DNA of 64,000 nucleotides, from positions 1 to 64,000 of the forward strand of contig UQLR01000007.1 in NCBI GenBank assembly GCA_900541975.1, in the 5' to 3' direction. The notes under the pieces were generated by a model. That model was not told where the DNA came from and ran no database searches. It worked only from the letters and a program-made list of their open reading frames with translations. The translations under genes and the position numbers were made by a program. The stretch's first letter is position 1. Each line of letters starts with the position of its first letter. This document shows positions 1 through 64,000 of this stretch, one piece after another. Source of the DNA: an uncultured Oscillospiraceae bacterium (GTDB taxonomy: Bacteria; Bacillota; Clostridia; Oscillospirales; Acutalibacteraceae).

Positions 1-193
1 TGCGCATTTTTATGGAAAAACAAAAAAATAAAAACAATATTCGATAAAAAAATAGCAAATTATGCAGTAAATATATAAAAATACAAAAAAATAAAAAGAA
101 AAATATAGAATATTTCTTTACTTTTTGTTTACAAAACGGTATTATTATAATATATTAAATACAGAACTGTTGCCGGCAGAGAAAGGAGATATT

Positions 194-616
194 ATGAAAA
201 AATATATAAAAACTGCGATAATAGTGGCGTGTATTGTAACAGCAGCTGCAACGTGCAAGGCTTCTGCTATGGATTTGAACTATAATCTGAATCAAGAGTA
301 TGATGTATACAACACCAACGGCGTTGTCAACAGCGTATATGATATTGGTTCGATTATGCCGTATGATGACGTGCGGGCACGCACCAGAGCAGATTCCACA
401 GGTGGAATGAGTGTAACAGCACGCGCCATTATAACTGCGACAGACGGACAGACTAAGCGGATAGAAAGCAATCAAAAGAATGTATCTGGCTGGGTGGACA
501 GCGGCTGGGTACAGATAGATGGGCAAGACTATGCAAAAGTAGTACAACACCAGGCTTACCGCAAGTTTATTGCTACCAATGCATTAGACAAAGCATACGA
601 ATACTATATTACATAG
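194..616 (+). CDS. Small secreted protein of unknown function, possible bacteriocin-like
   Basis: A 140-residue protein. The start is the ATG at 194, placed after a good ribosome site (GAAAGGAG) seven bases upstream; the open frame extends further 5' but has no ribosome site there. Residues 1 to about 29 form a signal peptide (Lys-Lys start, hydrophobic core, Ala-Ser-Ala end). The mature part of about 110 residues is rich in Asn, Asp, Thr and Tyr and has no cysteines or motif that I recognise. It lies 73 bases before two FtsX-type permeases and an ABC ATPase on the same strand. Small secreted protein plus such transporters is the arrangement of lactococcin-972-type bacteriocin loci, but I see no convincing sequence match to that family, so the function is inference from context only. 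Confidence 0.6.
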   Translation: MKKYIKTAIIVACIVTAAATCKASAMDLNYNLNQEYDVYNTNGVVNSVYDIGSIMPYDDVRARTRADSTGGMSVTARAIITATDGQTKRIESNQKNVSGWVDSGWVQIDGQDYAKVVQHQAYRKFIATNALDKAYEYYIT

Positions 617-689
617 TCTATAAAAATAAAATGTAATTAAATACCGGCACAGTTCGTTTACATTTGAGTAAGAGCAAAAGAGGATTGGT

Positions 690-1793
690 ATGAAGACATT
701 ACGCCTTGTGGCATCGAGGTTTTTTCTTTATTTTACGAATAATAAAATTATTTTTGTCTTGTTTCTTTTGGGTGGGATTGCCTGCTCTATTGCGTTTATC
801 CATTTTTATGGAAACGGAACCAGCTATAAAAAAGTACAGGCAGAGGACAACGCTTCGTTGCGATATTACGCCCTGGAGTTTCAGCAGCCTGTTCCGCAGC
901 CGGAAGTTGATCAAGAAGTTCTGCATAATGAAAATATTTGCGACATAGAACTTGCACATGCGCTTGTACAGGAGGAAATGCCCATTTCCATAGAAGGCAA
1001 CAGACGCTTTTTTATAAAAACAAAAATGCAAAATGGCGCACCGCTGTATGCGGAAAAGGGACGAGTCGCCTTTACACAGCAAGAGCTTGCGCAGGCGCAG
1101 CGGGTGGTTATCCTGCCGGGAATGGTGGAGGCGTTGTATGAGGTGGAAATTGGCAGTACCATGCGCATTCTTGGAGAAGCGTTTACAGTAATTGGGATGT
1201 CTACAGATATGGAGGGATTTTATATCCCTTTCTCTGTTTTTGAGCAATGGGGTCTTTCTGTGTCTGAATTTTCGGTAACGCTTGACCAAAAGCTCAGTGT
1301 TGCAGACAACAATGCGTTTATTGCACAGCTGCATAATGCTTATCCTACGGCCGTTTTGACACAGTCTCCCTCCAATTATTATAGTTTGGCAAGCGAAAGA
1401 TTTTCTTTGCAGCTCTTTTCCATATCGGTAGCGTATATTGTAGCTTCGCTCTCCTTTATGTTTTTAATGAAATTTATGCTCGACCGCAATAGCAGGGAAA
1501 ACATTATTTTTTCAATCGTTGGCGCCTCCAGAGCCGCAGTGCTGCGGGTTTTGGTTTTGGAAACGGCCTTTTTATCGTCCTGTGCGGCGGTGCTTGCCAT
1601 TTTACTGCACGCGGCGCTGTACAAGCCCTTTTTCAGCCGGCTGAACGTTTTTGAAAATCTGACGTATACCGTTTGGGATTATGTCGTAATATGGCTTTGT
1701 GTAACCTTGCTTTCTTGTCTGGCGGCTGTCCCATTTGCATACCGGTACATAAAAAGCTCCCTTGTGGAGAATAAAAACAGGTTCAGCATATGA
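690..1793 (+). CDS. ABC transporter permease, FtsX/MacB type (first of two)
   Basis: A 367-residue membrane protein with one N-terminal transmembrane helix (about residues 22-42), a large extracytoplasmic domain of about 200 residues, and three C-terminal helices (about 245-355). This is the MacB/FtsX half-transporter topology. The start ATG at 690 follows AGAGGA. The second permease starts about 25 bases after this gene ends and the ATPase follows, so the three form one operon. Transporters of this type either move peptides or lipoproteins or act as mechanotransducers and antimicrobial-resistance pumps; the neighbouring secreted protein suggests export of, or immunity to, that protein. The substrate cannot be read from the sequence. 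Confidence 0.75.
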   Translation: MKTLRLVASRFFLYFTNNKIIFVLFLLGGIACSIAFIHFYGNGTSYKKVQAEDNASLRYYALEFQQPVPQPEVDQEVLHNENICDIELAHALVQEEMPISIEGNRRFFIKTKMQNGAPLYAEKGRVAFTQQELAQAQRVVILPGMVEALYEVEIGSTMRILGEAFTVIGMSTDMEGFYIPFSVFEQWGLSVSEFSVTLDQKLSVADNNAFIAQLHNAYPTAVLTQSPSNYYSLASERFSLQLFSISVAYIVASLSFMFLMKFMLDRNSRENIIFSIVGASRAAVLRVLVLETAFLSSCAAVLAILLHAALYKPFFSRLNVFENLTYTVWDYVVIWLCVTLLSCLAAVPFAYRYIKSSLVENKNRFSI

Positions 1794-1818
1794 CAAAATT
1801 GTAAAACAGAGGTATCGT

Positions 1819-3054
1819 ATGAAAAATATCCGTCTTATTTTGAATTTTTACAGCCAAAATAAGCTGCCGGCGGTAATAATGTTTGTAACATATACGCTCG
1901 CGCTGATGATTGTCGTGCTGTCAGTGGGGGAATACAGGTACATAACATACAGTCGCGACCAGTTTATAAACCTTGCAAACAAAGAGTTGCTGTACTGCAT
2001 GCCCCAGATGAACTACGGGAAAATGATGGAGTTGGAGGGGGATTCGCAGCGTGTGTTTATTCAGCAAATGGAAGATGAAGCGGCAAAGTACAAAGCCTAT
2101 CAGCCGTTTTCCACAATTTCACATATTAATCTAGTGTACAATGGCCAGTTCGAAAAGGGTTATTTATATAGTGAACAGCTGCTTGCAACCCAGCGGGTCA
2201 ATCTGGCCGAGGGAAATTGGTTTGCGCAGTACGACGCAAACGCAGACTATTTTGACGTGATTTTGTCGGGCCAGCGCTATGCCGATAAACAGTTGGGCGA
2301 AGTTTTTGAAGTGAGCATATTAACCGATTCCTTGCAGGAATACCCAATTCGGGTGCGCGCAGTTGGTCGCCTGAGTCCGCCCAACATGTTGCCAAGCTTT
2401 TCGATGAGCGGTTCCAATATAACTGCGAATAATTTATATGAGAGCTTTTATGGCCTTGTGTTTATGGAAAACGACAGGTTGCTCAAAACACTTGATCAAA
2501 GCAAAACGCATACCTCCACCTACAGCAGTTTTATGGCCACGATGGATCCGTCTGCCACCGCAGCGGAAAAAGAAGCATATTTGGAATTTTTAAAGGCGCA
2601 GGGGATTGTTACCACCTATGACGAAATTTTAGAGAATACGGTGCCTGTTGTGGAAGAAAAGTTACGCCGAACACTGCCAACGCCTGTTTTCTTTTTAGTA
2701 ATTGTTACCATTGCATGCGTTAGTGTAGCCGTGCTGTTTGTCCATAAAAAGCTCGGCGAATACGCGATCTATTATTTATGTGGGTGCAGCCGCGGAAAAA
2801 CGTACATGTATATGCTGTTGGGTATTGGACTTATCAGCGCTGTGGGCGCAGGATTGAATATGCTGCTTTGCGTATCGTACCCAATGCTTGCTTCCCTGGG
2901 AATTTTAAGTTTAGGAAACGTTTTGCTGGACAACTGGTCGCTAACTTTTATTGCTTTATATGCCGCTTTTACGATTTTGCTGTCTGTAAGCATACCGTTT
3001 ATTACATTTAGGAAAAATACGCCGATTGAAGTGTATAGGAGATTTGAGTCATGA
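1819..3054 (+). CDS. ABC transporter permease, FtsX/MacB type (second of two)
   Basis: 411 residues. I chose the ATG at 1819, which follows AGAGGT; the open frame runs further upstream into the previous gene without a ribosome site. Topology is one N-terminal helix (about 15-35), a periplasm-like soluble domain of about 260 residues, then three C-terminal helices (about 295-400). The length and topology parallel the preceding permease, so the two probably form a heterodimer. The gene ends in an ATGA overlap with the downstream ATPase, a sign of translational coupling. Confidence 0.75.
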   Translation: MKNIRLILNFYSQNKLPAVIMFVTYTLALMIVVLSVGEYRYITYSRDQFINLANKELLYCMPQMNYGKMMELEGDSQRVFIQQMEDEAAKYKAYQPFSTISHINLVYNGQFEKGYLYSEQLLATQRVNLAEGNWFAQYDANADYFDVILSGQRYADKQLGEVFEVSILTDSLQEYPIRVRAVGRLSPPNMLPSFSMSGSNITANNLYESFYGLVFMENDRLLKTLDQSKTHTSTYSSFMATMDPSATAAEKEAYLEFLKAQGIVTTYDEILENTVPVVEEKLRRTLPTPVFFLVIVTIACVSVAVLFVHKKLGEYAIYYLCGCSRGKTYMYMLLGIGLISAVGAGLNMLLCVSYPMLASLGILSLGNVLLDNWSLTFIALYAAFTILLSVSIPFITFRKNTPIEVYRRFES

Positions 3055-3731
3055 TCAAGCTGGAACATATCAATAAATTTTATAAGCTGGGAAGCCTGCG
3101 CTTTCAGGCGCTCAAAGATGTCAATTTAACAATTAAAAAGGGTGAGTTTATAGCGGTACAGGGAAAATCCGGCGCAGGGAAATCTACGCTTTTGCATATC
3201 CTGGGGTGTTTGGATCGTTATGATTCCGGCACATATATGTTTGATGGAATCGATATAGCATCGCTTAATGACCGTAAGAATGCTAAGCTCAGAAACGAAA
3301 AAATTGGCTTTGTTATGCAGGATTTTTCGCTAATCAATCATAAAAAAGTCAGCTTTAATGTTATGCTTCCGCTGTTTTTTAATCGTACTCCAAACAAAAA
3401 AATGAGGGAAATGGCCTTTACAGCGCTGCAGGCTGTAGATATAGTAGACCAGGCGGACAAAAAAGCAAACCAGCTTTCCGGTGGGCAGCGCCAGAGGGCA
3501 GCTATTGCGCGAGCCATTGTCAATAATCCATCTGTCGTGCTGGCAGACGAGCCGACAGGCGCGCTGGATGCGAAAACATCTAAAGACATTATGGAACTGT
3601 TGAAAAAATTAAATCAAAACGGTATGACCATTATAGTTGTAACGCATGACGAAGCGGTTGCATCGTATTGCGACAGAAAAATTGTAATAAGCGACGGAAT
3701 AATTCAAAACCAGGGTATACAATCCCAATAG
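3051..3731 (+). CDS. ABC transporter ATP-binding protein, LolD/MacB type
   Basis: 226 residues with all ATPase motifs: Walker A around 38-46 (GKSGAGKST), Q-loop Q90, signature LSGGQ at 142-146, Walker B about 162-167 with ADEPTGALD following, and the switch histidine in VVTHDE. The length and ADEPTGALD signature are typical of the LolD/MacB subfamily that pairs with FtsX-type permeases. The start ATG overlaps the stop of the preceding permease by four bases, so the three genes form one transporter. It would energise the two permeases from the cytoplasmic face. Confidence 0.9.
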   Translation: MIKLEHINKFYKLGSLRFQALKDVNLTIKKGEFIAVQGKSGAGKSTLLHILGCLDRYDSGTYMFDGIDIASLNDRKNAKLRNEKIGFVMQDFSLINHKKVSFNVMLPLFFNRTPNKKMREMAFTALQAVDIVDQADKKANQLSGGQRQRAAIARAIVNNPSVVLADEPTGALDAKTSKDIMELLKKLNQNGMTIIVVTHDEAVASYCDRKIVISDGIIQNQGIQSQ

Positions 3732-3844
3732 CATATGCAGAAATATCGGCAGGACAAGTACATATTACTGCACGTGTAGCCACGCAAGGAATGGTGTTAG
3801 AAAACAGGACAAAGAATGTATATAAAAATGTAGTTATAGATTGA
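3731..3844 (+). pseudogene. Possible remnant of a second small secreted-protein gene
   Basis: Directly after the ATPase stop, a different frame reads 37 residues to a TGA, beginning Ala-Tyr-Ala-Glu and containing ITARVATQG. This loosely resembles the central part of the secreted protein at 194-616 (both contain a TARA/TARV segment followed by a hydrophilic Asn/Lys stretch). There is no start codon with a ribosome site and no signal peptide. It may be the 3' end of a decayed paralogue. The similarity is short and by eye, so this is tentative. Confidence 0.3.
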
Positions 3845-3894
3845 AAAAGCTGTTTTTGCTACAGCTTATCAAGATGCGCGCAAGGCATAAATTC

Positions 3895-3928
3895 AGCCGG
3901 CCCCGTATTGATACGGGGCCGGCTTTTA
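3895..3928 (+). terminator. Rho-independent terminator of the ABC operon
   Basis: A perfect 14-bp stem with arms at 3895-3908 and 3911-3924 (AGCCGGCCCCGTAT and its complement) followed by TTTT on the plus strand. It lies between the plus-strand ABC operon and the convergent pyk gene. Confidence 0.9.
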
Positions 3929-3976
3929 AATGAAAGCGGAAAAATCCGTTTTAACGTTAAACGCCCGTTTGGCGCG

Positions 3977-5728
3977 TTATTTTTTGCTGTGAGCGCTAAA
4001 CACAATGCCGCGGTTGCCGTCAAGCTTAACGGTGGTTCCGCTTTTTAACAGTTTGGTTGCGTTTTTCGCCCCTACAATTACGGGTTTGTCCAGAGCAAGG
4101 CAGACAACGGCAGCGTGGGAATTAATTCCGCCAGTTTCTGTAATAATGCCGCTTGCTTTACGCATAAGCGGTAAAATCTCGTTGGTTGTTTTGGGGATGA
4201 CAAGGATGTCCCCGTCCTTAAAGTTTTCCCAAGCGTCCTCTTCAGAGCGGCATACGCACAGCCTGCCATATACGCTGTTGTGATTGACGGCCATGCCGGA
4301 AACCAGCACGTCCCCAACCAGATGGACTTTAAGCATATTGGTTGTGCCGGAAACGCCCAGGGGGATTCCGGCAGTAATAACGGCAAGATCGCCGTTTTGT
4401 ACATACCCTTCCTTCTGAGCAACCGATACCACATGCTCAAACAGCTCGTCTGTGTTATCTTTTTCATCTACCAAAATGGGGATTACACCCCAGGATAAGT
4501 TCATTTGCCTTAGAACCTTTTGCTCTGTCGTGCCGCTGATGATAGGGCAGGCAGGGCGAAATTTAGAGATCATTCTTGCAGTTTGCCCCGTTTTTGACAC
4601 GGTAAGGATTGCAACAGCGCCCAGATCATGCGCGGTTGTGCAGGTAGCATGCGAGATAGCGGAGGTCACGTCGGGGCGCTCGGGAATATCTCTTTTCCGG
4701 AATTTTTCGATGTAGTCAATGTCGCGCTCCGTGCGCTCTGCGATAATCGCCATAGTTTTTACAGCCTCAACCGGAAAAAGCCCGGCTGCGGTTTCGCCGC
4801 TGAGCATGATCGCGCTTGTACCGTCGTAAATTGCATTTGCAACATCTGTTGCTTCCGCACGGGTAGGACGCGGATTCTTTATCATCGAATCCAGCATCTG
4901 CGTGGCGGTGATTACCTGCTTACCGGCGGAATACGCTTTTGCGATCAGCTTCTTTTGAATAATCGGAATTTCTTCCATGGCAATTTCCACGCCAAGGTCG
5001 CCCCTTGCAATCATGATCCCATCAGACACGCGGATGATCTCGTCAATATTTTCCACACCTTCAGAATTTTCAATTTTTGCGACAATCCGTATATTGTTAC
5101 AGTTGTTTTTCTCAAGTTCACCGCGCAATTGTATAATATCCTCGGCAGAACGCGTAAAAGAAGCAGCGACAAAATCAAAATCCTGTGCTACGCCAAACGC
5201 AATATCGGCTTTATCCTGTTCGCTGATAAAAGGCAGGGAAAGAGCCACGCCGGGAACATTGATCCCTTTATGCGTTGCAACGGTTCCGCCGTTAATAACA
5301 TGGCAGACGATGTCTGTTTTTGTAACATCGGTTACCTTCATTTCAATCAGGCCGTCGTCAATTAAAATGCGCGAGCCGCGCTGAACATCCTTTGGAAGAT
5401 CTTTAAACGTAATGCTGCACCGGGTTTCATCACCCTCTATGTCTTCTGTTGTCAGGGTAAAAGTCTGACCGGTTTCCAAATTGACTTTGCTGTTTTTAAA
5501 ACGGCCGGTGCGAATTTCCGGGCCTTTTGTGTCCAGTAAAAGAGCCACCGGTATGTTTAATTCAGCACGCAGCTTTTTTATCATATCTGCCCTGCGCTTA
5601 TGATCGCTGTGTTGACCATGCGACATATTCATACGTGCAACCGCCATACCGTTGAGCATTAGCTGTCGCAATACCTCTTCGTCGTCTGTTGCAGGGCCCA
5701 GTGTGCAGATGATTTTTGTTTTCCTCAT
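3977..5728 (-). CDS. pyk: Pyruvate kinase with C-terminal phosphohistidine domain
   Basis: 583 residues, close to the roughly 585 of Bacillus-type enzymes. It converts phosphoenolpyruvate and ADP to pyruvate and ATP in the last step of glycolysis. The N-terminus carries TKIICTLGPA and the substrate segment ARMNMSHG; the Mg/K site region reads MIARGDLGVEI; the loop SGETAAG follows. The last roughly 100 residues are the extra PEP-utiliser mobile domain with its signature histidine in TETGGINSHAAVV, typical of Firmicutes. The ATG at 5728 follows AAAGGA. The gene is a single transcription unit with its own promoter, convergent with the ABC operon. Confidence 0.97.
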   Translation of the reverse strand: MRKTKIICTLGPATDDEEVLRQLMLNGMAVARMNMSHGQHSDHKRRADMIKKLRAELNIPVALLLDTKGPEIRTGRFKNSKVNLETGQTFTLTTEDIEGDETRCSITFKDLPKDVQRGSRILIDDGLIEMKVTDVTKTDIVCHVINGGTVATHKGINVPGVALSLPFISEQDKADIAFGVAQDFDFVAASFTRSAEDIIQLRGELEKNNCNNIRIVAKIENSEGVENIDEIIRVSDGIMIARGDLGVEIAMEEIPIIQKKLIAKAYSAGKQVITATQMLDSMIKNPRPTRAEATDVANAIYDGTSAIMLSGETAAGLFPVEAVKTMAIIAERTERDIDYIEKFRKRDIPERPDVTSAISHATCTTAHDLGAVAILTVSKTGQTARMISKFRPACPIISGTTEQKVLRQMNLSWGVIPILVDEKDNTDELFEHVVSVAQKEGYVQNGDLAVITAGIPLGVSGTTNMLKVHLVGDVLVSGMAVNHNSVYGRLCVCRSEEDAWENFKDGDILVIPKTTNEILPLMRKASGIITETGGINSHAAVVCLALDKPVIVGAKNATKLLKSGTTVKLDGNRGIVFSAHSKK

Positions 5729-5790
5729 TTTTGCAGCATCCTTTCATTAAGAAATGGAATATTCTGTTAAAGTTTTAACCACACGGAGGT

Positions 5791-5819
5791 ATTATACAAT
5801 ATTTGCATTCCTATAACAA
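5791..5819 (-). promoter_or_regulatory. Sigma-A promoter of pyk
   Basis: On the minus strand TTGTTA (5814-5819) and TATAAT (5791-5796) are separated by 17 bases, about 60 bases upstream of the pyk start. Confidence 0.75.
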
Positions 5820-6379
5820 GCATTTCCCAAAAATCTGAAAAGTTTTACATATACTTTATATTTTTTGCAAACCAAGGAAATTTTTAAGCGGTAAAAGCAA
5901 AATTTAAGAAAAATTGTGATGAAGCAATCAGTACCCATGCTCGGTACAGGCAGCAGGACATGATAAAAAATGCGTGCAAAAGAGAATCGCTGTTTCGCTG
6001 TTTTCTAAACTATTTTATTTTTTGTTTTATAGTTTCCTTCTATTTAGTACATTGACGCGTATAGAAAAATATGGTATGAAATAAATGAAAAAATAAAAAA
6101 ATATTCATATCTGCCGTTTTTTATTATAATAGCAATGGGCGGGCGTTTTGTACAATAGGGAGGTGAAAAAACGCAAGAATAAAAAGACGGCGCAATTACC
6201 GTTGCAGATGTTATAAATGTACAGAATGTAATTTGTAAGGAAAACACACATAGAAACGCCCTTTACACAGGATTGTTTTTATGATTACAATTAATTTATG
6301 ACAGCAAGCTGTAGATAATTGGTAAAACCGGGGAGAACCGTTGCACACCAGGAAAAATTTTTAAAATTAAAAATTTTTC
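5820..6379. other. AT-rich intergenic region without a supported gene
   Basis: About 560 bases between the pyk promoter and the rpmE promoter. It has short open frames only. A purine-rich AGGGAGG near 6158-6164 is not followed by a properly spaced start. At about 6353-6380 there is an AT-rich inverted repeat directly upstream of the rpmE -35 box, which could act as an UP element. I see nothing else supportable. Confidence 0.4.
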
Positions 6380-6408
6380 TTGCATTTTTGGATCCTTTGT
6401 GATAAAAT
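6380..6408 (+). promoter_or_regulatory. Sigma-A promoter of rpmE
   Basis: TTGCAT (6380-6385) and TAAAAT (6403-6408) with a 17-base spacer, 40 bases before the rpmE start. Confidence 0.75.
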
Positions 6409-6448
6409 CCAAATGTTACTACGGTTTCAGCGAAAGAGGTGAAAGAAG

Positions 6449-6652
6449 ATGAAAGAGAATATCCATCCCAAGTATGAGCAGACGACTATCACCTGTGCTT
6501 GCGGCAATGTGATTGAAACAGGCTCAACGAAAAAGGATATCCGTGTGGAAATTTGTTCCAAGTGCCACCCGTTCTTCACAGGCAAGCAAAAGCTCGTTGA
6601 TACCGGCGGTCGTGTTGACAGGTTTAAAAAGCGCTACGGTATGGGAAAATAA
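6449..6652 (+). CDS. rpmE: 50S ribosomal protein L31, zinc-binding type
   Basis: 67 residues. It begins [10 protein letters not shown], with the zinc ligands C16, C18, C36 and C39 (CAC and CSKC) and the C-terminal VDRFKKRYG typical of L31. It is a structural protein of the large ribosomal subunit. The cysteines place it in the C+ (zinc) paralogue class. The ATG follows AGAGGTGA. The gene is monocistronic, with its own promoter and a strong terminator directly after. Confidence 0.98.
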
Positions 6653-6666
6653 AATTTTGTTTTTTT

Positions 6667-6706
6667 ACAAGGCGGCACAATTTTTACTGTGCCGCCTTGT
6701 TTTTCT
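6667..6706 (+). terminator. rpmE terminator
   Basis: A perfect 13-bp stem with arms at 6667-6679 and 6688-6700 (ACAAGGCGGCACA and its complement) and a T-rich tail. It sits just before the yigZ ribosome site. Confidence 0.9.
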
Positions 6707-6726
6707 GTAGGAAAGGGGAGCACACC

Positions 6727-7356
6727 TTGGAAGATTGCTATAAAACAGTGGGAAAGGCGTCGCAGGGTGAATTTACACAGCGCCGTTCGCGTTTTATTGG
6801 GTATTGCCACCCTGTGCAGACACAACAGCAGGCCCAGCAGTTTATTCAGCAAATTAAAAGCCTCCACTGGGACGCCGCCCATAACGTATATGCGTATATT
6901 CTGCGCAGCGGGGAGCAGCGATACAGCGACGATGGTGAGCCGCAGGGAACGGCCGGTGTTCCTTGTCTGGAGGTCCTGCGTAAGAGCGAAGTTGCAGACG
7001 CAGCGGTTGTTGTTACGCGGTATTTTGGCGGAGTTTTACTGGGAGCGGGAGGGTTGGTGCGCGCGTATTCTCATGCAACAAAACTTGCATTAGAGGCTGG
7101 AGGTATAGTGAATATGCGCCTTTGCGCATTCTGTACGGTGCGCTGCAGTTATGACCAGTATGGGAGGATTGCATCCCTGATCCCGCAGTGTGGCGGCGCG
7201 GTGGAAGATACGTCTTTTACAGACGACGTTTGCATAAAATTTCATGTAGCGCAAGACAAACTGCCGTTTTTTGAAAAGCAACTTTCAGAGGCAACCAGCG
7301 GGCAAATTCGCACGGAAACAACCGGGAAAGCGTATTTACCAGTAAAAAACAGATAA
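6727..7356 (+). CDS. yigZ: YigZ/IMPACT family protein
   Basis: 209 residues. The start is a TTG at 6727, six bases after AGGAAAGGGGAG; the frame runs further upstream only into the rpmE terminator. The N-terminal half carries the IMPACT (UPF0029) signature, including SRFIGY, AAHNVYAY, DDGEPQGTAG and RYFGGVLLGAGGLVRAYS, and a C-terminal DUF1949-like ferredoxin fold follows. The family is conserved and linked to ribosome and translation-stress proteins, but the reaction is not established. It lies between rpmE and the dgt-dnaG-rpoD cluster. Confidence 0.92.
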   Translation: MEDCYKTVGKASQGEFTQRRSRFIGYCHPVQTQQQAQQFIQQIKSLHWDAAHNVYAYILRSGEQRYSDDGEPQGTAGVPCLEVLRKSEVADAAVVVTRYFGGVLLGAGGLVRAYSHATKLALEAGGIVNMRLCAFCTVRCSYDQYGRIASLIPQCGGAVEDTSFTDDVCIKFHVAQDKLPFFEKQLSEATSGQIRTETTGKAYLPVKNR

Positions 7357-7466
7357 AAATAAAAAATTTTTTCAAAAGTTTGCAGGAAAGTAAAAACTTT
7401 TGTCGTATAGTATATTGAATGCATTTCGCATATACGCGTATATTTAGTGAAGGGGAGGTATTCTGT

Positions 7467-8453
7467 GTGCAGGTTCGTGAGCGTACGCAGCTTTGGGAAA
7501 GTGAAAAGCTCAGTTTATATGCGTCTTTATCGGCGCAAAGCAAAGGACGCGTACGTTTTCAGGAAGAATGCCCGCTTCGCACAGTCTATCAGCGTGACCG
7601 CGACAGAATTACGCACAGCAAGGCCTTCCGCCGGTTAAAGCACAAAACACAGGTGTTTTTGTCACCCGAGGGCGACCATTACCGCACACGCCTGACCCAC
7701 ACGCTGGAGGTTTCACAAATTGCACGGACCATAGCAAGGGCGCTTTTGCTCAACGAAGATTTAACAGAAGCAATTGCACTGGGACACGACCTGGGGCACA
7801 CGCCGTTTGGGCATGCGGGCGAGCGTGCGCTTGATGCGCTCAGCCCCGAAGGTTTCCGGCATTATGAGCAAAGTGTGCGCGTGGTCGAAAAACTGGAGGA
7901 TCTAAACCTTACATATGAAGTGAAAAACGGCATTTTGTGCCATACAAAGGGAAAACAGGCAAATACGCTGGAAGGGCAGGTTGTGCGTATTGCAGACCGG
8001 ATCGGCTATATCAACCATGATATTGATGATGCAATCCGTGCCGGCGTTATTACGGAAAGCGATATACCAAAGGAACTTACACAGGCGCTGGGCAATACCA
8101 CAAGCAAACGAATCAATACGCTGGTTTTGTCTCTGGTGGAAAACAGCGCGCAGGGCGTTCTGCAGATGGATGCAGGCACGCAAAGCGCGTTTGACCGGTT
8201 ACACAGCTATATGTATGAAGCCGTTTATAAAAGCCCGTATGCCAAGAAAGAAGAAAAAAAAGTGCCGGATCTGGTGGAGCGTTTGTACTGTTATTTTTTA
8301 CGCCACACGGAAAAGCTGGACAGCCATTTAAGGCAGATTGCCTGCGAAGAAGGGGCGCACCGTGCGGTATGCGACTATATTGCTGCAATGACCGACCATT
8401 ATGCCGTATCTTTGTATCAGGAAATTTTTATTCCGAAAAGCTGGCATGTTTGA
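7467..8453 (+). CDS. dgt: dGTP triphosphohydrolase-like HD-domain protein
   Basis: 328 residues from the GTG at 7467, which follows GAAGGGGAGG; the frame extends upstream without a ribosome site. It carries the HD-phosphohydrolase motifs of the dGTPase family: RTRLTHTLEVSQIAR, GHDLGHTPFGHAGE, ADRIGYINHDIDDA. These enzymes hydrolyse dNTPs to deoxynucleosides and triphosphate. It is the short Gram-positive form. It precedes dnaG and rpoD by short gaps, so it is part of the macromolecular-synthesis cluster. Confidence 0.9.
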   Translation: MQVRERTQLWESEKLSLYASLSAQSKGRVRFQEECPLRTVYQRDRDRITHSKAFRRLKHKTQVFLSPEGDHYRTRLTHTLEVSQIARTIARALLLNEDLTEAIALGHDLGHTPFGHAGERALDALSPEGFRHYEQSVRVVEKLEDLNLTYEVKNGILCHTKGKQANTLEGQVVRIADRIGYINHDIDDAIRAGVITESDIPKELTQALGNTTSKRINTLVLSLVENSAQGVLQMDAGTQSAFDRLHSYMYEAVYKSPYAKKEEKKVPDLVERLYCYFLRHTEKLDSHLRQIACEEGAHRAVCDYIAAMTDHYAVSLYQEIFIPKSWHV

Positions 8454-8486
8454 ACCGTTTTACATAGAGAAAAGAGGTGGTACGTT

Positions 8487-10250
8487 TTGGCCTTGCCGGA
8501 CGATTTTCTGCAGGAGCTAAAACTGCGCTGCAATATAACCGACGTGGTGTCGTCTTATGTGAATTTAAAACGGAGCGGGCGCAATATGGTTGGGCTTTGC
8601 CCGTTTCATGGGGAAAAAACGCCGTCGTTTCATGTGGTTTCAGAAAACGGATATTATCACTGTTTTGGCTGCGGCGCAGGCGGAGACGTTATCACTTTTA
8701 TCATGAAAATAGAAAATTTGGACTACATAGAGGCCGTGCGCCTTCTGGCGCAGCGCGCGGGGCTGGATATGCCGGAAAACACAAATGACCATGGGCTTTC
8801 CAATTTGCGCCGGCGTATTTACGAAGCAAACCGTGAAGCGGGGCGCTTTTATTACCGGCAGCTTTATACGCAGGCCGGAAAAAATGCTTTACAATACTTG
8901 CGCGGGCGGGCGCTGAGCGAACGAACCATCCGGCATTTTGGGTTGGGGTACAGCCCGCCGTCGCGCTTTGCACTGGTCGATCATCTGAAAAGCTGTGGGT
9001 TTAAGGACGCTGAGCTTGTACAGGCAAACCTGGCTGTACAGGGCAACCGCGGCGTTGCAGACCGTTTTTTTGACCGTGTTATTTTCCCTATTATTGATCT
9101 GCGCGGAAATGTGATTGCTTTTGGCGGCCGTATTATGGGCGAGCAAAAGCCCAAATATTTAAATACGTCGGATACGGTTGTTTTTAAAAAGAGCGCAAAC
9201 CTGTTTGCTTTGAACCTTGCCAAAAATGAAGGCAGCCGCAGGCTGATTCTGGCGGAGGGGTATATGGACGTGATTGCGCTGCACCAGGCGGGTTTTACAA
9301 ATGCCGTTGCAACGCTTGGCACGTCGCTGACGCAGGAGCAGGCCACGCTGATGAAGCGCTATTCCGATGAAGTCGTGATCTGTTATGATGCAGACGAGGC
9401 AGGTCAGAAAGCGGCGGCAAGGGCCATCAGCCTGTTGCGCGGCGCAGGGCTTTTGATCCGTATTTTAACAGTGCCGGGCGCTAAGGATCCGGACGAATTT
9501 ATCCGTGAAAACGGCGACAAAGGCCCCGCAAAGTTTAAGCAGCTTTTGCAGGCCTCCGGAAATGATGTGGAATACCGTCTTGCAAGGCTGAAAGAAAAGT
9601 ATGACCTTGCGCAGACGGAAGGAAGGGTAGCTTATCTAACAGACGCGGCCAAGCTGCTTTCAACGCTTGGAAATGAGATTGAACGCGACGTATACGCCGG
9701 CCGTTTGAGCGACGAGCTTGGCGTACAGAAAGACGCGATCCGGCAGCAGATGGAAAAATACAGCAGGCGGCAGTATGCCGATCGGCAGAAAAAAGAGTTT
9801 TATAAGCTGTGCACGCAGACATCTGCGCGCATGGATAAAATTAACCCGCAAAAGGCGGGACATTTGCGTGCTGCAAAAGCGGAGGAAGCGCTGATTGCGT
9901 ATATTATGAATAATCCGGATGTAGCCAAGTCGATAATTCGGCAGCTGCCGCCGGACATGCTGCTGACCGATTTTAACCGCAGGGTCTACCAGGCGCTGGC
10001 TGAAAGAATAGAGCAGGGACAAAGCGCCATGCTGATGGATATATCCGCTGGTTTTTCCAGTGAGGAGAATGCGGCAATTGCAGAAATGCTTTCCCAATAT
10101 ACCACGCAGGCGGCAACACCGCAGGCTGCGCAGGAATACATAAATACGATTTTATCAGAGCATGATAAGGTCAGCGCAAAACAGCTTGAAACGGCAGATC
10201 CGTCCGATATAAACAGGTATTTGGAAAAGCTGAGAAAAGCAAAACAATAA
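8487..10250 (+). CDS. dnaG: DNA primase
   Basis: 587 residues, starting at a TTG (8487) after AGAGGTGG. It synthesises RNA primers for lagging-strand replication. The N-terminal CHC2 zinc finger has C38, H41, C59 and C62 (CPFH and CFGC). The catalytic core carries FGGRI and the TOPRIM glutamate and aspartates in AEGYMDV and CYDADEAG. A C-terminal helicase-binding region follows. It lies 33 bases after dgt and 41 before rpoD, the conserved Firmicutes order. Confidence 0.97.
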   Translation: MALPDDFLQELKLRCNITDVVSSYVNLKRSGRNMVGLCPFHGEKTPSFHVVSENGYYHCFGCGAGGDVITFIMKIENLDYIEAVRLLAQRAGLDMPENTNDHGLSNLRRRIYEANREAGRFYYRQLYTQAGKNALQYLRGRALSERTIRHFGLGYSPPSRFALVDHLKSCGFKDAELVQANLAVQGNRGVADRFFDRVIFPIIDLRGNVIAFGGRIMGEQKPKYLNTSDTVVFKKSANLFALNLAKNEGSRRLILAEGYMDVIALHQAGFTNAVATLGTSLTQEQATLMKRYSDEVVICYDADEAGQKAAARAISLLRGAGLLIRILTVPGAKDPDEFIRENGDKGPAKFKQLLQASGNDVEYRLARLKEKYDLAQTEGRVAYLTDAAKLLSTLGNEIERDVYAGRLSDELGVQKDAIRQQMEKYSRRQYADRQKKEFYKLCTQTSARMDKINPQKAGHLRAAKAEEALIAYIMNNPDVAKSIIRQLPPDMLLTDFNRRVYQALAERIEQGQSAMLMDISAGFSSEENAAIAEMLSQYTTQAATPQAAQEYINTILSEHDKVSAKQLETADPSDINRYLEKLRKAKQ

Positions 10251-10291
10251 CAGGAAATGCACTTGTGTAAAATGAAAGGAATGGGTTTTAT

Positions 10292-11389
10292 ATGACAGTC
10301 ATGCCGCCACCGGATAAGAAAACGGTGATGAAGGAGCTTACAGAGCAGGGAAAGGCCAAAGGCCATCTTAGTACAAAAGAAATTTTGGACGCAATTGGAG
10401 AAATTGACTTTGACCCGGAGCAGCTTGAAAAGTTTTATGATTCGCTGGAAACCATGGGTGTAGAGATCGTGGAAGATTTTGACGATATTCCGCTGGATGA
10501 TATTGAAATTGCCGTTACGGGCAGCGCTTCCACACAGGAGGAAGCCGGAGCGGAAAATATTGCGATTGATGACCCTGTGAAAGTATACCTGAAAGAGATC
10601 GGCAGGGTGCCGCTTTTAACGCCGGAGGAGGAAATTGATCTTGCTATTCGTATCTCAGAAGGCGACGCCATGGCGAAAAAACGTCTTTCAGAGGCCAATT
10701 TGCGCCTGGTTGTCAGTATTGCAAAGCGCTATCTGGGAAGAGGGATGCAGTTTCTTGATTTGATTCAGGAAGGAAACCTGGGCCTTATCAAAGCGGTTGA
10801 AAAGTTTGATTACACAAAAGGTTTTAAGTTTTCTACTTATGCAACGTGGTGGATCCGCCAGGCTATTACAAGGGCCATTGCCGACCAGGCAAGAACGATC
10901 CGGATTCCTGTGCATATGGTGGAAACCATCAATAAAGTCAAGAAAGTTTCCAGCCAGCTTTTGCATACCAACGGGCACGAGCCCACTGCCGATGAAATTG
11001 CCGAGGAGCTCGAAATGCCGGTAGAAAAGGTTCGGGAAATTATGCGTGTGGCACAAGAGCCGGTTTCTCTGGAGACGCCGATTGGCGAAGAGGAAGACAG
11101 CCATCTTGGTGACTTTATACCGGACGACGACGCCCCCGCGCCGGCGGATGCGGCTTCCCATATGCTTTTGAAGGAGCAGCTTTCCGAAGTGCTTGATACG
11201 CTTACGCCACGGGAAGAAAAAGTGCTGCGGCTGCGTTTTGGACTGGAGGATGGGCGTTCCCGCACATTAGAAGAGGTTGGGCGCGAGTTCAACGTAACCA
11301 GGGAGCGTATCCGTCAGATTGAAGCCAAGGCTTTAAGAAAACTGCGCCATCCCAGCAGGAGTAAAAAGCTCAAGGATTTTCTCGACTGA
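10292..11389 (+). CDS. rpoD: Primary sigma factor RpoD/SigA
   Basis: 365 residues. Region 1.2-2 begins about residue 90 ([12 protein letters not shown]), region 2.4 includes the -10 recognition helix ([18 protein letters not shown]), and region 4.2 is the helix-turn-helix [20 protein letters not shown]. It directs RNA polymerase to housekeeping promoters, consistent with the many TTGACA/TATAAT promoters in this window. The ATG at 10292 follows AAAGGAATGG. The N-terminal 1.1 region is short and acidic, as in clostridia. Confidence 0.98.
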
Positions 11390-11439
11390 TTTTCTTTGTT
11401 CTGCAGGCCTGCGTATTTGTAGGAAGACGGTGATACAAA

Positions 11440-11865
11440 ATGTTTTCTATAGAAGAAACAAACGACATACTGGATGAAATAGCAGATTCCATTCCCTATG
11501 AACTTTATCGGGAACTAAACGGCGGTATTGTGCTTTTGCCGGAGGCGAAATTACATCCCAAATCAGTCGGCAACGATTTATACATAATGGGGGAATACCA
11601 CAGTTCCCTTGCTATGGGGAGATATATTAAAATTTACTATGGTTCTTTTTGCAAGGTATACGGCCATATGTCAAAGGCGCAGTATACCGAACGCCTGCGC
11701 AAGGTATTGTTGCATGAGCTGCGCCATCACAATGAATCTTTAGCAGGATATGAAGACCTCATTTTATACGATGAGCAGACGATCGCAAATTATTTGGAGC
11801 GCAAGGCGGCGCAAAAGCAGGCGCGCCTTGCACGGGAAGAACGGAAAAAAAAGAAAAACACATAA
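11440..11865 (+). CDS. Putative zincin-like metallopeptidase
   Basis: 141 residues, 50 bases downstream of rpoD on the same strand. Residues 92-96 read HELRH, a zincin HExxH motif (zinc ligands H92 and H96, general base E93), preceded by a helix (RLRKVLL) as in small bacterial zincin-1 type proteins. The third ligand is not obvious. The C-terminus is a highly basic helix. No signal peptide is present, so it is cytoplasmic. I do not recognise a characterised orthologue. Peptidase activity is inferred from the motif alone. Confidence 0.65.
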   Translation: MFSIEETNDILDEIADSIPYELYRELNGGIVLLPEAKLHPKSVGNDLYIMGEYHSSLAMGRYIKIYYGSFCKVYGHMSKAQYTERLRKVLLHELRHHNESLAGYEDLILYDEQTIANYLERKAAQKQARLAREERKKKKNT

Positions 11866-11920
11866 AAAAGATGGGCCTCCGGTAAAAAATACCAAGGTCC
11901 ATCTTTTTTATGTGTTTTTA
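11854..11920. terminator. Bidirectional terminator with a 25-bp stem
   Basis: Arms of about 25 bases, near 11854-11878 and 11896-11920, pair with a single G-T wobble around the sequence ACACATAAAAAAGATGG. A-runs and T-runs on both sides allow it to serve the plus-strand gene at 11440 and the convergent MATE gene at 11918. Confidence 0.85.
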
Positions 11921-13243
11921 CGCAATCCGCTTTAATCGCCATTTTCCTGTTCTCCACCGCCACAGCATCAGCACGCCGCGGAAGCATTCGTCGGCTGCAA
12001 AAGCAACCCAAAGGCCGTTTAACCCCATACCCAATACGACAGCCAGCAAATACCCGCAGAAGGTACTTAGAATCCACATTGAAAAAATTGCAACGCCGGT
12101 GGGGAAGATAACGTCTCCCGCGCCGCGCAGACTGCTGATGATAATAATATTGCTGGTGCGTCCCGCTTCTACAAAAATATTCAGGATAATCAAAACGGCG
12201 CCTGCAGAGATGACGGCGGTATCTTTTGTAAACAATGCCATCAGCTGGTAACGCAGAAGGATCCCCAATAAGGACAGCGCCATGCTGATTATAAATGCAG
12301 TGGAAAACGCCCGCATACCTTGTTTGTATGCGCTGTCAAAATCACGCGCGCCAACCTTATGACCAACCAGAATTTGCGCGCCCTGCCCAATGGATACGGT
12401 AAAAATATAAAAAAACATGGCAATATTTGACACGTAGGTTTTCGTGATCAGCTCTGTCTGCGTCAGAAAATTGAGTACAATAGCGGTAACCACAAGCTGG
12501 GATAAATTATAGTTAAAAGATTCAAAGGCAGACGGAATGCCAATTTTTAATAGAGAAAGCATATCCTTACCGGGAAACGGACGCAAAAGCTTAAATATTT
12601 TTGGCTTTTCTATACGTTTAAACAGAATAATCAAAAGCACAACAACGCCAACGATGCGGCTGAAGCTGGTAGCGATGGCAACGCCCCGAATACCCAGTTT
12701 TGGAAATCCCAGCAGCCCTAAAACGAACACTATATCCAAAAATGTGTTGATTATGTTCATTACAACGGTTACATACATGGTAACACGCGTAAAACCGTGA
12801 TTACGAATAATGACGGAAATTGTTCCCAGAAGCGCCTGTGTAAACAAAAACACGCCGACAATCAAAAGGTATTCCGTGCCATAATCAAGAATTTTTTCCT
12901 GCGCACCCATAGATAGAAGTATTGGGCGGCTGAATATAGCAAGCAGCGCGCTGATCAAAATACCCAAAATCAGATTAAAAACAATAGAAAGAGCCGCAAT
13001 ACGGGACGCCTGCTCGCGTTTGTTTGCACCCAGCGCCTGTGAAATCAGCACTGCGCTGGCGCCGGAAATAACGGTAAATACAAGCGTGCAAAGGTTGACC
13101 GCCTGATTTGCGGTGTTTGCGGCGGAAGCGGCAAGATCGTCGTATTTGCTCAGGACAAATACGTCTATAAATCCCAAAAACATAAACAGAGCGGTTTCTA
13201 TGAAAATAGGCCAGGATAAATGAAAAAGCGTCATTTTTTTCAT
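11918..13243 (-). CDS. MATE family multidrug exporter
   Basis: 441 residues with twelve predicted transmembrane helices in two homologous halves, the MATE (NorM/DinF-like) fold. It would export cationic drugs or metabolites using Na+ or H+. The start ATG at 13243 follows AGGGAGG. It is transcribed divergently from a PadR-type regulator, with a long palindrome between them that abuts its -35 box, so it is probably repressed by that regulator. Confidence 0.9.
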   Translation of the reverse strand: MKKMTLFHLSWPIFIETALFMFLGFIDVFVLSKYDDLAASAANTANQAVNLCTLVFTVISGASAVLISQALGANKREQASRIAALSIVFNLILGILISALLAIFSRPILLSMGAQEKILDYGTEYLLIVGVFLFTQALLGTISVIIRNHGFTRVTMYVTVVMNIINTFLDIVFVLGLLGFPKLGIRGVAIATSFSRIVGVVVLLIILFKRIEKPKIFKLLRPFPGKDMLSLLKIGIPSAFESFNYNLSQLVVTAIVLNFLTQTELITKTYVSNIAMFFYIFTVSIGQGAQILVGHKVGARDFDSAYKQGMRAFSTAFIISMALSLLGILLRYQLMALFTKDTAVISAGAVLIILNIFVEAGRTSNIIIISSLRGAGDVIFPTGVAIFSMWILSTFCGYLLAVVLGMGLNGLWVAFAADECFRGVLMLWRWRTGKWRLKRIA

Positions 13244-13277
13244 ACTTAAGCCTCCCTTTTATTGCAATATGGCACTC

Positions 13278-13306
13278 ATTTTAGTGACGTGAATAGTAAA
13301 TGTCAA
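13278..13306 (-). promoter_or_regulatory. Promoter of the MATE gene
   Basis: On the minus strand TTGACA (13301-13306) and TAAAAT (13278-13283) with a 17-base spacer. The -35 box touches the palindrome at 13306-13347. Confidence 0.85.
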
Positions 13307-13347
13307 CACACTTTTAAAAAATTTCTTAATTTTTTTTAAAAGTGTGT
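13306..13347. promoter_or_regulatory. Candidate PadR operator palindrome
   Basis: 16-base arms ACACACTTTTAAAAAA (13306-13321) and its complement (13332-13347) surround a 10-base AT-rich centre, between the divergent MATE and PadR genes. The site overlaps the edge of the MATE -35 and lies just upstream of the padR -35, so one bound dimer could control both. PadR proteins typically bind such inverted repeats. Confidence 0.7.
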
Positions 13348-13356
13348 CATTTATTG

Positions 13357-13385
13357 TTGTTTTTTTAAAATATATACGCTATAAT
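13357..13385 (+). promoter_or_regulatory. Promoter of the PadR gene
   Basis: TTGTTT (13357-13362) and TATAAT (13380-13385), 17-base spacer, directly downstream of the palindrome. Confidence 0.65.
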
Positions 13386-13472
13386 ATTACTGGCTATATA
13401 AACCCGTCGTTGATGGTAAAGACTGCGGTGCGTTTATGTATGTTGAATCTTGAAAAAAGGAGGCTGGGAAAA

Positions 13473-13820
13473 ATGGGTATTTCTGAAAACCTGAAAAAAG
13501 GTACGTCCGAAATGTTGATTCTTTTTCTGCTGGAAAAAGAAGACATGTACGGCTATCAGCTTGCTCAGGAATTAAGAGAGCGCAGCGAGGGCTATTTTGT
13601 CATGCCCGAAGGTTCCTTGTATCCTACGCTGTACCGCCTGATTGAAAAAGGCGTTATTACAGACAGGCAGGAAATCGTTGGAAAAAGACTGCGCAAATAC
13701 TACCATTTGGAAGCGGCTGGCAAAGAGTATTTAAAATCTATTGTTGCCGAATACCGCTCCATTAACCTCGGCATTCAAAAGGTGCTGGGTGAAAATCTGC
13801 TGAAAGATATTTCAGGCTGA
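13473..13820 (+). CDS. PadR family transcriptional regulator
   Basis: 115 residues from the ATG at 13473, which follows AAAGGAGG; the frame continues upstream without a ribosome site. The winged helix is recognisable: GTSEMLILFLLEKE, MYGYQLAQEL, EGSLYPTLYRLIEKG and the wing with KRLRKYYHLE. Proteins of this family repress divergently transcribed exporters and are released by ligands or drugs. The divergent MATE gene and the intervening palindrome support that role here. Confidence 0.92.
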   Translation: MGISENLKKGTSEMLILFLLEKEDMYGYQLAQELRERSEGYFVMPEGSLYPTLYRLIEKGVITDRQEIVGKRLRKYYHLEAAGKEYLKSIVAEYRSINLGIQKVLGENLLKDISG

Positions 13821-13831
13821 TTTGAGGTAAC

Positions 13832-13887
13832 GCAAAAGAGCCGCCGAACACAAGAAAGTTTTTTCTTGTTGTCCGGCGGCTCTTTTG
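13832..13887. terminator. Bidirectional terminator
   Basis: A stem of CAAAAGAGCCGCCG with its complement CGGCGGCTCTTTTG and an inner partly paired CAAGAAA/TTTCTTG. It separates the PadR gene from the convergent gene at 13914-15612. Confidence 0.85.
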
Positions 13888-13913
13888 TATTTGGAGCTTT
13901 GAACAAATTTGTT

Positions 13914-15612
13914 TTATGTTGAAACGGGAACATAAATGGTCATATTTTCATCCTCGTACTGTATTTTGTAATCATGAGAACGAACAAATTCTTCAATTAT
14001 CAGCTGCTTTTCCGATTTTTCGGCAATTACATGCCTTTGCCAGCTGTAAGTATCTACCTTTGGCAGCAAAACAATGGGGAGCTGCGCTTTGTCGTGCTGC
14101 GTATACAGGTCGCTTTGCAGACGCTCTTTTGGGTAAGAATCAAAATTTATGCCGCATCTGTTCAAATAAGGAATCTTGTCGGAAAGATAATAGATTCCGT
14201 CGGCTCCATAGAGAATCATGTATGGGTTGGAAATCTTCGACAGCTCCCGGATGGCGGTGTTACAGAATTCTGCCCGAAATGCAGAAGTGAAAATACCACG
14301 CATCTTTTCAGACTGTATGGAAGAAGTGATCTGCAAACGATTGGAGGGTTCCATAAATGCGCCGCTTAAAATCACAAAATTAAACGCAAAAGCTGCAAGC
14401 AGCAAGGTTGCGGCGCCTTTCAGCATATATGCCTGCGCCTTGTTTTTTGTTTTTAATTGCTTATATACAAAATAAATAATAGAAAGAGCAAGCGGAGCAA
14501 GCACAAAAAGCCCCAGCTTTGCGTGGTTGATTTTTGTGTTGGAGCCAATACACGGTATTGCGGCGATCAATATGCCGAAGATGAACAGCAACGCAAACAA
14601 TGGTTCAAAGGTCTTGTCTTGCAGAAAATAGACGGAACCTATATATGTTAAAATACCAAAAACCAGAACAAGCGCCGGCATGTCAAAAGATTTGGCCAAA
14701 TAGAAAACGGAAGCAAAAAGTACGCAGATATTTATACAGTAGACAATTCTTCTTGCCACCGTGTTTTCTATTTTGGCAACAAACAGAGTGGACGCGGCGC
14801 AGACCAGAGCAAGTACATAAGGAAATGTATTGGCCAGAGCCTGTAAAATGCCGGTAATATACCCACGCAGCAATGCTATCAACTCGTAGCTGCCGGTGCT
14901 GCCAGACTGTACGCTGAAAAAGCTGAGCGAAACGGGTGAAAAAAGGTCTATACACCATACGCCGGCAACGCTTGCGCCGACAGCAAGCGCCATGCCAAGC
15001 AGAAATACAAACGTCTGCTTAAAAAATAAAGAAGCTTTTTGACGTTTTACAATATTCCAATACAAAATGGCCCCGGCAAACAAAAGAAACATGACGTTTG
15101 GAAAGCGAAAGAAAATGCTGAAACCAGCGATAAGCCCCCCCAAGAAACAGAGGAACTAATTTATTTTTCGTTAAGCCGGTAAACAGGGAAAACGCGCATA
15201 ACACGGCCAAAAAGACAGTCTTGGTGTTGTAATTTGCAATGTGGATAAAATTCATTGCAGACAAAACGGATAGTAAAATTCCCAAAAGAGCCACCGTTTT
15301 TGGCACAATCTTTACAACCATTTTGTAGGCAAAAAATGCGGAAAAAAGGATGGTGCATACGTTTAACAGGTACAGAGCGCTCAGCCCCATAAATCCAAAA
15401 ACCTGGTAAAATAAATAGTCAAACAATCTGGAAAAGACCTGAGAGGTAGTTGTTTCGGTGGCATAATCTAAAAAATGGGCTGCATTTTGCGCGTGATAGC
15501 CGGTGTCGTTCAGGTCAAACCCCTGCATTGCCATGAAAACAGGTAAAAGAATAATAGCAATCATCAGAAAAATGTCAGTTTTCTTCCACTTTTTTATTAG
15601 AGTTTGTCCCAT
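13914..15612 (-). pseudogene. Multi-pass membrane glycosyltransferase-like gene, frameshifted at a G6 tract
   Basis: Two open frames on the minus strand overlap: the 5' part reads 15612 to 15019, the 3' part 15143 to 13914. Joined at the six-C run at 15135-15140 (G6 on the coding strand) they give one continuous protein of about 560 residues: the first frame reads up to PLFLGG and the second continues GGLIAGFSIFFRFPN. The joined protein has an N-terminal helix, an Asp-containing loop (FDLNDTGYH) and about ten further helices, then a C-terminal soluble domain. This is the layout of GT-C/PMT-type membrane glycosyltransferases, though I cannot name the family. The homopolymer could be a true mutation, phase variation or a sequencing error. 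Confidence 0.7.
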
Positions 15613-15650
15613 AGAGCTTTTTATACCCCCTTAAAATTTGAATACGCGCT

Positions 15651-16196
15651 CTATCCGTTGCTTTGCATTTTAAACAGGCGGTTTGCAAGGTGTGTGCGTT
15701 CCAGAAGCGCCGTAAGCGGCAGCCCCAGCACAATACAAACGCCCAGTTCCCCCAGCGCGACCAGCCCCGCCTGTAAAAGGAAGCTTGTTATATGGAAGCC
15801 CCCCTCTATGAAGAACAGCTCGATTTCCAGGCCGATAATCACACCGTTGAACAAAGCGGGCATCAACGCTGGCAGAACCGGCGCGCCCTTTATACGGATA
15901 TGGCGCAGCCTGTACATACAAATTGCACAAAGCAGGGTGGCAAGCGAACCGAAGAACATATCTATGGGCAGGGCGCCCAGGCTTACTAAATTTGCAAGCG
16001 CACATCCGACCGTAAGGCCGGGAATTGCAGCGGGTGTAAAAAGAGCAAGCATGGTCAGCGCTTCTGAAAAGCGAAATTGCACAGCCATAGAGGTTGTCCC
16101 TGGAAGAAAAAGCTCCTGCGCGTAGGTCAGTACGGTGTACAATGCCGCTATTACAGCGGCTTGCGCCAGATAAAGCGCGGTTTTGTTTTTTGACAT
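15651..16196 (-). CDS. queT: QueT-type queuosine-precursor transporter (ECF S component)
   Basis: 181 residues from the ATG at 16196, preceded by CGGAGGG. About five hydrophobic helices, with the family-typical N-terminus (AAVIAALYTVLT), QFRFSEAL and a small-residue TVGCALANL segment. QueT proteins are the substrate-binding membrane components that take up preQ0/preQ1 with an energy-coupling-factor module encoded elsewhere. A preQ1-I-like riboswitch overlaps its ribosome site, which strongly supports the assignment. Confidence 0.88.
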   Translation of the reverse strand: MSKNKTALYLAQAAVIAALYTVLTYAQELFLPGTTSMAVQFRFSEALTMLALFTPAAIPGLTVGCALANLVSLGALPIDMFFGSLATLLCAICMYRLRHIRIKGAPVLPALMPALFNGVIIGLEIELFFIEGGFHITSFLLQAGLVALGELGVCIVLGLPLTALLERTHLANRLFKMQSNG

Positions 16197-16202
16197 AAAA
16201 AA

Positions 16203-16247
16203 TCCCTCCGTAGTTTTGTTTTTAGTCTGGATGTTGCGACAGACCAC
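16203..16247 (-). promoter_or_regulatory. preQ1-I riboswitch controlling queT
   Basis: On the minus strand a 5-bp P1 stem (GTCTG/CAGAC) encloses a loop with TCGCAACATC, followed by an A-rich tail (TAAAAACAAAAC) and then the queT ribosome site GGAGGG. This matches the preQ1 class I layout (stem, loop with UCGCA, A-rich third strand, pseudoknot from the loop CC to downstream GG). The pseudoknot would include the ribosome site, so preQ1 binding should block translation of the transporter. Confidence 0.8.
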
Positions 16248-16264
16248 GTAAAAACGCAATAATA

Positions 16265-16293
16265 AGCATACAACACAACGACATATTTTGCAA
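16265..16293 (-). promoter_or_regulatory. Probable queT promoter
   Basis: Minus strand TTGCAA (16288-16293) and TATGCT (16265-16270), 17-base spacer, about 20 bases before the riboswitch. Confidence 0.5.
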
Positions 16294-16317
16294 GCCTACC
16301 GTATAAAAAGGCGTACA

Positions 16318-16357
16318 AACCGAAACCGCCGCCCCATATGGGACGGCGGTTCCGGTT
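16318..16357 (-). terminator. Terminator of the gene at 16396-16662
   Basis: A GC-rich interrupted hairpin (AACCG..ACCGCCG with complementary CGGCGGT..CGGTT) followed on the minus strand by a T-rich stretch. Confidence 0.75.
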
Positions 16358-16395
16358 AGGATTTCTTGAAATAATGGTAAAACAAAATGTGAGAA

Positions 16396-16662
16396 TTAAT
16401 CAATTTCAGCTTCTCCGGTATCCCCGAGAAGGTTGAATCGGAACAGCTTGCGTTCGTCATCCTTGTTTTCGCATACGATATAAGCCTCGGCAATTTTGCC
16501 GCCTTCAATAAGCTGTGTTAAACCTACTAACTGGCAAAGCTTGCTTTTGAGATTCAAATGATCTCCCTCGCGTGTTACGAGGTACACATTGCCCTCGCAA
16601 GTGTCAAGCACGGCGAGGAATGCGGTTACATCGATGTCGTGTAATTCAAGAATCGGTGACAT
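16396..16662 (-). CDS. Conserved small protein of unknown function
   Basis: 88 residues from the ATG at 16662, eight bases after AAGGAGG; an upstream in-frame ATG overlaps the ribosome site itself. The sequence has a recognisable clostridial pattern (VTAFLAVLDTCEGNVYLVT, LNLKSKLCQLVGLTQLIEGG) and is cytoplasmic. I recall close relatives being widespread and uncharacterised in clostridia. It has its own near-consensus promoter and a terminator, so it is probably well expressed. A GC hairpin in the leader (around 16743-16761) may stabilise the transcript. Confidence 0.8.
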   Translation of the reverse strand: MSPILELHDIDVTAFLAVLDTCEGNVYLVTREGDHLNLKSKLCQLVGLTQLIEGGKIAEAYIVCENKDDERKLFRFNLLGDTGEAEID

Positions 16663-16767
16663 AAAAAATTCCTCCTTCATATACTTATGAATTTTTGCGT
16701 GCCTACTTTGATTTTGCTTCTCATTTCGGTTGTGTATAGAAACGGGTACACCGCACCCGTTGACTAT

Positions 16768-16795
16768 ATTATAGCACCGAATTCAGAAATGTCAA
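16768..16795 (-). promoter_or_regulatory. Strong promoter of the 88-residue protein gene
   Basis: Minus strand TTGACA (16790-16795) and TATAAT (16768-16773) with a 16-base spacer, both boxes matching consensus. Confidence 0.85.
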
Positions 16796-17019
16796 CAAAA
16801 AGAAGGAAAAATTTTTGGTATAAATAACCTGAACAATGGGTAAACTGCATGAATAACAAAAATATAATTGTGCAATGATAACAAAAACAAAAGAAAAATT
16901 TTGCTTTTCTATATTTTTATACTTGTTTCTTTAACCAGTTTGTACGTCTTTCTATTTTGTATGCAAGAGGATTTGGTAAATCTTACAAATTTTTGCCTGA
17001 AATTTTGGTATGCCAAAAA

Positions 17020-17688
17020 TTACAAAGATTTTCCATCTAAAATGCATATATTTCTTTGCGCTTTTTGCGCCAAATTTATATCATGTGTGATTAGTATAAC
17101 AGTTTTTCCTTTGGAATGCAAGCTAAAAAGTATATTTATTATATCGTCCCCGGAATGTTTGTCCAAATTTCCGGTTGGCTCGTCTGCAAGAATAACCGGC
17201 GGGCTTGCTGCAATTGCTCTGGCGATTGCCACGCGCTGCTGCTGCCCGCCTGAAAGCTGAGAAGGCCGGTGGTGTATTCTCTTTTCCAGCCCTACGCAGC
17301 AAAGCGCATCATATGCAAGATTTCTGCGCTCTTTCTTTTTTATGCCGCGGTAGGAAAGCGGCAGTTCCACGTTTTCCAGTGCGGTAAGCGTTGGAATCAG
17401 ATTAAAGCTCTGGAAAACAAAACCGATCAGCCGGTTGCGCACATAGGACAGTTCATTTTCCTTCATGCCGGCTACGTTTTTTCCATTTAAATAGTATACG
17501 CCCTCCTCCGGCGTGTCAAGGCAGCCAAGGATGTTCATAAGGGTAGACTTACCGGAGCCGGATTTCCCCACAATGGCAATTAGCTCGCCTTGATCTATAT
17601 GCAGGCTTATGTTGTCAAGCGCACGGATCTGCTCACTTCCTGACCGGTAAATTTTACTGATATTTTTTAGTTCAATTAAATGCTCCAC
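17020..17688 (-). CDS. Orphan ABC transporter ATP-binding protein, LolD/MacB type
   Basis: 222 residues, starting at a GTG (17688). Walker [10 protein letters not shown] at 41-49, signature LSGGQ at 145-149 and Walker B leading into ADEPTGNLD identify the MacB/LolD subfamily. No FtsX-type permease lies on either side: the next minus-strand gene is the small protein at 16396 and the other neighbour is divergent. It may serve permeases encoded elsewhere or be left over from a lost operon. The ribosome site is weak (GGGGGCG). Confidence 0.85.
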
Positions 17689-17796
17689 CGGCGGACGCCC
17701 CCTTGTTTTTATGTTGTATTTTTATTGTGTCCCGGTACAGAAAATAATATGAAGGGAAATTTGACAGGCGTGCTGTAATGTGCAGGGGAATTTTTG

Positions 17797-17826
17797 TTGT
17801 ACATTTTTCTTTTTTGCGTGTATAAT
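17797..17826 (+). promoter_or_regulatory. Promoter of the phosphohexomutase operon
   Basis: TTGTAC (17797-17802) and TATAAT (17821-17826), 18-base spacer, 33 bases before the start at 17860. Confidence 0.7.
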
Positions 17827-17859
17827 GACAATAAATAAAGAAAAAGGACGGAAAAAGCA

Positions 17860-19371
17860 ATGCACAATGATTTTTGGAAACAATTAAAAAGCGGGACGGA
17901 CGTCCGCGGTGTGGCAAGCGAGGGCATACCGGGGCAAAGTGTTAATCTCACGGATGAGGCCGTTGGAAAGATAACCGGCGCATACGTTTTGTGGCTGACG
18001 GAAAAAACGGGAAAAGAAGCAGGAAAGCTAACCGTTGCAGTTGGCAGGGATTCGAGGATATCCGGCCCCCGTATAACCGGGGTTGTAACCCGGACCCTTG
18101 CAGACAGCGGGGTTACTGTGCTTGACTGCGGCCTTGCTTCGACTCCGTCCATGTTTATGACAACCGTAGACCTTGCCTGCGACGGCGCGGTGCAGGTTAC
18201 GGCCAGCCATCATCCGTTCAACCGCAACGGCCTGAAATTTTTTACACGCCAGGGAGGATTGGAAGGATGCGATATAGAAACAATTCTTTCCTGCGCGCAG
18301 GATGGCAGGGCGCCCCGGAAAACCGGTGGAGGCATGGTTAAAAAGGTGGATTATATGCGCAGCTATGCGAAACGTCTGCGTGAAATGATATGCAACGCAG
18401 TTATGGCCCCGGATTATGCACGCCCGCTTGCAGGATTTAAAATTGTAGTGGATGCAGGCAACGGCGCAGGCGGTTTTTATGCAACACAGGTGCTGGAGCC
18501 GTTGGGGGCAGATGTTTCCGACAGCCAGTTCCTAGAACCGGACGGCATGTTTCCAAACCATGTCCCAAACCCGGAGGATGAAACTGCCATGCGCGCCGTG
18601 TGCCAGGCGGTACAACATGCAAAGGCCGACCTGGGCGTGATTTTTGACACGGATGTTGACCGGGGCGGGGCCGTAGATGCAAACGGAAAAGAGATTAACC
18701 GCAACCGCCTGGTAGCGATGGCCGCAGCAATTGCTCTGGAGGATAATGCTGGGGGGACAATTGTAACGGATTCCATTACTTCAAGCGGGCTCAAGAATTT
18801 TATAGAAAACGAGCTTGGAGGGAAGCACTGCCGGTTTAAAAGAGGCTATAAAAATGTAATTAATAAGGCTTTGGAGCTCAACGCAGCGGGCGTTAACTGC
18901 CCCCTTGCAATTGAAACGTCCGGCCATGCGGCCATGCGTGAAAATTATTTTCTTGACGACGGCGCTTATTTATGCACAAAAATTATTATTAAGATGGCGC
19001 AGTTGCGGCGGCAGGGAAAAAAACTGGAGGACATGATTGCCGCTTTACAGGAACCGGTAGAAAGCAGGGAAATTCGCCTGCGGATTACACAAAGTGATTT
19101 TAAGGCGTGCGGAACCCGTATTTTGAGCCGTTTGCTTGCCTATGCAGAAAAGCAAAGCGGTTGGCAAATTGCACCGGACAGTGCGGAGGGCGTGCGGGTA
19201 TCTTTTGGAAAGGGGGAGGGCGACGGCTGGTTTTTGCTGCGTCTGAGCGTGCATGACCCGATTATGCCCTTAAATATAGAAAGCGATGTAAAAGGCGGCG
19301 TGGATAAGATTTTGGGCAAGATTGCGGCGTTTTTAAAAATGTGCGACGGGCTTGATACATCCGCTCTGTAA
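17860..19371 (+). CDS. Phosphomannomutase/phosphoglucomutase
   Basis: 503 residues of the alpha-D-phosphohexomutase superfamily, converting hexose 6-phosphate to hexose 1-phosphate for nucleotide-sugar synthesis. Seen: SGTDVRG near the N-terminus, the phosphoserine loop TASHHPFNRNG (usual TASHNP with His for Asn), the metal loop DTDVDRGGAVD, the sugar-specificity region ETSGHAA, and a C-terminal phosphate-binding domain. The ATG at 17860 follows AAAGGACGG. An HD protein and an AraC regulator follow on the same strand. Sugar specificity cannot be decided by eye. Confidence 0.9.
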   Translation: MHNDFWKQLKSGTDVRGVASEGIPGQSVNLTDEAVGKITGAYVLWLTEKTGKEAGKLTVAVGRDSRISGPRITGVVTRTLADSGVTVLDCGLASTPSMFMTTVDLACDGAVQVTASHHPFNRNGLKFFTRQGGLEGCDIETILSCAQDGRAPRKTGGGMVKKVDYMRSYAKRLREMICNAVMAPDYARPLAGFKIVVDAGNGAGGFYATQVLEPLGADVSDSQFLEPDGMFPNHVPNPEDETAMRAVCQAVQHAKADLGVIFDTDVDRGGAVDANGKEINRNRLVAMAAAIALEDNAGGTIVTDSITSSGLKNFIENELGGKHCRFKRGYKNVINKALELNAAGVNCPLAIETSGHAAMRENYFLDDGAYLCTKIIIKMAQLRRQGKKLEDMIAALQEPVESREIRLRITQSDFKACGTRILSRLLAYAEKQSGWQIAPDSAEGVRVSFGKGEGDGWFLLRLSVHDPIMPLNIESDVKGGVDKILGKIAAFLKMCDGLDTSAL

Positions 19372-19382
19372 GGAAAATTGAC

Positions 19383-19871
19383 ATGGACACACAAATAATT
19401 TTACGTGCAATGTGCACTTTTTTTGGGAAGGATATAAAACGGGTTAATCATTTACTGAAGGTATATGCCTTTGCGCAGATGATTGGAAAAGCGCAGGGCC
19501 TTGACGACCACACGCAGCAGATTGTAGAAGCGGCCGCCGCGGTTCATGATATAGGGATTAAGGAAAGCGAGCGCAAATATGGCAGCAGCGCAGGAAAGTA
19601 CCAGGAGCAGGAAGGGCCGCAATTGGCAAAGGAGCTGCTTGCTTCTTTACAGTGCAATCCTCAGGTCATACAACGGGTTTGCTATCTGGTAGCGCGCCAT
19701 CATACTTATGATGGGGTAGACGGGATGGATTATCGCATATTGCTGGAAGCAGATTTTCTTGTAAACGCTTTTGAGGATGGTTTATCGGAGCGTGCGCTTT
19801 ATCAGGCAAAACGGAAAATTTTTCGAACAGATGCGGGAAAAGCGCTTCTGAAGGATTTGTATGGCGTATAA
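19383..19871 (+). CDS. HD-domain phosphohydrolase-like protein
   Basis: 162 residues with the HD metal site: H23 in RVNHLLKV, H55-D56 in AAVHDIGI, H106-H107 in ARHHTY and D124 in EADFLVN. The substrate is unknown; such small HD proteins act on nucleotides or phosphorylated metabolites. The ATG at 19383 lies 11 bases after the phosphohexomutase and the AraC-type gene starts 12 bases after this one, so the three are probably co-transcribed. Confidence 0.85.
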   Translation: MDTQIILRAMCTFFGKDIKRVNHLLKVYAFAQMIGKAQGLDDHTQQIVEAAAAVHDIGIKESERKYGSSAGKYQEQEGPQLAKELLASLQCNPQVIQRVCYLVARHHTYDGVDGMDYRILLEADFLVNAFEDGLSERALYQAKRKIFRTDAGKALLKDLYGV

Positions 19872-19883
19872 GGAGGCGGGAAA

Positions 19884-20765
19884 ATGGATGTCGACAACAA
19901 AAAACGCGAACTAAAAAGCCACGGGACATTTTTGCTTCCGCTGGAATTTTACGATTGCAATAACAGGGTATATAAGGATTGTTATATGCACTGGCATAAG
20001 GAAATGGAAATAATTTATGTGCAGCAGGGCCAAATGCATGTTCGGATTAACGATACCGTTACCGACGGAAAAGCAGGAGATTTTATCTGTGTACCTCCGG
20101 AGCAGGTGCACCATATTAAAAGCGGGGAAGAACCGCTTTTGTTTCGGTCGCTTGTTTTTGACATAAAGATGTTGGGCGGTGCGTCCGGCGAATTTTGCCA
20201 AAAAGAAGTTGCAGAGCCAATTGCAACCCGACAGATAGAGATCTCCAGTAAAATTTCGCCCGGGCAAGAAAATTACCGGCAGATTAAAGACGCCTTTTTT
20301 GCGTTGGTGACATGTAGCAGAGAAAAACCTGCGTTTTACCAGCTGAAAGCAAAATACTTGGTTTTACAGATGTTTTATGAGATTTTAGACGGCGGCCACT
20401 ACAGCCGCAGCCGGTATAGCTCCAACAAGGCATCTATAGCGGTAAAGACCGTTTTGGATTATATTGAAAACCATTACAGCGAAGACATTACGGTCAAGGA
20501 GCTTGCGCAGCAGGTGCATTACAACGAATCCTACTTTATGCGCACATTCAAAAAATATACGGGCAGAACACTTGTGGAGTATCTGACGGATTTCCGGTTG
20601 GATAAATCCAAGGAATTTCTTTTGCAGGATGGCTGCACCATTGAAGCAGCGGCATTCCGGGCGGGTTTTTCTTCTACCAGCTATTTTACAAGCAAATTTC
20701 GGGAGGCGTTCCGTATAACGCCCAGCGAATTTCGCAAGCTTTACAACAAAGAGGAAATGCAATAA
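19884..20765 (+). CDS. AraC family transcriptional regulator with N-terminal cupin
   Basis: 293 residues. The N-terminal part (about 20-120) is a sugar-sensing cupin: HWHKEMEIIYV and GDFICVPPEQVHHI. The C-terminal part (about 185-290) holds two helix-turn-helix units, ITVKELAQQVHYNESYFMRTFKKYTG and CTIEAAAFRAGFSSTSYFTSKF, here quoted only as positions of recognition helices near 220 and 270. Such regulators activate carbohydrate genes. Its target could be the dockerin-esterase just downstream. The ATG follows AAGGAGG. Confidence 0.92.
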   Translation: MDVDNKKRELKSHGTFLLPLEFYDCNNRVYKDCYMHWHKEMEIIYVQQGQMHVRINDTVTDGKAGDFICVPPEQVHHIKSGEEPLLFRSLVFDIKMLGGASGEFCQKEVAEPIATRQIEISSKISPGQENYRQIKDAFFALVTCSREKPAFYQLKAKYLVLQMFYEILDGGHYSRSRYSSNKASIAVKTVLDYIENHYSEDITVKELAQQVHYNESYFMRTFKKYTGRTLVEYLTDFRLDKSKEFLLQDGCTIEAAAFRAGFSSTSYFTSKFREAFRITPSEFRKLYNKEEMQ

Positions 20766-20769
20766 ATTA

Positions 20770-20805
20770 AAAGCCAAAGCGGTTTGTTGATGCCGTCTTG
20801 GCTTT
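20770..20805 (+). terminator. Terminator after the AraC-type gene
   Basis: Arms 20770-20782 and 20793-20805 (AAAGCCAA.. and ..TTGGCTTT, with two mismatches) followed by AATTTTTG. Confidence 0.7.
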
Positions 20806-20989
20806 AATTTTTGCAAAAAATCAGGATTTTAATACTTCATGTCAGTATATTAATACCATTATTTGATTGATATGTTATAATTATTTTGTAAAAAAAGCTT
20901 AATGTCATTGGAAAGGATGATGTGTATAGCAATTTATTGGAACGGTGTTACAAAAGGTGTGAAAATCCAGATGAGAAGGAGAGTTGAAA

Positions 20990-23086
20990 ATGACAAGAAA
21001 GCACAGAAAAATCCTCAGCATTTTTTTAGCTGCCGTTTTGTTGATTACAAGCGGATGCCTTTCAGCGTTTCATGTTTCTGCCGCAGAAGTTCTTTATGGC
21101 GACGCGGACGGAAATGGAAAGGTAGAAGTGCAGGACGTATTATGTATGCAGAAGTATATTGCCAAGGCAATTTCAGCGGATGAAATAGACCTTGTTGCGG
21201 CAAACGTTACTGTGGGGGATCAGGATGTGAACACGCAGGACGTACTGTATGTGCAGCAGTTTATCGCAAAGGCTATTGACCGTTTTCCAATTGAAAATGA
21301 GCCTGCAGACACAGTAAAGCTTATTTTTAATGTAACAATACCAGAGGTTCTGCCGGAAGACGCAAACGTAAGTATTGGTTCGAACTTAAACGGTTGGGAT
21401 CCGGGAGATACGGAATGGTTTGCAGAAAAGATTGACGATCTGCATTACAGGCTGGAAAAAGATATAGACGCAGAATATGTGGGTACGACGATTGAATACA
21501 AGTGGACCGTGCAGATGGAAGGCCAGCAAAACGTATGGTCGCAAGTAGAAGGCGGCGCAACGGGCGGGGATATTGACAACAGGACCTATGAGGTACAGGC
21601 CGGAGTCAACGAGATCAACGACACGGTTGCCATGTTCCGTTCTCTTACAGGGCAGACCACCGTTGTAGGCGGAACGCTTGAAACCTTTACGATTGTCATG
21701 GAACCATATGAGGATGGCCGCGAAAGGACAATCCGCGTATGGTTGCCGGATGGATACGATCCGGAAGATACAGAAAAGCGTTATCCTGTTTTGTACATGC
21801 AGGATGGACAAAACGTGTTTGACGCCTATACCTCCTTTGCAGGGGAATGGGAAGTAGACGAAGCGATCAGCGATATGATCGCAGGCGGATATGAAGGCGC
21901 CATAGTAGTAGGGATTGACAACGGCCCAGAGCGTATGGCAGAATACTGCCCCGACGACTGGCCGGGCTCCGACCAGACAGAATCGGGCAGCACCTACGCA
22001 CGGTTTATCGTAGAGACGCTTAAACCATATATAGATACACATTACAATACAAAGACCGACAAGGAAAGCACAACGGTGGGCGGAAGCTCCATGGGCGGGC
22101 TGATTTCCTATTATATCGGCACCGAATACCCGGATGTGTTTGGCAACGTGCTGGTATTTTCACCGTCGTTCCAGCTGTTTGGGGAAGACAATGTAGCACA
22201 GATGATTGCCAGCCAGGATTTCTCTGACCCGGATTTACAGCCGCGTTACTTCATTTATGCAGGCGGGTCTGGTGGCGAATCGGGTATTACGCCGTATGTG
22301 GATTTTGTAAAGAATGCGATGGTTGAAAACGGGTATCCGGAAGAAAAGATCAATACCCTGGTGGATGAATCACAACCGCACAGTGAAAGCGCATGGGCCA
22401 AGTATTTCCCGCAGGCATACAGCTGGCTTGTCGGGTTTGAAGGAGCGCCTCCGGTAGAAAAGGATTATTACAGAATTTATCTGGATACGTCGTATTCCGA
22501 CTGGACGCAGGCGTACATATGCATGTGGATCGGTGGGGAAAACATAGTGCCGATGACGCCGGTGGAGGGACAGGAAGACGTATATTATTACGACCTGCCC
22601 AACGGACAGACGGAGTTCATGTTCCGTGCGGACGACGATTTGTCGCAGTGGGGTTCCAAATCTTCAGAAAACGTGCAGTTCAGGCCGGCAAATGAAAACA
22701 TGGTCTATACGTTTACATCAGGCGGCGGAGAAGAGAAATACGCGGGCGAATGGATGCCCTATACGCCGCCGCAGAAGGAAACATACCGGGTTTACTTTGA
22801 CGTGTCTGCATCCGACTGGACGGAAGCGTATATTTGCATGTGGATCGGCGGGGAAAACTATGTATCGATGACGCCGGTAGAAGGGCAGGAAGGCGTATTT
22901 TACTATGACCTTCCCAGCGAGCAGGTAGAATTTCTGCTCAGGGCGGACCTCGACTTCTCCCAGTGGGGAGCGAAATCGTCTGTCAACATTACATTTACAC
23001 CGGAAAATGAGAACATGGTTTATGTGTTTGACCCGGGCGACGGCGTTTCAAAATATAGCGGCCAGTGGCAGGAATATACGCCGTAA
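20990..23086 (+). CDS. Secreted dockerin-bearing esterase with carbohydrate-binding modules
   Basis: 698 residues from the ATG at 20990, seven bases after AGGAG. Signal peptide about 1-31. Residues 37-100 form a type I dockerin placed at the N-terminus: the first calcium loop is canonical (DADGNGKVEVQD), the second is irregular. Residues about 108-215 resemble a CBM20/CBM48-like starch-binding fold (SIGSNLNGWDPGD). Residues about 225-485 are an alpha/beta-hydrolase of the Fes/esterase D type with nucleophile S367 in GGSSMGG and catalytic-type H464. Two tandem repeats of about 100 residues (493-595, 596-698) follow, each with YICMWIGGEN and VEGQE, probably carbohydrate-binding. It probably docks onto a cohesin-bearing surface scaffold and removes acyl groups from polysaccharide. 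Confidence 0.85.
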   Translation: MTRKHRKILSIFLAAVLLITSGCLSAFHVSAAEVLYGDADGNGKVEVQDVLCMQKYIAKAISADEIDLVAANVTVGDQDVNTQDVLYVQQFIAKAIDRFPIENEPADTVKLIFNVTIPEVLPEDANVSIGSNLNGWDPGDTEWFAEKIDDLHYRLEKDIDAEYVGTTIEYKWTVQMEGQQNVWSQVEGGATGGDIDNRTYEVQAGVNEINDTVAMFRSLTGQTTVVGGTLETFTIVMEPYEDGRERTIRVWLPDGYDPEDTEKRYPVLYMQDGQNVFDAYTSFAGEWEVDEAISDMIAGGYEGAIVVGIDNGPERMAEYCPDDWPGSDQTESGSTYARFIVETLKPYIDTHYNTKTDKESTTVGGSSMGGLISYYIGTEYPDVFGNVLVFSPSFQLFGEDNVAQMIASQDFSDPDLQPRYFIYAGGSGGESGITPYVDFVKNAMVENGYPEEKINTLVDESQPHSESAWAKYFPQAYSWLVGFEGAPPVEKDYYRIYLDTSYSDWTQAYICMWIGGENIVPMTPVEGQEDVYYYDLPNGQTEFMFRADDDLSQWGSKSSENVQFRPANENMVYTFTSGGGEEKYAGEWMPYTPPQKETYRVYFDVSASDWTEAYICMWIGGENYVSMTPVEGQEGVFYYDLPSEQVEFLLRADLDFSQWGAKSSVNITFTPENENMVYVFDPGDGVSKYSGQWQEYTP

Positions 23087-23139
23087 ATACAATAATAAGG
23101 GCAATACCAGCTTTTGTTTATACCTCCAATAAATGATGG

Positions 23140-23175
23140 CGCAAAATGGCAGGGGAAAACCTCTGCCGTTTTGCG
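23140..23175 (+). terminator. Terminator of the dockerin-esterase gene
   Basis: 13-bp stem with arms 23140-23152 and 23163-23175 (CGCAAAATGGCAG/CTGCCGTTTTGCG, one wobble). No long T-run. The rest of the gap up to 23388 shows no supported gene; a looser GCTGGC/GCCAGC pairing exists near 23300-23349. Confidence 0.55.
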
Positions 23176-23388
23176 TATAAAGTAGCAAAAACAGCGGGTG
23201 TACGCAGAGGTATTTTTGCGATTTTTATGGAGTTGCGTTGCCCATGTATCTGCACGCATAATTTCCATACTTCTTAAATAAACAGGAAGAAAAGAAAAAG
23301 CTGGCACAATGCTGCAAGGCGCAGAGCATGTTTTATTTAAAAAGCCAGCGCCCGGATAAAATAAGCTATACAAAATAACAGGCGGCGC

Positions 23389-23417
23389 TTGTATTTATAC
23401 GCTTCATACGATATAAT
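23389..23417 (+). promoter_or_regulatory. galE promoter
   Basis: TTGTAT (23389-23394) and TATAAT (23412-23417), 17-base spacer. Confidence 0.75.
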
Positions 23418-23492
23418 CAATAAAACTATAAGGCCTACAGGCGAAAAAGCCTGCAACATTATAAACATGCAATATGCAGGAGGAAATATCGT

Positions 23493-24506
23493 ATGAAAAT
23501 TTTACTTACAGGCGGCGCGGGCTATATAGGCAGCCATACCTGTGTAGAACTGCTCGGCGTGGGACATCAGGTTGTCATTGCAGACAATTTTAGCAACAGC
23601 AAGCCCGAGGTTTTGCAGCGCATATATGAAATTACCGGAAAAAAGGTACCGGTATACCACATTGATATAGCTGACTTTACAGCAATGGACCGTATGTTTG
23701 AGGAACAAAGCTTTGATGCGGTAATCCATTTTGCGGGACTCAAAGCGGTGGGAGAATCCGTACAGCTTCCTTTGCGCTATTACCGCAATAATCTGGACAC
23801 TGCGCTTACCCTGCTTGAAGTCATGGAAAAGCATCATGTCAGCCGCATTGTATTTAGTTCCTCTGCAACGGTTTACGGTGTACCGGAAAGAGTCCCTTTG
23901 GTAGAGGGAATGCCTACCGGCTGTACAAACCCCTATGGCTGGACCAAATATATGATCGAGCAGATCCTGACAGACGCCGCAAAGGCAAACCCAGCGCTAA
24001 GTGTGGTGTTGCTTCGCTATTTTAACCCGATCGGCGCGCATGAAAGCGGACGTCTGGGAGAGGACCCAAACGGTATTCCAAACAATTTGCTGCCGTATAT
24101 TACGCAGGTGGCCGCAGGACGCCTCAAAGAACTTGGCGTGTTTGGAAACGATTATCCTACCAAAGACGGAACAGGCGTGCGCGACTATATCCATGTGACA
24201 GACCTTGCAAAGGGGCATGTATGTGCAATTGCATATGCAGCCGCCCACAGCGGCACGGAAATTTTCAACCTAGGGACAGGCACAGGCTACAGTGTGCTGG
24301 AGATTATAAGGGCCTTTGAAAAGGTAAACGGCGTACAGATCCCGTATAGGATCAAGCCAAGAAGAAGCGGCGATATTGCGGCCTGTTATGCAGACGCGAC
24401 AAAAGCGTTAGAAAAAATGGGCTGGAAGACGGAAAAAAGCATAGAAGAGATGTGCCGGGACGCATGGAATTGGCAGAAAAACAATCCAAATGGCTACAGT
24501 AACTAA
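23493..24506 (+). CDS. galE: UDP-glucose 4-epimerase
   Basis: 337 residues, the usual length. It interconverts UDP-glucose and UDP-galactose (Leloir pathway and surface polysaccharide precursors) with tightly bound NAD. Seen: dinucleotide motif GGAGYIG at 7-13, FSSSATVYG with the catalytic Ser (about S124), Y148 and K152 of YxxxK, and the family segment NPYGWTK. The ATG at 23493 follows AGGAGGAA. It has its own promoter and sits between surface-protein genes. Confidence 0.96.
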   Translation: MKILLTGGAGYIGSHTCVELLGVGHQVVIADNFSNSKPEVLQRIYEITGKKVPVYHIDIADFTAMDRMFEEQSFDAVIHFAGLKAVGESVQLPLRYYRNNLDTALTLLEVMEKHHVSRIVFSSSATVYGVPERVPLVEGMPTGCTNPYGWTKYMIEQILTDAAKANPALSVVLLRYFNPIGAHESGRLGEDPNGIPNNLLPYITQVAAGRLKELGVFGNDYPTKDGTGVRDYIHVTDLAKGHVCAIAYAAAHSGTEIFNLGTGTGYSVLEIIRAFEKVNGVQIPYRIKPRRSGDIAACYADATKALEKMGWKTEKSIEEMCRDAWNWQKNNPNGYSN

Positions 24507-24596
24507 TTTATAAACATAAAATTTGTGCAATATATCCCATAAATCAAGATAAAAAAATTTTTAAGGATTTATATTCTGTAAAATTTCAAAAAATCG

Positions 24597-24625
24597 TTGC
24601 ATTTTTGTTAAGGTTGTTATATAAT
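24597..24625 (+). promoter_or_regulatory. Promoter of the cohesin-like surface protein gene
   Basis: TTGCAT (24597-24602) and TATAAT (24620-24625), 17-base spacer. Confidence 0.75.
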
Positions 24626-24668
24626 TGTTTTGCTTAGTAAAAGCATAAAAAAAAGGAGGATTTTAAAA

Positions 24669-26666
24669 ATGTTCAAAAAACACAGTAAAGTAATCAGTGT
24701 TATCCTTACTTTGACATTGATTGCTAGCATGTGCGTAGTGTCAGCAGTCAGCTTTTCAGCGGCTGAGGGCGACAGCTACTATGTTGTAGGAACACCCCAG
24801 GGCTGGGATCCGCTCAACGGCGATCCTATGACAGACAATGGCGACGGCACATGGACAAAGGTTTACACTGGCCTTAGCGCAAGCGGCGGTGTTAAAGTAA
24901 GGAACGCACAGAGCGCAGAGTGGAATGATTGTGACGACTTTACCGATGTTGGTCCGGTTGGCCCTGGCGCAGACGATGCAAAATACACGATTACAGAGCC
25001 AAACTCAACGCTCACAGTTCTGTTTGATGAAGCTACTCAGAAAGTTACACTTACCGTAACTGCTGGCAGCGACGTACCTACAGACGCTCCGACAGATGCT
25101 TCTGAGCCGACAGATGCTTCCGACCCGACAGACGCTTCTGACCCGACGGACGCTTCCGACCCAACAGACGCTTCCGACCCGACAGATGATGCAGACGCCA
25201 CCTACAATGTATTTGGCGTTGAAGAGCTGACAGGCTTTGAATGGGTTGCAGCTGAAAACCCGATGACCTATAACGAAGAAACAGGCTATTGGGAGATTAC
25301 GTTTGAGGCTATTCCGGCCGGCAACTATGCTTACAAAGTTTGCAAAAACGGCATGGATGAAGAAACCTATAACGAAGAAGGCCCCGTTACAGGTCCTGAC
25401 AACAATGCAATTATCTATACCGGCAAAGAGGCCGACATTACAATTCTTTTTGACCCGATCGAACAGAAGGTTTCTTCTGTTACAGATCCAGAAGATGCAA
25501 AGCTGACAGACATTGAGCATGTTTACAGAGTGGCCGGCTCCTCTGACCTTTGCGGTTCTAACTGGGAGCCTGACGATGATGCAAACCTGATGACAGAAAC
25601 AGCAGAAGGTTCCGGCATCTATACAAAGACTTACACAGGCGTGGCTTTTGGCTCCTATATTTATAAGGTAACAGAAGACGGCGGCACAGTCTGGTATGGC
25701 ACCGGTCTGGAAGAGAATGGTGGCAATGTTACACTTGACGTAGAAGAGGACAATGCAACCGTTACGATCACATTCGATGCGAATGAAACAGATCTTACCA
25801 AGAAGATTTCTCATACAGTTACGTACGAAGGAACAACAGAACCGTCGACAGAAGGTTCAACTGCTCCTACAGAGGCCGAAAAGACAACCGTTAACGGCAA
25901 AGAAGTAAAGATTGGCGATATCATTACTTTCGGCGTAACCATGCAGACAGAACAGCTCGTTTCCGGTATCAACTTCAAGATTCCTTATGACAGCACAATC
26001 CTGAAGCTTACAGACGAAACGCTGAACATGAGCAAGAGGGATGCTCTTCCGATTGCCGCTGCAACAGGTAGCTCCGTTTTGAACTTTGAACCCTATGACG
26101 GTGAAACCGCCATCTACTTTAACGCTGCAACGCCGGATGAGGAAGATGCATATGATTTCTCCGCACCTGGCAGCGTTCTGATTCAAAACATTAAGTTTGA
26201 AGTAATCGGCACAGGCGATACAACGCTTGCACTGGATCTTCGTGAGTTCCTCGCATGGGCTCCTGAAGGGGAAGACAACACTCCGATTACCGATTATGAA
26301 ATGATCCAGACTTTGGATGTACCGGAAGTTCCGTCCGACAATCCGACCAATCCGTCCGACGATCCGACCAACCCGTCTGACGATCCCACGAATCCGTCTG
26401 ACGATCCGACCAACCCGTCCGACGAGCCCACGAATCCGTCCGACGAGCCGTCAAATCCGTCCGATGAGCCTGTAACAGAGCCCTCTACCGATAAGACGCC
26501 TGGTGGCACAACCGGCGGCGGTACGACCGGCGGCGGTACAACAACTGGCGGCGGCACAACCGGCAAGGTTGCAACAGGCGACAGCACATCTGTTGCTATG
26601 CTTTTGACAGTTCTTATGCTTGCTGCGGGTGTTGTGGTTGTTGCACGCAAGAAAGTAAAGGACTAA
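24669..26666 (+). CDS. Membrane-anchored surface protein with X25/CBM-like repeats and a cohesin-like domain
   Basis: 665 residues from the ATG at 24669 (AAAGGAGG upstream; the frame extends 13 codons further without a site). Signal peptide 1 to about 31. Three similar beta-rich modules, near residues 33-130, 175-265 and 285-385, each beginning with YYVVGTPQGWDP-, YNVFGVEELTGFEW- or YRVAGSSDLCGSNW-like segments, recall the pullulanase X25/SusE-F starch-binding type. They are separated by a TDASDP-repeat linker. Residues about 405-535 resemble a cohesin (IGDIITFGVTM, GINFKIPYDSTILKL). A Pro-Ser-Asp-Thr linker, a Gly-Thr run and one C-terminal helix ending in ARKKVKD anchor it in the membrane. 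It may be a starch-binding scaffold for dockerin enzymes. Confidence 0.75.
   Translation: MFKKHSKVISVILTLTLIASMCVVSAVSFSAAEGDSYYVVGTPQGWDPLNGDPMTDNGDGTWTKVYTGLSASGGVKVRNAQSAEWNDCDDFTDVGPVGPGADDAKYTITEPNSTLTVLFDEATQKVTLTVTAGSDVPTDAPTDASEPTDASDPTDASDPTDASDPTDASDPTDDADATYNVFGVEELTGFEWVAAENPMTYNEETGYWEITFEAIPAGNYAYKVCKNGMDEETYNEEGPVTGPDNNAIIYTGKEADITILFDPIEQKVSSVTDPEDAKLTDIEHVYRVAGSSDLCGSNWEPDDDANLMTETAEGSGIYTKTYTGVAFGSYIYKVTEDGGTVWYGTGLEENGGNVTLDVEEDNATVTITFDANETDLTKKISHTVTYEGTTEPSTEGSTAPTEAEKTTVNGKEVKIGDIITFGVTMQTEQLVSGINFKIPYDSTILKLTDETLNMSKRDALPIAAATGSSVLNFEPYDGETAIYFNAATPDEEDAYDFSAPGSVLIQNIKFEVIGTGDTTLALDLREFLAWAPEGEDNTPITDYEMIQTLDVPEVPSDNPTNPSDDPTNPSDDPTNPSDDPTNPSDEPTNPSDEPSNPSDEPVTEPSTDKTPGGTTGGGTTGGGTTTGGGTTGKVATGDSTSVAMLLTVLMLAAGVVVVARKKVKD
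25078..25188 (+). repeat. Tandem 18-base repeats coding TDASDP linker
   Basis: About five near-identical copies of an 18-base unit (ACAGACGCTTCCGACCCG-like) encode a Thr/Pro/Asp-rich flexible linker. Copies differ by synonymous changes, so this is a coding minisatellite rather than a CRISPR array. Confidence 0.85.
26328..26475 (+). repeat. Tandem 21-base repeats coding PSDDPTN linker
   Basis: About seven copies of a 21-base unit encode Pro-Ser-Asp-(Asp/Glu)-Pro-Thr-Asn, the second linker of the cohesin-like surface protein, between the cohesin-like domain and the membrane anchor. Confidence 0.85.
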
Positions 26667-26703
26667 TTTTACAGTCTGAATAAGAGCGTTTAGCGCTTAA
26701 ACA

Positions 26704-26739
26704 AACGCCCTCCGGCTTTATGCCGGAGGGCGTTGTTTT
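26704..26739 (+). terminator. Terminator of the cohesin-like surface protein gene
   Basis: Perfect 13-bp stem AACGCCCTCCGGC (26704-26716) with complement at 26722-26734, then GTTTTA. Confidence 0.9.
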
Positions 26740-26763
26740 ATGTTTACTTTTGTGGGAAACGGC

Positions 26764-26792
26764 TTGTTTTTTGGATAGTTTTATATTATAAT
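26764..26792 (+). promoter_or_regulatory. Promoter of the second cohesin-like gene
   Basis: TTGTTT (26764-26769) and TATAAT (26787-26792), 17-base spacer. Confidence 0.7.
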
Positions 26793-26827
26793 AACGAAGA
26801 AATCATGGATGGACGGAGGATGTTTGC

Positions 26828-27679
26828 ATGGCAAAAAGAAAAACAGGAAAACAGATAGGCGCCATTTTAAGCATATGTATGATGCTGTTGCTTTTTACAG
26901 TGCCGGCGGCAGCGCAGGACAGCGCCGACTACAAGGTGAATGATCTGTCTGTAAAAAAAGGAGATACTGTGACTTATACCCTTTATATTAAAGATTTGGA
27001 TCAGACAGTTGCCGGTATTAATGTTTCTGTAAAATATGACCAGGCGCATTTGGCGCTTGAAGAAGATACGGTAAATCTGCCGGTATTTAAAGACGCTGTA
27101 TGCAATTACAGCATAGAAGATGAGATTTTATTTAATGCGGCAAATGCAGGAACGGGATATGATATACCGGAAGATGGAATGATCTTTTCCGCTTCGTTTA
27201 AAGTTCAGGGTGATCCAGCCTCTGTAACAATTACAAGCGAGGTTCTTGAACTGTATGACATGGACCTTGTACAGATGGCCGAAAGCGATGGGTATACACT
27301 GGAGGACGATGTAATAGAAGGCACTTTGCCGGATGTAGTTGCACCGCAGGATGTTGACGCCAGAATTGAACAGGCAAGACAACAGGCGGCGCAGGATCAA
27401 TCCGGAGAAGGCTCAATAAATGTCTGGATTTTGGTAGCGGGTGCAGTGGCCGTTTTATGCATAGCGGCCGTAGCAATTATTGTTATGATGCGTAAAAACC
27501 ATGCAGCGACGCAGCATGCGGGCGCCATGGATCAGGAGAAAAACGCTGGCAGCCTCGATATGGAGCCAGGCAATGCGTCTGAAAGTACTGTAGAGCAACA
27601 GGCGGATGGACAGCAAAGAGAGGAGTTCCGGCAAGAGGCGCCCGGCAGCGCGCAGCAGAATGACGAAGAGAGCCGGTAA
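26828..27679 (+). CDS. Membrane-anchored protein with a single cohesin-like domain
   Basis: 283 residues. Signal peptide about 1-29 (ending PAAAQ), then a beta-rich domain about 33-165 that aligns by eye with the cohesin-like part of the preceding protein: KKGDTVTYTLYIKDL, AGINVSVKYDQAHLAL, EILFNAANAGTG. A transmembrane helix lies near 198-222 and is followed by a hydrophilic cytoplasmic tail rich in Gln, Glu and Ala. The ATG at 26828 follows GGAGGATG. It would display one cohesin-like module at the cell surface. Cohesin assignment rests on pattern and context only. Confidence 0.7.
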   Translation: MAKRKTGKQIGAILSICMMLLLFTVPAAAQDSADYKVNDLSVKKGDTVTYTLYIKDLDQTVAGINVSVKYDQAHLALEEDTVNLPVFKDAVCNYSIEDEILFNAANAGTGYDIPEDGMIFSASFKVQGDPASVTITSEVLELYDMDLVQMAESDGYTLEDDVIEGTLPDVVAPQDVDARIEQARQQAAQDQSGEGSINVWILVAGAVAVLCIAAVAIIVMMRKNHAATQHAGAMDQEKNAGSLDMEPGNASESTVEQQADGQQREEFRQEAPGSAQQNDEESR

Positions 27680-27888
27680 ATGTTTGCGGATGCCAGATGG
27701 CTTTTTTGTTTGCAGCTGTTAAAACTGTTTTCCTGATAAACATGGCTTGTCTGGCAGAAAAAGAGATTTTTGGTACGCTGTAAGGGATTTTTTGGCTTTT
27801 CTTTTTGTATGGATTGAGAAAAATTCCGACAGAAAATTGTTAAAAACATATAATTCCTTGCCGCTTTACTTTTATTACTAAAAAGTTA

Positions 27889-27917
27889 TTGCAGTTTTGA
27901 AATCAATGTTGTATAAT
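27889..27917 (+). promoter_or_regulatory. Promoter of the surface protein at 27977
   Basis: TTGCAG (27889-27894) and TATAAT (27912-27917), 17-base spacer. Confidence 0.75.
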
Positions 27918-27976
27918 ATTTACACTGAAGTCATTGTACTTTGGGGTTAGAAACAAATTTTAAGGAGGAGACAAAA

Positions 27977-29788
27977 ATGTCCAAGAAAGTACTTAGCATA
28001 CTGCTCATTGCTGTTATGCTGGTAGCAATGGTCTGTGTAGGCGCCGTCAGCGCCAGTGCTTCCACGACCGGCAGGATTTATTTTACACTGCCTGAAAGCT
28101 GGGGCGAACTTGAATACACCGGTTCCGGCAGGTTAAAGACCTCCGTTTATGCCCATATTTGGGTAAACGGCGGCGAAGATTATGCCGACTGGCAGACGCA
28201 GGCTGAAAAAATGACGCAGGTAGACGATACACGTCAGTTCTATTTTGATATTGCCAACGCTCCCGTTGAGGGTGGCGACTGGAACCTGATTATTGTCAGC
28301 TGCGCACAGCCTGAAGCAGGCTTGAACAACCAGTCCTACGACCTCACAATGGGTCCTGAATGCATGAACGATGAAATTTATCTGACAGGGGAAGTTATTG
28401 AAAACCCCATGGACTCTGCTAAGACTGCAGAGGTCGCAATGTGGAGGAATTCCCCCACACAGGGTCCGAAGCTTGCAATTACAAGCCTTGGAAATATTGT
28501 TGGTACGACACCGCTTCCCGGCGAGACGCCTGAGAGCATTGTAACGGCCTGGGCTGCAAACTATCCTACGCTTGCGACGGATGAAACTTTGGCAGCTTTG
28601 ACAGCGCAGCTGGAGACAATTTTTGCAGAACTGCCCACACTGCCCACTGGTACGGAGCCCAGCGATGTGCCGACCAACCCCACCGACACGCCGGAGCCGA
28701 CCAACCCGACTGATACGCCGGAACCGACCAACCCCACCGATACACCGGAGCCGACCAATCCGACCGATACACCGGAACCGACCGATCCGACTGATACCGC
28801 TCCGACCGATTCTCCGACCGATGAATATGGCCGTACAAGAGGTATCCCTTCCCCTTATAAGGTAAGAATGCCTGAGAGAATGATGGCAAACAACGGTCAG
28901 CCGGGCGACGAAGCACATCCCGATTGGGACGGCTATTACAAGGTTTTCTATTTTGAAGCACCGGACGAATGGCTTGCAAATGCAGATAAGAAAGAAGAAG
29001 GCTATGAAATTGGCTTCTACTGGTATAATGGGACAGAAAACAACGGCGAATGGCCTGGTGTGCCCGCCACACAGTTGCTGCCCACGATGATTGAAAAATT
29101 CAAGGATGAAAATCCGGATGCAACGGAAGAAGAGCTTGCAGCTGCAGAAGCAGAATTGGCTGCGGCATACGGCAACATTTATTATGCGATTGCACCTTCC
29201 TATGTACCGTTTATCCTTTGGAACAACGGTGTTGACAAAGGCTTGCCAACAGATGAGGATTATGACGAGTCCAAGCAGGATATTGCATACCAGACGGTGG
29301 ATATCAATACAGACGACCCGATCTTAAATGATCTGGAAGCTGCGGATCTCTGCGGTACGATGACTGTCCTTACAGGTGAGGTTACGGAAGAAGAAAATCA
29401 GTTGACAGGTATTGTCAACCGTTTGCATAAGACCACACAGGTCTTCTTTAACCCCCTGACAGGTGCGCAGACGACCGAACCGTTTACCATTGACGGTGAA
29501 GTTCAGTATACAGAAGACGGCTATACACAGAACCCGTATTTTGATATGGATTATACCTATATCAGAAATGATGCGGCAAATGTAACGCCGGTAGAACCTG
29601 GTACATCTACAGTGATGGAAACAGAGCCTGCAACAACAGGCGGCGGTTCTACTGTAACGCCTGATGGAAAAGCGCCCGGCACAGTCAACACGGCGCAGGA
29701 CATTGTAATGTTTGTTGTTCTTGCAACCATTCTTGTGGCGGCAGCCGGCGTAGCTGTGGTTGCGCGCAAGAGAAAAGAACAGGCATAA
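27977..29788 (+). CDS. Membrane-anchored surface protein with two carbohydrate-binding-like modules
   Basis: 603 residues from the ATG at 27977 (TAAGGAGG upstream). Signal peptide about 1-27. Module 1 (about 29-190) begins IYFTLPESWGEL and has YAHIWVNGG, a pattern seen in starch-binding CBM26-like domains. A linker of Thr-Pro-Glu-Pro repeats spans about 232-290. Module 2 (about 305-520) has VFYFEAPDEW and IGFYWYNGTENNGEWPG. The C-terminus holds one helix (about 572-592) ending ARKRKEQA, with no LPxTG sorting motif. Module 1 is closely related to the single module of the gene at 30122, and the two genes share their 5' ends, indicating tandem duplication. The probable role is binding glucan at the cell surface. 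Confidence 0.75.
   Translation: MSKKVLSILLIAVMLVAMVCVGAVSASASTTGRIYFTLPESWGELEYTGSGRLKTSVYAHIWVNGGEDYADWQTQAEKMTQVDDTRQFYFDIANAPVEGGDWNLIIVSCAQPEAGLNNQSYDLTMGPECMNDEIYLTGEVIENPMDSAKTAEVAMWRNSPTQGPKLAITSLGNIVGTTPLPGETPESIVTAWAANYPTLATDETLAALTAQLETIFAELPTLPTGTEPSDVPTNPTDTPEPTNPTDTPEPTNPTDTPEPTNPTDTPEPTDPTDTAPTDSPTDEYGRTRGIPSPYKVRMPERMMANNGQPGDEAHPDWDGYYKVFYFEAPDEWLANADKKEEGYEIGFYWYNGTENNGEWPGVPATQLLPTMIEKFKDENPDATEEELAAAEAELAAAYGNIYYAIAPSYVPFILWNNGVDKGLPTDEDYDESKQDIAYQTVDINTDDPILNDLEAADLCGTMTVLTGEVTEEENQLTGIVNRLHKTTQVFFNPLTGAQTTEPFTIDGEVQYTEDGYTQNPYFDMDYTYIRNDAANVTPVEPGTSTVMETEPATTGGGSTVTPDGKAPGTVNTAQDIVMFVVLATILVAAAGVAVVARKRKEQA
28663..28815 (+). repeat. Tandem 27-base repeats coding TPEPTNPTD linker
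   Basis: About four to five copies of a 27-base unit (CCGGAGCCGACCAACCCC-like core) encode Thr-Pro-Glu-Pro-Thr-Asn-Pro-Thr-Asp, a flexible, probably O-glycosylated or extended linker. Confidence 0.85.
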
Positions 29789-29834
29789 TCGTTGCCTGTT
29801 TGAACCATTCCTTTTCATTAAAGGGAAATACTAT

Positions 29835-29869
29835 CCCGCCCGGATGCAAAACATCCGGGCGGGTTTTTT
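29835..29869 (+). terminator. Terminator after the surface protein at 27977
   Basis: Perfect 12-bp stem CCCGCCCGGATG (29835-29846) with complement at 29852-29863, then six T. Confidence 0.95.
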
Positions 29870-30030
29870 ATAGAGCAATGTGCTTTCCACAGACCAGACA
29901 CGCGGCGGATTACCGGGAAAGTCGATTTCATGTAATGCAGGATTTTCTTCTATATTATTTTAAATATTCAATAAAATAATTTAGACACAATGCTTTAAGG
30001 CAATAAAATATAAAAAAATTTCAAAAATGG

Positions 30031-30059
30031 TTGAAGTTTTATTTTGCATGATGTATAAT
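30031..30059 (+). promoter_or_regulatory. Promoter of the surface protein at 30122
   Basis: TTGAAG (30031-30036) and TATAAT (30054-30059), 17-base spacer. Confidence 0.7.
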
Positions 30060-30121
30060 TACAGTACTGGAGTTATAAAAGCTTCGGATGAAAATGTTTT
30101 TTATTTAAGGAGGAGACAAAA

Positions 30122-30937
30122 ATGTCCAAGAAAGTGTTTAGCGTTATACTGGTTGCAGTGATGGTTGTTTCCATATTCTGCATTGCCGGTATCAGCGCGT
30201 CTGCCTTTGGCGGCGGTACAATTTATGCTGAACTTCCCGACACATGGGCAAAGGCTGCCAAAGCAGTTTATTGCCATGTTTGGGAAAACGGTGCAGACGA
30301 ACTGTATGCATGGCAGACAAAGAATGAAAAAATGGAACAGGTGGAAGGCAACAAGTACAGCTATGAAATTCCTTCCGGCAACTGGAATATGATCATCATC
30401 AGCATCGATACCGGTATGCAGACCTACGACCTCACCTTTGGCGATCCGTGCGTTGGCGATACCATTTTGATCGACCCTGATACACCGATTGAAAACCCAA
30501 TGGATTCCAATAAGTCGGCTGCAAGGGCAACCTGGCAGAACAACAACGCAGATTACGGCCCGCACTTTGCAATTACGAGCATTGGTTCCGTTGTGGGCGA
30601 AGTTTTAGCTCCGGGTGAAGATGCAAATCAGGTTCTGGAAGCGTTTAAGACAAACTATCCGGACATTGCAACGGCTGAATTAGTTGCAGAGCTTGAGCAG
30701 CAGCTGGGAATTGACTCTGCTGATGCAGGTTCTTCCGATACCGCAAGCGGCGGGGATGCTGACACCACAAGTAGCGGCGGCAGCACGGCTTCCGGCACAA
30801 GCAGCACAGCTTCCGGCACGAGCTCCGGCGCAACTTCTACAGGTGATTCCACACCTTATGTTGTATTGGCTGTAGTTCTTGTAGCGGCCCTTGGCGTGGC
30901 TGTGATTGCAGCGAAAAAGAAAACAACTGCTGAGTAA
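30122..30937 (+). CDS. Membrane-anchored surface protein with one carbohydrate-binding-like module
   Basis: 271 residues. Signal peptide about 1-25, one beta-rich module (about 28-165: IYAELPDTWAKA, YCHVWENGADELYAWQTKNE), a Ser-Thr-Gly-Ala-rich linker (about 205-240), then one helix and a Lys-rich tail. The module is a paralogue of the N-terminal module of the gene at 27977, sharing the order of motifs (YDLTFGDPC versus YDLTMGPEC, ENPMDS, ITSIGS). Ribosome site and first codons are nearly identical between the two genes. It probably binds glucan at the surface. Confidence 0.75.
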   Translation: MSKKVFSVILVAVMVVSIFCIAGISASAFGGGTIYAELPDTWAKAAKAVYCHVWENGADELYAWQTKNEKMEQVEGNKYSYEIPSGNWNMIIISIDTGMQTYDLTFGDPCVGDTILIDPDTPIENPMDSNKSAARATWQNNNADYGPHFAITSIGSVVGEVLAPGEDANQVLEAFKTNYPDIATAELVAELEQQLGIDSADAGSSDTASGGDADTTSSGGSTASGTSSTASGTSSGATSTGDSTPYVVLAVVLVAALGVAVIAAKKKTTAE

Positions 30938-30976
30938 GAGGGTTTTGTATTTTTAGCAGATAAAAAAGCTCTCTCG

Positions 30977-31012
30977 AGGGAGGCACTTCGTAAAGAAGTT
31001 GCCTCCCTTTTT
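30977..31012 (+). terminator. Terminator after the surface protein at 30122
   Basis: Stem AGGGAGGC.ACTTC / GAAGTTGCCTCCCT (30977-30989 with 30995-31008, one bulge) followed by TTTTT. Confidence 0.85.
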
Positions 31013-31232
31013 AAGATAGAGGAACACGAAATGGACGAGGAGCCGCCGTCCTGTTTCAGCAGTTGGCTGAAAAAATGATAGAAGCAGGCGGGAAAAGAAA
31101 CTTGAAGGTTAAGAGATGTTGGCCATAAGTTATTACCAGGTCTGATTTCTGAATGGCTGGAACTGCTGAAAGATCCAAACCTACAGTGGGGCAGAAGTAA
31201 GACAATAAGCCAGAATATAAGGAGGAAAAGGC
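31013..31232 (+). other. Degenerate coding region, no intact gene
   Basis: Short protein-like stretches appear in different frames, for example one containing QQLAEKMIEAGG near 31060 and another with ISEWLELLKDP near 31145, interrupted by stops. This looks like a decayed gene but I cannot name the family. Confidence 0.3.
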
Positions 31233-31781
31233 ATGGGATTTTTAGGCTATCAAAAAAATGAAATTCGAGAGTATAACGATAAGCGTTGTTGTGGATTATG
31301 GTTTATCATAATCGGCGGTATTATCATGCTCTCTGCCATTTTGGGGGGAGAACAAAAGATACACCCTGTCATATTTACTGTAGGCCTTGTTGTGGGATTT
31401 TACATATCAGCAATAAACAAAAAGGTAGTAGCAAAGCTATCATGGGGGAAATCATCAAAATTTCAAAATAACATGGCTATTTTCTCTATTGCCATCTTGT
31501 TTCCTCTTATGTTCATTTTGGCGGGACCATTTTTTCCAATGCAGGATTGGAGAATGATTTGGTTAATGACTTTCCTTGCCGTTGGGCTTCATTTTATCCC
31601 GTTCTATTTTGTCCATGGAATTTCAATGATAGGAATTGCAATTTTATGTTCTGTTAATGCTGTAATAGGAATATTTATTCCAGCAATTCCATTTATTGTT
31701 TTAGCATTTATTGATGGACTGATTAAAATTGGATTTGGGATATATCTTTTATTTTTCTCAAAGCCTACAAAAAAACCGTGA
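31233..31781 (+). CDS. Multi-pass membrane protein of unknown function
   Basis: 182 residues with about six hydrophobic helices and short loops, beginning MGFLGYQKNE and ending in a Lys-Pro tail. The ATG at 31233 follows AAGGAGGAAAA. No catalytic motif is visible. It resembles a class of small uncharacterised membrane proteins of Firmicutes (DUF6609-like), but I cannot confirm this. It stands alone between the surface cluster and mobile-element debris. Confidence 0.65.
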   Translation: MGFLGYQKNEIREYNDKRCCGLWFIIIGGIIMLSAILGGEQKIHPVIFTVGLVVGFYISAINKKVVAKLSWGKSSKFQNNMAIFSIAILFPLMFILAGPFFPMQDWRMIWLMTFLAVGLHFIPFYFVHGISMIGIAILCSVNAVIGIFIPAIPFIVLAFIDGLIKIGFGIYLLFFSKPTKKP

Positions 31782-31810
31782 CGGTCTCGCCCGTCTTTGC
31801 TGATGGGCAA

Positions 31811-32060
31811 TCAAGGCGGGAAAGCCCTAAAATATGGCTTCCCGCCACGCAAGTTTTCCTGCCGTAAAAATGCCTTTGGCCGTCCACGGCGTTTAAGCGG
31901 CAGCCCGGCCTGTTCCCAATTATATCGACTGACCCAGTTTTTGGTCTGGATCTTTTTTAATCCCCACAGGTCTGCAATCTGCTGCCGCGTTTTTTCTTTC
32001 TCCCGCAGAAGAAGGATCTCTGGTTCCAGTTTTAATGTCTGTCCAGATCCTTTTGCTCAT
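31811..32060 (-). pseudogene. Remnant of an IS3-type OrfA-like helix-turn-helix gene
   Basis: The minus strand starts MSKRIWTDI at 32060, then the homologous reading continues only in another frame: LLLREKEKTRQQIADLWGL, a helix-turn-helix, then KNWVSRYN and KRRGRPK, to a stop at 31811. IADLxGL followed by KNWV and a GRP tail is typical of IS3-family OrfA or related small DNA-binding proteins. The frame change and absence of OrfB indicate a dead fragment. Confidence 0.6.
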
Positions 32061-32063
32061 AAT

Positions 32064-32112
32064 AAAAGCCCCCTGATGTAGTGCTTATATTTTCCTACAT
32101 CAGGGGGCTTTT
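32064..32112. terminator. Perfect 18-bp hairpin, bidirectional terminator
   Basis: Arms 32064-32081 (AAAAGCCCCCTGATGTAG) and 32095-32112 pair perfectly. T-runs flank both sides. It can end the uracil-DNA glycosylase transcript on the minus strand. Confidence 0.85.
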
Positions 32113-32206
32113 GTCTATTGTCCGTTTTTACTGGGGCGGTTCAAAGCCAGGAGGGTATTTATCACGTAGCAGAATATTGATACGTTGCGCAAGCTAATGA
32201 TAAAGG

Positions 32207-32794
32207 TTATGAGGATGTTGCATGATAGGTGTGCAGACAAATTTCATGAATTTTTTCCCTGAGCTTTAAAAAATCCTCGAAAGCTTCAGGTTTTTGCCGC
32301 GGGTTACGCAATAAGGCCGCCGGGTGTAGAGTAGCCATCATTAAAACACCGTTTTTTTCAAAAAAAATACCGTGCTCTTTTGTAATTTTTATATCCGGCT
32401 TGATAATTTTCATAGCGGCAATTCTTCCCAAGCATACAATAATTTTTGGACGTATTAAACGAACCTGGCTTTTTAGCCAGTCTATGCACTGTTCCTGTTC
32501 TTCTGGAAGCGGATCGCGGTTTTTGGGCGGGCGGCACTTTACAATATTGGCAATGTAAATATTTTTCTTTCTGTCAAGATCTATAGCTGTTAGCATTTTA
32601 TCCAGCAGCTGTCCGCCTCTGCCAACGAAAGGTTCGCCCTGTAAATCTTCGTTTTGGCCGGGACCTTCGCCGATAAATAAAACTTCGGCCTCTTTATTGC
32701 CAACGCCAAATACAACGTTTGTGCGCGTTTTGCATAGGCTGCATTTTTCACAGCACAAACAGTCAATCTCCAGTTTATCCCAGGAATCGTACAT
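32207..32794 (-). CDS. Uracil-DNA glycosylase, family 4 (iron-sulfur)
   Basis: 195 residues from the ATG at 32794 (AAGGAGG upstream; the frame extends 5' into the promoter). It removes uracil from DNA in base-excision repair. Seen: clustered N-terminal cysteines [11 protein letters not shown], motif [10 protein letters not shown], the segment [11 protein letters not shown], a further Cys in QEQCIDW that may complete the 4Fe-4S site, and motif [11 protein letters not shown]. Length fits family 4 enzymes. It has its own promoter. Confidence 0.93.
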
Positions 32795-32833
32795 GGTTGT
32801 AAACCTCCTTACAGGTTTGTACTTTATGGGTTT

Positions 32834-32862
32834 ATTATAGCATAAATGTACCCATGAAGCAA
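32834..32862 (-). promoter_or_regulatory. Promoter of the uracil-DNA glycosylase gene
   Basis: Minus strand TTGCTT (32857-32862) and TATAAT (32834-32839), 17-base spacer. Confidence 0.75.
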
Positions 32863-32971
32863 AATATTTATATATAAAACTTGCAATTGCACGCAAACAG
32901 CTGTAAAATATAGAAGATATAAAAATAGATGCAGTAAGCAGAAATGTTGCAAAAGAATGGTGGTACGGTTT

Positions 32972-33538
32972 ATGAAGATTATGGTTGAAACATCAGCAAG
33001 GCATTTGCATGTATCGCAGGAAGCGTTGGAGGCGCTTTTTGGAAAGGGTGCAAAATTGACAAATAAAAAAGATCTTTCCCAACCCGGGCAATTTGCCTGT
33101 GAAGAGAAAGTAAAGGTGGTAGGCCCGAGAGGCGATATTACCATGTCTATTTTAGGTCCGGTCAGGCGTGCAACGCAGATAGAGGTAGCTTTTACAGACG
33201 CAAGGAAGCTTGGCATTGCAGCGCCTGTGCGGGAGTCGGGTGATATTGCCGGCACGCCGGGCTGTAAGCTGGTGGGCCCTGCGGGTGAAATAGAAATAGA
33301 CTGTGGCGTAATTGTTGCCAAGAGACATATTCACTTAACGCCGGAAAACGCAAAGCAGTATGGCCTGCATGATAAACAGATTGTTTCTGTGTCTGTAGGC
33401 GGCCAGGGAAGAAAGCTGATATTTGGCGATGTGGTGGTACGCGTAAGCGATAAGTTCGCGCCTGCTATGCATGTTGATACAGACGAAGCCAATGCGGCGG
33501 GGCTTGCAGGAACAACAGACGGCGAGATTATAGCATAA
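32972..33538 (+). CDS. pduL: Phosphotransacylase PduL
   Basis: 188 residues from the ATG at 32972 (GGTGGT upstream; an ATG five codons earlier is also possible). It transfers acyl groups between CoA and phosphate (acetyl- or propionyl-phosphate). It has the two PduL beta-barrel repeats with zinc-ligand histidines: SARHLHVS near the N-terminus and AKRHIHLTPENA in the second half, plus VGPRGDI and VGPAGEIEI. No microcompartment shell genes are nearby and no N-terminal encapsulation peptide is evident, so it is probably the soluble phosphotransacetylase used with an acetate kinase elsewhere. Confidence 0.93.
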   Translation: MKIMVETSARHLHVSQEALEALFGKGAKLTNKKDLSQPGQFACEEKVKVVGPRGDITMSILGPVRRATQIEVAFTDARKLGIAAPVRESGDIAGTPGCKLVGPAGEIEIDCGVIVAKRHIHLTPENAKQYGLHDKQIVSVSVGGQGRKLIFGDVVVRVSDKFAPAMHVDTDEANAAGLAGTTDGEIIA

Positions 33539-33551
33539 TAGGTAAATGGTG

Positions 33552-33593
33552 AACCGGCCCGGTGCAGCTATAAGCACCGGGCCGGTTGTTTTT
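33552..33593 (+). terminator. pduL terminator
   Basis: Perfect 14-bp stem AACCGGCCCGGTGC (33552-33565) with complement 33574-33587, then GTTTTT. Confidence 0.95.
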
Positions 33594-33604
33594 ATATGGT
33601 ATGC

Positions 33605-34255
33605 TTATCCAATGATTGCAAGCAAAATGGAGAAATAATGGAAAACACTGCCGGCTATGGTAAATAAGTGCCAGACAGAGTGAAAGTATTTGATTTTTTT
33701 GACTGCATAAAAGATAACGCCCACCGTGTAAAAAACGCCCCCAAGCAACAGAAAAAGCAGAGAGATGGAAGGAATAGAATCCATTAAAGGTCTAATTGCA
33801 AAGATAATAACCCATCCCATTGCAATGTAGCAAGCGACGGAGGGCTTCCGGAAACGCTCCAGGTCAATGGAATTTAATACAATTCCAATGACAGCAGCCC
33901 CCCACACAACACCAAATAAAATCCACCCCAGTGTACCGCGCAGACAGACAAGCGTCAGCGGCGTATAGGTGCCCGCAATTAAAAAGAAAATGGTGTTATG
34001 GTCCATAATACGAAAAAAGCGTTTGGCCTTTTGGTTGGTAATAGCATGGTACAGGGTAGACATTGTATATAGAATAATCAGAGAAGCTCCATAAATACAA
34101 CTGCTGACAATTGCCCAGACGTCGTTATAAATAGCGGAAAAAACAATTAAAATGACAGTACCGGCAATGGAAAGAAGACTGCCGGTTCCGTGAGAAACCG
34201 CGTTAAAAATTTCTTCCCCCAGGGTATATATTTTTTTATTTTGCTTTTCATGCAT
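33605..34255 (-). CDS. Hemolysin III/TrhA (PAQR) family membrane protein
   Basis: 216 residues from the ATG at 34255, which follows GGGAGGCG. Seven transmembrane helices and the PAQR metal-site histidines: SHG near residue 20, LYHA, DHN and the late SVWHLFTIAGS with its histidine. The family regulates membrane energetics and fluidity; the old name hemolysin III is historical. The start overlaps the end of the upstream alpha-glucosidase gene by eight bases, so translation is probably coupled. Confidence 0.9.
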   Translation of the reverse strand: MHEKQNKKIYTLGEEIFNAVSHGTGSLLSIAGTVILIVFSAIYNDVWAIVSSCIYGASLIILYTMSTLYHAITNQKAKRFFRIMDHNTIFFLIAGTYTPLTLVCLRGTLGWILFGVVWGAAVIGIVLNSIDLERFRKPSVACYIAMGWVIIFAIRPLMDSIPSISLLFLLLGGVFYTVGVIFYAVKKIKYFHSVWHLFTIAGSVFHYFSILLAIIG

Positions 34256-36329
34256 AATCACGCCTCCCCAGAGAAAGCGTCTTTTCCAAATCTTCACATG
34301 CTGCCGTGTAACCGCTGCTTTCCTTTGTTACGGTCAAAACGGACATTTTTCCATTTTGCCGCTTAGAGACGCCGTCGTCCTCATACAGCGTATAAACGGC
34401 GCGGCTGTCTGTATAATAAAGCAGCTCCAGGTGGTTTAAGTCGAGCAAATCGGTACAGCTCGCGCTTTTACACAACGGCAGGATGCAATTTTTCCGCAGA
34501 AACAGAGGTATCTCGCTGAGCGCCACAGAGATATAATGTACGCCCTTTGCAAGCGGTGTGCATGTATATTGCTCTTCTGTTTGAAAATTAATATAAAGCA
34601 TATCTTCGGGCAGGTAAACATATCTGCCCTGTGCGTTTTGTGTATAAACAGGAGCGACCATAATACTGTCGCCGACCAAAAGCTGATCCTCCACTGCCTT
34701 GGCCATAGGATCATCACGGTATACAAAAGAAAGCGGTTTAAAAAGCATGCTGTCGTTTTGTACGGCTTTCATATATTCACTGTATAAATAGGGGATCAGC
34801 CTGTACCGCAGCGCAATAATATGCCGGAAATCTTCTGTGTTTTCAAAGCGGTAGCATTCCTGCTCCCTTGTACCAAGTGCAGAATGGTTGCGCATAAGCG
34901 GCGTGAAAACGGCAAAAGCAAGCCAGCGCAGCAAAAGATCTCTGGTTACATTTTCGCCAAAACCGCCGACGTCGGCGCCGGTATAAAGGAAACCGCACAT
35001 ATTTAAAGAGGGCATCATTTTGATATTGAGCAGCAGATGGGACCACCAGGAATGGTTGTCGCCGGTCCAAATACCGCTGTAACGGTGCATGCCAATATAA
35101 GAAGCACGGGAAAATAGCAGGATGCGTTTATCAGGGCACAGCGCATCAAATGCCTGCGCAGCGCTTTTTGTCATATAATATCCATACAGGTTGTGTACCT
35201 TATCGTGGCACACCACGGTGTTGTCGTCCATAGTATGGTAAAAACTTCTGTAATCTTCCGGGTTGTTGGAAAGCTGTTGGAAAACGTCGCGCATAGTGAA
35301 AAATGTATCGATCCCCATATTTTTTCCCTTATACTGTTCTATGGATTTCCAGGCTTTGTCCAGACCATTTTTTGAATAGAATATAGCCGGTTCGTTCATA
35401 TCGTTCCAGAAGCCTTCAATCCCACAGTCTAAAAGCCGCTTGTATTTATCTCCAAACCAGCGGCGTGCACGGCCATTGAGAAAATCTGGAAAGCAGGTTT
35501 TTCCAGGCCATACACCGGCTTCAAAGTTTTTTCCGTTTTCATCCTTGCAAAAGTATCCATTTGCTTTACCCTCTTCATAGACGTCGTATCCTTCTTCTAT
35601 TTTTACCGCAGCGTCTATAATAGGGACAAGATGAATCCCGCTTTTTTTCATTTTTTCTGCAAACTGTTTAAAATCAGGAAATTTTTTCTGATCAATGGTG
35701 AAATTTTTATAGCGTTCCATGTAGTCTATATCCAAATAAATTGCGTCTAAAGGAATATCGCAGGCTTTATAGCCGGCAGCCACGGCTTCTATATCCTGCG
35801 TGTTTTGATATCCCCACCGGCTTTGCTGGAAACCAAACGCCCAGCGCGGCGGAACGTAGCTTTTTCCGATAAGCTGCCGGAATGCTCCGACAATTTCTTC
35901 CTCCGTTGTTCCTGTCAAAATATAAAGCGCAAGGTCGGGCTGGCTGCTTGTGATACAAAGCAGGTCCTGCTTTGTATAGCCTATATCAAAGGCAATGCGC
36001 GAGGGCGTATCAAAAAAAGCGCCAAACAATGTATGGCTGCCGCTTATTAAAAGAAAATTGTGCGCACCGTATAAAGCGTTTTTTGTTTCTGTATGGTTTG
36101 GATCATCCGTACAGTAACTTTCATATTTCCAGCCGCGCTTATTGATGCCGCGAACAGCCTGTCCCAGCCCGTATACAATATCGGTGCGATGCATTTTATA
36201 GCGGAAGGAAAGTGTTTTTTCTGTGGGCTTGTCCAGGCTGAAAAAGGGCATTGGATCTTGTGTGGACATATATTTCCCAACAACGGCGGTTGTTTCTATA
36301 GGCGCGCCAAACGTATATTTTGCAATCAT
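34248..36329 (-). CDS. Glycoside hydrolase family 31, alpha-glucosidase
   Basis: 693 residues. It hydrolyses alpha-glucosidic bonds of maltose-, isomaltose- or starch-derived oligosaccharides. The catalytic nucleophile is D310 in GFWNDMNEP and the acid/base D424 in GIWTGDNHSWW; DAIYLDIDYM and RASYIGMHRY also match the family. No signal peptide, so it is cytoplasmic. The ATG at 36329 follows AAAGGACGGA. It fits the starch-oriented surface proteins at 21-31 kb, acting on imported glucans. Confidence 0.95.
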   Translation of the reverse strand: MIAKYTFGAPIETTAVVGKYMSTQDPMPFFSLDKPTEKTLSFRYKMHRTDIVYGLGQAVRGINKRGWKYESYCTDDPNHTETKNALYGAHNFLLISGSHTLFGAFFDTPSRIAFDIGYTKQDLLCITSSQPDLALYILTGTTEEEIVGAFRQLIGKSYVPPRWAFGFQQSRWGYQNTQDIEAVAAGYKACDIPLDAIYLDIDYMERYKNFTIDQKKFPDFKQFAEKMKKSGIHLVPIIDAAVKIEEGYDVYEEGKANGYFCKDENGKNFEAGVWPGKTCFPDFLNGRARRWFGDKYKRLLDCGIEGFWNDMNEPAIFYSKNGLDKAWKSIEQYKGKNMGIDTFFTMRDVFQQLSNNPEDYRSFYHTMDDNTVVCHDKVHNLYGYYMTKSAAQAFDALCPDKRILLFSRASYIGMHRYSGIWTGDNHSWWSHLLLNIKMMPSLNMCGFLYTGADVGGFGENVTRDLLLRWLAFAVFTPLMRNHSALGTREQECYRFENTEDFRHIIALRYRLIPYLYSEYMKAVQNDSMLFKPLSFVYRDDPMAKAVEDQLLVGDSIMVAPVYTQNAQGRYVYLPEDMLYINFQTEEQYTCTPLAKGVHYISVALSEIPLFLRKNCILPLCKSASCTDLLDLNHLELLYYTDSRAVYTLYEDDGVSKRQNGKMSVLTVTKESSGYTAACEDLEKTLSLGRRDYA

Positions 36330-36362
36330 AGTATAAATCCGTCCTTTACTTTTGATTTTTTA

Positions 36363-36391
36363 TTGCATTTGCCAAAGATTTTTTTTATAAT
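36363..36391 (+). promoter_or_regulatory. Promoter of the DegV gene
   Basis: TTGCAT (36363-36368) and TATAAT (36386-36391), 17-base spacer. Confidence 0.65.
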
Positions 36392-36465
36392 CCTATTATA
36401 CTGTTATTGAAATAGAACATATTGTCACAAAAACATTATTGTTATTTTTTAAGGAGGAATCATTT

Positions 36466-37323
36466 TTGAACAGAAAGGTTTTGCTTACCGCTGACAGCAC
36501 CTGTGATCTAAGCGCGGAGCTTAAAGAAAGGTATAAAGTACAAACCTTTCCGCTGCATATTGTGTTGGGCGGAAAAAGCTATGATGACAGTGTGGATATT
36601 ATGCCGGATCAAATTTATGAGCATTTTTATCAAACGGGAGAGCTGCCCAAGACTTCGGCTGTCAATATGGAAGAGTATGCAAATTTTTTCAGGCCGTTTG
36701 TTGCACAGGGGTATGATGTTGTGCATATCAATATAGGCAGCGCGCTTTCCACATCGCATCAAAATTGCCTGGCGGCAGCCAGGGAGCTGGGGCATGTGTT
36801 TCCGGTAGATTCCTGCAACCTCTCCACAGGAACCGGACTGTTGGCCATTGAAGCGGCGCAATGTATACAAAAAGGGATGAACGCGGCGCAGACTGCCGAA
36901 TATGTTCGGTCGGCAACGGCAAAAAGCCATGCCAGTTTTATTATAGACAGGTTGGATTTTATGCGTGCCGGGGGGCGTTGCTCTACCATTACAATGCTGG
37001 GAGCAAATTTGTTAAACTTAAAGCCTTGTATAGAAGTGGATAACCAAAACGGGGGAAGCATGGGCGTTGGGAAAAAGTACAGAGGCAAGCTTGAAAAAGT
37101 GTTGCAAAACTATGTGGAAGATAAGCTTACGCAATATGCGCATATAAAAAAGGACCATATTTTTATTACGCATTCCGGAATTTCCAAAGAACGGGAGCAA
37201 ATGGTGCAGGCGCTTTTGGAAAGCAAGCGGTATTTTAAAGAAATTTTTGTTACAAGGGCAAGCTGCACGATCTCTTCCCACTGTGGCCCCAATACGCTGG
37301 GGATTTTATTTATGACAGAATGA
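36466..37323 (+). CDS. DegV family fatty-acid-binding protein
   Basis: 285 residues from a TTG at 36466, eight bases after AAGGAGG; the frame extends upstream past the ribosome site. Family marks: VLLTADSTCDLS at the N-terminus, the ligand-loop TSAVN, HINIGSALSTSHQN, DSCNLSTGTG, and the C-terminal SSHCGPNTLGI. DegV/FakB proteins bind fatty acids and present them to the FakA kinase. Length is normal. Confidence 0.93.
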   Translation: MNRKVLLTADSTCDLSAELKERYKVQTFPLHIVLGGKSYDDSVDIMPDQIYEHFYQTGELPKTSAVNMEEYANFFRPFVAQGYDVVHINIGSALSTSHQNCLAAARELGHVFPVDSCNLSTGTGLLAIEAAQCIQKGMNAAQTAEYVRSATAKSHASFIIDRLDFMRAGGRCSTITMLGANLLNLKPCIEVDNQNGGSMGVGKKYRGKLEKVLQNYVEDKLTQYAHIKKDHIFITHSGISKEREQMVQALLESKRYFKEIFVTRASCTISSHCGPNTLGILFMTE

Positions 37324-37337
37324 TCTGTTCAGGACAA

Positions 37338-37379
37338 AAAACATTCCGGCCAAATGGTTTATGGGGCCGGAATGTTTTT
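37338..37379. terminator. Bidirectional terminator
   Basis: Perfect 14-bp stem AAAACATTCCGGCC (37338-37351) with complement 37365-37378, A- and T-runs on both sides, between convergent genes. Confidence 0.9.
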
Positions 37380-37387
37380 AGATAAAG

Positions 37388-38518
37388 TTATGCTTTTGTA
37401 ACGCTCTGGCGCAGGTCGCCTTCCAATGGCCTACTGTCAAAATCAATGAGCGTTTCAAGTTCAAAATCAATATCGCATGCGGTGGAAGCCGCCTCCTGAA
37501 TGGTAAATGTTACGCTTACCAGAGGATGTTCCTGTGCAAATTCAAAACCATCAGGATTGCTGCAGTTGAAATAGATTGCGTCGTCTATATCGGTATTTGA
37601 GACGACGCCCGAAAGATTTGGAAACGAAAGCGAAGACGGGTTAACCTTAAGCAGGCTGGAATCATAATGAATCACTGCCTGCACACCGCACACGAGGGGG
37701 TTGATGTTGCCCAGATAGACTGTATATGTAACGACATCGCCCACATGGAAGGTTTCTCCGTTGATGGTAACGGGAGAGGAGGTTGCACCGGAACTTCCCT
37801 GCGCCGGCGAGGAGGAAGGAGTATCGGAGGAAGCGGAAGAGGATCCCGAAGACGCCGGACTGTTGGAAGAATTGCCTGTGGAAGAGGACCCGTCTGGTCC
37901 TGCGGATGTATTTTCGCTCTCTTCACTTGAAGACGAAGCAGACGACGTACCGCCGCCGGCAGGATTTGTACCGGTGCTGGTTCCTCCCTGCGCGTTTGTA
38001 GGCGGTTGTCCGGAAGAGGATGTGTCGCTGGGGTTCGTTTCTTGTGTTGTTATACCGGGTATGCTTTCCGGGTGGAAAACTACATTTCCATCTTCAACCT
38101 TTATAACGCCAAAAAGAAACATTGCACCGATCAAAACAGCCAGGATCACAACAATTGCGATCACAATTTTTACGCCAAGCGGCAGCCGTTTCTTTTTATC
38201 GTATGCCTTACGCACATCTACGTTATATTCCTGCAACTTTTCCGGAAGCGGAGGCTCATTTTCTTCTTCTTTGACAGGATTGTCAAAGTCATCATGATAG
38301 GGATCCTGTACAGACGGCATATTGTCTGTAGCCTGCGGCGTGCTGTCAGATCCGCCATCAAAGCCGTCGTGATAAGACGGGGAATTTTCCCCCTGATTAT
38401 AATGTGATTTTGCTTCTTCCAGCAACTGCTCTACTTCTTGTTGCGGGTTGTAGCCGCATACAGGACATTTACCAAGCTTTTCGTCGTATTCGTGGTTGCA
38501 TTTGGGGCATAGGGTCAT
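37388..38518 (-). CDS. Zinc-ribbon membrane protein with an extracellular cohesin-like domain
   Basis: 376 residues. N-terminal zinc ribbon with C4, C7, C18 and C21, then an acidic cytoplasmic stretch, one transmembrane helix (about 112-138), a Ser/Gly/Thr-rich linker (about 155-243) and a C-terminal beta-rich domain (about 247-376). That domain shares HVGDVVTYTVYLGN, GVQAVIHYDSSLLKV and DAIYFNCSNPDG with the cohesin-like domains at 24669 and 26828. Topology is N-in, so the cohesin-like module is outside. The ATG follows GAAAGGATGG. The zinc ribbon-TM-cohesin order is unusual. Confidence 0.75.
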   Translation of the reverse strand: MTLCPKCNHEYDEKLGKCPVCGYNPQQEVEQLLEEAKSHYNQGENSPSYHDGFDGGSDSTPQATDNMPSVQDPYHDDFDNPVKEEENEPPLPEKLQEYNVDVRKAYDKKKRLPLGVKIVIAIVVILAVLIGAMFLFGVIKVEDGNVVFHPESIPGITTQETNPSDTSSSGQPPTNAQGGTSTGTNPAGGGTSSASSSSEESENTSAGPDGSSSTGNSSNSPASSGSSSASSDTPSSSPAQGSSGATSSPVTINGETFHVGDVVTYTVYLGNINPLVCGVQAVIHYDSSLLKVNPSSLSFPNLSGVVSNTDIDDAIYFNCSNPDGFEFAQEHPLVSVTFTIQEAASTACDIDFELETLIDFDSRPLEGDLRQSVTKA

Positions 38519-38577
38519 ATTCGGCCATCCTTTCTATGAAAAAAATATGCAGATTTTTTTTACTTGAATTTACACAG

Positions 38578-38606
38578 ATTATAGCATTCTTTGCGGGATT
38601 AGTAAA
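38578..38606 (-). promoter_or_regulatory. Probable promoter of the zinc-ribbon cohesin-like gene
   Basis: Minus strand TTTACT (38601-38606) and TATAAT (38578-38583), 17-base spacer. The rest of the gap to 38826 shows no supported gene. Confidence 0.55.
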
Positions 38607-38826
38607 GAAAAAGACCGGCAATTTACATATTGTTAAAAAGTGTAAAACGCAGCAAATTACTGGAAGCGGAAAAGATAAAGCTTATAAAGAAAAATACATG
38701 TTTAACCTGGGGAAATTGGGGCGGTTGTTTTCTGCGGATAAAAACGCAGCGGCGCTACTACGATGAACGCCGATGGGGAAGTACCATAAACAAAAAGAAC
38801 CTGACGGCTGATACTGCCAGTTTTAT

Positions 38827-40155
38827 TTATATTTTCTGTTTTTCAAAGTTGATTCGCTTGAAAGAACAGATTACATATATTGCTACGGCCAATTCGGTGA
38901 CAGGCATTACCCACCATAGCATTGCAGCACCCCAAATTGCGGGCAAAAGGAACACCAGAATACCGCATAGAACGATACCGCGGGCCAAAGAAACAACCAA
39001 AGCTTTCGTAGGTTTCATCACTGATTGGAAGTAATATGTTGAAAAAATATTTAATGGCAAAATCATATATGCAAGACCATAGATACGCATAATTTCCGGA
39101 GCAATCTGTAAAACATCATCCGTTGGGGTCATAAAAAGGTTTACAAAGGCGTTAGGAAACAGTATAACAGCACTTGTCCATAATACGCCGATAACCGCGA
39201 CTGTCCATAGTGCATATTTCTTTGTTTTCCTAATGCGTTCCCATTTTCCCGCGCCGAAATTTGCAGAGATAATTGGCTGTGTTGCTTGTCCGACGCCATA
39301 TGTGGAGCATTGGACAACGCTGGATATCTGAACAATTACCCCAAACACCGCCAAAGCCTCTGCACCAAAATAGTACATGATTTGACGATTGAACAGCATG
39401 GCAATCACACCCATTGCCATATCCGACACGAAAGAGGAAAAACCGTTTACAGACAAAACTCTTGCCTTATGGATATGTCCGTAAATGCGCGACAGCTTGA
39501 GTGTGTTTTTCTTGGAAACAAAGTGTGAGAGCATAATTACGATGGAAAGCGATGCGCCGATAGCTGTTGCCAGACCGGCCCCGAACATTCCCATATTAAG
39601 GCCAAACACAAAATACATATCCCCCAAGACATTAAACACACCGCCGAACAGGGTTGCAAAAGTAGCAAGCCCCGGGGCGTTGTCATTTCTTAAATAAGCC
39701 GCCAGCATTTGACTGAACGGATATGTGGGAATTACAAATTTAATCGGAAGCAAGTAATCTTTTGCAAGTGGAAGAAGTGTGCGATCTGCCCCAAAAAGGC
39801 ATAACAGCGCATCGTCAAACACCGTCAACCCAATCCAACAGAGGAGCGCAACAACAGAGGTCAAAATAAGCGACAGCGTAAAATATGCGTTGGCTTTGTC
39901 TGTTTTGTCCTGCGCTTTGTAGTACGAGTAATTGACCGATCCACCAATGCCAATCAGTAAGCCCAAACTGAATAGAATTGTCCAAATCGGCATTACAATC
40001 GACAATGCCGCTGTGCCCTGCGGCCCCTGATACTGACCGACAACGGCAGCATCCACTAAGCCGTAAATGCAAGTTATCATTGAACTTCCGAAAGCAGCAC
40101 AAAAATATTTGAAATAGTGTTTCTTAATACTGCCTTGGGTTAAATCCTTTTGCAT
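38827..40155 (-). CDS. MATE family multidrug exporter with leader attenuator
   Basis: 442 residues from the ATG at 40155, which follows GAAGGTGGGG; the frame extends upstream into the leader hairpin. Twelve helices in two halves, beginning QGSIKKHYFKYF and VDAAVVGQYQG as in NorM/DinF-like pumps. It is preceded by a consensus promoter and a strong intrinsic terminator within the leader, so expression likely depends on antitermination. Unrelated in detail to the PadR-linked MATE at 11918. Confidence 0.9.
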   Translation of the reverse strand: MQKDLTQGSIKKHYFKYFCAAFGSSMITCIYGLVDAAVVGQYQGPQGTAALSIVMPIWTILFSLGLLIGIGGSVNYSYYKAQDKTDKANAYFTLSLILTSVVALLCWIGLTVFDDALLCLFGADRTLLPLAKDYLLPIKFVIPTYPFSQMLAAYLRNDNAPGLATFATLFGGVFNVLGDMYFVFGLNMGMFGAGLATAIGASLSIVIMLSHFVSKKNTLKLSRIYGHIHKARVLSVNGFSSFVSDMAMGVIAMLFNRQIMYYFGAEALAVFGVIVQISSVVQCSTYGVGQATQPIISANFGAGKWERIRKTKKYALWTVAVIGVLWTSAVILFPNAFVNLFMTPTDDVLQIAPEIMRIYGLAYMILPLNIFSTYYFQSVMKPTKALVVSLARGIVLCGILVFLLPAIWGAAMLWWVMPVTELAVAIYVICSFKRINFEKQKI

Positions 40156-40175
40156 AATTTCCCCACCTTCCAGAC

Positions 40176-40224
40176 AAAAAAGCCGGATAAAGTACAAGCA
40201 TTTCAGCTTGTGCCTTATCCGGCT
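40176..40224 (-). promoter_or_regulatory. Leader terminator (attenuator) of the MATE gene
   Basis: In the transcribed leader on the minus strand, AGCCGGATAAGG.ACAAGC pairs with GCTTGT.CTTTATCCGGCT (arms 40206-40224 and 40181-40199) and is followed by six T, about 20 bases before the MATE start. Just upstream GCGGAGGG and a very short ATG-AAA-TGA frame could be a leader peptide. Such leaders attenuate transcription until translation of the leader is disturbed. Confidence 0.7.
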
Positions 40225-40265
40225 ATCATTTCATAAATTGAATGATTTGCCCTCCGCGCCTTACT

Positions 40266-40294
40266 ATTATACAGCACAAATAAGATAGTGTCAA
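40266..40294 (-). promoter_or_regulatory. Consensus promoter of the attenuated MATE gene
   Basis: Minus strand TTGACA (40289-40294) and TATAAT (40266-40271), 17-base spacer, a perfect match to the sigma-A consensus. Confidence 0.9.
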
Positions 40295-40646
40295 CAATAA
40301 GCTTTCGCTTTGCCTTCCTTATTATCCGGCGGAAAGTTCTAAAAAACCTGTCCGGAGCTCTGGCAAAATCATAAAGTAGGCATTATATATAAGAGGGGAT
40401 AAAGTGCAACAAATTACCTTCATCGGACGGAGAATAAATAAAAGGAAACAAAAGGGTCTGAGAGATTTCCCAACAAGGGAAAATGCGGCGCATTTTTATG
40501 GAAAGGGTACCCTTTTCTGTGCTTGCTGTCAACCAAAACAGAAAAAGGACGGACAGAAAAGAGCAATGCGAAAAATACAGGTTTTGTAAATGATTCTGTA
40601 AGATCCAGACTGGCCCTGCAAGCTGGAATTTATTTTTGTTGGATAA
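40295..40646. other. Intergenic region without a supported gene
   Basis: About 350 bases between the MATE promoter and the pot promoter. It contains purine-rich stretches and short inverted repeats, for example CCCAACAAGGG near 40470, but no open frame with a ribosome site and no riboswitch that I can identify. Confidence 0.4.
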
Positions 40647-40675
40647 TTGACAAATTGACAAAAAGTACATATACT
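40647..40675 (+). promoter_or_regulatory. Promoter of the pot operon
   Basis: TTGACA (40647-40652) and TATACT (40670-40675), 17-base spacer. Confidence 0.8.
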
Positions 40676-40752
40676 TTTAACTTGGAGATGATTGCATACA
40701 TTGTGCGTATGTACATGCACTCCATTCTTTTATTTTGTGTGGGGGTGGGAAT

Positions 40753-42174
40753 ATGTGTCAAAATATCGTAGTATCTTTAAAGGATATTTACGTGACCTTT
40801 GACGGGGAAGTAATCCTTAATGGGATTGATCTTGACATCAGGGACAAAGAATTTGTCACGCTGCTCGGCCCTTCCGGCTGTGGGAAAACCACAACGCTGC
40901 GCCTGATCGGAGGTTTTCTGGAGCCTGATCGGGGCGATATCATGTTTGACGGAAAAAAGATTAACAAAGTACCGCCGCATAAGCGCAATGTGAATACAGT
41001 ATTTCAAAAATATGCACTGTTCCCACATTTAAACGTTTTTGAAAATGTGGCGTTTGGCCTGCGCCTGAAAAAGCTGCCGGAGGCGGAAATAAAAGAAAAG
41101 GTCAGAAAAATGTTGGCAATTGTAGATTTAAAGGGGTATGAAAGGCGGCCTGTAGCCAAGCTTTCAGGTGGGCAACAGCAGCGCGTGGCAATTGCGCGCG
41201 CGCTTGTGTGCGAGCCTAAAATCCTTTTGCTGGACGAACCTCTGGGTGCGCTGGATCTGAAGCTGCGCAAAGATATGCAGATAGAACTGAAAAATCTGCA
41301 GCAAAAGCTGCAAACAACATTTGTGTATGTAACGCATGATCAGGAGGAAGCGCTGACCATGTCCGACACGGTTGTTGTCATGAATAACGGAAAAATTGAA
41401 CAAATTGGGGCGCCAATCGATATATATAATGAGCCTGCCAACGCCTTTGTAGCGGATTTTATTGGCGAAGCGAATATTTTAAACGGAATGATGGACGACG
41501 ATTATAAAGTTACCATTTTGGGCGTTCAATTTCCATGTATAGATGCAGGCTTTGGAAAAAACAGGCCGGTAGATGTTGTTATCCGTCCGGAAGATGTGGA
41601 AATTGTACCACCCGGGGAAGGAAAACTGACCGGTATGGTAACCGACACCGTTTTTAAGGGTGTACATTATGAGATGACAGTTGTATGCAACGGCTGTACC
41701 TGGCTGATCCACAACACGAAAAGCGTGGATGTGGGACAGGCTGTAGGCATGGATGTGGTGCCAGACAACATTCATATTATGGAAAAGCTTTTCCCCACGC
41801 AGGACAATCTGTTCCAGGCGCGGGTTCTGGAAAGCGATCCAGAAAACAATTCTATGTCCATAGAAATAGAAGGAAAAAGCGTAACGGTGGAGCGCCACTG
41901 CTTCCCACAGGGGACGCTTTTGGATGTAACGCTCCCGCCAGGCGGCGTGTATATTGCTGGCGATGGCAGCGGGGCACTGGAGGGCTATATAGAATCTGTT
42001 ATTTATAAAGGCGAACATAATGAAATTATTATAGAAACGGACGAAAGGAAATGGCTGATGTCCAGCGACATTGACGAGCAGATCGCAACTTATGTACAGA
42101 TTAGCTTTCGTTTTGAGGACGCTGTGTTCAAGGTCTGTGCCGGTGCAGGCGGCGGGGGGGTGGAAGCAAGGTGA
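40753..42174 (+). CDS. potA: Spermidine/putrescine ABC transporter ATPase
   Basis: 473 residues from the ATG at 40753 (GGGGGTGGGA upstream). Walker [12 protein letters not shown], signature LSGGQQQR, Walker [12 protein letters not shown] and the switch VTHDQEEAL, with the PotA-typical segment [20 protein letters not shown]. After the usual TOBE region there is an additional roughly 120-residue stretch that looks like a second TOBE-like domain, making it longer than typical PotA (about 360-380). It heads potABCD with four-base overlaps to potB. Confidence 0.93.
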
Positions 42175-42962
42175 AATCTAAGGCGCCTTCCTATCCATAT
42201 TTGCTGTGGATGCTTATTTTTACAATTATCCCGCTTGGAATGGTGGTATATTATGCTTTTACCGACCAAAGCGGTGCTGTTTCCCTACAGCCGTTTCTTG
42301 ACAGTCTGTATTATACGGATGTTTTTGTGCGGTCGCTGTGGATTGCGCTTGCGGCAACTGCAATTTGCCTGGTGATCGCCTATCCATTGAGCTATATTAT
42401 TGCAAGGGCAAAAAAAAGCGCGCAAAAGCTGCTGGTTATGCTTTTGATGTTGCCCATGTGGATGAATTTTATTTTGCGTATTTACGCCTGGGTGCTGCTT
42501 TTGCAAAACGACGGGCTGGTCGACCTGGCGGTTAAGCTTTTGGGGCTGGATGTGGCGCTGATCGGCAATAGCGGTGCGGTGATACTGGGTATGGTATATA
42601 ATTTTCTGCCGTTTATGGTGTTGCCTATTTATACTGTTATGACAAAAATTGATAACAGTCTGATTGAAGCGGCGCAGGACCTGGGTTCCAATAGATACAG
42701 GGTCTTTTCAAAAATTATTTTTCCATTGAGCGTACCCGGGATTATATCCGGCATTACAATGGTGTTTGTTCCATCTGCAAGCACCTTTTTGGTTTCGCAG
42801 TACCTGGGGGGTACAAACGATAAAATGATTGGCGACGTGATAGAAAACATTTTTCAACGTGATAAAAATGTAGGGTCGGCCCTGTCGCTGGCGCTGATGG
42901 TGATTATCCTGATTTTTTTGCTTATCATGAACCGCTTTGGGGACGAGGAGGCCGTTGTATGA
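42171..42962 (+). CDS. potB: Spermidine/putrescine ABC transporter permease
   Basis: 263 residues starting at a GTG inside a GTGA overlap with potA. Six transmembrane helices and the permease EAA loop [22 protein letters not shown] region (quoted as residues about 163-184). It forms the membrane channel with PotC. Confidence 0.93.
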
Positions 42963-43753
42963 AAAGAATATCTTCCAAAATCTATGTCGGCCTTGTCATG
43001 GTTTTTTTGTATTTACCCATTGCCGTTTTGATTTTGTATTCCTTTAACGATGGAAAAACCTCTGTATGGAAGGGATTTACGCTTAAATGGTATACAGAGC
43101 TGTTTCAGAATTCAGCGATTATGACGTCTTTGTACAATACGCTGATTATTGCCGTTCTGGCAGCGGTTATTGCAACTGTGCTTGGCACTTCTGCAGCTAT
43201 TGGTTTTTATAATTACAGGGGTGTTAAAAAAACGCTGGTCACAAATGTGTCTAATATCCCGATTATTAATCCGGAAATTGTCACGGGCGTTTCATTTATG
43301 CTTCTTTTTGCGTTCCTTGGCGGGCTGATGGGTTTTGAAATGGGCTTTGCAACGGTTCTTTTGGCGCATATCAGCTTTTGTACGCCATATGTCATTTTAA
43401 ATGTCATGCCTAAGCTGCGCCAGATGGACCGCAATGTATATGAAGCTGCTTTGGATTTGGGTTGCAACCAGCGGCAGGCCTTTTTTAAGGCGGTCATGCC
43501 GGAAATTCTGCCGGGTGTGCTTTCCGGCTTTTTGATGTCTTTTACCTACTCGCTGGATGATTTTGTCATCACGTATTTTACAAGAGGCCCCCAGTTCCAG
43601 ACTCTGCCGATCGAAATATACACGATGCTCAGGAGAAGAATATCGCCTACGATCAACGCGCTGTCTACGCTTTTGTTTGTAGTTACGCTTGCAATTTTAA
43701 TTTTTGTCAATATTCGCGACCGCAGGGCGGAAAAGGCTGCAGCGGGCCGGTAA
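42959..43753 (+). CDS. potC: Spermidine/putrescine ABC transporter permease
   Basis: 264 residues; the ATG overlaps the potB stop (ATGA). Six helices, N-terminal YLPIAVLILYSFNDG, and the EAA loop EAALDLGCNQRQAFF. It is the second channel subunit. Confidence 0.93.
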   Translation: MKRISSKIYVGLVMVFLYLPIAVLILYSFNDGKTSVWKGFTLKWYTELFQNSAIMTSLYNTLIIAVLAAVIATVLGTSAAIGFYNYRGVKKTLVTNVSNIPIINPEIVTGVSFMLLFAFLGGLMGFEMGFATVLLAHISFCTPYVILNVMPKLRQMDRNVYEAALDLGCNQRQAFFKAVMPEILPGVLSGFLMSFTYSLDDFVITYFTRGPQFQTLPIEIYTMLRRRISPTINALSTLLFVVTLAILIFVNIRDRRAEKAAAGR

Positions 43754-43846
43754 CGAGCATTTTCAGACAGTATATGTTACTGCTATTACCCGGCGGTGCA
43801 GATAGATGCACTGTACGCCGGTAGAATAAAAGGAGGAATCTTAAAA

Positions 43847-44911
43847 ATGAGAAAAGGTTTGTGTGTGGTACTTTGTATGTTGCTTATAAGCGGGATTGCG
43901 CTGCTTGCGTCTTGCTCTTCAGAAGGACAGGCGGGGGAAATCAACGTTTATAACTGGGGCGAGTACATTTCCAACGGGGAAGACGGTTCCATGGATGTTA
44001 TTGCTGAATTTGAGCGGCAGTATGGGATTAAAGTCAATTATACCAATTATGAAACCAATGAGGAAATGTATAATATACTGAAAAACAGCGGTTCTTCTTA
44101 TGATGTGATTATACCTTCTGATTATATGATCCATAAGCTGGTTGAAGAGGATATGCTTGAAGAGATTAATTTTGACAACGTTCCCAACTATAAAAATATT
44201 ATGGATGAATATAAAAATCTGGATTTTGACAAAGAAAATAAATATAGCGTGCCGTACTCCTGGGGTGTGGTAGCGCTTGTTTATAATACGGAAATGGTGG
44301 AGGAAAAGCCGGACAGTTTTGATGCGCTGTGGGATGAAAGATACAAGGGAAATATGCTGATGTTTAACAACTCCAGGGACGCCATGGCAATTGCCATGAA
44401 GCTCAAGGGAATTGATCCAAGCGTAGTGACAAAAGAAGATATAGATACGGCAACAGCCTATTTAAAGGAACAAAAGCCGCTGTTGAAAAAATATGTGATG
44501 GATCAGGTCTTTACAGAGATGGAGGGCGACCAGGCCGCACTTGCACCTTATTATGCAGGGGATATTGCCATGATGATGGAAAACAATGAAGCGCTTGACT
44601 ATGTGCTGCCGAAGGAAGGTTCAAATTTGTTTATTGACTCCATGTGCATTCCCAAAACCAGCAAAAACAAGGAGCTTGCAGAAAAGTTTATCAACTTTAT
44701 GCTGGAAGCAGAGGTAGCCAAAGCAAACGCGGAATATATTGGATATTCCACACCAAATCAGGCAGCGTACGATTTGTTGGATGAGGATCTAAAAAATAAC
44801 GAACTGATCTATCCGCCGCAGGAATATCTGGACAAGTGCTACTATTTTTCAAACCTGCCGGATGATGTTTACAATTATATGCAGGAGCAGTTTTTGCAGG
44901 TACAGGCATAA
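43847..44911 (+). CDS. potD: Spermidine/putrescine-binding lipoprotein
   Basis: 354 residues from the ATG at 43847 (AAAGGAGG upstream). Lipoprotein signal with lipobox LLAS-C near residue 21, so it is tethered outside the membrane. The mature start INVYNWGEYI, YDVIIPSDYM and VPYSWGVVALVYN match PotD/PotF polyamine-binding proteins. It delivers polyamines to PotBC. A terminator follows 14 bases after the stop. Confidence 0.94.
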   Translation: MRKGLCVVLCMLLISGIALLASCSSEGQAGEINVYNWGEYISNGEDGSMDVIAEFERQYGIKVNYTNYETNEEMYNILKNSGSSYDVIIPSDYMIHKLVEEDMLEEINFDNVPNYKNIMDEYKNLDFDKENKYSVPYSWGVVALVYNTEMVEEKPDSFDALWDERYKGNMLMFNNSRDAMAIAMKLKGIDPSVVTKEDIDTATAYLKEQKPLLKKYVMDQVFTEMEGDQAALAPYYAGDIAMMMENNEALDYVLPKEGSNLFIDSMCIPKTSKNKELAEKFINFMLEAEVAKANAEYIGYSTPNQAAYDLLDEDLKNNELIYPPQEYLDKCYYFSNLPDDVYNYMQEQFLQVQA

Positions 44912-44924
44912 AATTTGACGGCAG

Positions 44925-44960
44925 ACGGGCAGGCAAAGAAATGCACCTGCCCGTTTTTTG
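44925..44960 (+). terminator. pot operon terminator
   Basis: Stem ACGGGCAGG (44925-44933) with complement CCTGCCCGT (44946-44954), then TTTTTT. Confidence 0.9.
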
Positions 44961-44963
44961 CTG

Positions 44964-44992
44964 TTGTAAAAAAAAACGGAGTGTGTTACAAT
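44964..44992 (+). promoter_or_regulatory. Promoter of the DtxR-type regulator
   Basis: TTGTAA (44964-44969) and TACAAT (44987-44992), 17-base spacer. Confidence 0.65.
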
Positions 44993-45027
44993 ACAGACAA
45001 GGAAATAAAAGCAGATGAGGGAACGTT

Positions 45028-45429
45028 ATGAAAATGCAGGAATCCGCTGAAAACTATTTGGAAACGATCCTCGTTTTAAAACAGAAAAATGGTATGGTGC
45101 GCGCAATTGATATAGCAAACGAACTGTCTTTTACGAAACCCAGCGTAAGTGTGGCGATGAAAAAGCTGCAGGAAAACAACTATATTCGCAGAGACGCGGA
45201 AGGGTATATAGAGTTAACCGACAGCGGGATGACGGAAGCGCAGAGAGTATATGAGCGTCACCGCGTTTTATCAGATTGCCTGATCGCGCTTGGCGTTACA
45301 GAAAGTACGGCGAAGGAAGATGCCTGCCGCATTGAGCATGTTATCAGTTGTGAAAGCTTTGAAAAGCTGAAAAAACATTATATGGAAGGAATTAAAAAAA
45401 ATATTGAAAAGAACCGCGCAGGAGAGTAA
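45028..45429 (+). CDS. DtxR/MntR family metal-dependent regulator
   Basis: 133 residues. N-terminal winged helix (ENYLETILVL, IDIANELSFTKPSVSVAMKKLQ region) and the metal-binding dimerisation segment with ERHRVLSDCLIALGV and DACRIEHVIS, containing the family Cys, Glu and His ligands. It lacks an SH3-like C-terminal domain, as in MntR. It probably represses manganese or iron uptake genes elsewhere. Confidence 0.9.
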   Translation: MKMQESAENYLETILVLKQKNGMVRAIDIANELSFTKPSVSVAMKKLQENNYIRRDAEGYIELTDSGMTEAQRVYERHRVLSDCLIALGVTESTAKEDACRIEHVISCESFEKLKKHYMEGIKKNIEKNRAGE

Positions 45430-45442
45430 AACCTGCGCGGTT
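45412..45442. terminator. Hairpin terminator overlapping the regulator 3' end
   Basis: Perfect 11-bp stem AACCGCGCAGG (45412-45422) and complement 45432-45442 spanning the stop codon of the DtxR-type gene, between convergent genes. The T-run is weak. Confidence 0.7.
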
Positions 45443-45457
45443 GTATTTATGTAAATT

Positions 45458-46372
45458 TCAAGGAAGCACGTTTCCCGCAGCGCGGTATATTTCATACCAT
45501 TCTTCCCTGGTCAGTGTGACGTCTGCGCCTTTGGAAATCTGTAAAAGGCGTTGCGCGTTGGTCGTACCTGTTACAACCTGTGTTTTCGCGGGATGGCGCA
45601 AAATCCATGCAGCGGCTATGGCGCTGTTTGTAACGCCGTATTTTTGCGCCGCTTTCGCAATGCAGGCGTTAAGCTGTGGGAACTTTGCATTGTCTAAAAA
45701 CACGCCTTCAAAAAAGCCGTATTGAAAAGGCGACCATGCCTGCAGGGTGATATCATGCAGACGGCAGTATTCCAAAACAGAGCCGTCGCGCATTACAGAG
45801 GCGGGATCGGCCATATTTACATGAAAGCCGCTGTTAATCATACCGGTATGCATAACGCCAAACTGCAGTTGATTGATAACAAGCGGCTGTGCAACAGCCT
45901 TTTTTAAAAGCTCTATCTGCATGGGATTTTGGTTGCTTACGCCAAAACAGCGCACCTTGCCGTCTTTGTGCAGCCTCTCAAATGCCTGTGCAATTTCTTC
46001 GGGTTCCATCAGCGTGTCGGGCCGATGCAGCAACAGCACGTCTAAATAATCTGTTTGCAGTCTTTTCAGGCTGCCCTCTACAGAAGCCACAATATGTTTT
46101 GTGGAAAAATCATAATAGCCGTTGCAAATGCCGCATTTTGTTTGCAGCCTTATTTTTTCCCGAATGCCGGGGCGGCGCTGCAGCGCCTGGCCAAAAATTT
46201 TTTCCGATCTTCCTTCAGCATAAATATCTGCATGGTCAAAGAAAGAAATACCGCCTTCCATGGCGGCGTCAATCAAATGCTCCACCTTATCGACGGAAAG
46301 TGTGCCAATGCGCATGCAGCCCATAATAACGCGAGAGCCGGCCAGCTTTGGAGTAATCTGAATTGTTTTCAT
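45458..46372 (-). CDS. Aldo/keto reductase family oxidoreductase
   Basis: 304 residues, TIM-barrel NADPH-dependent reductase of the YdhF-like group. Catalytic-type residues: D and Y in FFDHADIYAEG, K in RLQTKCGI and H in LLLHRPD; C-terminal cofactor segment VVTGTTNAQRL. Substrate unknown. The ATG at 46372 follows ATAGGAGGAA, and that ribosome site overlaps the stop codon of the broken ClC gene upstream, so the two once formed an operon. Confidence 0.9.
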   Translation of the reverse strand: MKTIQITPKLAGSRVIMGCMRIGTLSVDKVEHLIDAAMEGGISFFDHADIYAEGRSEKIFGQALQRRPGIREKIRLQTKCGICNGYYDFSTKHIVASVEGSLKRLQTDYLDVLLLHRPDTLMEPEEIAQAFERLHKDGKVRCFGVSNQNPMQIELLKKAVAQPLVINQLQFGVMHTGMINSGFHVNMADPASVMRDGSVLEYCRLHDITLQAWSPFQYGFFEGVFLDNAKFPQLNACIAKAAQKYGVTNSAIAAAWILRHPAKTQVVTGTTNAQRLLQISKGADVTLTREEWYEIYRAAGNVLP

Positions 46373-46383
46373 GGAAATTCCTC

Positions 46384-46754
46384 CTATTTTGTATGGATAT
46401 TAATAAATTTGGCTTTAAGCTTGGAATACATGATTTTCTGGCTGCTGTGAAGGCCATAATAGCCTGAAAGGCGCAGGCAATGGCAAAGAGTATAAGCCCC
46501 TGTGCGCCAAAAAGTTCTATACCGAGCATGAATGAGGCAATGGGACAATTAACAACACCGCAAAAAAGCGAAACAAGCCCGATTGCCGCTGCAAGGCCGG
46601 GGTTCAAACCGAGCAGACTGCCTATTGTGCATCCAAAGGTTGCTCCGATAAAAAAGGTGGCAACAATTTCACCGCCCTTGAAGCCGGCGCCAATGGTAAC
46701 AGCGGTAAATAAAATTTTAAGTACAAAGGCTTCAGGGCGCGTTGTGCTGCGCAT
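46384..46754 (-). pseudogene. 3' fragment of a ClC-type chloride channel/transporter gene
   Basis: The minus strand encodes the C-terminal part of a ClC protein: GGEIVATFFIGATFG, GLVSLFCGVVNCPIASFMLGIELFG. The first roughly 250 residues are missing. Near 46455-46470 the frame breaks, and the proper C-terminus (SGYYGLHSSQKIMYSKLK...) resumes in another frame to a TAG at 46384-46386, consistent with loss of about a dozen bases. The 5' truncation coincides with mobile-element debris at 46755-47115. Confidence 0.85.
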
Positions 46755-47115
46755 TGCCTGTTCAATTTAACCTGCCCCAAGTGTGGAAAAACAGAGATGT
46801 GCAAACATCGAGTCACAAGATAAGTATGACTTCTGGTAATAGCAAACCCAGCCGGAGCAGTCAACGGTCAAGATGAATGGGCTACGCCCGCCTTTGCAGG
46901 AGGGTAATCAAGGGGCGACAGCAAGGAGTGCTGCCGCCCCCTGATTATCATAAATGCAACCTGTCAACCATGCACAAGCCTTTTAGGAAAGGGGGGAATT
47001 TCTATGACCTGTACGGAAGAATACAAAGAGCATATCGAGTACGCCTTCCACGCTTTTGTAAGGTTGTTATCCGCAACGCCATGTATAACGCCGCCAGACA
47101 AAACCGGCACGCGCT
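46755..47115 (+). mobile_element. Remnant of a conjugative-element segment
   Basis: Plus strand. Around 46895-46955 lies a hairpin GGGGCGACAGCA/TGCTGCCGCCCC. At 47004 an ATG after AGGAAAGGGGGG opens MTCTEEYKEHIEYAFHAF, which continues only after a frame change as CKVVIRNAMYNAARQ. This is the N-terminus of small sigma-like or helix-turn-helix proteins I associate with Tn916-type and other integrative elements. The piece lacks any integrase and replaces the 5' part of the ClC gene. Confidence 0.5.
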
Positions 47116-47117
47116 CT

Positions 47118-47840
47118 TTACTGTATTTGCCGGATCAAGTCTCTGATTACCTCGCCGGCGATCATCAGCCCGGCAACAGAAGGAACAAAGGCTATACTGC
47201 CCGGCGTCTGTCTGCGCGCAGAAAGTTCGTTTTCTGTTTCGTTTTGAAAAAGGGGCGTTTTTGGGTGCTCTTTGGAATACAAAACTTTCAGATGTGCAAT
47301 TCCTGCTTTTTTCAGTTCGCGGCGCATCACGCGTGCAAGCGGGCATACAGATGTTTTGGAAAGATCTGTAATTTCAAACATAAATGGATCCAGTTTGTTG
47401 CCCGTGCCCATACAGCTGATAATTGGAATACCCAGCTGTTTTGCCTTTTTGATCAGTAGAAGTTTGGAAGAAACGGTGTCGATTGCATCGACAATATAAT
47501 CACAGGCAGAGAGATCTATGGAATCTGCATTTTCCGCGGTGTAAAATACGGGGAAGGCGGAAACGGCAGCATCCGGATTGATAGATAGGATGCGTTCCCG
47601 CATCACATCCACCTTTGTACAGCCGATGGTTTTGCAGGTTGCAATCAGCTGGCGGTTCAGGTTGCTTGGGGCGATGGTATCGTTGTCCACCAAAAGCAGC
47701 GCGCCCACGCCGCTTCTTGCAAGCGCCTCGCAGGTATAAGAACCCACGCCGCCAATCCCAAACACAGCTACACGCGCTTTTTTAAGTTTGGCGATTCCCG
47801 CCTGTCCAAGCAGCATTTCTGTTCTGGTAAGGTCCAGCAA
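47118..47840 (-). CDS. tcdA: tRNA threonylcarbamoyladenosine dehydratase, TcdA
   Basis: 240 residues from a TTG at 47840 (AGGAGG ten bases upstream). E1-like ThiF/HesA fold: VAVFGIGGVGS nucleotide loop, DNDTIAPSNLNRQ, VDAIDTVSSK. It cyclises t6A37 of tRNA to ct6A using ATP. It is not part of the island E1/E2 system: it lacks a Ubl partner and has the TcdA-specific C-terminus (SIAFVPSVAGLMIAGEVI). Confidence 0.92.
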   Translation of the reverse strand: MLDLTRTEMLLGQAGIAKLKKARVAVFGIGGVGSYTCEALARSGVGALLLVDNDTIAPSNLNRQLIATCKTIGCTKVDVMRERILSINPDAAVSAFPVFYTAENADSIDLSACDYIVDAIDTVSSKLLLIKKAKQLGIPIISCMGTGNKLDPFMFEITDLSKTSVCPLARVMRRELKKAGIAHLKVLYSKEHPKTPLFQNETENELSARRQTPGSIAFVPSVAGLMIAGEVIRDLIRQIQ

Positions 47841-47946
47841 ATCTTTTGCGCCTCCTGTTTATTTCTATGCTGATTTTACCATAAATGTAAAATATTTTCA
47901 ATGGATTGTTCGACAATTTAAACAGCTGTATTGCCATAAAATAGAT

Positions 47947-47975
47947 TTGACAGGTCCGTTGGATTGTGTTAGAAT
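47947..47975 (+). promoter_or_regulatory. smpB promoter
   Basis: TTGACA (47947-47952) and TAGAAT (47970-47975), 17-base spacer. Confidence 0.8.
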
Positions 47976-48008
47976 GGCAGCGCGTATAAAAGCAAAGGAG
48001 GGTTGAAA

Positions 48009-48473
48009 ATGGGAAACGAAAGCGTAAAAACCATTGCGCAAAATAAAAGGGCGCGCCATGATTATTTTATTATAGAAAGCATGGAAGCCGGCATTGAGCT
48101 TTGTGGAACAGAGGTGAAGTCGCTGCGGCAGGGCAGGGTGAGCCTGAAGGACGCGTGGTGCTCCATTAACCATGGAGAGCTTTTTATCAACGGGATGCAT
48201 GTTACCCCTTACGCCCATGGCAATATTTTCAACCGCGACCCATTGCGTGTGCGCAGGCTGCTGATGCACAAACGTGAAATTATGCGCCTTTTTGGCCTGA
48301 CCAAGCAGGCCGGGTATGCGCTGGTGCCCATTTCGCTTTATTTTAAGGGCTCCAGAGTAAAGGTGCAGGTTGGCTTGTGTAAGGGGAAAAAGCTTTATGA
48401 TAAGCGCGCTGATCTGGCAGAGAAAGACGCCAGGCGGACGATGGAGCGTGCTTTAAAGGAACAGCGCCGGTAA
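48009..48473 (+). CDS. smpB: SsrA-binding protein SmpB
   Basis: 154 residues from the ATG at 48009 (AAGGAGG six bases upstream). It binds tmRNA and brings it to stalled ribosomes. Family motifs: [45 protein letters not shown] and the basic C-terminal tail. It is immediately followed by ssrA, its functional partner. Confidence 0.97.
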
Positions 48474-48499
48474 GATGCAAGAATTTCCCTTTTATATTT

Positions 48500-48854
48500 G
48501 GGGATGTAAAGGTTTCGACGGGGATTGTAAGCCCTGGTAAGCGAGTAGCGGTGCGGAACCGCTTGAAAATCCGCATTTTATAAATGAAACAACAACAATA
48601 AAGTTGCTTACGCTGCTGCTTAATTAGCAGCGCGCGTTCTTACCGGAAGCACCGCGGTCCGGCAAAGAGCGTCGATTAAGCGGTGAACGTGAACCGGAAA
48701 GTAGTCTTGTATCCGGTCATGCACAAAAGACTACCAATGCAAAAAGCCTGCCTGTGGGCGTTTTGCGGAGGGAATTTAAAAACACAGGCTACACTCGTAG
48801 AAAGCCTTGGTAAGCGATTTTCGGACAGGGGTTCGATTCCCCTCATCTCCACCA
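48500..48854 (+). ncRNA. ssrA: tmRNA (ssrA)
   Basis: About 355 bases. The 5' end GGGGATG pairs with CATCTCC at 48844-48850 as acceptor stem, with ACCA encoded at 48851-48854; GGTTTCGACGGGG and GGGGTTCGATTCCCC are the tRNA-like D and T regions. The tag reading frame ends at TAA 48621-48623 and reads NNNNKVAYAAA; the codon before the first AAC (48588) is TGA in the same frame, so the resume codon appears to be AAC or the frame differs slightly. It lies 26 bases after smpB and rescues stalled ribosomes by trans-translation. Confidence 0.97.
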
Positions 48855-48894
48855 CGTCGCCGCGGATGTCATATCGTTCGCGGCGACGTTTTTT
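48847..48894. repeat. Left direct repeat of the ssrA island (candidate att site)
   Basis: 48 bases from the tmRNA 3' end CTCCACCA through the following hairpin and T-run. The same 48 bases occur at 60548-60595 with two differences. This marks the island boundaries. Confidence 0.75.
48854..48894 (+). terminator. tmRNA terminator
   Basis: Perfect 11-bp stem ACGTCGCCGCG (48854-48864) with complement 48879-48889, then TTTTTT. It is duplicated at the right end of the island. Confidence 0.9.
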
Positions 48895-48932
48895 CAAACG
48901 TCACCTCTCGCTCATTTTGTCGCGGCTCCTCT

Positions 48933-48974
48933 CCGAATCGAACCCGCTGCGCTGGGCTTCGATTCGGTTTTTTT
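48933..48974 (+). terminator. Hairpin with T-run inside the island left end
   Basis: Stem CCGAATCGAA (48933-48942) with complement 48958-48967, then seven T. Confidence 0.8.
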
Positions 48975-49076
48975 ATCTGCAACTTTGGGCATCTATTTTA
49001 TCAATACTTCCCAAACAAATATTGGACGAACACCTACGCGGCTTCGCCGTGAAATGTTCGCTCTGATACAAGCAGA

Positions 49077-49115
49077 AAACGCCGTCTTAGACTTTATTCT
49101 AAGGCGGCGTTTTGC
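49077..49115 (+). terminator. Hairpin terminator upstream of the tnpV remnant
   Basis: Stem AAAACGCCGTCTTAGA with TCTAAGGCGGCGTTTT (49077-49092 and 49098-49113, one wobble). Confidence 0.7.
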
Positions 49116-49196
49116 TATGTCCGAAATCGGCACATTCGTATTATTTTTCATCCTCCTGGAAAATGAAAGTACAATAAAAACAGGAGGATAAATATT

Positions 49197-49542
49197 ATGG
49201 AAAGATCATTATTTGAGCAAATGGGCGGGACATATACTCAGGTTGGAGATTATATGCTACCGGATCTCATACTCTCCGAACAAGAGCATAAGTCTATCGG
49301 AATATGGGGACAACGACACGCAAATTATCTTAAACAGCACCACAAAGTTTTGTATATGAATCTACTTACAAGCGGAAAGTTAAACAGTTATCTTGCTGAC
49401 ATTGATGAACGGGCAGAAAATATGTTTTCAAGGCATTACCGAGCAGCTAAAGGTAAACGACCAAATGATATGGGTAGGTAGAATGAATGCTGTTCGCAAC
49501 GCCGCCACAGAAATCGTGAATAAGAAGCTAATTTACATATGA
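49197..49542 (+). pseudogene. tnpV: tnpV-type transposon protein, frameshifted
   Basis: The ATG at 49197 (CAGGAGGA upstream) opens LFEQMGGTYTQVGDYMLPD and YLKQHHKVLYMNLLTSGKL, the N-terminus of TnpV proteins from Tn4451-type mobilisable transposons. Near 49435 the frame breaks: the expected C-terminus (EQLKVNDQMIWVGRMN...) continues in another frame to a TGA at 49540-49542. TnpV is an accessory element protein of unclear function. Confidence 0.8.
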
Positions 49543-49640
49543 AAATTTTGAAGTATCGCATGTATTGGTGCATCACAAAACAACATATTGGCGACCTCTT
49601 TTTCATTGAATTAGAAAAAGTTAAGCGTACCTGATACTAT

Positions 49641-49679
49641 AAAGCCGTCTGCCTTTCATTTTGAAAGGCAGACGGCTTT
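49641..49679 (-). terminator. Terminator of the conjugation operon
   Basis: Perfect 18-bp stem AAAGCCGTCTGCCTTTCA (49641-49658) with complement 49662-49679, directly downstream of the last gene of the minus-strand operon. Confidence 0.9.
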
Positions 49680-49683
49680 AGTA

Positions 49684-50826
49684 TTATTTAGTCAATGGGA
49701 TTAAGACAGTTTGCCCGACATAAATCTGATCAGGATTGCTGATTCCATTTATGGCAAGAATAATTCCTTTGTTGGAATTATAGTCCAAACCGTACTCATC
49801 ACAAATTTTTGACAGGCTATCGCCAGATTCAACAGTGTAGGTAATAAATTCAATCTTATTACTGTTACCTGTTTCACCATCGTTCTTTTGGCTTTCCACA
49901 AACTCCTTCAGCTCAGTCAATACAGCATCTTGATTTTGAAGTGTTAATTCATGATTTTCAATCATTTCAATCAGGTCAGCAGCAGTAGTCTGACCACTAC
50001 TGTCAAGAATACCGTTCACCAACTGTTCTTGAAGCTTGGAAATTGAATCAGCTTGGTTATCGAGTAACTGCTTCTGATTATCAATTTCTTCAAGCATCTC
50101 ATCTTGCATTTGTAGTTGTTGCTCATATTTCTTATTCAGGGAAGCAGTAAAGAAGGATAAAAATATAGTTGCAAGGCACAGTACAGCAACGAGAGAGGTT
50201 GTTAATATTGGCGGTTTGCGAGGAATATCATCTTTTTTGACGACTTTGGTTTGTTCAATCTTAATTGGCTTGCCAACATCATCGTAAATATAGTATCCCT
50301 TTAGTTTTTCAATTTTGCCATTTTTCCATTGGAAAAATCCACGAATGTTTTGAATGGGATCAATAACATAAGCCACTTGAAACGGCATATTAAAGAAATT
50401 TTCCTGAATGAAAAGATCATAATTAGACAGAAAAACACCATAGTTGGGATGAGTATGTTGCCATCCAACTATTTTTTGGTTAGGATACAACCTTTCATGC
50501 TCAGCATGAACATAATCCCATGTTTCGTGAGTGAATGTTAAAGTTGAAGCAGAAGCATCCGTATACTTTGCTTCTACATAACTTGATATAATAACATTCA
50601 TTTTTCCCATTTCCTGAGCATAATCACCAATGATGATACTTCCAAGTTCCTTGCTAGTATCGGATGATGCCAGTTTTTCAAGAGCTTTATAAACATCTTG
50701 CTTGATATAAACCTTTACATCATCACTTTCAATTTCACCAAAAGTCAAGAAATTCATCGGGAGCTGAACGCTCTGTGTTTGTTCTACATCGTTGTCCTGG
50801 ATTTCAATTTCAAAATCTTTGTCCAC
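49684..50826 (-). CDS. JAB/JAMM isopeptidase-like protein with TM helix, coiled coil and LysM domain
   Basis: 380 residues from a GTG at 50826 (AAGGAAGG upstream). The JAB domain is about 35-190 with JAMM ligands E60, H124, H126, S134 and D137 (HTHPNYGVFLSNYD). After it a transmembrane helix (about 212-235), a coiled coil (about 238-330) and a C-terminal LysM domain (about 332-378: YTVESGDSLSKICDEYG, QIYVGQTVLIPL). Topology puts the peptidase inside and LysM outside on peptidoglycan. JAB enzymes cleave ubiquitin-like proteins from targets or precursors. It is the last gene of the operon, 13 bases after the RING-like gene, and a paralogue of the JAB at 51714. Confidence 0.88.
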   Translation of the reverse strand: MDKDFEIEIQDNDVEQTQSVQLPMNFLTFGEIESDDVKVYIKQDVYKALEKLASSDTSKELGSIIIGDYAQEMGKMNVIISSYVEAKYTDASASTLTFTHETWDYVHAEHERLYPNQKIVGWQHTHPNYGVFLSNYDLFIQENFFNMPFQVAYVIDPIQNIRGFFQWKNGKIEKLKGYYIYDDVGKPIKIEQTKVVKKDDIPRKPPILTTSLVAVLCLATIFLSFFTASLNKKYEQQLQMQDEMLEEIDNQKQLLDNQADSISKLQEQLVNGILDSSGQTTAADLIEMIENHELTLQNQDAVLTELKEFVESQKNDGETGNSNKIEFITYTVESGDSLSKICDEYGLDYNSNKGIILAINGISNPDQIYVGQTVLIPLTK

Positions 50827-50839
50827 CTTTTACCTTCCT

Positions 50840-51721
50840 TTACAAAGAGATTATTAAAATAAGAACTGAATATCCTATAATGGTCAAAATGGTAGCAGTG
50901 GAATTTGCCCCGCCATTTTGAGCAATAAATTGAGAACGATAAGGTTCTGTCATTGACTTAATCTGATTCGCTTTACTCTCAAGATAAGTCATGTAGATGT
51001 AATTTGCAAAAATACCCAATACAATATACCCGGCAAGTGTCAGCAATGATAGGAAGGCAGAGCCAATCAGAAAAATTACGAAAGCTACTGCAAGGACAGC
51101 TGCACCATACCCATACATCTTCCGGTAAATCAACCAATATGGAGTTACCAAAAAAGCACACCAGTTCCAAGATGTTTTCTTATTTTGGGCTTTCATCTCT
51201 TGAAATTTAGGATAGTAATACTCAGATTTTGTTCCAATAAGTTGAACCACATCTGCATCTACTGTTGTGGTTGAAGAATACACATACGAATTATTGAATG
51301 CTGTTTGTTGCTGATAACCATTGTATTGCGGATTCGTATATCTGTAAGGATTAGTATTGTTAGGATCAGCAGGCGTAAATGTATGCTTAACTTCAGGCTG
51401 AGAAATTCCTGTTACCAATCGTGCTCCACACCCGCTACAAAATAATGCTGTATTATCATTTTTTCTTCTGCATCGGGTACAGAAAATATTTTGATCAGGT
51501 TTAATATCATCTTCATATTCCAAAGTGCTGGCTGTAACAGTAGTTGCCGATCCATCGGCAGCTTTGATAGAACCCATGCACCCGAAAGTGGTGCATCCTT
51601 GATTTTCAATCCAACAGTCTTTATGGTGTGGCATGTCACATTCACTGCATACAACAATATCGTCTGTTTCTTGGAAAGCTGTTTTGCAGAATGGACAAAT
51701 TTTGCCTACATAATCATTCAC
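50840..51721 (-). CDS. RING-like zinc protein with zinc ribbon and DUF2628-like membrane region
   Basis: 293 residues from a GTG (51721) eight bases after AGGAGG; its start overlaps the end of the JAB gene by eight bases. N-terminal prokaryotic RING-type domain with C9, C12, C25, C28, H32/H33, C36, C43 and C48 (GKICPFCKTAF, CSECDMPHHKDCW). A second zinc ribbon (CTRC, CSGC) follows at about 81-98. The C-terminal half has YYYPKFQEMK, SWNWCAFLVTPYWLIYRKMY and three to four helices, as in DUF2628 membrane proteins. RING-type domains are E3-like: they may recruit the E2. It is a paralogue of the RING protein at 57045 in its first 50 residues. Confidence 0.82.
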   Translation of the reverse strand: MNDYVGKICPFCKTAFQETDDIVVCSECDMPHHKDCWIENQGCTTFGCMGSIKAADGSATTVTASTLEYEDDIKPDQNIFCTRCRRKNDNTALFCSGCGARLVTGISQPEVKHTFTPADPNNTNPYRYTNPQYNGYQQQTAFNNSYVYSSTTTVDADVVQLIGTKSEYYYPKFQEMKAQNKKTSWNWCAFLVTPYWLIYRKMYGYGAAVLAVAFVIFLIGSAFLSLLTLAGYIVLGIFANYIYMTYLESKANQIKSMTEPYRSQFIAQNGGANSTATILTIIGYSVLILIISL

Positions 51722-52733
51722 TCACAGTTCCTCCTTGTTCTTTTGCACTCTTGGTCGATGAAACACTATTAGTAGTTTTTTCGACCGGCTCGGAGGTGTC
51801 GGTACTTTCCGTCCCTTTGTCTGAGCCTTCCGTTGTTGATTCATCTTCAATTTCTTCGGTGGAAGGCAGAACAGTTTCGTATTCATTTGAAGGAATGTCA
51901 GTTTCTTCACCTTTCAGCATCTTATTTAAGTTTTCAATCTCTATAGCCTGCGATGCAAGTTGTTGCTGCATATAAGCTAAGCTTTGATTGGCACTTGAAA
52001 CAATTGTTTTCTGTTGCTCTTGAAGCTGTTCCAATTTGTTATTTGTTGAAATTTGAGAAAAAATAAGGAATACAACTGCAACGGAAAGCAATGCAAGAAT
52101 AATGTTTTTGATACTAAGCAGCGATTTTTCGGGAATAGATTCGGCTTCTTCTTTCTCTGTTTCAACCGTAATCTTAACGCCGGTTTTATCGTAGATGTAG
52201 AATCCTTTGCATCTTTCAATATTTCCATTTATCCAGAAATAGAAGCCCTCAATGTTCTGAATAGGATCTACAACATAGGCGATTTGATAATCTTCACTAA
52301 AAAAGTTTTGCTGAATAAACTTGTCATATTCGGAGAGAAAAATACCAAAGTCCGGGTGAGTATGTATCCAACCTACTATTTTCTTACCACTATGTTTTTT
52401 CTCTATTTCCTTGTGTACATAATCCCATGTTTCGTGGGTGAATTTCAATGTGGTTGGAGTTCCTTCGGCATACTTGGCTTCAACAAATCCACTTATCACA
52501 ATATTGGTCTTGCCGAATTCGTCAATGACACAGCCTATGAGCATACCGCCACTTTCATTGGTAGTCTTATTTTGAGTGAACTTATGGATTTCCTTATACA
52601 CTTGCTGGGAAATATAGATATTTTTATTTTCTTCGACTCGATCTCCCATAGGCAAAATATTCTGCGGCAATATATTATCGGGAAGCGATGCTTGACTTTC
52701 TTTGTTTACTTTTTTTCTTGCCTTTTTAGCCAC
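51714..52733 (-). CDS. JAB/JAMM isopeptidase-like protein with TM helix
   Basis: 339 residues from a GTG (52733), six bases after the protease gene stop. JAB domain about 35-190 with JAMM ligands E60 (in NESGG), H124, H126, S134 and D137 (HTHPDFGIFLSEYD). A transmembrane helix lies near 208-228, then a short coiled coil and a Ser/Thr/Glu-rich C-terminus, which would be outside. No LysM domain, unlike its paralogue at 49684. Metalloprotease acting on a ubiquitin-like protein, either maturing it by removing residues after Gly-Gly or deconjugating it. The complete ligand set suggests activity. Confidence 0.9.
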   Translation of the reverse strand: MAKKARKKVNKESQASLPDNILPQNILPMGDRVEENKNIYISQQVYKEIHKFTQNKTTNESGGMLIGCVIDEFGKTNIVISGFVEAKYAEGTPTTLKFTHETWDYVHKEIEKKHSGKKIVGWIHTHPDFGIFLSEYDKFIQQNFFSEDYQIAYVVDPIQNIEGFYFWINGNIERCKGFYIYDKTGVKITVETEKEEAESIPEKSLLSIKNIILALLSVAVVFLIFSQISTNNKLEQLQEQQKTIVSSANQSLAYMQQQLASQAIEIENLNKMLKGEETDIPSNEYETVLPSTEEIEDESTTEGSDKGTESTDTSEPVEKTTNSVSSTKSAKEQGGTVSE

Positions 52734-52739
52734 CGGTTT

Positions 52740-53642
52740 TCACTCCCATATATCAATGTCAAAGTCAGTTCGTTCTTTAGGATCATATTTTAAGGTTAAG
52801 TTCTTCTTTTTCTGATATATTAACAAAACAAGCAAAACCACATTACCAATCAGCGAAACACCCGCAATCACAAAAGCTACATAAGTGATTACCGATATGC
52901 TTTCGCTTTCAGTAGAAGGTTTATCATTTTGAGTTTCGTCATTACTATTAGACTGCGTGGGCTCAATTGTATCTCCCGTAGAAGGGAGTACTTTATCTAC
53001 CACATTTCCGGAACTATCAAGCTCAATACCCAGTTCATTAAGATAGTCACAAATTACATTTTCTGGAATTGCAAGACCAATGCCTTCGCTGTCTGACATT
53101 TTAAGCGTATTCATGCCCAACACTTGTCCACTATCATTCAATAGGGGACCTCCGCTATTTCCTTCATTTATAGCGGCATCAATTTGGATATATGTATTAT
53201 AGCCGACTATGCGTTCTTTTGCGGAGATTACTCCTTTTGTTAAGGTGTATGCCATGCTTTTTGGCGCTCCTATTGCATATATGTCATCACCTGTATTCAT
53301 TACTGAAAGATCAGCGATTGGGAGATAAGAAAATTCTGCTCCAGTAATAACTAATACAGCTATGTCTTGGAATTCATTTATTCCAAGAATAGTTGCTTGG
53401 TATTCCTCTCCGCCGTAAGATTTCACATAAACATTTCGTTCATTGGAAATAACATGGGCGTTTGTCACGATACAATTCTTTCCTACAGCAAACCCACTTC
53501 CAAGGGAATTTTCAGAATAAACAACAAATACCGATTCATATACTTCCTCAGCGTTAAATCCAATGGCATAGACTGAGAGTGTGGAGGCGAATAATATCGC
53601 CACCACAATCATCAAAGAGAGTAACACTTTGATTGGCTTCAC
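52740..53642 (-). CDS. Secreted membrane-anchored trypsin-like serine protease
   Basis: 300 residues from a GTG (53642; AGGAGG eleven bases upstream). Signal peptide or anchor about 1-26. Chymotrypsin-fold protease with triad H63 (TNAHV), D93 (QDIAVL) and S163 (GNSGGPL), the HtrA type but with no PDZ domain. After a Ser/Thr/Asn-rich linker there is a C-terminal transmembrane helix (about 252-275) and a short cytoplasmic tail. If residues 1-26 are cleaved the protease faces outside. Placed between the E2 and JAB genes with gaps of 23 and 6 bases, so it is a core operon member. Trypsin-like proteases do occur in some bacterial ubiquitin-like operons. Confidence 0.9.
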   Translation of the reverse strand: MKPIKVLLSLMIVVAILFASTLSVYAIGFNAEEVYESVFVVYSENSLGSGFAVGKNCIVTNAHVISNERNVYVKSYGGEEYQATILGINEFQDIAVLVITGAEFSYLPIADLSVMNTGDDIYAIGAPKSMAYTLTKGVISAKERIVGYNTYIQIDAAINEGNSGGPLLNDSGQVLGMNTLKMSDSEGIGLAIPENVICDYLNELGIELDSSGNVVDKVLPSTGDTIEPTQSNSNDETQNDKPSTESESISVITYVAFVIAGVSLIGNVVLLVLLIYQKKKNLTLKYDPKERTDFDIDIWE

Positions 53643-53665
53643 GATATTACTCGCCTCCTAATCTC

Positions 53666-55552
53666 TTACTTCGTATTAAACACTAACACAGAGTTACCGA
53701 TAGCGATTGTATCGCCTTGGCGAAGAACGTGCCGTGCTGTTTTCTGACCATTTACAATAGTCCCCATAGGTGTACCACAATCTGTCAAAACATACTTACT
53801 GCCTTCTAACTTAATATCGCAGTGATGAGGTCCGACAAGCTTGTCTTTGAACAGAACGATAGTATTCTTGCCATTATTGCCAATGCTTGTTGTTCCTGCA
53901 AAGACAAGATATTCCTTGCCTTCAAATTCACCACGAATAACTTTGAGCCATGCAGCTTTTGCAAACTGTTCAAGCAACCCAACACCAACACCAATCAGGA
54001 TACCCATGATAACGATAGCAACACCTCTTGCAACTATATCGTTTGGAATGATGTCAACCACATAGTTAAACAGGAAGCCGCCGATAAAGGCACCTACCAA
54101 ACTGCCAAGGGCACAGAATAAGATACGTTTCTTTTCCGGCTTAATAAGACCAACAGCAATACCAATGCCAAGTCCCATTATTGCCCACCCAAGGCCACGA
54201 ACAAATGCTGCTGTTAAGTCAGCGGGATCATCCGTAAGCATTTCGGTATACATCCATTGTGCTAAATAACCGCTAACGAATCCAATGGCGAGAGAAACAC
54301 CTGCGCCTATCAAAGCGTATTTTATGGCTTTCTCCTTCGAGCCATAGAACACGCCCTCGCCAATGCCAAGGAACAGCCCAATAAACAATGCAATGATTGC
54401 CGACCAAAGCGCAGTACTGATCCTTGTTACTGTTGCTAAAGCATCACCGAGTTTATCTTCGTTCTCATTGTATTCATCTACATAGACATCATAGAGAGCA
54501 TCATCCGCTTTATTGCTAAGTTGCAGATAATCTTCTATGTATCCTTCGACCGCATCTGAAATTTCACCACTTGATATCCATTTAGACAAACCATCCTCAT
54601 CTTCAGGATCTACATTATTTTGAGAGCACCACTTCTTAAATTCAGCATCTACCTTATCAAGCTCATTGTTGGCATCAGCAGTATATTCATAGTACTCGAC
54701 GAGTTCTCCGTGGCCACTTAACCGTGCAGCGGTAATTTCACCGGTAATGTTATTATCAGTTAATTCTGATACACCAAAACCAATAAATGCGCCAATCAAC
54801 GCCCACAGTAAACCTTTGACAAAAACAGTTTTGAAGTTAATCTTATTTCCTTTTACTGTTCCTCCATGAGATACCGTCTGCATACGCTGTGCGGTTGGAA
54901 CAAATTCAATTCCTGCAAGTTCTTCTGCTGTAATCTCGAAGTCGTTCTCGTCATCTTTTTCAGTTGTAGCAACGGCGACTGATATCTGTGCAGAGCCTTC
55001 ATTTTCATGAACAGCAAAAGACGGCTCCGCTACTTTTTGCCCCTCGTCATCAAACAGATCGATATCCACAGTATCTTTTGCAGAAGTATAATCGGCAATA
55101 TGCAATTCAACATTACCAACCGGAAACAGATGTTTATTGTCCATTGCCCATTGTGCCGCATCTGCTGAAAGAGGGCTATATGAATTCCATGATTTATACT
55201 GTATCATATCCCCGATATTGATGATAATATCGCTTAGTGATTCGCCAGCCCCCCAAATATCTCCGATACAGATTTGTTCATCTCGGAAATTAGGATGCCA
55301 AATGGGTGTAAGAATTTTGCAAATCGGTTTATAACGTGGATAATCAGCATGAAGTGTAATTTCCACCTCATGCCGACTGAGTGTTTCGATTCTGCCATCT
55401 GGCAGAAGATATATACCGTTCACAAAATATGTAACATGATATTTCTCCGGCGGCGCATCGCCAATCGGAGTAACAATTATGTTTTTGTGACCGGTAAAGT
55501 CTTTTTTGACTTGCTCGTAGTCAGATGCAAGTCGTCTCATTCTCGCGGTCAT
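53666..55552 (-). CDS. E2-like conjugating enzyme fused to membrane helices and an FHA domain
   Basis: 628 residues from the ATG at 55552, which follows AAAGGAGA; the frame extends 5' into the E1 gene. Residues about 1-140 form an E2 (UBC) fold: MRRLASDYEQVKK helix, the HPN motif at 86-88 (IWHPNF) and the catalytic-type C95 seven residues on (QICIGDIW). A linker follows, then about six glycine-rich transmembrane helices (about 250-540) with an acidic loop. The C-terminal FHA domain (about 550-628) has TTSIGNNGKNTIV, GPHHCDI and GTIVNGQ, a phosphothreonine-binding fold. Both E2 and FHA ends should be cytoplasmic. I know of no common E2-TM-FHA fusion. Confidence 0.88.
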   Translation of the reverse strand: MTARMRRLASDYEQVKKDFTGHKNIIVTPIGDAPPEKYHVTYFVNGIYLLPDGRIETLSRHEVEITLHADYPRYKPICKILTPIWHPNFRDEQICIGDIWGAGESLSDIIINIGDMIQYKSWNSYSPLSADAAQWAMDNKHLFPVGNVELHIADYTSAKDTVDIDLFDDEGQKVAEPSFAVHENEGSAQISVAVATTEKDDENDFEITAEELAGIEFVPTAQRMQTVSHGGTVKGNKINFKTVFVKGLLWALIGAFIGFGVSELTDNNITGEITAARLSGHGELVEYYEYTADANNELDKVDAEFKKWCSQNNVDPEDEDGLSKWISSGEISDAVEGYIEDYLQLSNKADDALYDVYVDEYNENEDKLGDALATVTRISTALWSAIIALFIGLFLGIGEGVFYGSKEKAIKYALIGAGVSLAIGFVSGYLAQWMYTEMLTDDPADLTAAFVRGLGWAIMGLGIGIAVGLIKPEKKRILFCALGSLVGAFIGGFLFNYVVDIIPNDIVARGVAIVIMGILIGVGVGLLEQFAKAAWLKVIRGEFEGKEYLVFAGTTSIGNNGKNTIVLFKDKLVGPHHCDIKLEGSKYVLTDCGTPMGTIVNGQKTARHVLRQGDTIAIGNSVLVFNTK

Positions 55553-55565
55553 ACGCTTGTCTCCT

Positions 55566-56750
55566 TTATAGATTTTCAAACACTTCGGCTTCGTCTTCCG
55601 AGAACTCATAATAAGTTGTATTCATTCCAATCCGTCCACCAATGATGTGAAGTAGCGGGATACCAATTTCATATGGTGTCTTATCCAGGAAATCTTCATC
55701 ACCCTTAATGGAGTGGAGAGAATCAAAGACCATTTGCTTGCCACACTTGGGGCAAGTCAACATTTCGCCTTTCAACTTGTGAACAGGCATATAGAGGTCT
55801 TTATGCTCACCACATGAACAGTTAGCTGTAGTCGCTATATCTCGGTCAAAGTCAATTACTGCTTTTTCTCCGAGATCAGAGCGAACTTCCGAAAGCAAAT
55901 CTCTCAAACGAATCGTTCTAACCGACCAGGATTTCGGTATAATTGTTTCATATGTATCATGGCTCATGCAGTCTTCTTTGCGCTGATACTCTACAACATA
56001 TGAATCATGCGTAAGACCATTGAAAACAAAACCTTTTCCTGCCAGAGTAGGAAGCCCTCGATCAGAATGGAGAAGCTTTAACATCTCTTGGACTTGAATT
56101 CCTGCAATCACCGATGAAGATGTTGGGGTGGTTGGGATTTTGCCTTCTGCCATTTGTTCATGTGTCAGAAGCGCACAAGACTTTCTCTTGTTAATGAGCA
56201 TCCAATCAGTTTCCGTCATAGTACACTCATAGCAAGCCCCTTGCCCTGGCACGAATACTCTTGCAAAACCGTTAAGAGCCTCAATAGCGCCATCAATCCA
56301 TGGCTTATTAACCTTATAGCAGGACTGATTTATTGAAAGTCTGGCCTCTCGGTTGTCAAGCCCGCCAAGGACAACATCCATGCGCCGAAACACCCCAAGT
56401 CCTACATCATCAATGATATTGCTGACGAAAGCTTTTGCCTTTACATCTGGGTTGATCTCCATGGAACGCTCTGCGGCAATCTCAGCCTTGTATCTTCCCA
56501 CGTCTTTGGCTCTAAACAGTATAGATCGGGTTAGATTGGTGCTTTCGATCGCATCCATATCAAAAACAAGAATTCTACCAATGCCGAGGAGCGTAAGGTT
56601 TTTGATTAGTTCATTGCCGATTGCGCCAGCTCCGACAACCATAATGATGGCATTTTTCAAGCGTTCCTGATCCCACCATGGTATCAGGCGAAGGCGGCTG
56701 TAACGGTCTTCCTCAAAATCTGAAGCCTGTAAATCAACGTTATTTTCCAT
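55566..56750 (-). CDS. E1-like ubiquitin-activating enzyme (ThiF/MoeB fold)
   Basis: 394 residues. The ATG overlaps the Ubl stop (TAATG), so the two are translationally coupled. It has the ATP-binding loop GAGAIGNE at 40-47, DMDAIESTNLTRS, GLDNREAR and the Cys pair CYEC (173-176). The crossover segment KRKSCALLTHEQ holds C192, a candidate catalytic cysteine, before PTTPTSSSVIAGIQVQE. The C-terminal part carries two further zinc Cys pairs (CSCGEH and CPKCGK). It would adenylate the Ubl C-terminus and pass it to the E2 encoded next. Confidence 0.9.
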   Translation of the reverse strand: MENNVDLQASDFEEDRYSRLRLIPWWDQERLKNAIIMVVGAGAIGNELIKNLTLLGIGRILVFDMDAIESTNLTRSILFRAKDVGRYKAEIAAERSMEINPDVKAKAFVSNIIDDVGLGVFRRMDVVLGGLDNREARLSINQSCYKVNKPWIDGAIEALNGFARVFVPGQGACYECTMTETDWMLINKRKSCALLTHEQMAEGKIPTTPTSSSVIAGIQVQEMLKLLHSDRGLPTLAGKGFVFNGLTHDSYVVEYQRKEDCMSHDTYETIIPKSWSVRTIRLRDLLSEVRSDLGEKAVIDFDRDIATTANCSCGEHKDLYMPVHKLKGEMLTCPKCGKQMVFDSLHSIKGDEDFLDKTPYEIGIPLLHIIGGRIGMNTTYYEFSEDEAEVFENL

Positions 56751-57028
56751 TAGAAGACACCGCCTGCCGTAATTTCCGGCTGAAGGCGAAGTACATCACC
56801 ATCTTTAATTCCTGCTTCTGAAAGCGTTTGAGCTTCGAGAAGTTGTCTTCCGGTAACTTTATGTATAAATTTGTAGCTAATCGGATTTCCGTCAGGTCCA
56901 ACGGAAGGCAGCTTAATTTTTTCAACAAGCTTCACCATAATGATGCCGCATTTAATATCGTCCGGCAAACCAACCTTTTGTTCTTTGTTGCCAGTGGCAT
57001 CGACGATAACTACATTAACCTTTGCCAT
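56750..57028 (-). CDS. Ubiquitin-like protein (YukD/EsaB-type beta-grasp) ending Gly-Gly-Val-Phe
   Basis: 92 residues from the ATG at 57028, eight bases after AGGAGG. Beta-grasp pattern: KVNVVIVDATGN strand pair, helix ...IIMVKLVEKIKLP, YKFIHKVTGRQL, and TLSEAGIKDGDVLRL, as in the YukD/EsaB family and ubiquitin. The C-terminus is ITAGGVF: a Gly-Gly at 89-90 followed by two residues, the shape of a precursor to be trimmed before activation. It lies directly upstream of the E1 gene. No signal peptide; cytoplasmic. Confidence 0.9.
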   Translation of the reverse strand: MAKVNVVIVDATGNKEQKVGLPDDIKCGIIMVKLVEKIKLPSVGPDGNPISYKFIHKVTGRQLLEAQTLSEAGIKDGDVLRLQPEITAGGVF

Positions 57029-57044
57029 TGTATTATCCTCCTTT

Positions 57045-58007
57045 TTAATCTACTAAATTATCCAAAGCACGATAGCAAGACAAGAATTCATCGGTTGTTT
57101 CGTTATTGTCATCACTATAAGAGTTGTAGTTTCCTGAAGGAGCCGTAGCGAGGCTGTAAAAATCAGTGTATACATTATAGAGATCTTTGACTGCATCGCA
57201 GATTTCTTCTATATCATCAATATCTTCTTCTAACAAACCATCTGGAACAATTTTAATTTCGGAATACAACGATTTCATTTGAGAATCATAAGTTTCTGCC
57301 TGCGAAATCTCAGCAGACTTATCAACAAGTGCATATAAAATTGCAGCATTGATATCTAACCCGTATTTGTCCTCCCAAATATTTTCATACCAATAAGTCT
57401 GTACCGTGTCGGCAATATCTTCAAGGTTTGTACCCGCTTTATAAGAAAGTGAAAGAAATTTTTCAACATTGGCTAAATAGTCTTTTTTGACCTCTTCCGC
57501 CTTTTTACTACCCATAATCCCTGAGATTATTACTCCAAGTCCAACACAGACTACCAGAACCACCCCAATAATAATCGGCAATACTTTAGATTTCTTCTTT
57601 TTCTTTTCTACACTTGCATTGAACTGACTAATTGCAGAAGCCGCTGTAGTATCCACAACAACCCCCATTTTCTGACCGCACTTAGGGCAGAATTCCTGTC
57701 CTTCTTGCAGTTCTGCGCCGCACTTCCCACAGATGTTTTTTTTCACACCATCCTTTGGTGTTCCACACTTAGGACAAAAAGCTTGTCCATCTCCAAGTGG
57801 TGTGCCACAATTTGGGCACACATCCGTCGGGTTGGTTCCTTGTGCCTCATAATGTTGCTCTGAGCATCCAAAGGTTGTGCAGCCCTTGTTTTCTTCCCAA
57901 CATGCTTCATGATGCGGAAGTCCGCATGCCGGACAGACTTTGATTGCATCTTCTTCCTTGATTTCTGTTTTACAGAACGGGCAGATCTTACCGATGTAGT
58001 TTTCCAT
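57045..58007 (-). CDS. RING-like zinc protein with zinc ribbons and a TM-anchored extracellular domain
   Basis: 320 residues from the ATG at 58007 (GAGGAGG six bases upstream; the frame extends 5' without a site). N-terminal RING-like domain with C9, C12, C25, C28, H32/H33, C36, C43 and C48, nearly identical in plan to the protein at 50840. Two double-Cys zinc ribbons follow (CPNC/CPKC and CGKC/CPKC, about residues 60-125). After a Lys-rich stretch comes one transmembrane helix (about 152-175) and an acidic helical domain of about 145 residues that would be extracellular. It is the first intact gene of the conjugation operon, 17 bases before the Ubl gene. Confidence 0.85.
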   Translation of the reverse strand: MENYIGKICPFCKTEIKEEDAIKVCPACGLPHHEACWEENKGCTTFGCSEQHYEAQGTNPTDVCPNCGTPLGDGQAFCPKCGTPKDGVKKNICGKCGAELQEGQEFCPKCGQKMGVVVDTTAASAISQFNASVEKKKKKSKVLPIIIGVVLVVCVGLGVIISGIMGSKKAEEVKKDYLANVEKFLSLSYKAGTNLEDIADTVQTYWYENIWEDKYGLDINAAILYALVDKSAEISQAETYDSQMKSLYSEIKIVPDGLLEEDIDDIEEICDAVKDLYNVYTDFYSLATAPSGNYNSYSDDNNETTDEFLSCYRALDNLVD

Positions 58008-58074
58008 GATGTTCCTCCTCAAAATAGACTTTTTCAATTTTTTAGCCGCCTTTCGGTAGCAAATTAACAACATT

Positions 58075-58534
58075 TCAGTTCGGCAGACACATTTTACACG
58101 GCGCATATTCGCCACTTTCAAATTCTTTTACCGTTATTCTTTGCACATTTGTTTTATCCTTGATAAATATACATTCTTCCTTGTGATACTTATTTCCACT
58201 TTCCGTCAGGTAGTATTCACCATAATAGCTTTGCTCTTTTTGAATTGCACCCCAAATTAAAACGCCGCCAATCATTAGCAGACTATTAAAGTCGAAAATA
58301 CGACTGTCTTTTTGTGTTGATGCATCCTTTTGATTGCTCTATCGCTTTCTCGATTCCTAACGAATTTATAAGTTTGGTAATATCCGGGTTGTTAAAAATA
58401 CTGTTAAACTCTATAAGCGTATAACCTTGCCGGGTTAGAATGTTTCTCAGTGTTTCGAGATTAACTGACTTTAAGTTATATTCTGTTAGGAACCTTTTTG
58501 CCTTTATTTTGGCATCATTCTGTATCACTTTCAC
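58075..58534 (-). pseudogene. ImmA-like regulator gene, internally deleted
   Basis: Two minus-strand frames abut: 82 residues (58534 to 58286; GTG start overlapping the XRE gene end) and 66 residues (58275 to 58075). The first reads like the N-terminus of ImmA/IrrE-type partners of XRE repressors (NLETLRNILTRQGYTLIEF, SKGCINTKRQSYF); the second is a membrane helix followed by YYGEYYLTESGNKYHKEEC and CKMC, like the C-terminal tail of such proteins. The central metallopeptidase part with HExxH is missing. I infer one gene with an internal deletion. Alternatively they are two small genes. Confidence 0.5.
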
Positions 58535-59075
58535 TGGCCCTCTTGATAGCTTTTATTGTCTTGGCAACTTCAGCATCTCTTGCAACTGAAGTTGCCTGGG
58601 AAAGACTTAATCCGCCAAACGATTTTATAATCGCTTCGCTTGGCAGTTGGCTACAACGAGCATATTCCACCATAATCACAGAACGGATTGATTGAAGAGC
58701 CTGCTGATCCAAACTTTCGAGAATTTCCTGAGAGTGCTCGTCCAGAATGGCACGCATCTCAAAACTTGAATAATTCAGTCCGTCATTGAATCTCGTAACA
58801 AGATCTTTCGGAAAAATTGAAAGCATACGAATCATTTTATGTGTTTTGTGGTTGTAATCAAAGAACAGTACAAGAGAAAGATATGTGCTCCATGCCATTT
58901 TTCTGCTCTTGTGCTCAACAGCACTATAGGTCTGTCTTGAAATGCCGATAAGATTTGCCAAATCTTCTTGCGAAATCCCAGCTTGAGTTCTTAATGCGGC
59001 TAAATTATTTGTAAGTATCGCAATGTACTTTTCCTTTTCCGTAACTGTCAATGCCCATTTGGATTCAGATGTCAT
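58515..59075 (-). CDS. XRE-family transcriptional repressor
   Basis: 186 residues from the ATG at 59075 (AGGAAAG upstream; a GTG at 59087 is the alternative). Helix-turn-helix about residues 30-60: RTQAGISQEDLANLIGIS, RQTYSAVEHKSR. The C-terminal 120 residues are helical and of unknown function. It overlaps the ImmA-like gene by 20 bases. It lies at the head of the minus-strand operon, behind a consensus promoter and a small palindrome that could be its operator, so it probably autoregulates and silences the conjugation operon. Confidence 0.88.
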   Translation of the reverse strand: MTSESKWALTVTEKEKYIAILTNNLAALRTQAGISQEDLANLIGISRQTYSAVEHKSRKMAWSTYLSLVLFFDYNHKTHKMIRMLSIFPKDLVTRFNDGLNYSSFEMRAILDEHSQEILESLDQQALQSIRSVIMVEYARCSQLPSEAIIKSFGGLSLSQATSVARDAEVAKTIKAIKRASESDTE

Positions 59076-59116
59076 TGATGCGCCCACTTTCCTATAAACA
59101 TGTATACAATTTTCAT

Positions 59117-59131
59117 AAAGTATCTTACTTT
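59117..59131. promoter_or_regulatory. Candidate XRE operator palindrome
   Basis: AAAGTA-TCT-TACTTT, a perfect 6-base inverted repeat with a 3-base centre, in the leader between the promoter at 59166-59194 and the XRE start. Size and place fit a helix-turn-helix dimer. Confidence 0.5.
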
Positions 59132-59165
59132 ACGAAAGCAGACAAATTATCATTTACACTATAAG

Positions 59166-59194
59166 ATTATACATAATGTTGTCGAATTTGTCAA
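59166..59194 (-). promoter_or_regulatory. Consensus promoter of the XRE/conjugation operon
   Basis: Minus strand TTGACA (59189-59194) and TATAAT (59166-59171) with a 17-base spacer, a perfect sigma-A match, about 90 bases before the XRE start. Confidence 0.85.
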
Positions 59195-59291
59195 TATGTC
59201 GCATAAAAAATCGAAAATAAGCGTTTAATGTGTAAATTCTGTAGCGGTTTTGACATTGTGAGGTTGAAACAACATTGTTTTCTTGTTTTAA

Positions 59292-60723
59292 GCCGTCAAC
59301 TATGCCGAGTCGCACAATTACACGGTAGTCGGTGAATATATAGACCGGGCGCAAAGCGGCAAGTTTGATAACCGTGCCGATTTTCAAAGGATGATCGCAG
59401 ACAGCGAAAAACACACCTTTGAAGGGGGGCTTGTATACCAGCTTGACCGCTTTGCCCGTAACCGATACGACAGTGCGATTTACAAATCAAAGCTGAAGAA
59501 AAACGGCGTAAGAGGCCTGTCTGCGAAAGAGAATATTACCGATGATGCTTCGGGCATTCTTATTGAAGGCGTCCTTGAAAGTATGGCGGAATATTACTCC
59601 GTAGAACTTGCACAGAAGATTCATCGAGGTATGTCCATCAATGCCGAAAAGTGTTTGTCAAACGGCAGTAATTCCGGTCTCGGATTTAAAGTAAACAAAA
59701 AGGACCGCACATTCTATGTTGATGAGGACGAAGCGGCTATTGTCCGTGAAATTTACGAGCGATATGCCGCAGGTGAAACAAAAGCGGAAATCGTTAAGGA
59801 CTTGCAGAGAAGGAAGGTGAAAACTTCCCTTGGAAACGAGTTCACATACAACAGTCTCAGCCGCTTGCTCAAGAACAAACGCGATCTTGGCATATATTTA
59901 TACAAAGGAGTTGAAACACCCGGCGGAATGCCACTGCATCCTGGATGACGATTTATTCTATCGGGTACAAGCGCTTATGAACAAGAACAAATCTGCACCT
60001 GCCCGGACAAGGGGCGAAAACGAATATCTGTTGACTACAAAGCTTTTCTGCGGCCATTGCAAGGAAATGATGGTGGGATACGGCGGAACGGGAAAATCCG
60101 GCAAGCAGTACCACTGTTATATGTGCAAGAGAGCCCGCAAAAAGAAATGTGACAAGAAGATAGTCAGTAAGGATTATATCGAAAATCGTGCTATCAGCGA
60201 GTGCCTTAAAATGCTGACCGAGCGGTTGAATCAACGGCAGGCGGAAAAAGCAGAATTGGAAACGCAGCTTGCCATTGAGAACAATAAGAAAATCTGCCTG
60301 TCCGAAGCGCAGATTTTAGCCTTTCTGGATTATGTGTGTGAAATGCCGATGGATGACTTTCATAAGCGCAGAGCGATTATCAATATATTCGTTCATTCCA
60401 TTTACCTGTATGACGACCACTTCACATTGATTATCAATGCGAGCAAGAAGCCTTTAAGCATTGATAATATCCCGCTCAATGATATTGAAGCCGTTTTTGA
60501 AGGCAAAAACAGCGAAACGGGGGGGTGTTCATCGTTGATGACACCCGCTCCACCATGTCGCCGCGGACGTCATATCGTTCGCGGCGACGTTTTTTTATTC
60601 CGCGCCGGCTTTTTTGGAAAGGGCATTGGCTTGTTATGCAGGTGTTTTTCTTTCCGAAAATACCGTACTTACTGCGACTGTTTGCAAACGCACTTGCGGC
60701 GTTTCTGCTGCGCTATTTCTTAG
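59292..60723 (+). pseudogene. Large serine recombinase, N-terminally truncated and frameshifted
   Basis: Homology begins at 59292 right after a TAA, with NYAESHNYTVVGEYIDRA, QLDRFARNRYDSAI and SMAEYYSVELAQKI, that is, without the first roughly 30 residues holding the catalytic serine. At about 59932 one extra base in the GGAATGCCA.. segment shifts the frame (the first frame stops at 59948); the rest continues from the second frame: LDDDLFYRVQALM, the zinc ribbon CGHC/CYMC, a coiled coil and the C-terminal region. The frame then runs through the right-hand repeat to a stop at 60723. Such recombinases integrate and excise mobile elements; this copy should be inactive. Confidence 0.88.
60548..60595. 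repeat. Right direct repeat of the ssrA island (candidate att site)
   Basis: 48 bases matching 48847-48894 with two differences, including CTCCACCA and the complete GTCGCCGCGG hairpin with T-run. It lies in the 3' end of the recombinase frame. Confidence 0.75.
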
Positions 60724-60936
60724 GGAGTTCATTTCCTTGTTTGCCTGTGGATATTTTTTGTATACGCCTTGCCCGCAAAAGGTTTATTTTATAGAGGTTG
60801 GCGTTTATTTGCACCATGATGGTGAATTTCTTAAAGCGGTGTTTTTCTGTGCGTGACAGCTGACACATCACCGGCGAAAAAGCAAGCTCAAAAAGCCTAA
60901 AACATATTTTTTTCATTGCCGAAAGAAGACGCAAAA
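60596..60936. other. Region without a supported gene
   Basis: Between the right repeat and the terminator of the DUF3788 gene. A short plus-strand frame from 60614 has no ribosome site and its match to any family is unconvincing. Confidence 0.35.
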
Positions 60937-60954
60937 GCCCCGCCGAAGCGGGGC
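60937..60954 (-). terminator. Terminator of the DUF3788-like gene
   Basis: Stem GCCCCGC (60937-60943) with GCGGGGC (60948-60954), CGAA loop, followed on the minus strand by TTTTGCG. Confidence 0.8.
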
Positions 60955-61001
60955 GAATGGGACAACAAACAGGAATTTTTCTATTTTATTAACTTATATT
61001 G

Positions 61002-61415
61002 TTATTTCCGATTTGGTTTTCTTTTAATAGCCAACAATTTAATATAGTCATCAAATTCAGCAGGATCGGTCGGTTCAAACATTACCCATTTTCCATCATG
61101 ATAGGTTTTTGCTTTATCATATTGCCTACAAATGGTATCAGAAAGAGTATCTCTTATATCTTCAAATTTTGTTCTCTCATCTTTCCCAAAGACAATCATA
61201 AAACCAACGCAATTACTTTTTGCGTACAGGCAACAAAGTGTTTTACCGCCTCTACGATATTTATACTCATAAGCCCAATTCTTACCACCAGTATTCCATA
61301 ATCGTTCCATTTCGTATTTTTCATCAATTAAAGTGCACAACTGCTTCCATATATCGTATAAGGATTGTCCGAGTAAATTCGTCATTTCTTCTGCATTCGG
61401 TATTTTATCAAGCAT
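61002..61415 (-). CDS. DUF3788-like protein
   Basis: 137 residues from the ATG at 61415 (AAAGGAGA upstream). Pattern NAEEMTNLLGQS, ...EKYEMERLWNTGGKNWAYEYKYRRGGKTLCCLY region (positions about 33-65) and IVFGKDERTKFE recall the DUF3788 family of small cytoplasmic proteins. Function unknown. It precedes a GNAT gene running in the same direction. Confidence 0.7.
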   Translation of the reverse strand: MLDKIPNAEEMTNLLGQSLYDIWKQLCTLIDEKYEMERLWNTGGKNWAYEYKYRRGGKTLCCLYAKSNCVGFMIVFGKDERTKFEDIRDTLSDTICRQYDKAKTYHDGKWVMFEPTDPAEFDDYIKLLAIKRKPNRK

Positions 61416-61442
61416 AGTTGTCTCTCCTTTACAAATGATAAT

Positions 61443-61901
61443 TTACACCTGCTTTTCCATAACATCATAACATAAAAAATCACCAAAACCTGTGGGAATT
61501 ATGTGATACGCAGTATCTTTATATCTTCTTTTGAGATACATATTTTTAGCAGGAAGTGAAGCACTCAGTATAATTTTTGAATATTTATAAGAGATTAAAC
61601 TTTCTGCAAATTCAAGCATTTCCGTACCATATCCTTTGCCCTGATATGCGGGCAACACAAAAAGACGGCATATTTCATTAGCCTTTATTGTAACTGTACC
61701 GGCCACATTTTGCATTATATCAAAACAAAGATAAACCCGTTGTAATTTGATGTCATTACAAATATTTGCTTCACTATGATGTGCAAGGAAAAACTCTACT
61801 GCACCTTTCGGGTAATAATGTGGATAGATTTCAGAGATTGTAACCTTTGAAATTTCTTTAACTAAACTTAAATCCGATAAAGCAGCTTGTTTTATACTCA
61901 T
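61443..61901 (-). CDS. GNAT family N-acetyltransferase
   Basis: 152 residues. The acetyl-CoA binding motif A is RLFVLPAYQGKGYGTEML (about residues 84-101), preceded by the beta4 strand. It would acetylate a small molecule or protein N-terminus; substrate unknown. No good ribosome site, only AAAAATG context. It is followed 27 bases on by the DUF3788-like gene on the same strand. Confidence 0.85.
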   Translation of the reverse strand: MSIKQAALSDLSLVKEISKVTISEIYPHYYPKGAVEFFLAHHSEANICNDIKLQRVYLCFDIMQNVAGTVTIKANEICRLFVLPAYQGKGYGTEMLEFAESLISYKYSKIILSASLPAKNMYLKRRYKDTAYHIIPTGFGDFLCYDVMEKQV

Positions 61902-62028
61902 TTTTGTATCCCACCAAAGTCAGGTTGTTTCTCTGATTATACCACGCGGGGTTTTAAAATAAAAGCATACGATACGCATCAAAAGCCCTGCTGAAGCGTA
62001 ATCAAGTAAAGCGAAAAACAGAAAGTGG

Positions 62029-62421
62029 TTACAACAACGCTTTTTTTAAATCTGAAACAAATTTTGCCTGTTGTTTTTTGCAATAAAATTTTACAAATGG
62101 TTTTAGAAAGAATTTTTTTGCAACTATATTTTCTGTAAAATCTATTTCTGTTTCATTGCCTTTTTGTGTGAAAATACCAACCCAATGTCCTTTCATATTG
62201 CTGTTTTCCATATCAAATTCCCAACGCTTGTATGGTTCTACAATAGTGGTTGTAAAGTTTGTAGCATAACCGCCTTTCGTGTATTCAACAAACTGTTTTT
62301 CGTTGAGAATTTTAGTTTTACTTAAATCGCTGCGCCATGTATAATTCTCAACCGCTGTAACCACTTCCCACACCGTATGAATATCGCTTTGGATCCTGGT
62401 TTTTATATTGGAAGTTGGCAT
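62029..62421 (-). CDS. SRPBCC (START-like) domain protein
   Basis: 130 residues from the ATG at 62421 (GAGGTG upstream; the frame extends 5'). The start NIKTRIQSDIHTVWEVVTAVENY and the later TTTIVEPYKRWEFDME and TEIDFTENI fit the polyketide-cyclase/SRPBCC hydrophobic-ligand fold. Function unknown. It lies 26 bases after the MBL-fold gene on the same strand. Confidence 0.8.
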   Translation of the reverse strand: MPTSNIKTRIQSDIHTVWEVVTAVENYTWRSDLSKTKILNEKQFVEYTKGGYATNFTTTIVEPYKRWEFDMENSNMKGHWVGIFTQKGNETEIDFTENIVAKKFFLKPFVKFYCKKQQAKFVSDLKKALL

Positions 62422-62447
62422 TTTTAACACCTCACAAAAAAGAAATT

Positions 62448-63209
62448 TTATAACCATACGCCCCAATCACCATAGTCAAATGTACCACTACCATGATGCA
62501 GTTTTCCGTTTGCTTTAAGCTGTTTGAATGCTTCTCGCATACGGAGTAAAATTTCTGGTTGTATATCCAATGCATGGTGTGCGGGAAATACTTTTTTTAC
62601 AGGCAATGCTGCAACTTTTTCCAGCGAAGCAAGATATGCTTCCGGATCAGTAGACGGATAATAGGCAAACAGTATACCCTTATAGGCCAGGTCGCCGGTA
62701 AATAAATATCCTTTGTCTTTTTCCCAAAAGCACAGATGCCCCGGTGCGTGCCCGGGTGTATGCAATGCTTCAATTTGCCGCCCTCCAATGTCAATTACGT
62801 CATGGTCGGCTAAAATTTTTGACGGTATTCCCTGAAAAAGTTTGTAATTTTTTACATGGAATGCATTTGGTAAATCACAACGGTCAACAACCATTTCCTT
62901 AATCGTTTCGATTGACAGAGGAAACTTGCCATTGAGCCAATCTAATTCCTCAGCATGCGCATAAAAATCCGGGAAATATTTGTGTCCGCCAATATGGTCC
63001 CAATGAATATGCGTTGCAACTGCCGTAATGGGTTTATTGGTAAGTTTTACTACTTCATTATATATGTTTGAAATACCAAGGCCCGTGTCAATAAGCAGGC
63101 TTCTTTTACTTCCATTTAGCAAATAACAATGCGTTTCTTCCCAATGCCGGTATTCGCTGATCCCATAAGTTTTTGCATCAATTTTATCTATTGTAAACCA
63201 GTTGTCCAA
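62448..63209 (-). CDS. MBL-fold metallo-hydrolase
   Basis: 253 residues. Zinc ligands in THIHWDHIGGH (about 87-97), TPGHAPGH (about 151-158), FTGDLAY (about 171) and PAHHALD (about 209) are all present, so it is probably an active hydrolase of the glyoxalase II-like type. Substrate unknown. The ATG at 63209 follows AAAGGAGTG. Confidence 0.9.
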   Translation of the reverse strand: MDNWFTIDKIDAKTYGISEYRHWEETHCYLLNGSKRSLLIDTGLGISNIYNEVVKLTNKPITAVATHIHWDHIGGHKYFPDFYAHAEELDWLNGKFPLSIETIKEMVVDRCDLPNAFHVKNYKLFQGIPSKILADHDVIDIGGRQIEALHTPGHAPGHLCFWEKDKGYLFTGDLAYKGILFAYYPSTDPEAYLASLEKVAALPVKKVFPAHHALDIQPEILLRMREAFKQLKANGKLHHGSGTFDYGDWGVWL

Positions 63210-63371
63210 TATTTTACACTCCTTTCATTCCCGGTTTGCACTCTGAATATATCACATTCTGTTTCCAGATGAAAGAAGGATATGCTTACCCCCAAAAAAA
63301 GCTCCGCCAATACGGGAACGACGCGGTTATTGGCTCTTAATCGCGATAGATTGGAAAAAGTCTTAAAAAGC

Positions 63372-63402
63372 TTGCTTGTGACGCAGCGTAATGTACTATA
63401 CT
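63372..63402 (+). promoter_or_regulatory. MerR-type promoter with 19-base spacer
   Basis: TTGCTT (63372-63377) and TATACT (63397-63402) separated by 19 bases that hold the inverted repeat GTGACGC.GCGT. An overlong spacer with a dyad is the hallmark of MerR-controlled promoters. Confidence 0.7.
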
Positions 63403-63425
63403 ACAGAACAGGAGGTAGTTATGCC

Positions 63426-64000
63426 ATGGAAAAGTATAAAGCAATACCACAGGGATATATGACCACAGGCGAGGTTGCCAGGAAAATGGGGATTACCGTT
63501 CGTACCTTGCAATATTACGATAAAGAGGGATTGTTTTCCCCGTCGGCTGCAAGTGAAGGAGGCCGCAGACTGTATACGGACAAAGACCTGATTCTGCTTC
63601 ATCAGATTATATCTTTGAAATCATTGGGGTTTTCTTTGGATGATATAAAACAACGCTTAATTTCTTTAGATACACCCGCTGAGGTTGCAAGTGCTCTTAC
63701 GGAGCAGGCGGGGAATATACGCAAAAAAATAGAACAGCTATCCGCTTCTTTAACGGCGATAGAACAGCTAAAAATGGAAGTGCTGCAAATGCAGACGGTA
63801 AACTTTAAAAAATATGCGGATATTATTGTCAATCTGCAAATGAAGAATGAATTTTACTATCTTATTAAACGCTTTGATGACGACACGCTGGACCATATAC
63901 GCAGTCAGTTTGATAAAGAAAGCGGTCTGGATTTTATAAACAGGTTTAACCGTTTGTGTGAAGAGATCATCCAACTGCAAGAAAGCGGTGTGCCGCCCGA
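63426..64000 (+). CDS. MerR family transcriptional regulator, cut by the window end
   Basis: At least 191 residues, open to the end of the window. The ATG at 63426 lies ten bases after AGGAGG. N-terminal winged helix MTTGEVARKMGITVRTLQYYDKEGLF, SEGGRRLYTDKDLILLHQI (residues about 12-65), then a coiled-coil dimerisation helix and the beginning of an effector domain like that of TipA-type multidrug sensors. The upstream promoter has the MerR 19-base spacer, so it is probably self-regulated. Confidence 0.88.
   Translation, partial: MEKYKAIPQGYMTTGEVARKMGITVRTLQYYDKEGLFSPSAASEGGRRLYTDKDLILLHQIISLKSLGFSLDDIKQRLISLDTPAEVASALTEQAGNIRKKIEQLSASLTAIEQLKMEVLQMQTVNFKKYADIIVNLQMKNEFYYLIKRFDDDTLDHIRSQFDKESGLDFINRFNRLCEEIIQLQESGVPP

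What the first reader, a model, noticed from the sequence alone, without database searches (positions are those of the whole stretch)
49684..58007. Complete ubiquitin-like conjugation operon (RING, Ubl, E1, E2, protease, JAB, RING, JAB)
Eight tightly spaced minus-strand genes encode every class needed for a ubiquitin-like cycle: a beta-grasp Ubl, an E1-like ThiF enzyme, an E2 with HPN and catalytic-type Cys, two RING-type zinc proteins as E3 candidates, and two JAMM isopeptidases plus a trypsin-like protease for maturation or removal. Catalytic residues are intact throughout. E1/E2/JAB/Ubl operons are known in bacteria from comparative genomics by Burroughs, Iyer and Aravind and from the antiphage Bil and Bub systems. 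This version differs in its YukD-type Ubl, duplicated RING and JAB proteins and multi-membrane architecture. It lies in a mobile island, as defence or interaction systems often do.
Basis: partly seen in the sequence, partly recalled or inferred. Interest (0 to 1): 0.95.

Follow-up and report, generated by a model that had tools for sequence, protein, structure and literature searches.

The report
Bacterial membrane-bound ubiquitin-like tagging operon
An 11.7-kb DNA island inserted beside a bacterial tmRNA gene carries eight genes for a complete ubiquitin-style cycle - the small tag, E1, E2, RING-type zinc proteins and JAB proteases - predicted to fasten the tag onto other proteins, likely at the cell membrane, and take it off again; this would be a eukaryote-like signalling pathway inside ordinary Clostridia.

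Summary
Pfam, structure prediction and 41 related loci support the eight genes at 49684-58007: YukD-type Ubl, one-domain ThiF E1, membrane E2 with HPN and Cys, two Prok-RING_1 proteins, two JAMM proteases, one trypsin-like protease. Catalytic residues of E1, E2, JABs and trypsin are invariant in the aligned relatives. New here: (1) the Ubl is 92% identical at the median; 118 of 120 relatives and 28 of 28 loci sequences keep ...ITAG, after which conservation stops (43 of 118 end there; others carry unrelated tails, zinc ribbons or a lipoprotein), so the mature end is probably Ala-Gly; the window's 'GG' is chance. (2) JAB is present in 20 of 20 loci and is the likely maturase; the trypsin is missing in 4 of 20 and is predicted outside the membrane. 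(3) A 48-bp repeat of the tmRNA 3' end bounds the island; its recombinase is broken. (4) Relatives carry an upstream HTH plus M78 peptidase pair resembling CapH+CapP; the window's peptidase is broken. (5) It is rare (7 of 391 class genomes), with no match in the plasmids, phages and viral contigs searched. The kind was predicted in 2011 (recalled). Conjugation, substrates and purpose remain inferred.

The parts
57045..58007 (-). RING1: Prok-RING_1 zinc domain, further zinc ribbons, one TM helix (residues 143-161), 320 aa; E3 candidate
   Evidence: Pfam PF14446 7e-13, PF13240 5.9e-16; ligand pattern C-x2-C-x12-C-x2-C-x3-H-H-x2-C-x6-C-x4-C; TM by hydropathy
56750..57028 (-). Ubl: YukD-type beta-grasp modifier, 92 aa, ...LQPEITAG followed by the tail GVF
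   Evidence: PF08817 7.7e-12; 742 relatives, 120 listed; ITAG in 118 of 120 plus 28 of 28 sequences
55566..56750 (-). E1: single ThiF adenylation domain with Cys192 and a C-terminal domain with four more conserved Cys, which aligns with the C-terminal end of eukaryotic E1s
   Evidence: PF00899 2.4e-54; C192, C173/C176/C261/H264, C311/C313/C333/C336 invariant in 36 of 36; AF2 pLDDT 84.1
53666..55552 (-). E2: N-terminal UBC domain (H86 P87 N88 ... C95), multi-pass membrane region, C-terminal FHA, 628 aa
52740..53642 (-). Trypsin-like (HtrA-type) serine protease with signal peptide and C-terminal TM; catalytic domain predicted outside the membrane
   Evidence: PF13365 1.1e-27; H63, D93, S163 invariant in 28 of 28; hydropathy
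51714..52733 (-). JAB1: JAMM metalloprotease with TM helix 211-229
   Evidence: PF01398 3.4e-09; E60, H124, H126, S134, D137 invariant in 21 of 21
50840..51721 (-). RING2: Prok-RING_1 zinc domain plus zinc ribbon and DUF2628-like membrane part
   Evidence: PF14446 4.5e-14, PF10947 5.1e-05
49684..50826 (-). JAB2: JAMM metalloprotease, TM helix 212-230, C-terminal LysM predicted outside
   Evidence: PF01398 4.6e-07, PF01476 1.3e-11; E60, H124, H126, S134, D137 invariant in 23 of 23
58515..59087 (-). XRE-type HTH regulator, conserved upstream in some relatives
   Evidence: PF01381 2.9e-08; homologue upstream in 9 of 24 loci with more than 5 kb upstream
58075..58534 (-). Two remnants of an M78/ImmA-IrrE-type membrane peptidase gene; the part that holds the HExGH motif is missing
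   Evidence: pieces match residues 1-74 and 159-223 of the L001 homologue; that homologue is PF06114 1.1e-07
59391..60545 (+). Broken serine recombinase (start of the first domain missing, reading frame interrupted)
   Evidence: PF00239 4.2e-08 (from profile position 68) and PF07508 4e-12 on the first ORF; recombinase zinc ribbon PF13408 2.9e-07 on the second ORF, in another frame
48847..48894 (+). Left att-like repeat, overlapping the tmRNA 3' end
   Evidence: 48-nt direct repeat, 96% to the right copy; core absent elsewhere in the window
60548..60595 (+). Right att-like repeat
48500..48854 (+). tmRNA gene, likely insertion site of the island
   Evidence: ARAGORN

Best explanation
This is an eight-gene operon that encodes a ubiquitin-like protein, an E1, a membrane E2, two RING-type zinc proteins, two JAB proteases and a trypsin-like protease, and it is predicted to run a reversible ubiquitin-like conjugation cycle, likely on the inner face of the cytoplasmic membrane. 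Shown by sequence: the domains, the intact catalytic residues, the hydrophobic helices, the extreme conservation of the Ubl up to ...ITAG and the free variation behind it. Inferred steps: a JAB trims the Ubl precursor after Ala-Gly; the E1 dimer adenylates that glycine and holds it on Cys192; the C-terminal domain of the E1 hands it to Cys95 of the membrane E2; the RING proteins bring E2 and substrate together; JAB1 or JAB2 removes the tag. Substrates are probably proteins at or in the membrane. The LysM of JAB2 and the outward-facing protease would tie the cycle to the cell wall. In relatives an HTH repressor and an M78 peptidase likely switch the operon on under stress; in this window that peptidase is broken, so control here is either lost or locked.
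Against: No conjugate, thioester or substrate is shown for this family. The mature end is Ala-Gly, not Gly-Gly. The E2 model is only moderate (mean pLDDT 68.9, low around the active site), and only 3 Foldseek matches reach E 0.001. The zinc domain has a C4HC3 ligand order, which PHD and RINGv domains share (recalled), and Pfam also lists a weak PHD match, so E3 function is not assured. A downstream RING2 was not found in 5 of 20 loci and a second JAB in 8 of 20. Topology rests on hydropathy and charge alone, and for JAB1 the flanking charges are even. The Ubl's family, YukD, is known as a non-conjugated T7SS part (PMC1779556, passages). L007 has an internally shortened Ubl gene. Joint-inheritance correlations would also follow from shared species history.
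Confidence: 0.72

Rival explanations
1. It is an anti-phage defence system of the Bil type: under attack it conjugates the Ubl to phage proteins and spoils the particles.
For: It sits on a mobile island; relatives carry an HTH plus M78 pair (M78 is the commonest Pfam family among 149 neighbours, 7 members) that resembles CapH+CapP; 219 of 544 Bub operons go with CapW or CapH+CapP (PMC13373217 passages). Distribution is patchy.
Against: Among the same 149 neighbours the 25 of 77 PADLOC rows shown at 1e-25 are single methyltransferases, one type IV nuclease, one PDC-S72 and two mad3-like proteins (no control set was run), so no defence island is evident. Two features that set Bil apart are absent (single Ubl, one-domain E1). 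The envelope parts (LysM, outward protease) do not suggest phage assembly as target. The same regulators may also serve general stress (PMC13373217).
Confidence: 0.2
2. It is a type VII secretion offshoot: the YukD-like protein is a structural part of a membrane complex and the E1 and E2 only modify the machine itself.
For: The Ubl is YukD family; FHA and YukD proteins are common T7SS parts (PMC11217815 passages).
Against: No ORF of the size of an FtsK/EssC ATPase, and by eye no WXG100 gene, is in the island, nor are such families in the 25 of 128 neighbour families shown. T7SS YukD proteins lack the C-terminal Gly-Gly, whereas here a terminal Gly is kept in 118 of 120 next to E1, E2 and JAB.
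Confidence: 0.06
3. It is a sulfur-carrier or cofactor pathway like ThiS/ThiF or MoaD/MoeB, with an E2-like bystander.
For: The E1 has one ThiF domain and a MoeB-like zinc site (likeness recalled); ThiF and MoeB NCBIfam matches, all below cut-off.
Against: E2 with HPN and Cys, RING-type proteins and JABs accompany it; the E1 profile is nearer to eukaryotic E1s; no biosynthetic gene lies in the operon.
Confidence: 0.04

Closest known systems
Caldiarchaeum subterraneum E1/E2/srfp-RING/Ub/Rpn11 operon (PMC5654768, PMC6043591; passages)
   Same: One gene each for E1, E2, RING-type protein, Ub precursor with a C-terminal tail, and a JAMM protease; eukaryote-like E1 and E2
   Different: Archaeal, Gly-Gly end, C3H2C3 RING; here YukD-type Ubl with Ala-Gly end, membrane E2 with FHA, membrane C4HC3 RINGs, LysM-JAB and an outward protease
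Prok-RING_1 / YukD-type operons predicted by Burroughs, Iyer and Aravind 2011 (recalled; paper not held)
   Same: Most probably the same or a sister group: RING, E1, E2, JAB and a YukD-like Ubl
   Different: Cannot be compared gene by gene here; for the Ala-Gly end, Ubl fusions, HTH-M78 control and the tmRNA island I saw no mention in the texts I could read
Bil (BilABCD) antiphage system (features from passages of the review PMC11354881)
   Same: Ubl, E1, E2 and JAB in one operon
   Different: Bil has two fused Ubl domains, an E1 with inactive plus active adenylation domains and an E2 with a CEHH motif; here single Ubl, one adenylation domain, HPN E2, RING proteins
Bub (Gong 2025, Ye 2026; not held, named in PMC13373217)
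   Same: E1/E2/Ubl operon (recalled), often with CapW or CapH+CapP upstream
   Different: Its enzymology could not be read here; no word beginning with RING was found in PMC13373217
T7SS YukD/EsaB
   Same: Ubl family PF08817
   Different: No EssC-type ATPase here; T7SS YukD lacks the terminal Gly-Gly and was reported not conjugated

Membership tests
Ubiquitin-like E1-E2-E3 conjugation system (general kind) | E1 with adenylation motif and catalytic Cys | tested here: met
   ThiF 2.4e-54; G40-x-G42-x-x-G45, R75, D132, C192 invariant in 36 of 36 (roles recalled)
Ubiquitin-like E1-E2-E3 conjugation system (general kind) | E2 UBC fold with HPN and catalytic Cys | tested here: met
   UQ_con above cut-off; H86 P87 N88 C95 invariant (there numbered one lower); Foldseek and VIA matches to E2s
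Ubiquitin-like E1-E2-E3 conjugation system (general kind) | Ubl with conserved C-terminal Gly, tail or fusion removed | tested here: inconclusive
   sequence pattern met: ITAG in 118 of 120 and 28 of 28, tails free; cleavage itself not testable here
Ubiquitin-like E1-E2-E3 conjugation system (general kind) | RING E3 activity | not testable with these tools
   Prok-RING_1 above cut-off; of 41 proteins picked by a pattern of six ligands, 40 share the spacing of the last two Cys, but C4HC3 order is also that of PHD (recalled)
Ubiquitin-like E1-E2-E3 conjugation system (general kind) | Covalent conjugates | not testable with these tools
   needs biochemistry
Bil (ISG15-like) | Two fused Ubl domains | tested here: not met
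   one YukD domain in 92 aa; feature taken from PMC11354881
Bil (ISG15-like) | E1 with inactive plus active adenylation domains | tested here: not met
   a single ThiF stretch, residues 20-261 of 394
Bub | Its own E1/E2/Ubl enzymology | not tested
   defining papers not held
Type VII secretion | WXG100 protein and FtsK/EssC ATPase in the cluster | tested here: not met
   no ORF of ATPase size in the island 48847-60595 besides the named genes; WXG100 judged by eye only
CapH+CapP-type control | HTH repressor plus adjacent M78 peptidase | tested here: inconclusive
   present in relatives (PF06114 in 7 of 149 neighbour proteins; HTH in 9 of 24 loci); in the window only the HTH is whole; ssDNA response not testable
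Integrative island | Direct repeat of the insertion gene at both ends and a recombinase | tested here: met
   48-bp repeat 96% identical at the tmRNA 3' end, chance expectation 0.00 for its 32-bp core; recombinase present but broken; no empty site shown

The most novel reading that the evidence does not exclude
A true bacterial 'envelope ubiquitin': a SUMO-like, 92%-conserved modifier with an Ala-Gly end, charged by a eukaryote-like E1 and a membrane-embedded E2, that tags membrane proteins under stress while a LysM-JAB, touching the cell wall from outside, couples the state of the wall to tag removal; in a few relatives the same cut releases a lipoprotein from its Ubl leader.
Probability: 0.25. 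Interest if true: 0.9.

Novelty: new variant of a known kind. Interest (0 to 1): 0.72.

Why it matters
Bacterial ubiquitin-like systems with E1 and E2 are now known from defence (CBASS, Bil), but in the texts I could read a complete cascade with a RING protein had been reconstituted only for an archaeon. Here such a set is present in Clostridia, including named isolates, with a Ubl conserved at 92%. It makes three things directly testable: whether bacteria use RING-type E3s, how a YukD-type protein became a modifier, and whether ubiquitin-like tagging can operate on the bacterial envelope.

Tried and rejected
Trypsin as Ubl maturase: rejected as unlikely (outside by hydropathy; no match even by tblastn in 4 of 20 loci). 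Di-Gly end in the window (TAGGVF): rejected, since the residue after TAG is Gly in only 15 of 118 and 7 of 28. Phospho-reading FHA: doubtful, since the Arg and Ser seen in GarA are Asn and Ala/Gly here. Plasmid or phage carriage: E2 in plasmids and phages, Ubl in plasmids, island DNA in plasmids, E2 and E1 in viral contigs: no match at those settings. Defence-island test: weak, without a control set. tRNA-borne repeats in L001, L003, L036, L037: none found, although L003 and L036 lie next to tRNA-Arg(cct) and L001 has an integrase near tRNA-Ala. Empty site and host genus: the nearest tmRNA loci are only about 74% identical, so no empty site could be shown. PHROGs: unnamed families only, for E1 and RING1. 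PDB by sequence for the Ubl: nothing convincing. In some searches a family not listed is not excluded. My ORF picker missed genes (5 Ubls and several RINGs), so the presence counts were redone with tblastn for Ubl, trypsin, RING and JAB. Rows dropped: P0129 and P0240 lack TAG (ends look frame-shifted or truncated by eye); rows under 250-300 aa; L020 (close to L019) and L039 (same MAG as L006) were left out of the neighbour set, which took genes of 140-700 aa within 6 kb, and 15 of its 164 genes (eight long ones, seven others) were dropped to keep within limits.
Full report
What is there. The window holds eight minus-strand genes at 49684-58007 with gaps of -8 to +23 nt. Pfam names each class above its cut-off: Prok-RING_1 (twice), YukD, ThiF, UQ_con plus FHA, Trypsin_2, JAB (twice, one with LysM). 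No NCBIfam row shown reaches its cut-off; in PADLOC the E1 and JABs match E1-E2 and JAB models in part and the E2 only at 0.037.

Relatives. A protein search gave 794 relatives of the E2 (only the 7995 candidates sharing most words were scored) and 742 of the Ubl, with 120 of each listed. One genome scan gave 41 loci, mostly Clostridia MAGs, with Lachnospiraceae MC2017 and LC2019, Massiliimalia massiliensis and Clostridium weizhouense, and contigs labelled Synergistaceae, Synergistales and Roseiflexaceae (binning errors not excluded). Gene order is kept. Of 26 loci with at least 4 kb before the E2, 26 have E1 and 26 Ubl (5 of these found only by tblastn, one internally shortened), 25 a RING-type stretch upstream and the last one downstream. 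Of 20 with at least 6 kb after the E2, 20 have a JAB, 12 two or more JAB stretches, 16 the trypsin, 15 a downstream RING2-like stretch. The core is thus Ubl, E1, E2, JAB and a RING-type protein; the trypsin and the second JAB are optional. Distances of E1 and E2 correlate (33 sequences, r 0.68, 0 of 999 permutations), and so do those of trypsin, JAB1, JAB2 and RING1 with E1 (r 0.50-0.80), as for parts inherited together; shared species history would give the same. It is rare: 7 of 391 genomes of the class of G002, centre included, one of the seven partial, and 1 of 196 in the family of G001, the centre itself.

The tag. The Ubl is the most conserved part: median identity 92% (31 loci), against 77 for E1, 67 for E2, 52 and 51 for the JABs, 51 for RING1, 45 for the trypsin and 43 for RING2. 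In 118 of 120 protein relatives and 28 of 28 loci sequences the protein holds ITAG, with the six positions before it nearly invariant; after TAG any of many residues follows, and 43 of 118 and 5 of 28 simply stop. Tails include zinc ribbons (P0127, P0128, P0132, P0134, P0135, L037) and, in two MAGs (L006 and L039 from one, L008 from the other), a signal sequence with lipobox (by eye) and an outer domain. The pattern is that of SUMO, NEDD8 and pro-ubiquitin, and in C. subterraneum a JAMM protease makes such a cut (PMC6043591, PMC5654768; passages). So the mature end here should be Ala-Gly.

Topology. By hydropathy Ubl and E1 have no membrane helix; E2, both RINGs and both JABs do. Flanking charges put the catalytic side of RING1, RING2, JAB2 and the E2 inside and the protease domain outside; for JAB1 they are even, and I place it by likeness to JAB2. 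The LysM of JAB2 then lies outside. This part is inferred.

The island. tmRNA and a 48-bp direct repeat, 96% identical, at 48847 and 60548 bound 11.7 kb; the repeat's 32-bp core has a chance expectation of 0.00 in the window. Inside are TnpV, the operon, an HTH gene, two remnants of an M78 gene and a broken serine recombinase. Relatives keep an HTH (9 of 24 loci with more than 5 kb upstream) and a membrane-anchored M78 peptidase (7 loci; commonest Pfam family among 149 neighbours). A pair of this kind, CapH+CapP, controls immune operons by DNA damage, and CapW or CapH+CapP go with 219 of 544 Bub operons (PMC13373217, passages). Here the peptidase core is missing, so this copy may be fixed in one state.

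Known or new. The general kind is known: predicted by Burroughs, Iyer and Aravind in 2011 (recalled; not held), reconstituted for an archaeon, and used for defence in Bil and CBASS. The rows listed by my text searches showed no experimental work on conjugation by a YukD-type system; the library lacks most subscription papers. Against Bil two defining features fail. I therefore call it a new variant of a known kind, with conjugation likely (0.72) and purpose open.

Noticed in passing
L006:6640-7863, L008:6388-7896, L039:5392-6630: The Ubl is fused behind TAG to a signal sequence with lipobox (by eye) and an outer domain, as if Ubl were a cleavable leader of a lipoprotein.
   Followed up: partly
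P0127, P0128, P0132, P0134, P0135 and L037:8215-8805: The Ubl runs on behind TAG into a zinc ribbon, in L037 with hydrophobic helices.
   Followed up: partly
L001:5506-7623, L010:3973-6279, L019:5124-7580, L024:5445-7655: Large (705-818 aa) RING-type proteins, with repeat-rich C-terminal halves and, in the two tested, one membrane helix, sit upstream of RING1 in relatives but not in the window.
   Followed up: partly
window 50507-50613 and 52414-52520: JAB1 and JAB2 share a 107-nt stretch at 70% identity, so they look like a duplication.
   Followed up: no
window 47118-47840: A second ThiF-family-like gene lies near the tmRNA, outside the island.
   Followed up: no
window 53666-55552, FHA at the E2 C-terminus: The FHA is strongly conserved among relatives yet lacks the Arg and Ser of the phosphothreonine site; what it binds is unknown.
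   Followed up: partly
L007:8085-8265: The Ubl gene lacks its middle (residues 32-58) in this MAG; decay or assembly error.
   Followed up: no
window 49197-49481: A TnpV gene (PF14198, 3e-27) sits inside the island near its left end, a sign of a second mobile element.
   Followed up: no
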